NCBI GenBank assembly: GCA_011388275.1 | Contig: DSAB01000061.1 | Location: 1-38,449, forward strand | Direction: 5' to 3' | DNA length: 38,449 nucleotides | DNA from: a bacterium | Lineage (GTDB): Bacteria; Zhuqueibacterota; QNDG01; DSAB01 | In this document: piece by piece, positions 1 to 38,449 of the stretch | Position numbering within the stretch: position 1 is the first letter of the stretch | How the letters are laid out: each line of letters begins with the position of its first letter | Notes under the pieces: model-generated | Seen by the model: only the letters and a program-made list of their open reading frames with translations | Database searches by the model: none | What the model was told of the DNA's origin: nothing | Translations under genes and position numbers: made by a program

Positions 1-914
1 AGGGTATCGTCTACCCGAAAAATCCGGATCCGGCTTTTAAACCCCTCGAGTTCATCGCCGAAATGTTCGACACCGTGGAAATCAACTCCACCTTCTACCA
101 TCCCGCGAATCCCTTTATGAGCCGGGCCTGGGTGCGCAAGGTCTCACACAATCCCCGATTCCTGTTTACCGCCAAACTCTGGCAGCGTTTTACCCACGAC
201 CGAAGACCCTTCGGAAGCGATGAGATAAGGGCGGTCCGCGAAGGAATCGACCCCCTGGCGCAATCGAACCGACTGGGCGCGGTGCTCTGTCAATTCCCCT
301 GGAGCTATAAAAACGACGAGAACAGCCGGGGCTGGCTGGCCGGACTGATCGACGCGTTTCGTGAATATCCTCTGGTCATGGAGTTTCGTCACAGTTCATG
401 GGATTCGGACTCGATACACGATTTTCTGGAGCAGAAAGGAGTCAGTCTGGCTTCCATCGATCAGCCCGTCATCGGCCGTTCCATCGAACCCAAAGCCGTT
501 CGTGTGGGATCCATCGGATATGTGCGGCTTCACGGAAGAAACTACAAGGCCTGGTTCCCGTCCAATAAAAAAACAGAAAAACCCTCCAAGATGTCCCGTT
601 ACGATTATCTCTACTCGGACACGGAGATACGCGAATGGGCGGATAAAATCCGCTTCATACACCAGGGAGCCAAACAGACTTTCGTCATTCAGAACAACCA
701 TCCCTGGGGCCAGGCCGTGGCCAACTCCCTGCAGCTGATGGAGGCCCTGGGAGAAACGGACATTCAGGCGCCTCAAAGCCTCATCGACCGGTATCCCCGG
801 CTCAGGACGATTGCCCGGCCTTCACCACCGCCTGCATGCTCTCCACGTGCAGACTCACGGCGCCCAGATCGTTCTCCACTTTACCCCGAAGAATCACCGG
901 ACGGACAGGGCTGA
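1..914 (+). CDS. DUF72 (YecE-like) family protein, 5' truncated by window edge
   Basis: The reading frame is open from base 3, before the first ATG at 63, so the gene starts outside the window. The visible start, GIVYPKNP followed by LEFIAEMFDTVEINSTFY, is the conserved N-terminal region of DUF72 proteins, which have a TIM-barrel-like fold; the usual opening GTSGW...W is missing. Later family blocks are visible: LVMEFRHSSW, GYVRLHGRN and FVIQNNHPWGQAVANSLQL. The biochemical role of the family is not settled. After RYPRL the protein carries about 37 Pro/Arg/Ser-rich residues that overlap the 3' end of dnaE2 on the other strand. This tail is unlike the family and probably comes from read-through into the opposing gene. 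Family assignment is firm; function is unknown. Confidence 0.88.
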   Translation, partial: GIVYPKNPDPAFKPLEFIAEMFDTVEINSTFYHPANPFMSRAWVRKVSHNPRFLFTAKLWQRFTHDRRPFGSDEIRAVREGIDPLAQSNRLGAVLCQFPWSYKNDENSRGWLAGLIDAFREYPLVMEFRHSSWDSDSIHDFLEQKGVSLASIDQPVIGRSIEPKAVRVGSIGYVRLHGRNYKAWFPSNKKTEKPSKMSRYDYLYSDTEIREWADKIRFIHQGAKQTFVIQNNHPWGQAVANSLQLMEALGETDIQAPQSLIDRYPRLRTIARPSPPPACSPRADSRRPDRSPLYPEESPDGQG

Positions 915-3798
915 AACGGGAAGCATACCGGCGAAAGGCCGGGGGAAAAAAGATGGTCTCGAAAAGGGCGGTGCGATCTTCGAAACTGATGAAAGCCATG
1001 GGCTCCTCCTGCCGAGTATACACCATCTTGTTGGTCACCCACCACCCCACGAGAGTCACCCGCTTGCCCACATGCCGGTGCATGTCCGCCGCATGAATAC
1101 GGGGAACCCGGCGGAGAGTTTCCTCATAGAGATCCAGAGGATGTGCGCACAAGGGGAATCCCAGCACCTCCACCTCGAAACGCAGCATCGCGTGAAAATC
1201 ATACGATCCCAGGTCGGGGATCCGAAGGGTTTCCTGGCTGAAAAGATCCAGGGTGGTCTGGGGCCGGGGACGGTTTCTCCGGACCGCCTCCGTCTCCCAC
1301 AAAAGCTGGGGCCGCGTCCGCTCCTGAGCCACGGAATCGAAACATCCCGCCTTGATGAGTATCCGAAGATCGGCGGGCTCCAGTCCCGTTCGCCGGATAA
1401 AAGACTCGAAAGAATCATAGGGTCCCCCCTGCTCCCTCTTCGAAAGAATGACATCCAGAGCCTCCCCGCGGAGACCCTTCAGCTGCATGAGTCCCACCCG
1501 CAGTTCGCCGCTCCTGCCCCGATAATGGCGATCCGAGGCGTTGATATCAGGGGGAAGCACCTTCAACCCCATCCGCCGGGCTTCCGAGAGATAGGCGAAA
1601 GTCGTGTAGTATCCGCCCTGATTGCTGATCACGGCGGCCATGAACTCCGCCGGATAATGGGCCCGCAAATAGGCCGATTTAAACGAAACCATGGCATAGG
1701 ACGCACTGTGAGGTTTGCAGAAACTGTATCCGCCGAAGGAAAGAATCATCTCCCAGACCTGATCGATGACCCGGGAACCGATTCCCCGGGCGCGGGCTCC
1801 GGCCCGGAATCGCCGGGAGTACTCCGTAAGACGCCGGTGGTTCCGTTTTTTGGAAAGAGTTTTGCGCAACCCGTCCCCCTCCCCGGGTGTAAAGCCCGCC
1901 ATCTCCACGGCGATCTTGGTCACATCTTCCTGATAGACCATGATTCCGTACGTCTCGCCGAGAACGCGCTGCAGGATGGGGTGAATGGGTTCGTAGGGCT
2001 CGCCCTTCAGCCTCCGGACATATTCGTTGATATAGGTGTTGGCCGCCGGACGGATGATGGAGCTGTGAATCACCAGATGTTCGAAATCGCCCCTTCCCGT
2101 TTTTTTCTGGAGCTGCCGCATGGCCGGTGATTCGATGTAGAAAACGCCCAGCGTGTCACCCCGGGCGATGAGATCCTTTGTGTCTTCGTCATCCAGGGGA
2201 TTGAAATCTGCGTAATCGATGATTCGCCCCGTATGCCGGCGAATCGCGGCCAGGGCGTCGCGAATAACGGCCAGAGACCGGTTTCCCAGAAGATCGATCT
2301 TGACGAGTCCCGAATCTTCGGTCTGGTCTTTCTCCCACTGAATAATGCGCACTCCCTTGGGCGCCTTTTCAACGGGCACATGGTTCGACAGGACGCGGGG
2401 TGTGATGACCACACCGCCGCAGTGGACGGACAGGTGCCGGAACTGATTCCGCAGCCGGGAAGAGAGCGCCAGAATCTCGGGCCAGGGATCCCCCAGTTTC
2501 ATCCCGCGGAATACCGGATGCGTTTTCATCATGGTCTCCACATCCTCACCGGTCCAGTACCAGAGCCGGGCCAGCCGGTCCGTAACGGCTTTAATCTCCG
2601 CCTCGGGGAGCCCGTAGACCCTGGCCACTTCACGCACCGCAGCCCTGGGCCGGAATCCCACATGATTGGATACCATGGCCGTTCGTTCCTCCCCGTATTT
2701 TTTAAACACATAATCCAGTATCTCGTCACGCTCATCCCAGGGAAAGTCCACATCGATATCCGGAGGATCCTTTCTCCCCGGATTGAGAAAACGTTCAAAA
2801 TACAGATTATACTTCAGGGGGTCCACATGGGTGATGCCAAGACAGTAGGAGACCAGACTGGCGGCCGCGGAACCGCGGCCGCACGTGCGGGGCGCCTGGT
2901 TCACAATATCCTCCATCACGAGAAAAACAGCCCCGAAACCCTTTTCCCCGATGATCTCCAGTTCATACTCAATGCGGCGGCGCACCGGAAGCGTCAGGCT
3001 CCCATACCGCCTGATAGCTCCCTCCCGGACCCGTTCTCTCAGGCGGTCCATGAGTCCCCCGTTATCCAGATCTTCAAAGCCGGGTGAAATCACCGAACCA
3101 AACCCGCCGGAGAAGTCGCAGGACCCGGCGATTCGAGCGGTGTTCTCCACGGCTTCGGGAATATGGGGGAAATGAGAGCGTATCCGGTCCGGCGGCATCA
3201 GCCAGGCGGAAGGAGATTCACAGGCCGACGGCGGCAGCCGGGACAGTTTGGTGTTGAGATCCACGGCTCTCATCAGCCGGTGAAAATCATAATCTCCGGG
3301 AAGGAGAAAACTGGCGCCTGTGGTCGCCGCGGCGGGAATGTCAGCCGAACGGGCCGCCTCGAGAACCGACCGGAAAGGATATCCGGCCCTCAGCTCGGCG
3401 TATCCGTCCACGCTTCTCCCCAGACCCTGCAGCATCCTGATGGAATCGGTGAGAACGGCCAGACCGCCGCCGAATTGCCTCAAAGCCTGAAAAAGCGAGA
3501 AATCCCGGTTCAGATGTCTTTCCGTCAAAATCCGGCACAGATTGGCATATCCGTCGGCGGTTTTTGCCAGACACACGGCCCGCTCCGAGGCGGTTTCCAC
3601 CTCCGCCCCCAGAATGGGGCGGATGCCCGTCTCCCGGGCGGCCTGCAGGAAGAAGATGAGGCCGTACAGGCCGTTACGATCCGTCAGAGCCACCTGCTTC
3701 ATACCGGCCCGCCGTGCGGCGCGGCAAAGCGTCTCGGGATCCGGAATCCCCCGCATAAAAGAATAATGGGAATGCACATGAAGATGCACGAAAGACAT
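802..3798 (-). CDS. dnaE2: Error-prone DNA polymerase III alpha subunit DnaE2/ImuC
   Basis: This is a C-family DNA polymerase of 998 aa, shorter than replicative DnaE (about 1160 aa) and in the range of DnaE2/ImuC. An N-terminal PHP domain opens with HLHVHSHYSF. The palm carries CGRGSAAASLVSYCLG (about 306-321) and PDIDVDF with the presumed catalytic Asp349 and Asp351; the third, Asp502, lies in VKIDLLGNRSL. A C-terminal OB domain follows (VTLVGWWVTNKMVYTRQ). The polymerase therefore looks active. In known SOS mutasomes DnaE2 performs translesion synthesis with ImuB, which links it to the beta clamp. The ATG lies 3 bases after the imuB stop and follows GGGGTGA, so the two are probably co-transcribed. 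Its 3' end overlaps the opposing DUF72 gene by 113 bp. No imuA is found beside it. Confidence 0.95.
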   Translation of the reverse strand: MSFVHLHVHSHYSFMRGIPDPETLCRAARRAGMKQVALTDRNGLYGLIFFLQAARETGIRPILGAEVETASERAVCLAKTADGYANLCRILTERHLNRDFSLFQALRQFGGGLAVLTDSIRMLQGLGRSVDGYAELRAGYPFRSVLEAARSADIPAAATTGASFLLPGDYDFHRLMRAVDLNTKLSRLPPSACESPSAWLMPPDRIRSHFPHIPEAVENTARIAGSCDFSGGFGSVISPGFEDLDNGGLMDRLRERVREGAIRRYGSLTLPVRRRIEYELEIIGEKGFGAVFLVMEDIVNQAPRTCGRGSAAASLVSYCLGITHVDPLKYNLYFERFLNPGRKDPPDIDVDFPWDERDEILDYVFKKYGEERTAMVSNHVGFRPRAAVREVARVYGLPEAEIKAVTDRLARLWYWTGEDVETMMKTHPVFRGMKLGDPWPEILALSSRLRNQFRHLSVHCGGVVITPRVLSNHVPVEKAPKGVRIIQWEKDQTEDSGLVKIDLLGNRSLAVIRDALAAIRRHTGRIIDYADFNPLDDEDTKDLIARGDTLGVFYIESPAMRQLQKKTGRGDFEHLVIHSSIIRPAANTYINEYVRRLKGEPYEPIHPILQRVLGETYGIMVYQEDVTKIAVEMAGFTPGEGDGLRKTLSKKRNHRRLTEYSRRFRAGARARGIGSRVIDQVWEMILSFGGYSFCKPHSASYAMVSFKSAYLRAHYPAEFMAAVISNQGGYYTTFAYLSEARRMGLKVLPPDINASDRHYRGRSGELRVGLMQLKGLRGEALDVILSKREQGGPYDSFESFIRRTGLEPADLRILIKAGCFDSVAQERTRPQLLWETEAVRRNRPRPQTTLDLFSQETLRIPDLGSYDFHAMLRFEVEVLGFPLCAHPLDLYEETLRRVPRIHAADMHRHVGKRVTLVGWWVTNKMVYTRQEEPMAFISFEDRTALFETIFFPPAFRRYASRFSPVRPVILRGKVENDLGAVSLHVESMQAVVKAGQSS

Positions 3799-3801
3799 GA
3801 C

Positions 3802-5001
3802 TCACCCCGCCGCAGGGGGGAAAACCGGAAGGTACGGCAGCCCCCCGGCCCGTTCCCGCCCCCATTGCAGGGCGCCCTCACCGAAACGGCCGCGCAAATC
3901 ATCCAGGGCCCGGATCAGGGCCTCCTCCCGGGAATGCGGGGAAAAATCGAAAAGAGCCGTCTGGGCCGGGAGCGCGGACAGATCCGTAAAGGTCAGGCTC
4001 ATGTGCCTGAGACGCTGTCGGCGGCCGGAAACCTTGAGAAAGAGAGACTCAAGTATGGGAAAGAGAACACGCTCCGGCAGACCGGCCGCGGGAAGCCGCT
4101 CCTTCCGGATCATATCCAACCCGTCCGCGTACCGGATATGGAGCCAGACGGTCCGGGAAACAACACCCTGAACCCGCAGGCGGCGGCAGGCTCGTTCCAT
4201 GAGCAGGAAAAGCGTTCCCAGGAGTCGTTCGTCGTCATTGGTATCCATGCCGGCCTCCTCCAGAATAAAGGGCCTGGCCGCCGGAATCCGTACCGGCTGA
4301 TCATCCATGCCCAGCGCCTGACGGCGCAGAAGCGCGGCCCGCCGGCCGAAAACAGCGGCCAGCTGACCCGGTGTCAGAACCGCCAGCTGATGAACGCGCC
4401 GTATGTTGAGCTCCGTCAGCTTCTCCCGCTCGGCGCGATTCCGCAAAGCCGGCAGCATCCGGACATTCAGAGGAGCCAGAAACGCGGCTTCACTGCCCGG
4501 CGGCACGGTTACCAGATCGCCGTGGGTCTCGATCACCCGGGCCGCCACTCCGGAAACCAGTTTGTTCGATCCGATACCCAGCGTACCGGCCAGGCAAAGC
4601 CGTACCGCCACCTCGCGGCGCATGCGAAATGCCGTGTCCTGTACAGGACCGAAAAGGCGCCGGGTGCCCGTCATGTCCACAAAGAAACGTCCCCAGCGGC
4701 CGGGTTCCACAAGCGGAGAGAAATCCTGAAGCACCCGGGTCACCGCTTCTCCGGCTTTTCGATACCGTCCCTCATCCGGGGGCAGAATTACCAGGCGGCG
4801 GCATCGCTTCAATGCCCGGGTCAGGGGCATGCCCTCGAATACCCCCTCCTGCCGGGCCTCGGGCGAAGCCGAAAAAATCAGCGACCGGGGAGAGTGCCTG
4901 GGACACACCGCCACCGGTCTGCCTGCGAGCGACGCGTCCCGCAGCCGCTCGACCGCCACGGGAAACCCGTCGATGCGAAGATGCAGAATATTTCTTTTCA
5001 C
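3802..5001 (-). CDS. imuB: ImuB-like Y-family polymerase homologue, catalytically dead
   Basis: This 399-aa Y-family protein has the palm, thumb and little-finger layout of DinB but lacks the catalytic acids. HVDMD of DinB aligns with HLRID (Arg9 replaces the first Asp), and LSLDEAYLDVT aligns with RWGRFFVDMT, so Asp and Glu become Gly104 and Arg105. The steric-gate region is GFPVAVE. This is the hallmark of ImuB, a scaffold that brings DnaE2 to lesions. QTALF at 347-351 resembles a beta-clamp-binding motif. The start is GTG (antisense 5001-4999) with no Shine-Dalgarno sequence, lying in a small hairpin. It sits 48 bases after lexA and 3 bases before dnaE2. Calling it ImuB rests on the lost residues and the neighbours. 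Confidence 0.92.
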   Translation of the reverse strand: MKRNILHLRIDGFPVAVERLRDASLAGRPVAVCPRHSPRSLIFSASPEARQEGVFEGMPLTRALKRCRRLVILPPDEGRYRKAGEAVTRVLQDFSPLVEPGRWGRFFVDMTGTRRLFGPVQDTAFRMRREVAVRLCLAGTLGIGSNKLVSGVAARVIETHGDLVTVPPGSEAAFLAPLNVRMLPALRNRAEREKLTELNIRRVHQLAVLTPGQLAAVFGRRAALLRRQALGMDDQPVRIPAARPFILEEAGMDTNDDERLLGTLFLLMERACRRLRVQGVVSRTVWLHIRYADGLDMIRKERLPAAGLPERVLFPILESLFLKVSGRRQRLRHMSLTFTDLSALPAQTALFDFSPHSREEALIRALDDLRGRFGEGALQWGRERAGGLPYLPVFPPAAG

Positions 5002-5015
5002 GGTTCGAACCCGTG
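4999..5015 (-). promoter_or_regulatory. Hairpin covering the imuB GTG start codon
   Basis: In the 48-base gap between lexA and imuB, CACGG (4999-5003) can pair with CCGTG (5011-5015) around a 7-base loop, TTCGAAC. In the leftward mRNA the imuB GTG lies inside this stem and no Shine-Dalgarno sequence precedes it. The structure is seen in the sequence. That it limits imuB translation or couples it to lexA is inference. The loop also resembles a tRNA T-loop, but no tRNA surrounds it. Confidence 0.35.
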
Positions 5016-5049
5016 GGATTGCGATGCATGCAAAATACGGTCCAGGCGG

Positions 5050-5655
5050 TCAGCGGCGTTCGTAACGGCGCAGCAGTCCCACCACCACTCCCTGGATACT
5101 GAATTCACCCCGGCGCACGAAAATGGACGCCATGGCGGCATTGGCCGGCCGCAGTTCCACCTCATCCCCTTTTCGGTAATATTTCTTTACCGTGGCCTCG
5201 CCCTCGACCAATGCCACCACGGTCTGTCCGTTCTGCGCCGTGGCCTGTTTTTTCACCACAATGGTGTCTCCCCCGAGAATGCCCTCATCCACCATGGAGT
5301 CTCCCCGCACCTTCAGGGCGAAGTACTCTCCGGACCCCAGCATCTCTTCCGGCACGTCGATGAACTCTTGCTGCTCGATGGCTTCGATGGGACTGCCCGC
5401 GGCCACCAGTCCGGCCATGGGCAGTGTCACCGTGCTGCCTCCGTGCTCCACCAGAGTGATCATGCGGGAACGGCAGCGCTCCGGAATGCGAATGTATCCC
5501 TTGCGTTCCAGCTGGGCCAGATATTTCTGCACCGACTGCAGGGAGCGGAGCCCGAAATGGCGCCGGATCTCGTCGTACGTGGGGGATATGCCTCGCTCGC
5601 GGATATAGGCCCGCAGATATTGATAGACCGCCTGCTGTTTTTCGGTCAGGTTCAT
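5050..5655 (-). CDS. lexA: SOS repressor LexA
   Basis: This 201-aa LexA represses SOS genes and cleaves itself when stimulated by RecA filaments. An N-terminal winged helix (1-65) includes SPTYDEIRRHFGLRS and a recognition helix beginning SLQSVQKYLAQLERKGYI. The cleavage site is Ala86-Gly87 in LVAAGSP, with the catalytic dyad Ser120 (RGDSM) and Lys157 (ATVKK). A longer frame runs upstream to 5733, but homology starts at MNLTEKQQ, so ATG 5655 is chosen. No Shine-Dalgarno sequence precedes this ATG, and the promoter places the transcript start about at the ATG, suggesting a leaderless mRNA. It heads the lexA-imuB-dnaE2 operon and probably regulates itself and the mutasome. The recognition helix differs from those of E. 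coli and Bacillus, so a different operator is expected. Confidence 0.96.
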   Translation of the reverse strand: MNLTEKQQAVYQYLRAYIRERGISPTYDEIRRHFGLRSLQSVQKYLAQLERKGYIRIPERCRSRMITLVEHGGSTVTLPMAGLVAAGSPIEAIEQQEFIDVPEEMLGSGEYFALKVRGDSMVDEGILGGDTIVVKKQATAQNGQTVVALVEGEATVKKYYRKGDEVELRPANAAMASIFVRRGEFSIQGVVVGLLRRYERR

Positions 5656-5661
5656 GAAAAC

Positions 5662-5690
5662 AATATAGGTATACAAAAGGTATAAATCAA
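5662..5690 (-). promoter_or_regulatory. lexA operon promoter with spacer dyad (candidate LexA operator)
   Basis: Read leftward, TTGATT (5690-5685), a 17-base spacer and TATATT (5667-5662) form a strong sigma-70-type promoter. The spacer holds the dyad TATAC-N5-GTATA (5670-5684), well placed to block RNA polymerase. It can also be read as two TATACC repeats 11 bp apart. The dyad matches neither the gammaproteobacterial CTGT-N8-ACAG nor the Gram-positive GAAC-N4-GTTC operator. The expected transcript start, 7 bases after -10, is the A of the lexA ATG. Confidence 0.6.
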
Positions 5691-5736
5691 GTGTTTTTTT
5701 CGAATCGGTTTCGAGATCGGGGAGAAAGAACAAACA

Positions 5737-5781
5737 AAAACAGGGACCATTCCGGGATTTCTCCCCAACGGCCCCTGTTTT
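5737..5781 (-). terminator. Rho-independent terminator of the ECF sigma operon
   Basis: AAAACAGGG (5737-5745) pairs with CCCTGTTTT (5773-5781), extended by CC/GG after one mismatch, with a loop of roughly 20 bases or more. Read leftward the stem is followed by TTTTTGTTTGTT. It lies about 100 bases after the Spy-like gene and before the lexA promoter, so it separates the two leftward operons. Confidence 0.65.
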
Positions 5782-5880
5782 CTATGAACCCGACAGGTCA
5801 ATGGATATCCGTTACTGAACTGTTGGTGCAATCGTCAGAGCAGGAGGATGTGTCATTCCATTCGCGTATGTGTCGTCGTG

Positions 5881-6390
5881 TCAGGGGAACGGATATCTCG
5901 GCTCCCTGTTTTCGGGTTTCTTGTCTTTGGAAGGTTCCCGGCGGGAATGCCGGGATTCTCCGCCCATACGGCTGAGCAGGAATCGGTAGAACCGGTCCTG
6001 CTGATCCGAAGGCAAAATTCTCTTTTCTTTCATCAGCTGATTGGCGACCTTCTTGTCGATGACGCGCTGCAGTTCGGCAACCGTCTCTATTTTCTGATGG
6101 ACCCTCAATGAATCGACACTTTCATTCATGAACATTTCAAGCAGCTGTTTTTTTTCTTCACGAATCCTGCGTACCGACGGATCGATTTCTTTGAAAAAAG
6201 CCTGGCGTAACTCGGACAGTTTCTCCCTCTTTTCCGGCGGTATGTCCATGGACACGACAGGCTGCTTCTTGACATCCGGTTTTTCGGTTCGATACCTGCG
6301 TTGAAAAACCTGAAACCCGATGGCAGTGATAAAAGCCGCATTAAAAACCAGGGAGACAATGCAGATCCATGTCATGTGCCGTTTTTTCAT
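5881..6390 (-). CDS. Membrane-anchored Spy/CpxP-like periplasmic protein
   Basis: The 169-aa protein has one N-terminal membrane segment (about 8-27, ICIVSLVFNAAFITAIGF) and a charged, mostly helical periplasmic part. IPPEKREKLSELRQAFF and a later LPSDQQDRFYRFL fit the Spy/CpxP/heavy-metal-resistance family, whose members have LTxxQ-like motifs and act as periplasmic chaperones or metal sensors (CnrX, ZraP). The tail is basic and proline-rich. Its start overlaps the anti-sigma stop by 4 bases (ATGA), so the two are probably translationally coupled. By analogy with cnrYXH it may sense the envelope signal that frees the sigma factor. The family call is moderate because sequence conservation is weak; the metal or stress role is inference. 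Confidence 0.7.
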   Translation of the reverse strand: MKKRHMTWICIVSLVFNAAFITAIGFQVFQRRYRTEKPDVKKQPVVSMDIPPEKREKLSELRQAFFKEIDPSVRRIREEKKQLLEMFMNESVDSLRVHQKIETVAELQRVIDKKVANQLMKEKRILPSDQQDRFYRFLLSRMGGESRHSRREPSKDKKPENREPRYPFP

Positions 6391-6833
6391 TTTCCATTTC
6401 CTCTTGAGACCAGCTGCTGTGAGGCCAGTTCCATGTAGAGATCGCCCAGCATGGATCCAGCCGCTGTTTCCAGCTCACGAGTGTAGGAATCGTTTTCAGC
6501 CAGCGTGGAGACCGGAACCGAATGCCGGGTCATGAGACTCCCCAGAAACAAACCCAGCGCAAGAGCGATCAACGCCGTAACAGGCAGCAGAACGCGCTCT
6601 CTCCACCGCGGCTGTTCTCTTCGTGTCATCAAGGCGCTGCGCACCCGTGTATACAGGTAGGGATTATCCTGAGCCTCGCCGAGAGCGTCCAGTATATTCC
6701 AGGACAATCTCATTCGTTTCAGGCGCATTCGGCAATCCGCACACCGGGATACATGAAAATCCACGGCCCGCCGTGTTTCACCGCTGAGCTCGCCGTCCAT
6801 ATACGCGGATAATTTCTTTATCGGACATTTCAT
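6387..6833 (-). CDS. Anti-sigma factor with zinc-finger (ZAS) domain and one membrane segment
   Basis: This 148-aa protein has an N-terminal zinc anti-sigma domain with Cys3 and the signature HVSRCADC (His27-x3-Cys31-x2-Cys34), followed by a cytoplasmic linker. A membrane helix at about 81-101 (VLLPVTALIALALGLFLGSL) and a short periplasmic tail follow. The domain normally binds and holds an ECF sigma factor at the membrane. It lies 51 bases after the ECF sigma gene and overlaps the Spy-like gene, so the three form one operon. Release may be by proteolysis or by a change signalled through the Spy-like partner; the sequence does not show which. Confidence 0.88.
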   Translation of the reverse strand: MKCPIKKLSAYMDGELSGETRRAVDFHVSRCADCRMRLKRMRLSWNILDALGEAQDNPYLYTRVRSALMTRREQPRWRERVLLPVTALIALALGLFLGSLMTRHSVPVSTLAENDSYTRELETAAGSMLGDLYMELASQQLVSRGNGK

Positions 6834-6884
6834 GGTTTTTCCTCTATGGATGGAACACGACTCTGACTGAAAAACTTTCCCTGA

Positions 6885-7451
6885 TTATTCATTTTTCGCG
6901 TAGGCCTTTAATTTTTTCTGCAAAGCCAGCTTGGCCCTGTGCAGCCTGGACTCCACGGCTGAAACGGAACACTCCATCACTTCCGCGATCTCTTCATAGC
7001 TGAGCCCGTTAAACCGCTTGAGTATGACCGCCGTCCTCTGTCCGGCGGGCAAGGTGTCCAGGGCCGCCCGGACCACGGCTTCCAGTTCCTTGTTTTCCAG
7101 GATCGTGTCGGGTCTCTGCGTTTCATCGGCCGGATTACCGGCTGTGTTTCTTTCCGAAAGACCGTGAAGTGAAAGATACCGCCCGACCTTGCGGTCTCTG
7201 ATCTTGTTCAGGGAAAGATTCACGGCGATTCGATACATATAGGTCGTCAATTTGCCCTGCGGTGTGTACCTGGACGCGGAACGGTACAAATTGACGAATA
7301 CATCCTGGGCGACCTCTTCGGCGTCGTCCTGATTGCCCACATAGCGGTAAGCTAGATTCAATATGGATTGACGATGCCGGTTTACCAGGAGCCTGAGGGC
7401 TTCCTCGTCCCCCTTTTTCAACCGTTTCATCAATTCCTGATCGTCAGGCAT
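6885..7451 (-). CDS. ECF-family RNA polymerase sigma factor (RpoE-like)
   Basis: This is a 188-aa group IV sigma factor. Region 2 (about 10-80) includes YRYVGNQDDAEEVAQDVFVNLYR and TYMYRIAVNLSLNKIRDRK. Region 4 (about 125-180) includes LPAGQRTAVILKRFNGLSYE and a helix-turn-helix ending VESRLHRAKLALQKKL. It should direct RNA polymerase to promoters of an envelope-stress regulon, very likely including its own operon. The ATG at 7451 is chosen; a GTG immediately before it (7454) is possible. A GAGGAG lies about 15 bases upstream, rather far for a ribosome binding site. The histidine-kinase gene ends 46 bases upstream on the same strand, so read-through is possible. Confidence 0.94.
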   Translation of the reverse strand: MPDDQELMKRLKKGDEEALRLLVNRHRQSILNLAYRYVGNQDDAEEVAQDVFVNLYRSASRYTPQGKLTTYMYRIAVNLSLNKIRDRKVGRYLSLHGLSERNTAGNPADETQRPDTILENKELEAVVRAALDTLPAGQRTAVILKRFNGLSYEEIAEVMECSVSAVESRLHRAKLALQKKLKAYAKNE

Positions 7452-7497
7452 CACGGCTTTGACTCACTCCTCAATCATATATTCCATCATGGATCCC

Positions 7498-8724
7498 TCA
7501 CGGCAATTGACTGCATTCAGGTTTCTGTTTCTCCCCGGCCGGTACTTTGAATTCGAGACGCATGACCGTCCCCTCTCCGGGATGGCTCTCCCTGACATAC
7601 AACAGCCCGCCATGATAATCTTCCACGATACGCTTCGACAGGCTCAGCCCCAGACCCCATCCCCGTTTTTTCGTGGAATATCCCGGATGAAAGACCCGGC
7701 GTTTCTGCCGCTTGTCCATGCCCCGTCCATTGTCTCGTATCTCCACAAACAGGCGGCGACCCTCGGCCTCGGTACCCAGCCGGACTTCAATGAGACCGTG
7801 CTTTTTATCCATGGCATCGAGGCTGTTTTTCAGCAAATTTTCAACCGCCCACTGAAAAATATCCGGATTCAGAGCCACCCTGGGCACCGGTTCATAGAAC
7901 TCCCGAATCTCGACCCGCCTGTCGGTCTGAGGCGTTCTGCGGCGTATATACCCGGCCACGTGTTTCAGCACTTCCGAGATATCGGTCTCTTTGAGATTCG
8001 GCCGCGATCCGATTTGCGAGAACCGCCGGCTGACCATCTCCAGACGGTCGAGATCACGCTCCATATCATCCAGAATGGGTTCCACGGGGCGCCGCTTGCC
8101 CGTGCGCAGCACCTCCAGCCAGCCCAGCAGGGAAGAGAGCGGGGTTCCCAGCTGATGAGCCGTCTCCTTGGCCATGCCTACCCAGATATAACGCTGCTCG
8201 CTGCGCATGATATTGGCATAGCCGATGAATCCCACCAGAATGAAAAGACCGATGAATCCCACCTGCAGATACGGCAGCCATTGGAGCTGATTGATGAGAT
8301 TCGAGTCCCCGTAATACAGGTACCCGAGCAGAGTATCATGATACCGGACTTCAACGGGTTCGATTTCCCGGTCCAGTCTTTTCACAATGTCCCCCACACG
8401 TTCCAGAGCCTCGGGCGAACGGTCTGAGGGAGCCACGGAAAGTCCTTTCCACTCGGCAGGACGGCGGTTTGCGTCCGTGTAGATCAGCGGAAATTTGGTT
8501 CTCAGTATGATTTCATTGAAAATGAAATCAATATCATCGGGCGCGTCCGTATCCGCCACCTTGGCCACCATTTGCGCGTAAAACTGAACCAGCACCCTGG
8601 CTTCGGTTCTCAGTTCCTCGATGATACGCTGGGAATAGAGATGCAGCATAACCGCCACGACAAAAGCGGCCACGAAAAGAATGCCCTTGAACCCGCCGAA
8701 AAAACGCTGTAAAAACCGTTTCAT
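7498..8724 (-). CDS. Membrane sensor histidine kinase without adjacent response regulator
   Basis: This 408-aa kinase has a first membrane helix (about 12-28), a periplasmic sensor of about 120 residues and a second helix (about 151-171). The H-box GMAKETAHQLGTPLSS follows with the phosphoacceptor His190, then a HATPase_c domain with N-box NLLKNSLDAMD, G1 DNGRGMD and G2 GWGLGLSLSK. No HAMP domain is evident. The AHQLGTP form of the H-box is, from memory, frequent in Bacteroidetes-related phyla. Its ATG overlaps the stop of the YfhO-family gene (ATGA), so the two are translated together. No response regulator is adjacent; its partner must lie elsewhere, or be the NtrC-type protein at 30.3 kb, although that one has its own kinase. 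Confidence 0.9.
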   Translation of the reverse strand: MKRFLQRFFGGFKGILFVAAFVVAVMLHLYSQRIIEELRTEARVLVQFYAQMVAKVADTDAPDDIDFIFNEIILRTKFPLIYTDANRRPAEWKGLSVAPSDRSPEALERVGDIVKRLDREIEPVEVRYHDTLLGYLYYGDSNLINQLQWLPYLQVGFIGLFILVGFIGYANIMRSEQRYIWVGMAKETAHQLGTPLSSLLGWLEVLRTGKRRPVEPILDDMERDLDRLEMVSRRFSQIGSRPNLKETDISEVLKHVAGYIRRRTPQTDRRVEIREFYEPVPRVALNPDIFQWAVENLLKNSLDAMDKKHGLIEVRLGTEAEGRRLFVEIRDNGRGMDKRQKRRVFHPGYSTKKRGWGLGLSLSKRIVEDYHGGLLYVRESHPGEGTVMRLEFKVPAGEKQKPECSQLP

Positions 8725-11216
8725 GATTGTTCTGATTGTTTTTTTCGTTCACGCAATCCGCCGGCAATGATCCCGGCTAAAAGCAGGGCCAGGGTCGCCA
8801 GAGTGACGATCAGGCCGTACCTGAAAGCAGGCGGCTCAAAAACGAATTCCACCTCATGGGTTCCGGGCTGCAGAAATACCGATCGAAGCACGTAATCCGC
8901 CTTGACAATCGGTTCTGCCCTGCCGTTTACCCGCATTTTCCATCCGGCCGGATAGTAGATTTCACTCAGAACCATCAGCGAAGGTTCGCTGATCTCCGCC
9001 CGGATCCGTATTTGATGCAAACCGTATTCGAGAATATCCGCCCGGTTATTGGAAGGATCTCCGATTTCGAAAGGGATTTCCCCTTCCACCACGGCGGTTT
9101 CTTCGGGATCGAACATTCCGCTCGTCATGTAACGTAGAATCCCCGTACCGCCTCTGCCCGGCACGACCTGCCGCGGAAAGAAAACCCTGTCAAGGCCCCC
9201 CCGGTACTGAAGCAATCCGTTTTCTCCCTGCCGTCCGGGCATATGAATCATCTCCAATTCGGGATGAGGAATCGGATAGGGCGAAACCACATACCGGACA
9301 TTCATCATCTTGAAAAACACCTCATGAACCGCCATACGTGCCGGATCGATTTCGTCCGGTCGTCTGAACCGGAGGCGGCCGTCCTCCACGGTCAGGTAAT
9401 CCTGAAAAAATTGATCGGGAATGCCAAAGGCATCGGCCAGTTCCTGATAGATCCGGACCTTGGCGCCCTGATATCCCCACACGTTTTGTATTCCATGGTA
9501 CATATACCAGTTGGCCGGCCGTGGATCGGCCGCCTGCATGATTCGAAACGGGCCGTCCTGTTCCTTGAGAAAAGTCACTTCCGGTGTTTCCCGAAAGAAA
9601 TCGTCAACCTTCGTTTCAGGGCTGAAATCCATGAAGCGCCGGCTCACCGGCCAGACATCGACCAGCATAAAAACAAGCAAAATCATCGGAAGCCAATTCG
9701 GTCGTATTTTTTTCCGCAGCGCCAAAAGAACCGCCCCTCCGGTCACGGCAGCCAGAAACAGACTCCTCAAACCGTCGGAAAGCGCCATGTCGTATGCCTG
9801 GAACCGGTACTGACCCGCTTTTTCCAGGGCCCAGTTCAAATAGGCTCCCCGTCCCAGAAGCAGAACCAAAAACAGGAATCCGGTGATCGCGCCGAAAACC
9901 AGCAAGGTACGCTGTACGGTCTTGAGATGCCTGCCGGGGTTTCCGGCAGCCCTGACAACGGCATCGATTCCGTAAGCCGCCAGGAAAACCATGGCAAACT
10001 CCAAAATAATATGAATCATTTTGGGTGCTCTGAATTTATTGAAAAACGGAAAAAACCGGAACATGGGGCCGTACAAAACCGGAAAATGCCGGCCGAACGA
10101 GATAAAAAGAGCGACACCCGCCAATATCAGGAGAAACCAGGTCGTCCGGTTTCTTTCCAGCGCCAGAGCCAGACCCGCAAGCATCAAGGTCACCAGCCCG
10201 AAATACAGAGAAAAATCCGTGAACGGCATGGGGCCCCAATAAGTCTCCCGGCCGAATCCCATAAACGAGGGATTGAAAAATGTCGCGATCTCCGACGGAG
10301 GGAAGGACCAGTTCGTCGCGTAATCAAAGGCCAGGCCTCCGGTTTCACCGCCTCCACGGATCGAATGTTCCGCGTATTCCCAGACCGACAGATTCAAAAC
10401 CGATGAAAGCAGAAGGCCCATGATCATCGCGCCCATGACCAGCACCGCTCCATGAATGAGCACACCTGCCTTCTCCTTGTCCTTCCACCGCGTCACGATC
10501 CAGTAAACCAGATACAGGCCCGCCATGAACTGAGTGTAAAAACAGATCTGGGTATGGGCCCGCAGAAGCTGAAGGCCCATGACCAGTGCGGTCAGACAGA
10601 ATAAGAAAAGAGTCCGCCGCTCAAGCAGATAATCCAGAAGCAGAAAAATCAGGGGAACCAGCGCCACGGTAAGCAGTTTGGTACTGTGTCCGAAGGCCGC
10701 GTACGCCATCACCTGGGGCAGAAACACCATCGCCACAGAACCGAACAGAGCGCTTCCTGACGACAGCCCTTTCCGCTTCAGCAGAAGGAACATCAGGGCG
10801 CCAAGCAGAAACATATTGACATAATAACGGGCAAAGTGCGTGACAGGATCGATTCGGTTCAGAGTCACGATTCGAACGACTGTATTCAGCACCAGTCCCA
10901 CTCCATCCACATAAGGAGCGGTTGACAGGCTGGCAAACGAGGGCATGCCGCCGTATATATAGGGATTCCACAGGGGATACTCCCCGTCATCCAGCGCTTT
11001 CTCGACATAGGGCCTGAAACTGCGTGAGGCAAGATTGTCCGGAGGCAGAAGGGATTGATTGCCGAACAGCACCGGATAAAAATACACGGCCAGAAGCATC
11101 AGGATCAGAATCAGTGAGATCCAATGGGCATGCTTTTCCGGATTGGGAAGAAATTCAAAGTGTTTTTGTGGAGACGGTTCAAGCTTTTTCTTCTTTTTTT
11201 TCGATCGTTTCCCCAT
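8721..11216 (-). CDS. YfhO-family polytopic membrane protein (putative GT-C glycosyltransferase)
   Basis: The 831-aa protein has a basic start (KRSKKKKKK), about twelve hydrophobic segments across the first two thirds and a soluble C-terminal part, ending in one more membrane helix and a basic tail. LFGNQSLLPPDN and YPLWNPYIYGGMP are typical of the YfhO family, in which an acidic first loop precedes WNP. In Gram-positive bacteria YfhO glycosylates teichoic acid with lipid-linked sugars; the substrate here is unknown. AGGAGG lies 7 bases before ATG 11216. The downstream histidine kinase overlaps its stop. The proximity of the polysaccharide locus at 11.6-22.3 kb makes a role in surface glycan modification likely, but this is inference. 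Confidence 0.85.
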   Translation of the reverse strand: MGKRSKKKKKKLEPSPQKHFEFLPNPEKHAHWISLILILMLLAVYFYPVLFGNQSLLPPDNLASRSFRPYVEKALDDGEYPLWNPYIYGGMPSFASLSTAPYVDGVGLVLNTVVRIVTLNRIDPVTHFARYYVNMFLLGALMFLLLKRKGLSSGSALFGSVAMVFLPQVMAYAAFGHSTKLLTVALVPLIFLLLDYLLERRTLFLFCLTALVMGLQLLRAHTQICFYTQFMAGLYLVYWIVTRWKDKEKAGVLIHGAVLVMGAMIMGLLLSSVLNLSVWEYAEHSIRGGGETGGLAFDYATNWSFPPSEIATFFNPSFMGFGRETYWGPMPFTDFSLYFGLVTLMLAGLALALERNRTTWFLLILAGVALFISFGRHFPVLYGPMFRFFPFFNKFRAPKMIHIILEFAMVFLAAYGIDAVVRAAGNPGRHLKTVQRTLLVFGAITGFLFLVLLLGRGAYLNWALEKAGQYRFQAYDMALSDGLRSLFLAAVTGGAVLLALRKKIRPNWLPMILLVFMLVDVWPVSRRFMDFSPETKVDDFFRETPEVTFLKEQDGPFRIMQAADPRPANWYMYHGIQNVWGYQGAKVRIYQELADAFGIPDQFFQDYLTVEDGRLRFRRPDEIDPARMAVHEVFFKMMNVRYVVSPYPIPHPELEMIHMPGRQGENGLLQYRGGLDRVFFPRQVVPGRGGTGILRYMTSGMFDPEETAVVEGEIPFEIGDPSNNRADILEYGLHQIRIRAEISEPSLMVLSEIYYPAGWKMRVNGRAEPIVKADYVLRSVFLQPGTHEVEFVFEPPAFRYGLIVTLATLALLLAGIIAGGLRERKKQSEQS

Positions 11217-11262
11217 GGACGCGCCTCCTCTTTATCGATGAACTCTTGATGATCGGTATTTT

Positions 11263-11412
11263 CTGCGGCCCTGCGGGCCGCGACGACGGACCGCAGACGG
11301 CAGACCATGGGCGGCCTTCGGCCGCGACAATAGACCGCAGACCATCGACTATGGTCTATCGTCTATCGTCAGAACATCGTCCGCCGTCCATTGTCTATGG
11401 TCTAATAACAGG
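11263..11412 (-). repeat. Structured heptad repeat, copy A (inverted relative to 36941-37106)
   Basis: About 150 bases made of degenerate 7-base units (ATAGACN or its complement) punctuated by two GC-rich hairpins, GCGGCC-CTGC-GGGCCGC and GCGGCC-TTC-GGCCGC. Its reverse complement aligns from end to end with 36941-37106, starting at CCTGTTAT and finishing at GGCCCGCAGGGCCGCAG, with a few substitutions and a small number of 3-7 base length changes. It has no coding potential. Confidence 0.85.
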
Positions 11413-11427
11413 GCGTTCACGAGACGA

Positions 11428-11445
11428 CCATTTTTCTGAGGCCGC
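11428..11445 (+). repeat. 18-base word shared with 37469-37486
   Basis: CCATTTTTCTGAGGCCGC occurs identically here and at 37469-37486, each time about 10-30 bases after GGGCGTTC. It is in the same orientation at both sites, whereas the neighbouring heptad repeats are inverted, so it appears to be a separate module of the intergenic repeat family. Confidence 0.7.
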
Positions 11446-11630
11446 AAATAAACAAACCTGTCTTTTTTTCCGCTCTGCGCTTCGCGCTTGGCGTCTTTTC
11501 AATCCGCAATTCGAAATGCTTTTTCCCATCCGCCCAACCCTGCAGCAACGCCAAACATGAAAAATAATAAAATCAACCCAAAAAGTAAAGGCCATTTACC
11601 TCGATACGCATGAAATGATCCATCAAAACC

Positions 11631-13037
11631 TTGAAAAAAAGCTTGGAAAATAATTTGAATATTCCGACTTTATATTCCATGCATCCGCGTTATCAATACA
11701 TACTCGGCGAATTTCGGCATCTCTACGGTCTTCCGCGTGAAATGGCGTTCGGTTACGGCTCATTTCAGGAAGACGCGCGCGTGCAGATCCGATGCAGCGG
11801 CACCCTGTTTTTCGAAGGGGAACGCCTGTTTCCCGAAAAGCCGGCGGTCTGGAAAACCTGGAAGAAACGGTCCATCCCCTTCCTTTTCGGCGCGGATCCC
11901 GAAAAGCCGCTGATCGAGCATGAGGACGGTCAATGGTTCATCCATGCCGACATCCTGGCCTCCGCCTTTTATTTTCTCGGCGGATGGCAAAGCCGTCAGT
12001 ACATGAAGCGTCACCGCGCGTTCCGTTTTCCCTACGCGCAAAGCCTTCACCGGAAACTGGGCATCGCCCGCTTACCGGTCGTCAATTACTATTTCGATAT
12101 TCTTCGTGAGGCGGCGCAACGGGCCTATGGCTTCTCCCCGCGGCCCGTCTGGGGCCCCGGTCATCAAATGGCCCTCTGCCTCTCACACGATATCGATGAA
12201 ATCCACAGCGGGTGGCTTCAGGACGGTCTCTATTCCATCAAGAACGGAAAACCCCGCAGGGCGCTTCGACTCGCCCAAAAACGGATTCTGCAGGACGATT
12301 CCTGGAACAATATTCACGATCTGCTTAAACTCGAGCGGGAACAGAGAGTTCACTCCACGTATTTTTTCCTTCCGCGTAAAACCCGGTTTCCGTGGAGAAA
12401 AATGATTACCCGGCATTTCCCTGGCTTTCCGTCCGGAAACGCCGATTACCGGCTGGAAGACGTGGCCGGAATCTTTCCGGCTGTTCTCGACGCCGGATCG
12501 GAGATCTCGCTTCACGGCAGCGTGGGCTCTCACAGGAACCCCCGGCGGCTCGAGCAGGACCTCTGCCGAATGCCCGGAGTGAGGGGCGTGCGCTTTCATT
12601 ATCTGGGATTCGACCCGAATCGGACCTGGCCGCTGCTGGAGGAGGCCGGTCTCGATTATGACGCCACCCTGGGATTCGCCCGGGAGCCGGGTTTTCGCTA
12701 TGGATACGCGTTTCCCTTTCACCCCTACGATTTTCAGGAACAAAAAGCCCGCCGCGTTCTCGAAATCCCCCTTCATCTCATGGATTCCACCCTGCGCACA
12801 TCCCTGAAAAAACGGCCGGAAGAATGCCGGGACCTCATACGGGAACTGATGGACGAGACCGCCCGGTTCGAAGGATGCCTCAGTGTCTTATGGCATAACC
12901 ATTATTTCACTCCGGATAAGTTCTCCGGCTGGAAGAATCTCTATCTCCACATTCTGAATGAAGGGCGGAGGCATCACGCGCTGATTGCGGGCTGCGGAGA
13001 GATCGCCAGGCGCTGGAAAGACCGTTCCTCGTCCTGA
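11631..13037 (+). CDS. Polysaccharide-deacetylase (NodB-like) family protein
   Basis: This protein of up to 468 aa has an N-terminal extension of about 175 residues, as in large Bacteroidetes-type deacetylases, followed by a NodB-like domain. ALCLSHDIDE supplies the metal-site aspartates (Asp187, Asp189) and SLHGSVGSH supplies His295 and His301. Blocks such as YDATLGF and a late LSVLWHNHYF follow. No signal peptide is visible, so a cytoplasmic or nucleotide-sugar/lipid-linked substrate is possible. The start is uncertain: TTG 11631, TTG 11655 (preceded by GGAAA) and ATG 11679 are all in frame, and none has a strong ribosome site. It converges on the flippase gene with a gap of 5 bases and probably belongs functionally to the polysaccharide locus. 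Confidence 0.82.
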   Translation: MKKSLENNLNIPTLYSMHPRYQYILGEFRHLYGLPREMAFGYGSFQEDARVQIRCSGTLFFEGERLFPEKPAVWKTWKKRSIPFLFGADPEKPLIEHEDGQWFIHADILASAFYFLGGWQSRQYMKRHRAFRFPYAQSLHRKLGIARLPVVNYYFDILREAAQRAYGFSPRPVWGPGHQMALCLSHDIDEIHSGWLQDGLYSIKNGKPRRALRLAQKRILQDDSWNNIHDLLKLEREQRVHSTYFFLPRKTRFPWRKMITRHFPGFPSGNADYRLEDVAGIFPAVLDAGSEISLHGSVGSHRNPRRLEQDLCRMPGVRGVRFHYLGFDPNRTWPLLEEAGLDYDATLGFAREPGFRYGYAFPFHPYDFQEQKARRVLEIPLHLMDSTLRTSLKKRPEECRDLIRELMDETARFEGCLSVLWHNHYFTPDKFSGWKNLYLHILNEGRRHHALIAGCGEIARRWKDRSSS

Positions 13038-13042
13038 TTACC

Positions 13043-14521
13043 TCAAAGACCGGACTTTTTCCGCTCCAGAGGATACCGAATCACATCCCGGAACAGGGAC
13101 CACTCTTTTTTACCCCATCCCCCCATGATCCGTGTGCAGGCCAGATAGATGACCGCGCCTCCGGCCATCAAACCCGCGGCCTGAAGCGGGGTTCCAATCG
13201 GCACCAGATAAAGCGCCCCGGTCATGACGCCTGTGCCTGCCAAGACTGTCAGAACGGGCCGCTTGTCCACGACTGGATGAAAAGAACGCCGGACAATCAG
13301 GATGAGAAGAATCCATTCAATCACATAGGAAAACAGTGTCGCCAGCCCGGCTCCCTGAATTCCCAGCCTCGGTATCAGCATCAGATTCATTGCGATATTG
13401 GAGACCGCCACAGCCAGGAACAAATAAAGCACATGGAAGGACTTCTCCTCCATGTGGAGTACATAGATGAGAATCTGCGAGACACCATGAAAAAGGAAGC
13501 CCGCGGCAACCAGCAAAACGAGCCAGGGCTGTTCGAATGCATCCGTAGCCAAATGGTTCAGGAGAAAGAATGAGAAGCGATGCAGGCCCGCCGCCGCGGG
13601 AACGGCCAGAAACAGAAAGACCTTGATCGACTGGCGCATCCACAGAAGGGCGTTTTCTCTCTCACCCGCTTCCCACAGCCGTGACAGGGTGGGATACAGC
13701 ACGAAGGTCAGGGGGGCCAGAAGCAGGATGACAAACTGACCCAGGGCGTACGAAGCGGCGTAGATTCCCGCGTGTTCCAGATCGATCAGATGGGTGATTA
13801 TATACCGGTCGGAATAGTTGATGATCCAGAACAGACTCACATTGGGTACCAGCGGCAGGGCGAACCGAACATACGGCTTCAGAAGACGGAGACGGGGCCG
13901 CATCAGGCCGGTCCGGCTGAGCACCGCCAAAATCAGGATCACGCCGGCAAGGGCATTGAACCAGAGCACCGCCTGCAATGTCTCAAGAAGCGGCCGGGAG
14001 AAAACCACCACCATCATAAAGAGAATGACCGCCTCACCCAGAAGCTGTAAAGCCTGAACAGCCGAATACAATCCAATTTGATAGCGTGCCCGAAACGTGG
14101 AGAGGAAGAAAAGAAACAGGGCTCGAAAGGCGAGAAGGCCCGCCAAAACCGGTATATAGGCGGCCAGATCCGAATCCCTGAAAACGAGGAAGGCCGCGGT
14201 CCGGTTGAAAACGCACAGCACGGCCGAAACAAGCGCCACAATACCGATAATGAAAAAGAACATGGAGCTGAAGATCTGACGCCACCTCTCATGCGCCTGG
14301 TCCGTTGAAAAATATCGCACAAAAACCGTATCGAAACGCAGCATCAGAATCGGAGCCATCAAACTCAGCGTCACCATGATCTGGGTCCAGATGCCGTAGG
14401 CCTCCACACCCAGCGTCCTGGAGAGAATGGGCAGCGCGATAAGCCCCCTGAGTACGACCAGTCCCTGCACAACTCCCTGGGAAACAACCTTGAGGGAGAA
14501 TGTCTTCGCGGTCGGTGACAC
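13043..14521 (-). CDS. Oligosaccharide flippase (Wzx/MOP superfamily)
   Basis: The 492-aa polytopic protein has about 12-14 hydrophobic segments and opening residues typical of Wzx-type flippases (VVQGLVVLRGLIALPILSRTLGVEAYGIWTQ in outline). ALPLVPNVSLFWIINYSDRYII matches the central conserved region. It should move lipid-linked oligosaccharide units from the cytoplasmic to the periplasmic face. The start is GTG, preceded by AGGAG at 7 bases. It is the last gene of the leftward polysaccharide operon, 20 bases after a GT4 glycosyltransferase. No Wzy polymerase or ligase was recognised in the window; the YfhO-like membrane protein is the closest polytopic candidate. Confidence 0.92.
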   Translation of the reverse strand: MSPTAKTFSLKVVSQGVVQGLVVLRGLIALPILSRTLGVEAYGIWTQIMVTLSLMAPILMLRFDTVFVRYFSTDQAHERWRQIFSSMFFFIIGIVALVSAVLCVFNRTAAFLVFRDSDLAAYIPVLAGLLAFRALFLFFLSTFRARYQIGLYSAVQALQLLGEAVILFMMVVVFSRPLLETLQAVLWFNALAGVILILAVLSRTGLMRPRLRLLKPYVRFALPLVPNVSLFWIINYSDRYIITHLIDLEHAGIYAASYALGQFVILLLAPLTFVLYPTLSRLWEAGERENALLWMRQSIKVFLFLAVPAAAGLHRFSFFLLNHLATDAFEQPWLVLLVAAGFLFHGVSQILIYVLHMEEKSFHVLYLFLAVAVSNIAMNLMLIPRLGIQGAGLATLFSYVIEWILLILIVRRSFHPVVDKRPVLTVLAGTGVMTGALYLVPIGTPLQAAGLMAGGAVIYLACTRIMGGWGKKEWSLFRDVIRYPLERKKSGL

Positions 14522-14541
14522 GAACAGACTCCTTTTTCCTC

Positions 14542-15864
14542 TCAGCGATGTTTTTTCAGAATTTCATCAAACAGACACGCCAAAATCCGGGCCGAACGGC
14601 GCCTGTCGAACCGCTCCAGCAGGCCGGGATCCGGATTCGTGTCAAGTATTCTCCGTCCCTGTTTCCACCTTCGGTAGGACTCACGTAAAATCCGGACCGT
14701 ACCCTCAATATCTCCATCGGTCAGTACGAATCCGCTTCCGGAACGGCGGATCACGTCAGCCGCGTCTCCGGAATCGGAAAGGCACAAAATGGGGTTTCCG
14801 GTTCGCAAATACTCAAACAGCTTGCCCGTCATGATCAGTTCATTGCCCGAAGACCGGGGAATAATCAGAAGCAGCAGATGAGCCCCCTGGGCGTGCCCGA
14901 GACATTCTCTGTGCGCCATATGAACATGAAGCTCTATCATGCCCTTAAAAAATGGATCCTGCAGCATGGGCATGACATCCCCGCCTATGCGGCCGATGAA
15001 TTTGATCCTGCAGCGATCTTTCAGATCGGGCATCTCACCGGCCAGCCGTCGAACCGCTTCCAGAAGCATTCCGGGATTCATCCGCGTATTCAAAGTCCCG
15101 GTATAAACAATGGTAAAACGCTTCTCTTTCACGGGATGAAGGTTTTCAAAATCTTCAGGATCATATCCATTGTGAATGATATGGGCCCTTCCGGGCTCCG
15201 GAAATCCGTATTTTTCTCTCAACCCCGTGATGATCTTTTCGTTGATGGCCGTCAGGGCGCTGGCACGCCTGATCAGCTGCGATTCAAGGGTCTCCTCCCA
15301 TCTTCTGGACCAGGAGGGCCGTTTAAAATAGAAATAAGCCTGCGTCCAGGGATCCCGGTAATCGGAGACCCAGGGCAGGCCGTACCGGGCGGCCGCCAGG
15401 CCGGCCGCCAGAGTGCCCGAAAAAGGCGGTCCGCTGACAAATACAAGCCGGACACCCTCCTCCTGTATCAGTTTTCCCGCCCGGCGGAAGGCGAACGGTA
15501 TCCATCCCGCGCGCGCATCGGGTATGAAAAAAGCCGAACGCACGGCCAGGGCCAGCCGCCCCTTCCAGGACCGGCCTTCCCGGTCCGCGATCGCCGCCAG
15601 ATCGGGACTGGTTTCGCTTCTTTCCCCCCGCATTCTTCCGTACCATCGATAGAGATCCGGAGCCGCCGTGCGCACCACCCGCACACCGTGAGGCACTTCC
15701 GCGGTCAGGGAATGATCCGTCAGAGCGTAGTCCTTCTCCCTGGCGGTAAGAATGACGGGCATCCATCCGTGTCGGGGCAGATATTTGACGAATTTCAGAA
15801 TCCGCTGCACGGCCGAACCGCCGGCCGGAGGGAAATAATAGGCGATGAACAGGACTTTTTTCAT
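14542..15864 (-). CDS. Glycosyltransferase family 4
   Basis: The 440-aa GT-B enzyme begins with MKKVLFIAYYFPPAGGSAVQR, a nucleotide-binding start with a glycine-rich loop typical of GT4 enzymes. The acceptor domain contains VSGPPFSGTLAAGLAA and the donor domain contains TIVYTGTLNTRMNP and the GKLFEYLRTGNPILCL helix region. The frame extends upstream to 15963, but the conserved N-terminus fixes the start at ATG 15864, which overlaps the methyltransferase stop by 4 bases. It should add a sugar from a nucleotide donor to the growing surface oligosaccharide; donor and acceptor cannot be read from sequence. Confidence 0.9.
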   Translation of the reverse strand: MKKVLFIAYYFPPAGGSAVQRILKFVKYLPRHGWMPVILTAREKDYALTDHSLTAEVPHGVRVVRTAAPDLYRWYGRMRGERSETSPDLAAIADREGRSWKGRLALAVRSAFFIPDARAGWIPFAFRRAGKLIQEEGVRLVFVSGPPFSGTLAAGLAAARYGLPWVSDYRDPWTQAYFYFKRPSWSRRWEETLESQLIRRASALTAINEKIITGLREKYGFPEPGRAHIIHNGYDPEDFENLHPVKEKRFTIVYTGTLNTRMNPGMLLEAVRRLAGEMPDLKDRCRIKFIGRIGGDVMPMLQDPFFKGMIELHVHMAHRECLGHAQGAHLLLLIIPRSSGNELIMTGKLFEYLRTGNPILCLSDSGDAADVIRRSGSGFVLTDGDIEGTVRILRESYRRWKQGRRILDTNPDPGLLERFDRRRSARILACLFDEILKKHR

Positions 15865-16667
15865 GGTTTGTCCGGCTTTTCGGCTATGACCAGGATACCG
15901 GTTCCACGGAAGGGGGAGTGAATATAATCCAGGACATTGCCCAGAATCAATAGCGGGAAACAAAGAACAAAATAGAGCGCGGCCGCCGCCTTGCCGGCCG
16001 GTCCTTTGGCCGCGAGCCGCAGTGTATTGCGGATACCCAGACGCCAGGCCGAATCCCCCCAGAATCCATACCCGTAAACAATCCGCAAACGGGAAAAACC
16101 GGCTTTTTCAAATTTTCGCCGAATCTCCGCATCGGAATATCCGTCGCGGCAATGCTCATCCACGAACCGGCTGTCCGGTTGATGCCTGCGGTATATAGAC
16201 GGAGTGGACAGCAGCAGCCGGCCTTCGGGCTTCAGTGCCCGGTAAAAATTTCCCAGAACACGCTGATCATCCTCGATGTGTTCGATGACATCCACACACA
16301 GAATGAGATCATACCGGTTCTTGTCACGCAGCCCGGTCAGATCGGCCTGTTCGAATCGCAGCCGGGATTCGCCCGCAAGGCGGACGAACGCCTGTCCGGA
16401 CCGGACCAGATCCTCCCGAATATCAAGCGCCAGAACAGAGGCCCGGGGGAACCGTCTGAGACACCAGGCGCTGTACTGGCCGAAACCCGCTCCCGCGTCC
16501 AGAATGCTGATCTCCCGGTTCCGGTCAAAAGGAAGTTGACGAACGGCTCGTTTGATCATCCATTCACGAAGAAAGATCAATCCGCCGAAAGCGAAGAAAA
16601 GACGTCGTGCAAGAACCCGGGTGCCTGTCAGCCTCGCAAGCGCCGCCTTGAGCGGTTCATACTCCAT
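15861..16667 (-). CDS. Class I SAM-dependent methyltransferase
   Basis: The 268-aa protein has the SAM-binding motif I LDAGAGFGQYS, motif II ALDIRED and the post-motif DLILCVDVIEHIEDDQ, followed by LKPEGRLLLSTPS, all typical of Methyltransf_11/12-type enzymes. A hydrophobic stretch near the C-terminus (AAAALYFVLCFPLLILGNVLDYI) could attach it to the membrane. It lies within the polysaccharide operon, 9 bases after the GT9 gene and overlapping the next GT4. It probably methylates a sugar or a lipid-linked intermediate; methylation can cap chain growth in some O-antigens. The substrate is unknown. Confidence 0.9.
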   Translation of the reverse strand: MEYEPLKAALARLTGTRVLARRLFFAFGGLIFLREWMIKRAVRQLPFDRNREISILDAGAGFGQYSAWCLRRFPRASVLALDIREDLVRSGQAFVRLAGESRLRFEQADLTGLRDKNRYDLILCVDVIEHIEDDQRVLGNFYRALKPEGRLLLSTPSIYRRHQPDSRFVDEHCRDGYSDAEIRRKFEKAGFSRLRIVYGYGFWGDSAWRLGIRNTLRLAAKGPAGKAAAALYFVLCFPLLILGNVLDYIHSPFRGTGILVIAEKPDKP

Positions 16668-16676
16668 CGGACGGCC

Positions 16677-17786
16677 TCACTGTTTCGACGTTTTTCCGCC
16701 GCCGGCCGGAACGCCCGGCAGAGGCAGCAGGGTGTGGACGGCCCTGCGCGCGGTCTCGACCCGCAAGGTTTCCATGCACCGCTTCGGACATTCGGACGCG
16801 TAATAGCAGCCGCATTCCATTTCAGGAGACAGAATCACACCCCGGTCGTACAGATAAAACTCATGGGGATTGAATATGTTGTTGAACAGAACCAGCCGCT
16901 TTCCCAGACCGATCGCCACATGCATGGCCATGGTCACGGCCGTAACCATCAGGTCGATTCCATTGACCAGATGGATGAATGTTTTCAGATCGAACACACC
17001 GAAATAATCGGCTCCGCTTCGATTTGCAATGCGGCGGTTCTTCTCATGCTCTTCCGCCCCACCCAAAAGCACAACCTGGTATCCGTCCTCCATGAGCATG
17101 CCGGCCAGTTCGGACCAATATTCCTCGGGCCAGAGCCGGGATTTCCATCGGCCGCCGCATCCGGTGTTGAGACCCGCTTTGGGCCGATTCGAATCCAGCG
17201 GCCAGGAGGGTTCGGTCAGCGTGTCCTTAAGTATATAGGGTTCACCCTTGAACGAATAGCCGCACATCTCGAATATTTCTTCCATGTAATGCTTTCGGTT
17301 GGCGCGGTTGACATCGTCCCACAGCCCGGTCAGCCATTTTCGGCGGGAGGCCGTATCGTCCAGCGGCCTGCAGCGCCCCCATTCATCCATTCCGAATCCC
17401 GTCTTGCGCACCGCCTCGAGGGTCTCGGTCAGACCGATGGCCATGGGGTCTTTGTCCAGATTGATGATCCAGTCAAACCGGGCGGCCCTGAGCCATTCCA
17501 GGTTCCCGGGGGTCGCGTCCAGAATCCGGTCCACGTGCGAGGCGGGCAAGATTTCGGGTGTTTCGGTCAGCCATGTGATCAAGGCGCGCGGATTCGACTG
17601 CCTGAGAGGCACGAGCAGCGGAGTGGTTCTCAGCACATCGCCGATCGCCCCCAGCTTGATGATCAGAACACGCTGTTCCGACGGCTCGTAATCGAAACAG
17701 GAGCCGCAATGCACTCCCTTCAGTTTGTGAGGACCGCATGGCCGGTCACCCCGAAAATGCCGGCAATCAGATTTGATGGATTTCAT
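16677..17786 (-). CDS. Heptosyltransferase-like GT9 glycosyltransferase with N-terminal Cys cluster
   Basis: The 369-aa protein is related to ADP-heptose:LPS heptosyltransferases (GT9). VLIIKLGAIGDVLRTTPLL is the family's N-terminal motif, and the donor site includes GLNTGCGGRWKSRLWPEEYW and VLLGGAEEHEKN. Before the GT9 fold there is an extra segment with CRHFRGDRPC (Cys8, Cys17) and Cys27-x2-Cys30, which may bind zinc or an iron-sulphur centre. ATG 17786 is chosen because this segment begins just after it; ATG 17813 is in frame but would increase overlap with the upstream GT4 gene, which already overlaps by 20 bases. A conserved Cys-rich tail (YYASECPKRCME) near the C-terminus may complete the metal site. 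The sugar added is uncertain. Confidence 0.86.
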   Translation of the reverse strand: MKSIKSDCRHFRGDRPCGPHKLKGVHCGSCFDYEPSEQRVLIIKLGAIGDVLRTTPLLVPLRQSNPRALITWLTETPEILPASHVDRILDATPGNLEWLRAARFDWIINLDKDPMAIGLTETLEAVRKTGFGMDEWGRCRPLDDTASRRKWLTGLWDDVNRANRKHYMEEIFEMCGYSFKGEPYILKDTLTEPSWPLDSNRPKAGLNTGCGGRWKSRLWPEEYWSELAGMLMEDGYQVVLLGGAEEHEKNRRIANRSGADYFGVFDLKTFIHLVNGIDLMVTAVTMAMHVAIGLGKRLVLFNNIFNPHEFYLYDRGVILSPEMECGCYYASECPKRCMETLRVETARRAVHTLLPLPGVPAGGGKTSKQ

Positions 17787-18900
17787 GTTCAGCCAGCTCC
17801 TCGATTGCTTCAATCAGCCGCTCCCATGAGAAATTCCTCTTGATCCTTCGAACAGCCCGGATAAAAGAAGACTCGCCCCGTTCGTAAAAACGAATCACCG
17901 CATCCGCAAGAGCCCGTGAATCCCGGGGCGGAACCACATACCCGGTCTCGCCGTCGGGCACGGCCTCGGGCAGTCCGCCGACGCGCGTCACAATGACCGG
18001 CTTGTCGTAATGATACGCGATCTGAACGATGCCGCTCTGCGTGGCCGACACATACGGAAGGACCACCAGATCCGCGGCGCTGAAGTACAGGGCGACCTTC
18101 TCATTGGGAATGAACTCCGTGGCCAGAGTGACGGCATTTCTCACGCCCAATGATTCGATCAGGTCCATGATTTCGCGCCGGCCCTCGTAAAACTCTCCGC
18201 AGATCACCAGCCGAACCCGCATTTTCTTCAGAATGAACGGGAGTGCTTCCACCGCGTACCGCAATCCCTTATAGGCCCGAATAAAACCGAAATAGAGCAG
18301 AACCCTCTCGTTGCCGATACCCAGCTGCTTTCGGGCATCGTCCCGGTCGAGAGCCGAAGGAAAAATCTCGTACACCGGATGAGGAACCAGGGTGTACTTC
18401 GCCCCGGGTCGAAAGCTTAGCAGGTCATCCAGCACAGACCGGGACTGAACGATGAAAGCATCCATGAAACGCAGTCCCAGCCGGGTGAGCAGCCGGTCTC
18501 CCGGTTTCTTTTCATGCGGCACGATATTGTCGCAGACCGACAACGTGCCGATTCCCCGCCGTCCGGCCAGAAAAGCCAGAGTCGCGTAACAGGGAGCGAA
18601 AAAAGGCATCCAGTATTTAAACACCAGAAGATCGGGGTTCTGACGGCGGATCCACTGAAAAGCCCGAAGCCAGGATACCGGATTGATGGAATCCAGAAGA
18701 GCGCTGGCCCGAACCGGAATCAGATCCCTGCCCTCATCCATCTGCGTCTTTCCCGGGAAGAGGAGGGATGGATATTGCCGGGAAAATGACAGTATTTGAA
18801 CTTCATGGCCGCGGGCTTTCATGTGCCGGCTGAGCAGAGCCACATAATGGGCGATGCCTCCGCGCATGGGATACGCTGTGCCGACAATGATGATGCGCAT
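17767..18900 (-). CDS. Glycosyltransferase family 4
   Basis: The 377-aa GT-B enzyme opens with MRIIIVGTAYPMRGGIAHYV, the glycine-rich acceptor loop of GT4. The C-terminal donor domain includes VLLYFGFIRAYKGL, ADLVVLPYVSATQSGIVQIAYHYDKPVI and VGGLPEAVPDGETGYVVPP, where the E-x7-E-like nucleotide-sugar site is expected. The ATG lies 1 base after the GT2 stop, so the genes are coupled. It probably adds one sugar of the surface repeat unit; donor and linkage are unknown. Confidence 0.92.
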   Translation of the reverse strand: MRIIIVGTAYPMRGGIAHYVALLSRHMKARGHEVQILSFSRQYPSLLFPGKTQMDEGRDLIPVRASALLDSINPVSWLRAFQWIRRQNPDLLVFKYWMPFFAPCYATLAFLAGRRGIGTLSVCDNIVPHEKKPGDRLLTRLGLRFMDAFIVQSRSVLDDLLSFRPGAKYTLVPHPVYEIFPSALDRDDARKQLGIGNERVLLYFGFIRAYKGLRYAVEALPFILKKMRVRLVICGEFYEGRREIMDLIESLGVRNAVTLATEFIPNEKVALYFSAADLVVLPYVSATQSGIVQIAYHYDKPVIVTRVGGLPEAVPDGETGYVVPPRDSRALADAVIRFYERGESSFIRAVRRIKRNFSWERLIEAIEELAEHEIHQI

Positions 18901-18901
18901 A

Positions 18902-19864
18902 TCAAACCCCTAATGACCGCCGAATGGAATACGTGTGCCGCGAAGCCTGCGACCGTGTGATCATTTCACCGAGCAATCCGATAGAGACAAATTGAATGCC
19001 CACGATCAGAAGCAGCACTCCAATGAAGAGCAGGGGTCGGTTGGTCAGGTATGATTTCTCCAGAATGCGTAAAATCACCAGATACAGGGTAATGCCAAGC
19101 CCTGCCAGGGTCGTGAGAAAACCGACCAGGCCGAACAGATGAAGGGGACGGCGCGTGTAGCGGCTGATAAAAATCACGGTGATCAAGTCCAGAAATCCCT
19201 TGAACAAACGCGACAGGCCGTATTTCGTCCGTCCGTATTTGCGGGGCCGGTGATGCACCGTCCGTTCGCCGATTCGGAACCCTTCCCATTGGGCCAGCAC
19301 CGGAATGTAACGGTGCAGTTCTCCATACAGGGAGAGAGTTTCCACGACTTCACGCCGATAGACTTTCAGCCCGCAATTGATGTCATGGATTTTGATTTTT
19401 GTCATCCACGCGGTAACCCGGTTGTAAATGATCGAAAGAACGCGCTTGCTCCATGGATCACGCCTTTTCTTCTTCCATCCGGAAACCAGATCCACATCCT
19501 CGAGCGCTTCGAGCAGGCCGGGAATTTCAGCGGGATCGTCCTGAAGGTCGGCATCCAGCGTGGCCACATCGGTTCCCCTGCAGGCCCTGAAACCGGCGGC
19601 CAGGGCGTCGGATTTGCCCATGTTCCGCCGAAACTGAATCACCTTGACGCGTGGGTCGGACCGGTGCAGGGCTTCCAGAACCGCGAAGGAGCCGTCTGTG
19701 GAGCCGTCATCGATGAAAATCATTTCGAATGAACGGTTCAGGGGATCACACGCCCGGCAAATTTCGTGATAGAGCTCACGAATCGAATCTTCTTCATTGT
19801 AAAGAGGGATAATCACCGACAGATCCACGGAGTTCGGCGATACGGTTGTCTGCTCAGTATTCAA
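18902..19864 (-). CDS. GT2 polyprenyl-phosphate glycosyltransferase (DPMS-like) with two membrane helices
   Basis: The GT-A domain has VDLSVIIPLYNEE, the donor motif FIDDGSTDGS and DADLQDDP, as in dolichyl/undecaprenyl-phosphate sugar synthases (DPMS/GtrB type). Two C-terminal hydrophobic hairpins follow (LFGLVGFLTTLAGLGITLYL and PLLFIGVLLLIVGIQFVSIG). It likely loads a sugar onto undecaprenyl phosphate at the inner membrane, which a GT-C enzyme such as the YfhO-like protein could use. The start is taken as TTG 19864, which has GGGAG about 9 bases upstream, lies just inside the DUF4292 stop (11-base overlap) and precedes the conserved region. An ATG at 19939 would overlap 86 bases. The protein is 320 aa. 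Confidence 0.88.
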   Translation of the reverse strand: MNTEQTTVSPNSVDLSVIIPLYNEEDSIRELYHEICRACDPLNRSFEMIFIDDGSTDGSFAVLEALHRSDPRVKVIQFRRNMGKSDALAAGFRACRGTDVATLDADLQDDPAEIPGLLEALEDVDLVSGWKKKRRDPWSKRVLSIIYNRVTAWMTKIKIHDINCGLKVYRREVVETLSLYGELHRYIPVLAQWEGFRIGERTVHHRPRKYGRTKYGLSRLFKGFLDLITVIFISRYTRRPLHLFGLVGFLTTLAGLGITLYLVILRILEKSYLTNRPLLFIGVLLLIVGIQFVSIGLLGEMITRSQASRHTYSIRRSLGV

Positions 19865-20609
19865 TGATCTCAACTCCCTTTGGAATGGACAGTTCACACC
19901 AGCCGGCCGGCAGTTTCCGATTGACCCATATCCGTTCATAGAACAGATTCATACGCTGCCTCTGCCGGTAATCGGCAAGCCGGATCAGGGCGGGCAGCCG
20001 GACCGGTCCGTATTTTCTGAAACGCATGCCCTCCCAGGTCCAGATTGGCGTTTCATCACGTTCCCATTGCACACAATGGGTCACAACCGGTCCCCGGTGA
20101 TCCACAATCAGATGACGCCTCCCCGCTCGTCTCAGATGATAGCGGCCTCCCTCCTGATAAACCGTATCTTCGAATGCGGCCGGCCGGGGAACGAACAGCC
20201 CCGTGTAACGGAGAATGGTCTCTGTGGATTCCAGTTCAACGGGAAGCATGTCATCCAGAATCGCTCCAACCCTCCCCCGGTAAGCGACATGGTCTCTGGG
20301 ATAATAGAGAAACGAGCTGTCTCCGTGAAACACGGCATGAAGCACATCAATACCCAAAGGGCCTTTCACCTTGACCCACAGAGAATCCGGCTGCCGGAAT
20401 TTCAGCTGAATCGAACCGCGGAAAGCCTGCTCCGGAGTTGTCAGAGTCAACTCTCCCCAGCCCTCAAAAACCACCAGCTTCTCCGCCTGATCAAAGATTC
20501 GGCCGATCAGATCCGCCGCCGATTGAGGCGGCAGCGGTCCCCTTCGAAACGGAGCCATGCACGTGATGGACAGACAAACCGCCAGGAGCCCTGCCTGCCG
20601 AAGTCTCAT
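19854..20609 (-). CDS. DUF4292-like outer-membrane lipoprotein candidate
   Basis: The 251-aa protein has a short hydrophobic export signal (about 5-17) ending near Cys17 (SITC), a poor lipobox. The body is rich in beta-strands: FEGWGELTLTTPEQAFRGSIQLKF and PDSLWVKVKGPLGIDVLHAVF resemble DUF4292/LolB-like proteins. A LolB-like fold would give a role in carrying or receiving lipid-linked material in the outer membrane. It follows the TPR lipoprotein by 2 bases and precedes the GT2 gene with overlap. I am fairly sure of the family and unsure of lipidation. Confidence 0.72.
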   Translation of the reverse strand: MRLRQAGLLAVCLSITCMAPFRRGPLPPQSAADLIGRIFDQAEKLVVFEGWGELTLTTPEQAFRGSIQLKFRQPDSLWVKVKGPLGIDVLHAVFHGDSSFLYYPRDHVAYRGRVGAILDDMLPVELESTETILRYTGLFVPRPAAFEDTVYQEGGRYHLRRAGRRHLIVDHRGPVVTHCVQWERDETPIWTWEGMRFRKYGPVRLPALIRLADYRQRQRMNLFYERIWVNRKLPAGWCELSIPKGVEIIEY

Positions 20610-20611
20610 GC

Positions 20612-22294
20612 CTATTCCTCGAGGCCTTTTAGCTTGGCACGTATCGTCTCGTTTTCCGGATCAAATTCCAGTGCCTTGCGCCAGGCATTCGCCGCCTCGG
20701 CGTCCAGACCCATTGCCCGGTACACATCCCCCAGATGATCGAGCACTTCAGGGTTTTCTTTCATCAGAGCGTTGGCTTTTTCAATATAAAACCGGGCCTT
20801 TTCCAGATCCCCCAGCAGAAAATGGATCCAGCCTCTCGTATCCGAATACGCCGGGTTTTCCGGTTCCAGATCCAGGGCTTTCCTGACCATGACCAGAGCC
20901 TCGTTCAGCCGTACTTTGCGCAGCGCCAGACTGTAACTGTAATTGTTCAGAATCAGCGGGTTGTCCGGTTCCAGTTCGAGCGCCCTTTGAAAAAGGCTGT
21001 CCGCCTCTTGATATCGCCCGGCTGCCTCATGAATGCCGGCCAGACTTCCGATCACGGTCACCCATCGCGGATTCAGCCGCAATGCCGTTTCCAGGTGGGG
21101 AAGTGCTTCTTTCGGGCGTTCCAGCTGCTGAAGCACGGAACCCAGGTAATAATGACCCAGAGGAGTCTCGGCATTCAGCTGCAGACCGCGGCGCAAAAAG
21201 GGAATGGAAGCCTCCAGACTGTCCATATGAACCTGACAGATTCCGGCAAAGAGCCACCCCCAGAACAATTCGGGTTCCAGTTCGGTCACTTTAAGAAAAC
21301 GGGGATAAGCCTCCTCAAACGTGTTCCGGTCGAGAAGAATACGTCCTTCGTCAAGATAGGCACGCCAGTCATCGGGCCGTCTTTTCTGAATGGCTTGAAA
21401 AACACCGAGAGCATTGGCCGTATCGCCCGTTTCACGATGAATACGGCCGATCTCCAGCCAGGATGCAATGTCCGTGGAATCGAGTGAGACAGCCGTTTGA
21501 TACACAACCAGGGCCTTGTCCCATTCGGTCCTGCTGATATAGATCCGGGCCAGCCGGGCCCTGGCGTGAGTCAGCTTCGGTGACAATTCAAGGGCTTTGT
21601 TGTAATGCTGTACAGCCTGAACCGTGTCACCCATGGCCTCTCGCGCTATACCCGCTCCATAATATCCAAAACCCCGTGAAGGATCCTGCTCGACAAGCCG
21701 CTGATACACGGCTTCCGCCTCTTCAAAACGATGGAGATTCAGGTTGAGTTCGCCCACGACCAAAAGCACATCCGGATCCGGAGAATCCTGAAGGCCGATC
21801 ACTCGATCGTACATGTCCAGGGACTCTTCCAGTCGGCCGGTCTCCATAAAAATTTCAGCCAGATGATAATGAGACTCCATGTGATTGCTGTCACGGGACA
21901 GGATATCGCGGTAGACGGTCTCGGCCTCATCCCACGCCTTTCGGGCCACATAAAACCGGGCCAGGAGCAGCCGGGCTTCTGTCAGGTCGGGATCCAGCCT
22001 CGCGGCCTTCTGCAGATAAATAAACGCGCTTTCGGCCTTGCCCAGAAACAGATAATTTTTCGCTGCGGCCAGGTAGATGAACGCGGCCGTGGAATCATAG
22101 AGCAGAGCCTCCTGGTACGACAGAAGAGCCGCGGAGTAATTCTCGTCCATATCGTATAAGACGCCATCCACAAAACGGTTTAGCGCCCCGGGATGATATT
22201 CCTGTTCCCTCGAAACCTTGTTTTCGGGCATCAGGGATACCCGCGGCGCGCAACCGGCCGCTATCAGAACAAGTACAAGAGTTTTCTTCAGCAA
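20612..22294 (-). CDS. TPR-repeat lipoprotein
   Basis: The 560-aa protein has a lipoprotein signal LVLVLIAAGC (Cys15), a short linker and then about fourteen tetratricopeptide repeats to the end (for example ALYLSPKLTHARARLARIY-type units). Such repeats form a superhelix that binds proteins, often in outer-membrane assembly or polysaccharide export complexes. The start is TTG 22294, with GGGAG about 6 bases before it; an ATG just upstream is out of frame. It is the first gene of the leftward polysaccharide operon. A role as periplasmic or outer-membrane scaffold for export is inference. Confidence 0.9.
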   Translation of the reverse strand: MLKKTLVLVLIAAGCAPRVSLMPENKVSREQEYHPGALNRFVDGVLYDMDENYSAALLSYQEALLYDSTAAFIYLAAAKNYLFLGKAESAFIYLQKAARLDPDLTEARLLLARFYVARKAWDEAETVYRDILSRDSNHMESHYHLAEIFMETGRLEESLDMYDRVIGLQDSPDPDVLLVVGELNLNLHRFEEAEAVYQRLVEQDPSRGFGYYGAGIAREAMGDTVQAVQHYNKALELSPKLTHARARLARIYISRTEWDKALVVYQTAVSLDSTDIASWLEIGRIHRETGDTANALGVFQAIQKRRPDDWRAYLDEGRILLDRNTFEEAYPRFLKVTELEPELFWGWLFAGICQVHMDSLEASIPFLRRGLQLNAETPLGHYYLGSVLQQLERPKEALPHLETALRLNPRWVTVIGSLAGIHEAAGRYQEADSLFQRALELEPDNPLILNNYSYSLALRKVRLNEALVMVRKALDLEPENPAYSDTRGWIHFLLGDLEKARFYIEKANALMKENPEVLDHLGDVYRAMGLDAEAANAWRKALEFDPENETIRAKLKGLEE

Positions 22295-22497
22295 GCCATA
22301 CTCCCAACCGTCAAATTTTTAATGTATTGACTTTTAATGTATAATAAAACACCGGTTTTTCCAAGAAAAAAATGGGCATGGCCGGTGCCTGATCACAACC
22401 CATGCACGTTCCGATCATGAAAAAGTTCCCCGTCGGACCTGTCCGTCATGCTCTTTTTGCTTTATTCATACCATTTGCCTTTGTATATTACAGGTGA
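22295..22497. promoter_or_regulatory. Divergent intergenic region between the TPR gene and priA, with a direct repeat
   Basis: This 203-base AT-rich gap must hold the start signals of the leftward polysaccharide operon and of priA. TTTTAATGTAT occurs twice (22317-22327 and 22332-22342), 15 bases apart. TATAAT lies on the + strand at the end of the second copy, but no good -35 is spaced 16-18 bases from it. The repeat may be an operator; no regulator can be named. Confidence 0.4.
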
Positions 22498-24918
22498 ATG
22501 TCCGGCGAGAAACACATATGGGTCGATGTGGTATTTCCCCACCCTCCCCTTCGGCGGCTCACCTACCGGATTCCGCCGCATCTGGAAGGCATTCGGCCCG
22601 GCCACCGCGTGCTGGTGGAACTCGGCCGGCGGCGGGTCACGGGATTTGTGGCCGGCTTCTGCGCGAAACCCGACATTCCGGAACCCAAAGAGATCCTGGA
22701 CATGATGGATCCGGAACCGGTTCTGTCTGAAGAGCTGTTCGAACTGACACAGTGGATCTCCCAATACTATATCGCTTCTCTGGGTGATGTGATCCGCACG
22801 GCACTTCCGCCGGGAATCCACCAGAGAAGCCGGCTCATGGTCCGCCGGAACGCGGAAGCGCTTCCTCCTGACCTGTCCGCTTCGCAGCGCCGGCTTTTTG
22901 AAAGGATCACTGCCGACAGATGGTGCCCGGTTTCCTCGCTGGAACGGGATCGCCGCGAGAGCATCCGGTATCTGCTGAACCGGTGGCATGCCCGGGGCCT
23001 TGTGTCTCTTGAAACCGTCCTGGAAAAAGCGCGCACGCATCCGCGAACGGAAACCTGGATTCACCTCATTCAATCTCCGCAGCCGGAGACCCTGGCCTCC
23101 ATGGAATCGCGCGCTCCCTGTCAGGCCCGGATTATGCGGATGCTTATTCAGGAAAACCGCCCCGTGCCGCGTTCCAGCATTCCGGCCGCTCTGTCCGTTC
23201 TGCGATGTCTCGAAGAAAAAAACTGGATCCGTCTGGAACAGCGTGAAATGGTTCGGGACCCTTACGCCGGTGTTCAGGGAGAAAAAGCGCTCGTCGAAGA
23301 GCTCACCGATGAACAGAAGCGGGTGATCGAGACTGTGGAGCCCGCTTTGGAACAAGGGATCTTTCAGCCTTTTCTGATCCATGGTGTAACCGGCAGCGGA
23401 AAAACACAGATCTACATCGAATGCATACGCCGGGTTTTAGCCCGTTCACAGTCGGCCCTGGTGCTCATACCGGAAATTTCGCTCACCCCACAGGCCGTTC
23501 AACGCTACAAAGGCGCCTTCGGCCGGAATGTGGCCATGCTTCACAGCCGCATGTCACACGGCGAACGTTTCGACGCCTGGAGACGGATACAAAGAGGCGA
23601 GGCCCGTATCGCCGTGGGTCCCAGATCCGCGGTTTTCGCGCCTCTTTCCGGACTGGGACTCATCGTCGTGGATGAAGAGCATGATTCCTCCTACAAACAG
23701 ATCGACCCCTCGCCGCGTTATCATGCGCGTGACGTCGCCGTCATGCGCGCCAAGGTCAATCGATGTCCGGTTCTTCTGGGTTCCGCCACACCGAGTCTGG
23801 AATCCTATCACAACGCCGTGAAAGGCAAATACCGCCTGTGCCGCCTTTCCAGGCGTATCGACGATATCCCCATGCCTCGGGTCAGCCTGATCGACCAGCG
23901 GGACAGGGGAAAGGAATCGATTCTTTCTTTGGAACTGAAAGAACAGATCGATGCCTGTCTTGAGCAGAAAGGACAGGTGATTCTTCTGCAGAACCGTCGG
24001 GGATACGCCTCGCTGCTGCGCTGCGCCGCGTGCGGAAGAATCGAACAGTGTCCTCATTGTGATATATCCCTCACCTATCATCGGACACAGAGACGCCTGT
24101 TGTGCCACTATTGCGGTTTTGAGCGTCCCGCCCCGGATCAATGTTCCGTGTGCGGCGGCGCCACACTGACCTACCGGGGTGTGGGAACACAGCGGGTGGA
24201 AGAGGCCCTGGCACAAACCTTTCCCGGAGTCCGCGTTCTCCGTATGGATCAGGACACCACACGGCGCAAAGGCGCGCACGACCGCATCCTGCACCGGTTT
24301 CAGTCCGGTGACGGGGACATCCTTCTGGGCACTCAGATGGTGGCCAAGGGGCACGATTTTCCCAATGTGCGTCTGGTCGGCATCATATCCGCTGACACGG
24401 GACTGCATTTTCCCGATTTCCGCGCCGGCGAAAAGACCTTTCAGCTGCTGACCCAGGCTGCGGGCAGAGCGGGAAGGCGTGACCGGTCCGGAGAGGTCTG
24501 CATACAGACCTTCTCTCCGGATCATCCTGTCCTGCGTCTGGCGGCCCGGCAGGACTACGACGGGTTTTACCAATGGGAGAGCGAGGCGAGGAAACCCCTG
24601 AATTATCCGCCCTGGGGCCGCCTGGCCGTGATTCTCTTTCGAGGGAAAGATGAAAACCGGGTTCAAAAGGCTTCCGAGACCATGGCCGGACTCATTGCCC
24701 CGTACAAGGGCCTGGATGTGCTCGGTCCCGCGCCTTCACCGCTGTCGCGCATCAGGGAGATGTACCGGTACCAGATGATTTTACGGACTTCCATGGATGA
24801 CCCGGCGGGCAAAAAAATGCGTTCTCTGTTACGGTTTGTTTTCAACCGGTACTGGGAGCAGAAAGGCTTTCCCGGGGTTCGAGTCAGCGTGGACATCGAC
24901 CCGCAGGATTTATTATAA
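22498..24918 (+). CDS. priA: Primosomal replication-restart helicase PriA
   Basis: The 806-aa PriA reloads the replisome at stalled forks. The N-terminal 3'-end-binding domain begins with VDVVFPHPPLRRLTYRIP. Helicase lobe 1 carries Walker A GVTGSGKT (296-303) and DEEH (392-395). A zinc-binding insert has eight cysteines (509, 512, 518, 521, 536, 539, 549, 552), and lobe 2 includes LLGTQMVAKGHDFPNV and TQAAGRAGRRDRSGE. All key residues are present. AGGTG lies only about 4 bases before the ATG at 22498; the homology begins just after it, so no other start is better. It stands alone, divergent from the polysaccharide operon, 179 bases before the next gene. Confidence 0.97.
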   Translation: MSGEKHIWVDVVFPHPPLRRLTYRIPPHLEGIRPGHRVLVELGRRRVTGFVAGFCAKPDIPEPKEILDMMDPEPVLSEELFELTQWISQYYIASLGDVIRTALPPGIHQRSRLMVRRNAEALPPDLSASQRRLFERITADRWCPVSSLERDRRESIRYLLNRWHARGLVSLETVLEKARTHPRTETWIHLIQSPQPETLASMESRAPCQARIMRMLIQENRPVPRSSIPAALSVLRCLEEKNWIRLEQREMVRDPYAGVQGEKALVEELTDEQKRVIETVEPALEQGIFQPFLIHGVTGSGKTQIYIECIRRVLARSQSALVLIPEISLTPQAVQRYKGAFGRNVAMLHSRMSHGERFDAWRRIQRGEARIAVGPRSAVFAPLSGLGLIVVDEEHDSSYKQIDPSPRYHARDVAVMRAKVNRCPVLLGSATPSLESYHNAVKGKYRLCRLSRRIDDIPMPRVSLIDQRDRGKESILSLELKEQIDACLEQKGQVILLQNRRGYASLLRCAACGRIEQCPHCDISLTYHRTQRRLLCHYCGFERPAPDQCSVCGGATLTYRGVGTQRVEEALAQTFPGVRVLRMDQDTTRRKGAHDRILHRFQSGDGDILLGTQMVAKGHDFPNVRLVGIISADTGLHFPDFRAGEKTFQLLTQAAGRAGRRDRSGEVCIQTFSPDHPVLRLAARQDYDGFYQWESEARKPLNYPPWGRLAVILFRGKDENRVQKASETMAGLIAPYKGLDVLGPAPSPLSRIREMYRYQMILRTSMDDPAGKKMRSLLRFVFNRYWEQKGFPGVRVSVDIDPQDLL

Positions 24919-24969
24919 TTGTTTCCAAATGTTAAAATTATCGCATTTAAAATTGAAATGAAAGACCGC

Positions 24970-25004
24970 CGGACAGCGCCATTGTGAACGTTGGTCCGCT
25001 TTTT
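24970..25004 (+). terminator. Possible weak terminator after priA
   Basis: CGGAC (24970-24974) can pair with GTCCG (24994-24998) around a 19-base loop, followed by CTTTTTG. The stem is only 5 bp, so this is a weak candidate. The rest of the 179-base gap is AT-rich and shows no clear promoter, though one for the metallophosphoesterase-MglAB group is likely here. Confidence 0.3.
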
Positions 25005-25097
25005 GCAGGATAACTCATTGTTTTATTTTTTGTTGAACCTGATCGGCGGGATCCCTTGTTTACAGCGGGGTCCGCGCGTGAGGAGGATCCATCTCTT

Positions 25098-25826
25098 TTG
25101 AAAATCGGTATTGTATCCGATATCCATGGAAATCTGGAAGCCCTGGAAACGGTTCTCGGCAGCCTTCAGGAGTACGGCGTTGAACGGATTCTTTGCCTCG
25201 GTGATCTGGTCGGATACGGTCCCGATCCCGTGGCTTGCGTGGAACGGATCATGGACACGGCGGATATTGTGGTCGCCGGAAACCATGACCAGGCTGTTTC
25301 CGGCCTGATCGACATGGATCGATTCAACACCCAGGCCCGTGAGGCCATCGAATGGACACGCACGCAGACCACGCGTGAAATCAACGACACGCTGGCCGGT
25401 CTGCCCCTCACGGTGAGCGGGGATTCGATGACCGCGGTTCACGCCGCTCCGTTCGAACCCGAAGCGTGGCATTATCTGTTGACCGAAGCCGAAGCGCGCC
25501 GAGGTTTCTCTTTTCTGAAAAATCCGGTCTGTTTCGTGGGTCATTCACACATCCCCCTGATTTTCATCGAAGACAGGGACGGAAACATAACCATGGAAAC
25601 CGCCGCATCGATCCATCTCGAAAAGGACAAACGGTACATCATCAATGTAGGCAGCGTCGGACAGCCCCGTGACAATGACGCCCGGACCTGTATGGGTCTG
25701 TGGGATACCACGGCTTCCGAATTTGTTCTGGAAAGGCTGCCCTATCCGGTGTGGCTGGTTCAGGAAAAAATGGCCCGGTTCGAATTGCCCGTTTCATTGA
25801 TCGAACGATTGTCGTTTGGAATATAA
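25098..25826 (+). CDS. Metallophosphoesterase (YfcE/MJ0936-like)
   Basis: The protein of about 242 aa has the calcineurin-like metal-site motifs in order: SDIHGN, GDLVGYGPDP, GNHDQ, TAVHAAP and VGHSH, so a two-metal phosphodiesterase or phosphatase active site is complete. NVGSVGQPRDND is typical of the MJ0936/YfcE group. TTG 25098 is chosen, with AGGAGG (25081-25086) about 11 bases upstream and homology starting at LKIGIVSDIHG; TTG 25056 is in frame but adds an unlikely 14-residue leader. It is followed after 17 bases by the MglB-like gene and probably shares its operon. Its substrate (cyclic dinucleotide, Ap4A, protein phosphate) cannot be told from sequence. Confidence 0.9.
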   Translation: MKIGIVSDIHGNLEALETVLGSLQEYGVERILCLGDLVGYGPDPVACVERIMDTADIVVAGNHDQAVSGLIDMDRFNTQAREAIEWTRTQTTREINDTLAGLPLTVSGDSMTAVHAAPFEPEAWHYLLTEAEARRGFSFLKNPVCFVGHSHIPLIFIEDRDGNITMETAASIHLEKDKRYIINVGSVGQPRDNDARTCMGLWDTTASEFVLERLPYPVWLVQEKMARFELPVSLIERLSFGI

Positions 25827-25843
25827 ACAGCGGAGAAAACAGA

Positions 25844-26356
25844 ATGACTTTTGAAAGTCATCCCAAAAGGCTCGACAGCGTGCTTACCCGGCGGCAGTTC
25901 GATGAAGTGCTTCAATGCCTGTCGGCACTGGCCCGAAAATGCCGGATCTCCGCCGTCTTTCTGGTCAACGGCAGCGGACAGATTCTTGCGGAACACAACG
26001 GGAAGGGCCCTTCGTCCGCAGGCCTGGCCGCACTGGCGGCCGGCAGTTACGCCGCGAGCCGGGAAATGGCCAGGCTGCTGAATGAAACGCCTCAATTTCC
26101 CATGGTCCTTTATGAAGGGCGGAATCAAAATGTATTCATCGCCAGTGTGGCAGCCGATTGTTTTCTCATTGTGGTATTTGGAAGAGAATCGGCATTGGGA
26201 ATGGTTCGAATATTCACGCGAAAAACCATCGAAGAGCTGGCGCCCGTTTTCGGCCAGACCGAGCAGGAACCCGCACCGGACGGCATGATCGATGCATCCT
26301 TCCGTGAGGCCCTGAATCGGCGTCTGGATCAGACTTTTGGTCCGGACTCGGAATGA
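25844..26356 (+). CDS. mglB: Roadblock/LC7-domain protein, MglB-like
   Basis: This 170-aa protein has a Roadblock/LC7 fold: a first helix (FDEVLQCLSALARK), strand AVFLVNGSGQILAE, the small-residue helix SAGLAALAAGSYAASREMARLL, then strands MVLYEGRNQNVFIASVAADCFLIVVFG and a last helix. A C-terminal tail of about 35 residues follows. MglB is the GTPase-activating partner of MglA and marks one cell pole. ATG 25844 is preceded by GGAGA; homology fixes it against longer frames. It lies 19 bases before mglA, the normal mglBA order. The symbol rests on fold and neighbour. Confidence 0.85.
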   Translation: MTFESHPKRLDSVLTRRQFDEVLQCLSALARKCRISAVFLVNGSGQILAEHNGKGPSSAGLAALAAGSYAASREMARLLNETPQFPMVLYEGRNQNVFIASVAADCFLIVVFGRESALGMVRIFTRKTIEELAPVFGQTEQEPAPDGMIDASFREALNRRLDQTFGPDSE

Positions 26357-26375
26357 ATCAAACCGGGGAATCCCT

Positions 26376-26984
26376 ATGTTTATCCATGCCGCACTCAATG
26401 AAATCCATCTGAAAATCGTGTATTACGGTCCGGGATTGAGCGGGAAAACGGCCAACCTGGAATACGTGTACCGGCATATCGACCCATCCCTTAAGGGGGA
26501 CATGATCAGCCTGACTTCACGGGAAGACCGGACCATCTTCTTCGATTTTCTGCAGCTGGAAGTCGGCCATATTGACGGCAAGAAGCCCAAATTCAATCTC
26601 TACACGGTTCCCGGTCAGATCCATTATGACCTGACTCGAAAGATCGTGCTCAGCGGAGTGGACAGCATCATCTTTGTCGCCGACTCGCAGAAAGCCCGAA
26701 TGGAGGACAACATCAACACGCTTCTGGACCTGGAAAAACATCTCATCCAGGACGGCAAGACACTGGAAGAGTTCCCCTGGATACTGCAGTACAACAAACG
26801 CGACCTGCCGGACTGCGAAACCCTGGACACCCTGAACCACAGGCTGAATTTCTACAATATTCCCTTTTTTGAAGCAGCGGCGACACAGGGAAAGGGTGTT
26901 TTCAATACTTTAAAGGCGTCCATTAAAGAAGTGGTGGCTCACGCCCATGCCCGGCTTGGCGAAACACGAAGGATGCGCGCATGA
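26376..26984 (+). CDS. mglA: MglA-like small Ras-type GTPase
   Basis: The 202-aa GTPase has G1 GPGLSGKT (18-25), a switch region with EDRTIFFDFL as in MglA, G3 TVPGQ (77-81), G4 NKRD (140-143) and a G5-like EAAAT near 166-170. The Pro-Gly-Gln form of G3 is typical of MglA, which sets front-rear polarity and drives motility machinery in Myxococcus and relatives. ATG 26376 follows GGGGA, and the conserved N-terminus begins there. The stop overlaps the start of the next gene by 4 bases (ATGA). With MglB it should cycle between GTP and GDP states. What it polarises here is unknown; no motility genes are nearby. Confidence 0.94.
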   Translation: MFIHAALNEIHLKIVYYGPGLSGKTANLEYVYRHIDPSLKGDMISLTSREDRTIFFDFLQLEVGHIDGKKPKFNLYTVPGQIHYDLTRKIVLSGVDSIIFVADSQKARMEDNINTLLDLEKHLIQDGKTLEEFPWILQYNKRDLPDCETLDTLNHRLNFYNIPFFEAAATQGKGVFNTLKASIKEVVAHAHARLGETRRMRA

Positions 26985-27376
26985 ACAGGACTGCCGGAGA
27001 AAACCCGTCTTCGTCCGTGCAGGAAGCCGTGGAAGCGGCGATGGACCGCCATACCGAGGACTCACGATGGGAAGCCATCTATCTGTTCTCTTCGGACGGC
27101 TTTGTCATGGCCCGAAGCGGGCGCACGGAGATGGATCTGGAAGCCTGTCTTTTGCAGTTTGTTTTCGCGTTGACAGGAACCGTCGAACTGCTGGATGAGA
27201 ATCAGCCTGCCGGCGAGATCTGTATCCGGACTTTTAAAGGCCGCCGGCTGATATTTCGGTTTTTCAAGGCTTTTGAAGAAAGCATGATCCTGGCCGCCGT
27301 GACTCAGGGACGAAAGGGATACATCAGGGCGATGAACAGCCTGATCCGTGAACTGCAAGCACATGGACTTTCATAA
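26981..27376 (+). CDS. Small Roadblock-like hypothetical protein linked to MglAB
   Basis: The 131-aa protein has no clear family name. WEAIYLFSSDGFVMARSG resembles the second strand-turn-strand of a Roadblock domain, and LIFRFFKAFEESMILAAVTQGRKGYIRAMNSLIREL resembles its last strands and helix. The fold may therefore be a divergent Roadblock domain of about 110 residues. It starts inside the mglA stop (ATGA) and is surely co-translated with it. It could be an extra regulator such as a second GAP subunit, a RomX/RomY-like partner or an effector. The linkage is seen; the fold is inference. Confidence 0.7.
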   Translation: MNRTAGENPSSSVQEAVEAAMDRHTEDSRWEAIYLFSSDGFVMARSGRTEMDLEACLLQFVFALTGTVELLDENQPAGEICIRTFKGRRLIFRFFKAFEESMILAAVTQGRKGYIRAMNSLIRELQAHGLS

Positions 27377-27377
27377 C

Positions 27378-27392
27378 GGCCTTCGAAAGGCC
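27378..27392 (+). other. Short perfect hairpin between the Roadblock-like gene and the MFS gene
   Basis: GGCCTT (27378-27383) pairs perfectly with AAGGCC (27387-27392) around CGA. No T-run follows, so it is not a standard terminator. It could mark an mRNA processing or partial-pausing point before the MFS gene, whose start lies about 30 bases downstream. Confidence 0.35.
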
Positions 27393-27421
27393 TGCTTTCG
27401 GGATTTCCTGGAACCGGTTCA

Positions 27422-28744
27422 ATGACCCAAACCCCTGAAAAAAAAATCCTGCGGGCGTGGTACCTGTATGACTGGGCCAATTCGGCGTTCGTGACTTCTC
27501 TGATGGCCGCACTGCTTCCCATCTATTTCCGGGAAGTGGCGGCCGCTCCCGCCCAGCCCCGGTATCTGGCAACCTCTCTGTGGGGCTACACGGCCGCTTT
27601 TTCCATGCTGCTGACCACGATCGTGGCCCTTCTGCTCGGCCCGGTGGCCGATTACGCCTCGAGAAAAAAACGTTTTCTGGCCGTGTTCACCGGTATCGGA
27701 GTCGCCGCCTCCCTGCTGCTGGCATGCACCGGTTACGGCGACTGGATATGGGTCGCCTTGCTCTATCTGCTGGGAACCGCGGGATTCGCGGGCAGCGAGA
27801 TTTTTTATGACTCACTGCTTCCCCATATCTGCCGACCCGACCGAATCGATCAGGTCTCGACCCGGGGTTATGCCGCGGGATATGTGGGAGGCGGTCTTGT
27901 TTTGGCGCTGAATATCGGCCTGATCATGCTTCTTCCGACCCGGCAGCTGCCCGACGGCTTGTACGCTCCGGTGACGGGCATGAAGATCTCATTTTTGATA
28001 GTGGGATTATGGTGGGCACTCTTCTCCATCCCTCTGTTTCGGCGGGTTCCCGAACCGCCGGGAGTTCAGGCCGGGCTTCAGGGACGGTCGCCGTTTCGCG
28101 TCGCGCGATCGCGCCTGTTTGAAACTTTCCGTGAAATACGCCGGTACAGAGAGCTCTTCGTGTTCATCATCGCGTTCTGGTTCTACAATGACGGCATCGG
28201 CACCATCATCAAAATGGCCACAGCCTACGGCAGTGAAATCGGCATCTCCTATCTGGATCTGATCGGAGCCCTTCTTTTGACCCAGATCATCGGCGTCCCC
28301 TGTTCGCTGCTCTTCGGGCGTCTTGCCGGCCAAGTGGGAGCCAGGAATGGAATCCTCACCGGTCTGGCGGTTTACACACTGATATCCGTTGGGGGATTTT
28401 TCATGCGTTCCGCCCTGCATTTCTGGATACTGGCCGGCATGGTCGGATGCGTTCAGGGCGGCACCCAGGCGCTCAGCCGTTCCCTGTTTGGTTCCATGGT
28501 GCCGGGTGACCGTTCCGCCGAATTCTTCGGATTCTACACAATCAGCGGAAAATTCTCCGGAATCGCGGGACCGGCCCTCTTCGCCCTGGCCGGACAGCTC
28601 TTCGGAACGAGCCGGTTCGGTATCCTCTCTCTGGTTTTTTTCTTTGTAGCGGGCGGCATTATTCTGCTGACAGTGAATGTCGAAAGGGGAATCGAAGCCG
28701 CTCGTTTCCTCACTCGGGATCATCTTCCGAAAGATAATTCTTGA
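27422..28744 (+). CDS. MFS transporter, UMF1 (Atg22-like) family
   Basis: The 440-aa protein has 12 predicted membrane helices. LRAWYLYDWANSAFVT near the start and GGTQALSRSLFGSMVP in the second half are typical of the UMF1 family of the major facilitator superfamily, related to the yeast vacuolar amino-acid exporter Atg22. Bacterial substrates are mostly unknown; export of amino acids or metabolites is likely. ATG 27422 follows GGAA, 45 bases after the Roadblock-like gene. It may be the last gene of that operon. The next operon's promoter overlaps its stop codon. Confidence 0.9.
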   Translation: MTQTPEKKILRAWYLYDWANSAFVTSLMAALLPIYFREVAAAPAQPRYLATSLWGYTAAFSMLLTTIVALLLGPVADYASRKKRFLAVFTGIGVAASLLLACTGYGDWIWVALLYLLGTAGFAGSEIFYDSLLPHICRPDRIDQVSTRGYAAGYVGGGLVLALNIGLIMLLPTRQLPDGLYAPVTGMKISFLIVGLWWALFSIPLFRRVPEPPGVQAGLQGRSPFRVARSRLFETFREIRRYRELFVFIIAFWFYNDGIGTIIKMATAYGSEIGISYLDLIGALLLTQIIGVPCSLLFGRLAGQVGARNGILTGLAVYTLISVGGFFMRSALHFWILAGMVGCVQGGTQALSRSLFGSMVPGDRSAEFFGFYTISGKFSGIAGPALFALAGQLFGTSRFGILSLVFFFVAGGIILLTVNVERGIEAARFLTRDHLPKDNS

Positions 28745-28769
28745 CATCCATCGCCTGCTCCCTTACATT
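28741..28769 (+). promoter_or_regulatory. Sigma-70 promoter for the HK-NtrC operon
   Basis: TTGACA (28741-28746), a 17-base spacer and TACATT (28764-28769) form a near-consensus promoter. Its -35 box overlaps the MFS stop codon TGA (28742-28744). The transcript should start near 28776, about 20 bases before the histidine-kinase ATG, so the two-component operon appears to have its own constitutive supply. Confidence 0.65.
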
Positions 28770-28795
28770 AGAAACAGGACAAATCAAGTCTGTTC

Positions 28796-30292
28796 ATGGA
28801 AATATACATGTTCTTTCAGCGCATCCAATATCGCCTGATCTTTCTATTCGTGCTTTTCGTCGCATTGATCCTGATTTTCAGCGGATACACCCTGCTCTGG
28901 AGTATCCGCCAGCAGCTGGAAACCGAATTGGGCCGGAAATTGACGGCCGTGGCCAACGCCGCATCCGTCCAGCTGGAGGAGACGGAGGTTGAGTATTTAT
29001 TGATCAGTCCCGGACCCAGAATCCGTTCACGGCTTACAGACCGGCTGCTTCGGATTCAGTCCGTTACCGGAGTCAAACAAATCTATCTTTTCGATACGGA
29101 CGGGACAAGCCTGCTCGACACGGATCCTGCCGTCACTTCGAATACGCCCTACTTTCGGCTCCGGTTCTACCGGCGCGAAATGGAGGCCCTGGAAGCCGGC
29201 GAATCTTCCTATACGATTCTCTTTGAAGGGATCGACGGCCAGCCGACCATGACCGGATTTTCCCCGGTGTATTTGAACGGACGCGTGGTGGCCGGCATCG
29301 GCGTGGACGGCAGCGTGACTTTTCTGGAAGGCGTGAGGCGCCTGCGAAACCGGCTCTATCTCATCGGACTCCTGGGAATCGGGCTGGCCGTGATTTTGGG
29401 ACTGTTCATGGCGCGAAGCATCACAACACCCGTGGCCAAACTGGCCCGCATATCCCGCAAAATCGGCCGCGGCGATTACAGCGAACCCATCCCCCCTCTG
29501 TCCAGGGGTGAAATCCGGCAGCTGGCCCAGACCATGGAAGAGATGCGCGGCAGCGTTCTTCAACGGGAGAACGATTTAAAGGCCATGCTGGCCGGTGTGG
29601 CCCATGAGATTCGAAATCCGCTGGGAGGCATCGAGCTGTTCACCGGACTTTTGCTCAACGATGTGAATGAGCGATCAAAAGCGGCCTCCCATGTCCGGCG
29701 AATCATGAAGGAGACCGCCCATTTGAAACAGGTTGTAAACAGTTTCCTGAACTTTGCCAAACCGCAGAAACCGGACAAAGCATTATACTCTGTGGATACA
29801 CTGATTGCCGAGTCGGCGGCCGTGCTGCAGCCGGAGATCGAGAAAAAGTCGCTCAATGTGCTCCGCACAGGCGCGCCCCGGAATCTGAAAGTCTGCGCGG
29901 ACTCCGGCCATATGAAACAGATTTTAATCAATCTCCTGCAAAACGCCGTTCAGGCCACACCCGAAGGCGGCCATATTCACATACACGGATCCGAAGGCAA
30001 GGACGGAACCGTTCGAATCGATATCGAAGACACGGGAGAAGGCATCCCCAAAGACCGGCAGGCCCTGATTTTCACGCCTTTTTTCACAACCCGCGACACA
30101 GGAACCGGCCTGGGTCTTTCCATCGTAAAAGAGCTCGTCGAAATCAACGGCGGTTCCCTCAGTCTGATTCGGTCGAATGAAAACGGCACCTGTTTCCGCG
30201 TTGAATTCCCGGCTGAAAAAGAACCGGAAAATGCAGCGATTCAGTCACAAAGCTTTCAGAACCCGAAAAAACCTCAAGGTGACTCATCATGA
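28796..30292 (+). CDS. Sensor histidine kinase with periplasmic Cache-like domain and HAMP
   Basis: The 498-aa membrane kinase has its first helix at about 13-33, a periplasmic sensor of about 155 residues with FDTDGTSLLDT and FSPVYLNGRVVAGIGVD (Cache-like), a second helix (about 188-205) and HAMP (about 206-258). The H-box AGVAHEIRNPLGGIE has the phosphoacceptor His270. A HATPase_c domain with NLLQNAVQA, DTGEGIP and TGLGLSIVKELVE follows. It should phosphorylate the NtrC-type regulator whose start overlaps its stop (ATGA). The ligand is unknown; Cache domains often bind small organic acids or amino acids. ATG 28808 is also possible as a start. Confidence 0.94.
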   Translation: MEIYMFFQRIQYRLIFLFVLFVALILIFSGYTLLWSIRQQLETELGRKLTAVANAASVQLEETEVEYLLISPGPRIRSRLTDRLLRIQSVTGVKQIYLFDTDGTSLLDTDPAVTSNTPYFRLRFYRREMEALEAGESSYTILFEGIDGQPTMTGFSPVYLNGRVVAGIGVDGSVTFLEGVRRLRNRLYLIGLLGIGLAVILGLFMARSITTPVAKLARISRKIGRGDYSEPIPPLSRGEIRQLAQTMEEMRGSVLQRENDLKAMLAGVAHEIRNPLGGIELFTGLLLNDVNERSKAASHVRRIMKETAHLKQVVNSFLNFAKPQKPDKALYSVDTLIAESAAVLQPEIEKKSLNVLRTGAPRNLKVCADSGHMKQILINLLQNAVQATPEGGHIHIHGSEGKDGTVRIDIEDTGEGIPKDRQALIFTPFFTTRDTGTGLGLSIVKELVEINGGSLSLIRSNENGTCFRVEFPAEKEPENAAIQSQSFQNPKKPQGDSS

Positions 30293-31677
30293 CCCGCACG
30301 CCTTTCAAGATATTGGTGATCGAAGACAACGAAACTCTGCGAGAAGGCATGGTTCAGATACTGTCCGGCGAGGGCTATACTCTGCGGCAGGCTGTTGATG
30401 GAACCGCCGGTACAAAACTTCTCGAGGAGAAACCCGACCTGGTGATTACGGATTACAAGATGGCCGGTGTCAGCGGCATGCAGATACTGGAACAGTGCCG
30501 AAACCGGTTTCCCGAAATCCCGGTTATCATGATTACCGCGTACGGAACCATCGAACTGGCCGTTGAAGCCATGAAAGCAGGCGCGTGGGATTTTCTGCCC
30601 AAACCCTTTTCCAGGGAAGAACTGCTTCTGAGAATCAGCCGGGCCATTGAAGCCCTGGAGGCCCGAAGACAGACTCGGCGGCTGCAGGCAGAAAATGAAT
30701 ATCTGCGGCTCGAAGTGGAGTCCTGTTTCAATTACGGAGAGATCGTCGGCGGTTCGCCCCGAATGAAGGCAATTTACCGAACCATCGAAAAAGTCGCCGG
30801 ACAGGACACTTCCGTGATGATCTACGGAGAAAGCGGCACCGGAAAGGAACTCGTGGCCCGGGCCATCCACTTTCAGAGCCCGCGAAAGGACAAACCGTTT
30901 GTGCGCGTCAATTGCGGCGCGCTGGCCGAAGGCATTCTGGAAAGCGAGCTGTTCGGACATGAAAAAGGAGCCTTTACCGGAGCGCTGAAACAGAAACGAG
31001 GCCGCTTCGAGCTCGCGCACAAGGGCACCCTGTTTTTGGATGAAATCGGAGACATTCCTCTCTCCACTCAGCTGCGGCTTCTTCGAGTCCTGCAGGAGAA
31101 AGAGTTCGAAAGAGTGGGAGGCGAGGAAACGGTACGAGTGGATGTCCGGGTCATCGCCGCCACGCACCGCGACCTGATGGACGAAGTCAAAGAGGGACGA
31201 TTTCGGGAAGATCTGTACTACCGCCTTCACATTCTGCCGATTTCCATTCCCCCTCTGCGCGAGCGGAAAGAGGACATTCCCCAGCTGGCAAATCATTTTC
31301 TGCGGAAACTGTGTGATGACATGAAACGAAAACCCATACAGCTGACGGATGAAGGTCTGGAAATATTGACAGCCTACAACTGGCCCGGGAATGTCCGTGA
31401 ACTCGAAAATGTCCTGGAACGGGCCGTGGTTCTTGCCGAAAGCAGCCGGATCGACGGAGCCAGTCTGAGTTTCATGCTTTCCAGGCCCGAAGGCACGAAC
31501 CTTGCAGGACAGTCGTTGAATCTGGACAAAGCGGCGGCAGACCTGGAGGCACGGATGATTCGTGAGGCGCTGGACGCCACCAGGGGGATCAAGACGCGGG
31601 CGGCCCGCCTGCTGGGAGTCAGCGAGAGCACTCTGTATTATAAAATGCAAAAACACGGAATCCATGCGCCGGAATAA
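30289..31677 (+). CDS. NtrC-family sigma-54-dependent response regulator
   Basis: The 462-aa regulator has a receiver domain with acidic Glu12-Asp13, phosphoacceptor Asp55 (VITDYKMAG) and Lys105 (LPKPF). An AAA+ domain carries Walker A GESGTGKE, GAFTGA (227-232, the sigma-54 contact loop) and Walker B LFLDEIGD. A Fis-type helix-turn-helix near the C-terminus (RAARLLGVSESTLYYKMQK) binds DNA. All motifs needed for sigma-54 activation are intact. It pairs with the preceding kinase and is followed after 1 base by the secreted coiled-coil gene. The dyads at 33.75 kb and the -24/-12 promoter at 33.87 kb are natural targets; that link is inference. Confidence 0.96.
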   Translation: MTRTPFKILVIEDNETLREGMVQILSGEGYTLRQAVDGTAGTKLLEEKPDLVITDYKMAGVSGMQILEQCRNRFPEIPVIMITAYGTIELAVEAMKAGAWDFLPKPFSREELLLRISRAIEALEARRQTRRLQAENEYLRLEVESCFNYGEIVGGSPRMKAIYRTIEKVAGQDTSVMIYGESGTGKELVARAIHFQSPRKDKPFVRVNCGALAEGILESELFGHEKGAFTGALKQKRGRFELAHKGTLFLDEIGDIPLSTQLRLLRVLQEKEFERVGGEETVRVDVRVIAATHRDLMDEVKEGRFREDLYYRLHILPISIPPLRERKEDIPQLANHFLRKLCDDMKRKPIQLTDEGLEILTAYNWPGNVRELENVLERAVVLAESSRIDGASLSFMLSRPEGTNLAGQSLNLDKAAADLEARMIREALDATRGIKTRAARLLGVSESTLYYKMQKHGIHAPE

Positions 31678-31678
31678 G

Positions 31679-32662
31679 ATGAAACGATCAAGCGTCACAT
31701 GGGCATTGATCATAACCCTCGGTTTGGGCATCGGCGGAAGCCGTGCGCAGGAGACAGATCCTCTTGTTCTGCGGGAAAATTATCTGATTGCCGTTCAGTC
31801 CAGGCTGGATTCCCTGAGGCTCGAATATACCCGCTATTTCAACCGGGCCGACATGCTGGCCCACGAGATCGACCTGGCCAAAACCAAAAACAAGCTCAGC
31901 CCCGGAGACCATCGCCGGCTCGAGAGACTGCTGCAGCAGTCCCAGCAGCTTGAATCCAAAGTCCAGAAAACCCGAAACAAGATGGCCGACGTGAGCAGCC
32001 AATACCAGGAGGTCCTCGAAGAGATCATCGGGCTCTATGAAGTGCGCATCGACACCCTGTTGATGCTTACGGAAACCGCCTCTGTGAATGAAAAGGATGA
32101 ACTGCTCACCCGCGTGAACCATGCGATAACTCAAAAAGTGTTCTGGGAATCCAGACGCCTTCCTTCTCTTCAGTCATTGGCCGATGAGATCGATATCGAT
32201 TTCGATCCGCATGATACGCCCTACGACCTGCGCATGAAAGGGGATCTGCTGCTTGACCGCGAAGAATCGCTGCGCCGTGAATTGAAAGGAATCGACACTC
32301 GCATGCAATCTCTGGCCGACGAGGAAACGGTACGCCGAAAAGTGGCCGAGCTGACCCGTGATCTGCGAATGTTCGATGAACGGGAAGAAATTCTGGGCCG
32401 TGAGATTCCTCTGACCGACACCCGCCGGCTGTTTTCCCGGGGAGCACAGCAAAGTTCCATGGACATGACGCAGCAGGAGAAGGATTTCGTCATCAAAGAC
32501 ATCAACCACATACTTTCCTCACCGAATCCCCGCTCTCTGGCGTCCATACAAAGATGGATCGAGGTGTTGACCGAATACCGGGAAAAAGTGGTTTCAAGGG
32601 CCGACAGTCTTCACAGGCGGGCGCTCTGGTTTCATGAAAAAGCCGAGGAAAAACGTGACTGA
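31679..32662 (+). CDS. Secreted coiled-coil protein
   Basis: The 327-aa protein has a signal peptide (about 1-23, cleavage after SRA in GIGGSRAQET) and then almost only helical, heptad-rich sequence with many Leu, Glu, Arg and Gln residues (SRLDSLRLEYTRYFNRADML, LERLLQQSQQLESKVQKTRN, VVSRADSLHRRALWFHEKAEE). It should form long coiled coils in the periplasm. No enzyme motif is seen. ATG 31679 is one base after the NtrC stop; ATG 31664 is also in frame. It is probably made together with the two-component system and may be its sensor partner or target. Known families were not recognised. Confidence 0.85.
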   Translation: MKRSSVTWALIITLGLGIGGSRAQETDPLVLRENYLIAVQSRLDSLRLEYTRYFNRADMLAHEIDLAKTKNKLSPGDHRRLERLLQQSQQLESKVQKTRNKMADVSSQYQEVLEEIIGLYEVRIDTLLMLTETASVNEKDELLTRVNHAITQKVFWESRRLPSLQSLADEIDIDFDPHDTPYDLRMKGDLLLDREESLRRELKGIDTRMQSLADEETVRRKVAELTRDLRMFDEREEILGREIPLTDTRRLFSRGAQQSSMDMTQQEKDFVIKDINHILSSPNPRSLASIQRWIEVLTEYREKVVSRADSLHRRALWFHEKAEEKRD

Positions 32663-33725
32663 AAGATTCTCCATACTTCGGTTCTGCCTCATCATCTTCC
32701 TGTCTTTCTATTCGCGGGCAGGCGCGGAAAACTGGCGGTGGAATTCCCGCGCAGACATGGCCTACGGCCTGGATAACAACATCTTCGAAACCCTGTCCGA
32801 TCCTATCGCCGATTATACCGGCCGTCTGCTCTATCATGTTAACGGATCCGGCCGTCTCACTGCTTCGCTCTGGACCAGCGTGGATTATCAGGGCGGCGTT
32901 GAACTCTATTCATCGTACAGTGAGGAGAACCGAATGATCCACGATCTTAGTCTGGGCCTGGAGACGCCTTTACGGCAGGGGCTGATTCTGGGTTTCAGCG
33001 CCCATGCCCGTGACAAGCGGTTCCTGACCATTCAGCGCGGCTTCACCCAGGCAAGCTTTTCACCCTCCATGCGGTTCAGCTCTGCCAACGGGATGAACAC
33101 CACCCTTTATTTCAGCCTCGGACGGCTGAATTATTTTCTGGGTTCCGAATTCGATTACACCAACCTGCTGGGAGGCATTCGGCTGGAACTGGGCATATGG
33201 CCCCGGGTCACCTGGAATTTTCAGGCATCGGGCGGTTTTTCCTTCTTCAACCGCGAATCCTATGATCTTCGATATCTCGGCGGTTCCATCTATCAGTGGA
33301 TTTCGAAAGATGAAAAACAGCTGGACCGGTTTGTCGAAATGACCACCGGGCTGGAAATTTATCAATGGGCGCTTTTCGGCATTCAGATCTCCTATCAGAA
33401 AATCCTGTCCAACAATTACGGCTACTCGTTTGTCTGCCCGCGCCTGCAATTCATCGCGGCCAAATCCTTTGTCTGGAACCTGACTGTACGTTTTTACTGG
33501 AGTCTCTATCTAAAGGGCTACACGGACGATTTGAAGCCTCTTCTTCAGATCTGGCCCGATTCAGAAAACGAGGAGAACAGTTTCTGGGTTCTGGATATAT
33601 CGAAAGATTTTCAAAAAACCCTGTCTGTGCGGTTGCGAATGGGATGGTATCAGAACGAATCGCCTTTCCGGGATCTTTACTATCAAAAACGGATACTTTC
33701 TTTGGGCATCAGCCGACGCTTGTAG
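32655..33725 (+). CDS. Putative outer-membrane beta-barrel protein
   Basis: The protein of about 356 aa has a signal peptide (FSILRFCLIIFLSFYSRAGA) followed by alternating polar-hydrophobic strands rich in Tyr, Trp, Phe and Gly, such as GRLTASLWTSVDYQGGVELYSSY and MNTTLYFSLGRLNYFLGSEF. It ends in LSLGISRRL, reminiscent of a barrel's last strand. A barrel of 14-18 strands fits the length. GTG 32655 is chosen because GAGGA lies 5 bases upstream and the overlap with the coiled-coil gene is then only 8 bases; ATG 32634 is in frame with no ribosome site. No family was recognised. It probably shares an operon with the coiled-coil protein. Confidence 0.72.
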   Translation: MTERFSILRFCLIIFLSFYSRAGAENWRWNSRADMAYGLDNNIFETLSDPIADYTGRLLYHVNGSGRLTASLWTSVDYQGGVELYSSYSEENRMIHDLSLGLETPLRQGLILGFSAHARDKRFLTIQRGFTQASFSPSMRFSSANGMNTTLYFSLGRLNYFLGSEFDYTNLLGGIRLELGIWPRVTWNFQASGGFSFFNRESYDLRYLGGSIYQWISKDEKQLDRFVEMTTGLEIYQWALFGIQISYQKILSNNYGYSFVCPRLQFIAAKSFVWNLTVRFYWSLYLKGYTDDLKPLLQIWPDSENEENSFWVLDISKDFQKTLSVRLRMGWYQNESPFRDLYYQKRILSLGISRRL

Positions 33726-33750
33726 GAAACCGGCTTGAGGAACGCAAGAC

Positions 33751-33788
33751 CCTCGAAAATTAGAGGATTCCTTTAAAATTAGAGGATT
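33751..33788. promoter_or_regulatory. Paired dyads, candidate NtrC-type upstream activating sites
   Basis: AAAATTAGAGGATT occurs twice (33756-33769 and 33775-33788), exactly 19 bases apart, close to two helical turns. Each copy is half of an imperfect dyad: CCTCGAAAATTAGAGG (33751-33766) and TCCTTTAAAATTAGAGGA (33769-33786). The pair sits about 80-115 bases before the -24 box at 33866, the usual arrangement for an enhancer bound by an NtrC-type dimer pair. Binding by the 30289-31677 regulator is inference. Confidence 0.55.
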
Positions 33789-33865
33789 TGGATCGACTTG
33801 AAAGGCTCTTCCGTATGTCAAATGAACATGCGGTGCGTAAAATAACCGTTTGAATTCATATAAAC

Positions 33866-33880
33866 TGGCACATTCCTTGT
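33866..33880 (+). promoter_or_regulatory. Sigma-54 (-24/-12) promoter
   Basis: TGGCAC at -24 and TTGT at -12 in CTGGCACATTCCTTGTA have the required 10 bases between GG (33867-33868) and GT (33879-33880). The consensus -12 is TTGC, so one key base differs. Transcription would start near 33892, about 20 bases before the lipoprotein ATG, leaving room for the ribosome site AAGGA. No sigma-70 promoter of similar quality is seen in the 186-base gap. Confidence 0.6.
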
Positions 33881-33911
33881 AAGAGTCAATAAGGACCTGT
33901 AAGGAAACAAA

Positions 33912-34307
33912 ATGAAAAACCAACGGATTAATAATATCCTTCTTTGTCTGATTGGTTCGGTTGTCGCTGGATGCGCCATGCCCGATTCTCCCCTGTACGA
34001 CTACAGCCTCACCTATATCGAGAGCGTCACCATCCGCGACGCGATCCAGTATCCCGAACCCTGGTACATTGAAATACACGGCCGCCTGCCCGAAGGCGCG
34101 CGCGAACTGAACCATGTCGAAATGCGGCAGGAAGGGTTTCAGCTCCTAATCACACCCGTGGCCCGCCAACACCTGTCGGGTCGATCCGAAAAAGAAACCC
34201 TGCCCTATAAGAAATCGCTGTATTATACTCCGACAAGTTCCGGAGAATGGCATGTTTTCGTCATTGGAATCAATGACACCCTGAATTATGAAATCTCCGT
34301 GTATTGA
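33912..34307 (+). CDS. Small hypothetical lipoprotein
   Basis: The 131-aa protein has a lipoprotein signal with the lipobox VVAGC (Cys21). The residue after Cys is Ala, so an outer-membrane destination is possible. The mature part of about 110 residues is rich in beta-strands (DYSLTYIESVTIRDAI, WYIEIHGRLPEG, EMRQEGFQLLITPVA, SSGEWHVFVIGINDTLNYEISVY), suggesting an Ig-like or beta-sandwich fold. No family was recognised. ATG 33912 follows AAGGA. It is the first gene after the sigma-54-type promoter, and the DUF2330 gene begins 26 bases after its stop. Confidence 0.85.
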   Translation: MKNQRINNILLCLIGSVVAGCAMPDSPLYDYSLTYIESVTIRDAIQYPEPWYIEIHGRLPEGARELNHVEMRQEGFQLLITPVARQHLSGRSEKETLPYKKSLYYTPTSSGEWHVFVIGINDTLNYEISVY

Positions 34308-34333
34308 CAACCTGCTTCCCGGGGAGGTGCGTC

Positions 34334-35641
34334 ATGAAACACAGGCAAAACGCAAAATTCACGGCTGCCTTGAAAAAAACTCCGTGGCTCGCAATCATTG
34401 TCCTGCTGGCCTTTGTCCGAACATCCCGGGCGGACGGCGGATTCTTCATCAGCAGCTCGGTCGGTCATTCCGCCGAATCACCGAATCAGCGGGCGGTGGT
34501 GATTCATGACGGCCAGACCGAGAATCTGATCATACAGGTCAAATACCAGGGAAACGCAGAAGATTTCGCCTGGGTGATTCCCATACCGAGCCTGCCGGAG
34601 CCCGGAGCCATTGCCACGGTGAACGACTCCATTTTCAGCCGGCTGCATGAACTGACACAGCCGAAGGTCGCCATTCGTCATCGAAGTCTCTACGGGGACA
34701 AGGGCGGCATGGACGAACAGGTGATTCCGGATTCATCGGTCAAGGTTTGGTCCATGCTCGAAGTCGGGCCTTACGCCGTATCCGTGGTATCCGGCTCGGA
34801 TTCCCGGGCTTTGACCCAATGGCTCGAATCACGGGGTTTTTCCCTCGCGGGTCATCAGCCAACCATCGAAACCTATGTCGGTAAAGGCTGGTATTTCCTG
34901 GCTGTTCGAGTACTGGTAGCAGATCACAGTCAAAATTCCGAATATCAGGCCGGACTTCCTGCCATTCAGGTCGCTTTCGAGACCGCTATACCGGTTTTCC
35001 CGTTGAAAATATCCCATGTTTCATCGGCTCTAAAAAACGAAATCGAGGTTTATGTCATCAGCTATCATCGAATGACCTGCGATTCCTACAACTGCAATCC
35101 CATTGATATAAAAAAGTATTCGGCCGCTTTTGAATCGTTCGTGGATGCCGGTGAACGGCCCTCGAGGTTCCTGGGCGTGGCCTGCGCCTGTGAGCAAGCT
35201 TTGGAACCCGGGTCTCCGTCGTCATTCGACTATGAATCGGTTTTCAGGGAAGATCTGGCATCCCAAAACAGGCCGGCCTTTCTGGTCGAAGCCGCCCTGC
35301 CGGGCTACACCTCACCCGACAGACAGCAGTATCCCCGGGCCGGAACCCTGAACGGAACCTTCAATCCTTACTTTCCCGAAGATACCGATATCTGGATCAC
35401 ACGGTTTCGCAGCATCCTGGGCCCTGATGACCTGCACGCGGACATGACCTTCATTCCCGATCCGCAGGGAGACAACTGGTTTCAACTGGTTCTCTACTAT
35501 CCGCCATCCTCGTCCAACCCCTGGCTGGGTGCGGGATTGGGTTTATGGCTGCTCATCCCCTGGGCCGTACCCCGTAAATACCGAAGGAGCCTGTTCAGGA
35601 TCGGAACCGGGCTCTGGCTCCTCCTGCTGCTTTTGATCTGA
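34334..35641 (+). CDS. DUF2330 family envelope protein
   Basis: The 435-aa protein has a signal peptide (ending TSRADGGFF) and a large extracytoplasmic region. SPNQRAVVIHDGQTENLIIQVKYQGNAEDFAWVIPIPSLPE is the hallmark of DUF2330. A C-terminal membrane helix (LGAGLGLWLLIPWAVP), a basic stop-transfer stretch (RKYRRS) and a second hydrophobic stretch (GTGLWLLLLLLI) anchor it. Scattered cysteines (CDSYNC and ACACE regions) may form disulphides. ATG 34334 follows GGGGAGG at 6 bases; a longer frame from 34304 is rejected. The function of DUF2330 is unknown. Its position after the lipoprotein suggests sigma-54 control of both. Confidence 0.88.
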   Translation: MKHRQNAKFTAALKKTPWLAIIVLLAFVRTSRADGGFFISSSVGHSAESPNQRAVVIHDGQTENLIIQVKYQGNAEDFAWVIPIPSLPEPGAIATVNDSIFSRLHELTQPKVAIRHRSLYGDKGGMDEQVIPDSSVKVWSMLEVGPYAVSVVSGSDSRALTQWLESRGFSLAGHQPTIETYVGKGWYFLAVRVLVADHSQNSEYQAGLPAIQVAFETAIPVFPLKISHVSSALKNEIEVYVISYHRMTCDSYNCNPIDIKKYSAAFESFVDAGERPSRFLGVACACEQALEPGSPSSFDYESVFREDLASQNRPAFLVEAALPGYTSPDRQQYPRAGTLNGTFNPYFPEDTDIWITRFRSILGPDDLHADMTFIPDPQGDNWFQLVLYYPPSSSNPWLGAGLGLWLLIPWAVPRKYRRSLFRIGTGLWLLLLLLI

Positions 35642-35679
35642 GCCGGAATGGACAGCCACCGTCTTCATCGGTGCCGCAC

Positions 35680-36909
35680 ATGAAAAAACGATGGATTCTT
35701 CCGCTGCTTGCCGTTCTGGCGAATACAGGTTCTTCGCATTCCGGCATCCGTATCAGCCGTGAGGCAGAGCCGTTTCTCGCGGCCCCGGCGGTATCCGGAG
35801 CAAGAGCTTTGGGAATGGGCGGCATCACCTCGGTAACCAGCCGGGGAATCGACGGCCTGTCGGGAAATCCCGCGGGTCTGTGCCTGGAAGGTCCGAACCT
35901 GGCTGTGGACTTCAGCTTTCCGTTTCTTGTCCGGTCCGGATACGGGGAATCCGATGTAAAATTCGAGGACTACACACGGCTCGACTTTCACGACCTTTCA
36001 TCCAGTCCGCCGGGCATGCCCCGCCTGGCCATAGCCGTTCCGCTGATCCGCACGCGACCGCGGCCGGTTCTGGGGCTGGCTTTCCGGCATTTTTACAACT
36101 GGAACTTCAGCCGCGAGTGGACCTTCCGTTATGTCTATTCCACTTTTGACACGAATATTCATGAAAAGTTCGAAACTCGGGGGCTTTTCAACACCTTTAC
36201 CTCCGGGCTCGGCCTGAGTCTGACACCCTCCTGGAGTGCGGGAGTCCTGTTTCATGTGCCGGTTCGTCCCCGTCTCCAAATCGAGCATTCACAGACCAGC
36301 CGCAATCATCAGCTGCCTTACAATCAGCAGGAATGGAGCGAGAAATATACCATCGCCCTTTCCGCCTCTTCTTTTTGGGCCCTGGGTACGATAATCCGCG
36401 TGAAAGACCGTCTCGCCCTCTCCCTCGGTTTTCAGACGCCGCATCGCATCGAATTTCTGCTGCATGACGGATGGTTTACGGACCGCTGGAAAATGCCCGA
36501 GACCGTTGACTTCGGTTTATCGGTTCGCCCTCTGAAATCTCTTTTAATCGCCGCCGAAATTCAATCACGGCCCTGGCACGCTCTGACCATCAACGGCCGG
36601 CATCCCGAAAGCATGCCCGGCGGCGTGTCCTTCCGTCTGGGTCTGGAAGGCGGCAGCCGCCGGTTCTGGCGGATCGGAGCCGCCCGGGATCCCCTGCCCA
36701 TCGATCCCGACAATGACGGAAAGCCCGTCATCTCCCGAATGATCACCGTCGGTCTGGGCCTTCGTTCATCGACGTTTCAGCTTGACATGGCCGGATCGCT
36801 TCAATGGGCCTCCTACCCGGATCCGGACGCCCTGAACAACGGACGGTATCAAATGCGACAGGGCCGATTCCTTGTTTCACTGACCGCCGGCTTTCCCCGC
36901 CGGGAATGA
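35680..36909 (+). CDS. Outer-membrane beta-barrel protein (PorV/UPF0164- or OMPP1/FadL-like)
   Basis: The 409-aa protein has a signal peptide (about 1-21) and, just after it, the pattern GARALGMGGITSVTSRGIDGLSGNPAGL. This N-terminal Gly-Ala-Arg-x-x-Gly-Met-Gly plus NPAGL motif is shared by UPF0164/PorV-type and OMPP1/FadL-type barrels. The rest is alternating beta-strand sequence, ending GRFLVSLTAGFPRRE. Such proteins transport hydrophobic compounds or serve surface-protein secretion. ATG 35680 is chosen; GTG 35671 is in frame. It lies 38 bases after DUF2330 and is probably its operon partner. Which of the two barrel families applies is unclear. Confidence 0.8.
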   Translation: MKKRWILPLLAVLANTGSSHSGIRISREAEPFLAAPAVSGARALGMGGITSVTSRGIDGLSGNPAGLCLEGPNLAVDFSFPFLVRSGYGESDVKFEDYTRLDFHDLSSSPPGMPRLAIAVPLIRTRPRPVLGLAFRHFYNWNFSREWTFRYVYSTFDTNIHEKFETRGLFNTFTSGLGLSLTPSWSAGVLFHVPVRPRLQIEHSQTSRNHQLPYNQQEWSEKYTIALSASSFWALGTIIRVKDRLALSLGFQTPHRIEFLLHDGWFTDRWKMPETVDFGLSVRPLKSLLIAAEIQSRPWHALTINGRHPESMPGGVSFRLGLEGGSRRFWRIGAARDPLPIDPDNDGKPVISRMITVGLGLRSSTFQLDMAGSLQWASYPDPDALNNGRYQMRQGRFLVSLTAGFPRRE

Positions 36910-36940
36910 AAAGGATCATTCCGATCCGCCGATCGGGCGG

Positions 36941-37106
36941 CCTGTTATCAGACCATAGACGATGGACGGCGGACGATGTTCTGACCATAGTCCATAGACG
37001 ACAGACGATAGTCGACCATGGTCGATGGTCTGTGGTCTATTGTCGCGGCCGAAGGCCGCCGCGGTCTGCTGTCCACGGTCTGTGGTCGCGGCCCGCAGGG
37101 CCGCAG
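36941..37106 (+). repeat. Structured heptad repeat, copy B
   Basis: About 166 bases starting CCTGTTAT. The left part is built of units such as ATAGACG and ATGGACG; the right part is built of the complementary form (ATGGTCG, GTGGTCT), so the whole can fold back on itself. Hairpins GCGGCC-GAA-GGCCGC and GCGGCCC-GCA-GGGCCGC lie in and at the end of the array. It is homologous to 11263-11412 in inverted orientation. Confidence 0.85.
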
Positions 37107-37157
37107 AGCGGAAAAACCATTTTTAAATTTGAAAATTTCAGACATAGCAGTAAGGAT

Positions 37158-37206
37158 GTCATTCCCGTCCCGCTTACGCGGGATAAACTCCAGCGGAGAT
37201 CCAGTC
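37158..37206 (+). repeat. Dispersed GTCATTCCCG...CCAGTC repeat, copy 1
   Basis: It begins GTCATTCCCG, has a hairpin GTCCCGC-TTAC-GCGGGAT and ends GGAGATCCAGTC. This is a form of the widespread intergenic repeat of the GTCATCCCCGCG...GGATCCAG type. The two copies at 37885 and 37946 are in the opposite orientation. Confidence 0.7.
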
Positions 37207-37260
37207 TTTTTGTTTCTTTTCAAAGCAGTTCAAGTAGCAGTTTTATTGTATCTTATCAAT

Positions 37261-37299
37261 GCCTCCGGCGGGGTACTTTTCTTTAGAAGAAAAGTACCC
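37261..37299 (+). repeat. GCCTCCGGCGGG module with perfect 13-bp hairpin
   Basis: GCCTCCGGCGGG is followed by a perfect inverted repeat, GGGTACTTTTCTT (37271-37283), TAG, AAGAAAAGTACCC (37287-37299). The module at 37763-37804 has the same parts in opposite order and orientation, so the pair encloses about 460 bases of AT-rich DNA. Confidence 0.8.
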
Positions 37300-37468
37300 A
37301 AAAGAACCTCGGCTGCAGAAAAATGGCCTGAAACGCAGCCTCGCTCACTGAAGGAATTGAAACTCTCCCGATTTGGCTTTATAGTCGCGCAAAGCGCTTT
37401 AATTAAAGAATATCGGGATCAGACAACAATTCCTTCCGGGCGTTCGCTCAGCTCGCGTTTCCGGGCGG

Positions 37469-37486
37469 CCATTTTTCTGAGGCCGC
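37469..37486 (+). repeat. 18-base word shared with 11428-11445
   Basis: CCATTTTTCTGAGGCCGC is identical to 11428-11445 and is also preceded by GGGCGTTC (here about 20 bases farther upstream). It lies inside the interval enclosed by the two hairpin modules. Confidence 0.7.
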
Positions 37487-37741
37487 TAAAAAAACCGTCT
37501 GTAGTTTTCATCAATATGAACAGTCAACATTCTTTTGGGGGTTGTTTTTTTCCCTTTTTCCTGCGATAGGCCGGTCTTGTGATTCATTCACGGTATGGGG
37601 GGAGGGCATTATCCGCCTTAGGCGGATTAGCGAAGGGGATGGGGGGTGGAATCGGGAAACGGCTGGAAGATATCTCTATGATGGTACGAAGCTTGGAAAA
37701 AGGATGTTCTTCCTTCAATACTTCTAAATATAATAACTTGG

Positions 37742-37760
37742 TCCCGGTCGTAGACCGGGA
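37742..37760. repeat. Hairpin next to the inverted module
   Basis: TCCCGGTC (37742-37749) and GACCGGGA (37753-37760) form a perfect 8-bp stem with loop GTA, directly before the 14-bp hairpin at 37763. It could be part of the same element; no T-run follows. Confidence 0.55.
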
Positions 37761-37762
37761 TT

Positions 37763-37804
37763 GGCTACTTTTCTTGCGCCAAGAAAAGTAGCCCGCCGGA
37801 GGCA
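37763..37804 (-). repeat. Inverted partner module with perfect 14-bp hairpin
   Basis: GGCTACTTTTCTTG (37763-37776) and CAAGAAAAGTAGCC (37780-37793) form a perfect stem with loop CGC, followed by CGCCGGAGGC, the complement of GCCTCCGGCG. It mirrors 37261-37299. The stem sequences differ by compensated changes (GGGTAC/GTACCC against GGCTAC/GTAGCC), which indicates that the structure itself is kept. Confidence 0.8.
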
Positions 37805-37884
37805 CCGTATACGGTTGATTGGTCAACCTTGATAAATTTGACAGCGGTGGAATAAAAGCAAAAGATCTTTAAAAACACAAAAGA

Positions 37885-37912
37885 CTGGATCCCCGCTTGC
37901 GCGGGGATGACA
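37885..37912 (-). repeat. Dispersed GTCATCCCCGCG repeat, copy 2
   Basis: It starts CTGGATCCCCGC, has loop TTGC and ends GCGGGGATGACA, a near-perfect dyad of the widespread intergenic type. Translation of this repeat gives the well-known spurious peptide VIPAQAGIQ, so frames crossing it are not genes. Confidence 0.85.
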
Positions 37913-37945
37913 GACCGGTGGGCTACTTGGGCAATATGAGTGTAA

Positions 37946-37973
37946 CTGGATCCCCGCTGGCGCGGGGATGACA
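37946..37973 (-). repeat. Dispersed GTCATCCCCGCG repeat, copy 3
   Basis: Nearly identical to copy 2 (CTGGATCCCCGC-TGGC-GCGGGGATGACA) and 61 bases from it. The loop changes from TTGC to TGGC. It is followed directly by GCCGCCGGAGGC, a partial copy of the module at 37261. Confidence 0.85.
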
Positions 37974-38009
37974 TGCCGCCGGAGGCATTTTACATCAAAA
38001 CCGATCGAA

Positions 38010-38396
38010 TCAGCTTTTCGTTTTGGTCCGCGAGGGCGCTTTATCATTTTCCCCGGCGATGAGTTCATCGAGATAGTGCGAGGCGGCCAGCTCCCTGTCC
38101 AGAAAGAACCCGATCACGGTCCGAATCGCAACGATGCCGGCCAGGAGGGCCATGTTTTCAAGTGCGGGATTGAGTATGGTGCCGATAACATCCGCGGCGA
38201 TGAGAATTTCCAGACCCAGCAGGAGATAGGAACCCAGCTGATGGCGCAGGGCTTCGCGCCGAAGCCCGATCCGGTACCCCTGAGCCCGTTTCCACTCCAG
38301 CCGGAAGAATCGATAAAGAATTAAAATCACGCCCCAGGTGATGACCCCGGCTCCGGTCAGACTCACGATTCGTACAATCCAATGCAGAATCTGCAT
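38010..38396 (-). CDS. DUF1622 family membrane protein
   Basis: The 128-aa protein has three hydrophobic segments (IVRIVSLTGAGVITWGVILIL, YLLLGLEILIAADVIGTIL, MALLAGIVAIRTVIGFFL). LRHQLGSYLLLGLEILIAADVIGT and VAIRTVIGFFLDRE are the conserved core of DUF1622. A short basic tail follows. AAGGAG lies 7 bases before ATG 38396. The function of this inner-membrane family is unknown. Its upstream neighbour lies outside the window, so an operon cannot be judged; downstream is only the repeat region. Confidence 0.9.
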   Translation of the reverse strand: MQILHWIVRIVSLTGAGVITWGVILILYRFFRLEWKRAQGYRIGLRREALRHQLGSYLLLGLEILIAADVIGTILNPALENMALLAGIVAIRTVIGFFLDRELAASHYLDELIAGENDKAPSRTKTKS

Positions 38397-38449
38397 CCTT
38401 CACTCCTTGTTTTTCCCGTTTGATTCGGTTCATCACACTCGAAAAGCCC

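Follow-up and report, generated by a model that had tools for sequence, protein, structure and literature searches.

The DNA upstream of lexA in the analyzed stretch (38,449 nucleotides, hereafter the window) is probably an autoregulated control region of a lexA-imuB-dnaE2 SOS cassette, in which a LexA dimer on a direct repeat in the promoter spacer would block RNA polymerase and lexA itself would be leaderless. The dimer would bind TTATACC-N4-NTATACC, whose 11-bp pitch is about one helical turn, and RNA polymerase would be blocked because the LexA-bound repeat fills the spacer between the -35 and -10 elements. After DNA damage, RecA filaments would trigger the self-cleavage of LexA and the operon would be expressed, with the lexA, imuB-like, and dnaE2-like genes presumably co-transcribed. 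Transcription is predicted to start at the lexA start codon or no more than about three bases away, and LexA would accordingly be made from a message without a leader.

lexA and the mutagenesis cassette

The lexA gene (5050..5655, minus strand) codes for a protein of 201 aa that matched TIGR00498 with 197.9 bits against a cut-off of 110.95. The protein consists of a winged helix-turn-helix LexA DNA-binding domain (Pfam LexA_DNA_bind, PF01726) and an S24 peptidase domain (Pfam Peptidase_S24, PF00717). LexAs of solved structure aligned with it from end to end, including the cleavage site and the active-site Ser and Lys, and the protein is predicted to carry a self-cleavage site with catalytic Ser and Lys. 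Its alignment to the LexA family begins at residue 2, which makes the ATG at 5655-5653 the likely start codon.

In the window, the lexA gene, an imuB-like gene (3802..5001), and a dnaE2-like polymerase gene (802..3798) stand in line and in one direction on the minus strand. The imuB-like gene codes for a relative of Y-family polymerases with the Pfam domains IMS and IMS_C. The acidic catalytic motifs that are kept in the genome's own DinB were lost in this protein, as in ImuB, when the two were compared by eye; the IMS domains and this comparison together show the ImuB pattern of a Y-family fold without the catalytic acidic residues. The dnaE2-like product matched Pfam PHP, DNA_pol3_alpha, and other domains, and the NCBIfam error-prone polymerase model matched it below the model's own cut-off. 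Judged by gene order and domain content, lexA is the first gene of a lexA-imuB-dnaE2 mutagenesis cassette. This arrangement is similar to the lexA-imuA-imuB-dnaE2 cassette, in which lexA likewise comes first and is followed in the same direction by a Y-family protein and DnaE2, but it differs in that no imuA lies between lexA and imuB in the window.

The class to which the window's genome belongs was represented by 12 genomes, and lexA was scored as present at E <= 1e-30 in eight of them, including the window's own genome (G000). Three of the other four had no match at E <= 0.001, and G007 had a weak C-terminal match; the absence of lexA from these four genomes is likely, not proven, because the genomes are 84-95% complete. 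The eight genomes with lexA were also those with the imuB-like gene, at identities of 46-63% (73% in G011, where the first 80 codons alone precede a contig end), and the four genomes without lexA had only DinB-level matches to imuB (29-32%, and 33% in G008). lexA and imuB were on one contig in 7/8 genomes and on separate contigs in G006. dnaE2 adjoined imuB in 6 of the 8 lexA-bearing genomes; the contig ends in G011, and dnaE2 was not found in the 1.04 kb available after imuB of G003.

In two genomes, the gap between lexA and imuB held another gene, whose product by eye resembled a REP-associated transposase (with hairpin repeats; L235 of G002, about 6380-7150) or a GxxExxY protein (L236 of G003, about 2192-2843). 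Upstream of lexA in the window (5881-7454, minus strand), genes for an ECF-type sigma factor, a zf-HC2 protein, and a Metal_resist-domain protein run in one direction, and the zf-HC2 protein could be the anti-sigma factor of the ECF-type sigma.

Promoter and predicted leaderless start of lexA

An earlier note on this DNA had read a promoter, TTGATT-N17-TATATT, directly before lexA. It was present at 5690-5662 on the minus strand, with the -35 element TTGATT at 5685..5690 and the -10 element TATATT at 5662..5667, 6 nt from the lexA ATG. Promoter-type matches numbered 2 in 2 kb versus 1.1 +/- 1.1 expected, so that the match taken alone was no better than chance, and the case for the promoter therefore rests on conservation. 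The -35 element was TTGAYT and the -10 element TAYMTT in 8/8 class genomes with this lexA, and TTGAYTTAYACC-N5-TATACCTAYMTT was common to all eight class lexA genes. Mean pairwise identity among these genes was 0.89 across the 29 bp of promoter and repeat; it fell to 0.26 and 0.32 in two 45-bp blocks upstream of the element and was 0.34 for the five bases after it.

The distance from the -10 element to the start codon was 5 nt in five genomes, 6 nt in two (including that of the window), and 9 nt in G006, where a 3-nt leader is likely because of the longer distance. Shine-Dalgarno pairing at the lexA start was absent in 8/8 class genomes (+0.8 to +2.8 kcal/mol; +0.8 kcal/mol in the window), as calculated against the anti-Shine-Dalgarno, and this bears out the earlier statement that no ribosome site precedes lexA. 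The recA starts in 11 of the 12 class genomes paired with the anti-Shine-Dalgarno at -5.1 to -11.4 kcal/mol. In the window, Shine-Dalgarno-like sites were found at two neighbor genes (-6.7 and -6.0 kcal/mol), and pairing was -11.0 kcal/mol for dnaE2 and weak, at -3.7 kcal/mol, for imuB. An mRNA without a leader is marked by a missing Shine-Dalgarno and a -10 element some 6 nt ahead of the start codon, as seen here with 5 or 6 nt in 7/8 genomes. From this spacing and the missing Shine-Dalgarno, the lexA start codon (5653..5655, minus strand) is also the predicted transcription start. We infer a leader of some 0-3 nt as the most plausible reading, and a leaderless or near-leaderless lexA transcript is well supported by the comparison of genomes. 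The claim that transcription begins at the ATG itself is in keeping with the distances from the conserved -10 element and stands as a prediction. The earlier note also proposed, as a hypothesis, that leaderless synthesis might tie the supply of the repressor to the condition of the ribosome pool.

G011 shares the promoter, with a GTG at the expected start position. Between this GTG and the resumed LexA reading lie 111 bases (L238, G011:C286:1-4000, near 1140-1260), which hold an in-frame stop and, directly after it, an ATG with which the LexA frame opens again. The stretch may have been inserted, may serve reinitiation, or may reflect a fault of the assembly.

Leaderless synthesis of a RecA-cleavable repressor has a precedent in the cI protein of phage lambda, which is made from PRM on a leaderless message. 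Unlike the window LexA, cI comes from a phage, its DNA-binding domain is of another type, and its operators are palindromes. The predicted start in the window can also be likened to lexA of Mycobacterium tuberculosis, which belongs to another phylum and whose translation start is the transcription start according to passages of one report (PMC2897130). The LexA motif of M. tuberculosis is given as the palindrome GAAC-N4-GTTC in passages of another (PMC3323433), whereas the putative operator of the window is a direct repeat.

Probable operator and predicted LexA targets

Between -35 and -10, the spacer is taken up by the conserved element, a direct repeat (TTATACC-N4-NTATACC) with an 11-bp period. 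Half-site 1, TTATACC (5679..5685, minus strand), was TTAYACC in 8/8 class genomes. Half-site 2 (5668..5674, minus strand), GTATACC in the window and NTATACC in the class, lies 11 bp from half-site 1 and kept TATACC in 8/8. Two same-direction TATACC half-sites 11 bp apart were thus found before lexA in all eight genomes, apart from a single T-to-C change in a G004 half-site, and a lag of 11 was detected in 7/7 class lexA loci tested. This is similar to the LexA box of Alphaproteobacteria, GTTC-N7-GTTC, which is also a direct repeat of 11-bp period before lexA according to passages of two papers (PMC9578287; PMC8565304). However, the half-site letters of the window class are TTATACC and not GTTC, and the element is therefore a variant, not the alphaproteobacterial box. 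Most likely, the putative operator belongs to the known direct-repeat kind of LexA operator and is new in its half-site letters; a literature search of titles, abstracts, and passages found no report of a TTATACC direct repeat.

An operator profile was built from 7 aligned sites. In the scan of G000, the lexA site was the sole match at E up to 10 among the 150 of 422 first-look candidates that were scored. In each of the 8 lexA genomes, no profile match outscored the one ahead of lexA (19.8-23.8 bits); away from lexA, matches in the 12 class genomes reached 16.4 bits at most. With <=3 mismatches, the consensus matched G000 13 times versus 61 times for the reversed control, and the lexA site alone matched with <3 mismatches; with <=2 mismatches, summed over the 11 relatives, it was rarer than the reversed control. 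The earlier note had proposed to look for its dyad before recA and other repair genes, and by this test the dyad failed. No operator-like site was present in the recA regions examined, which came from 11 of 12 class genomes (the recA of G010, cut by a contig start, was left out), their best profile scores being 2.2 to 11.4 versus 31.8 to 34.4 for the lexA sites, and recA was rejected as a LexA target. Fifty single-base shuffles of one recA region (L183) reached 13.7.

Several further matches were set aside. The 16.4-bit site lies in G002 (L203, G002:C69:8702-8722) and is a one-mismatch direct repeat in reversed direction, some 50 bases ahead of a gene whose product looks dCTP deaminase-like by eye; it was unsupported as a target. 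The same applies to a site of 16.2 bits in G005, a genome without a lexA match, where a transporter-like gene follows the site. Two matches were taken as chance: one of 16.7 in repetitive DNA next to the gene inserted between lexA and imuB in G003, and one of 16.3 on the other strand where lexA ends in G001. Because the profile finds the lexA site and the recA regions are without one, LexA seems to control mainly its own cassette. Control of this cassette alone by LexA is described for several organisms in passages of two papers (PMC3323433; PMC8072749), one of which presents the imu cassette as the only LexA-regulated unit in them (PMC3323433).

The earlier note had described the new operator as an inverted repeat, TATAC-N5-GTATA, and most reported LexA motifs are indeed palindromes according to passages of one source (PMC8565304). 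The letters of this dyad are present at 5670..5684, but they were not conserved: the letter before the second TATA, which is the G of the second arm, was G in G000 and C, T, T, A, T, T, and T in the other seven genomes, and the appearance of a dyad comes from TATA, which is self-complementary. Nor was the dyad enriched in the genome, where it occurred exactly at 2 places versus 3 for the reversed control and with one mismatch at 33 versus 79; the other exact copy sits inside a 278-aa ORF. It is thus highly improbable that LexA binds the dyad, which was rejected as the operator, and the claim of a new LexA operator agrees with the comparison in substance and was wrong in form, since the direct repeat and not the inverted one is conserved. 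A different doubt is whether the repeat is a LexA site at all or only part of the promoter, its odd spacer and the letters around -10 being conserved for the sake of RNA polymerase. TATACCTA does overlap the -10 element. However, spacer letters are normally not kept, the G000 profile found the element before lexA alone among its scored candidates, and the lexA genes of other phyla have different letters at the same pitch and register, which makes a purely promoter-related role improbable.

Given a direct-repeat operator, the main lexA transcript could nevertheless have a leader, either from a promoter further upstream or because the start codon lies elsewhere. The lexA frame of G000 would permit the latter, being open upstream (243 aa versus 201). 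However, the frame does not extend upstream in G001 and G010, where it is open for 200 aa, the blocks upstream of the promoter are not conserved, and no genome of the eight has a Shine-Dalgarno at the start codon. A transcript with such a leader appears unlikely, and a LexA-bound direct repeat upstream of a leaderless or near-leaderless lexA is the reading that we prefer.

Direct-repeat LexAs beyond the class

In the LexA tree (midpoint rooting), the class members belonged to one group of 49 rows with a support of 99/98. A promoter-register score was applied to the lexA upstream regions, combining a -35 element, an 11-bp direct repeat at fixed register, and a -10 element. Against dinucleotide shuffles, p <= 0.01 was reached by 21 of 41 group members, the 8 class members being left out, versus 2 of 52 others; the counts were 23/41 versus 4/52 at 0.03 and 26/41 versus 5/52 at 0.05. 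With single-base shuffles, they were 24/41 versus 6/52 at p <= 0.03, a cut-off chosen after the rows had been seen. In a lag scan of the upstream regions, lag 11 was found in 22/71 named loci (0.05 in shuffles; 0.18 for the next best lag), and in 1/22 lexA loci of other members of the window's phylum.

The half-site letters varied among these loci. Half-sites equal or close to TTTCACC occurred in L003-L008, which are loci of Desulfobacterales type and of Acidobacteriota; those equal or close to TTTCGGT, a kind of motif that may have been published before, belonged to loci of Patescibacteria, Omnitrophota, Latescibacterota, and Myxococcota; and the planctomycete locus L028 had ATTAGGG. Eight sphingomonads, whose LexAs fall in the same supported group as the window class LexA, had GTTC-type half-sites with an 11-bp period, three in a row and off register, whereas the window class has two half-sites between -35 and -10. 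The three GTT-type half-sites were seen upstream of lexA in L022, L023, L025, L026, L027, L029, L030, and L033. Both imuB- and dnaE2-like genes followed lexA in L003-L005, L007, and L010, and an imuB-like gene followed it in L006 and L008 within the DNA examined.

The recognition helices were read by eye. The helix was SxxSVQK in 8/8 LexAs with TTATACC, had Asn two places past the first Ser in 6/6 with TTCACC-type sites, and contained His in 9/9 TTCG-type loci (grouped by hand; L009 and L011 fail the dinucleotide test at 0.03). The match between helix and letters is not independent evidence of a code, because the letter groups each correspond to one side of a tree branch, that of the TTCACC group being weakly supported (79/73). 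The helix of the window LexA had been called unusual, but it resembles the helices of other LexAs with 11-bp direct repeats. L041, a Bdellovibrio relative with a similar helix, falls among the direct-repeat LexAs in the same part of the tree as the window LexA. The Bdellovibrio LexA motif is given as TTAC-N3-GTAA in passages of one source (PMC8565304), a palindrome unlike the direct repeat of the window. The LexAs of the other phylum members in the tree lay outside the 49-row group, so the class lexA does not follow that of its phylum, and one explanation is that it arrived with the cassette.

A broader reading, which we put forward tentatively and with slightly less than even confidence, is that a LexA clade spread across many phyla reads direct repeats of fixed 11-bp pitch, often locked between the -35 and -10 elements of lexA, while the half-site letters (TTATACC, TTTCACC, TTTCGGT, ATTAGGG, GTTC) drift with the recognition helix; the window class LexA would be leaderless and would control essentially its own mutagenesis cassette alone. 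LexA is known for the change of its DNA target through evolution. A clade with fixed pitch and register and changing half-site letters would be a natural series for the evolution of LexA specificity, and a way to learn how a LexA dimer reads two half-sites of the same direction. In addition, a leaderless repressor seemingly limited to an error-prone polymerase cassette would offer a clean system for studying how leaderless translation affects the timing of the SOS response.
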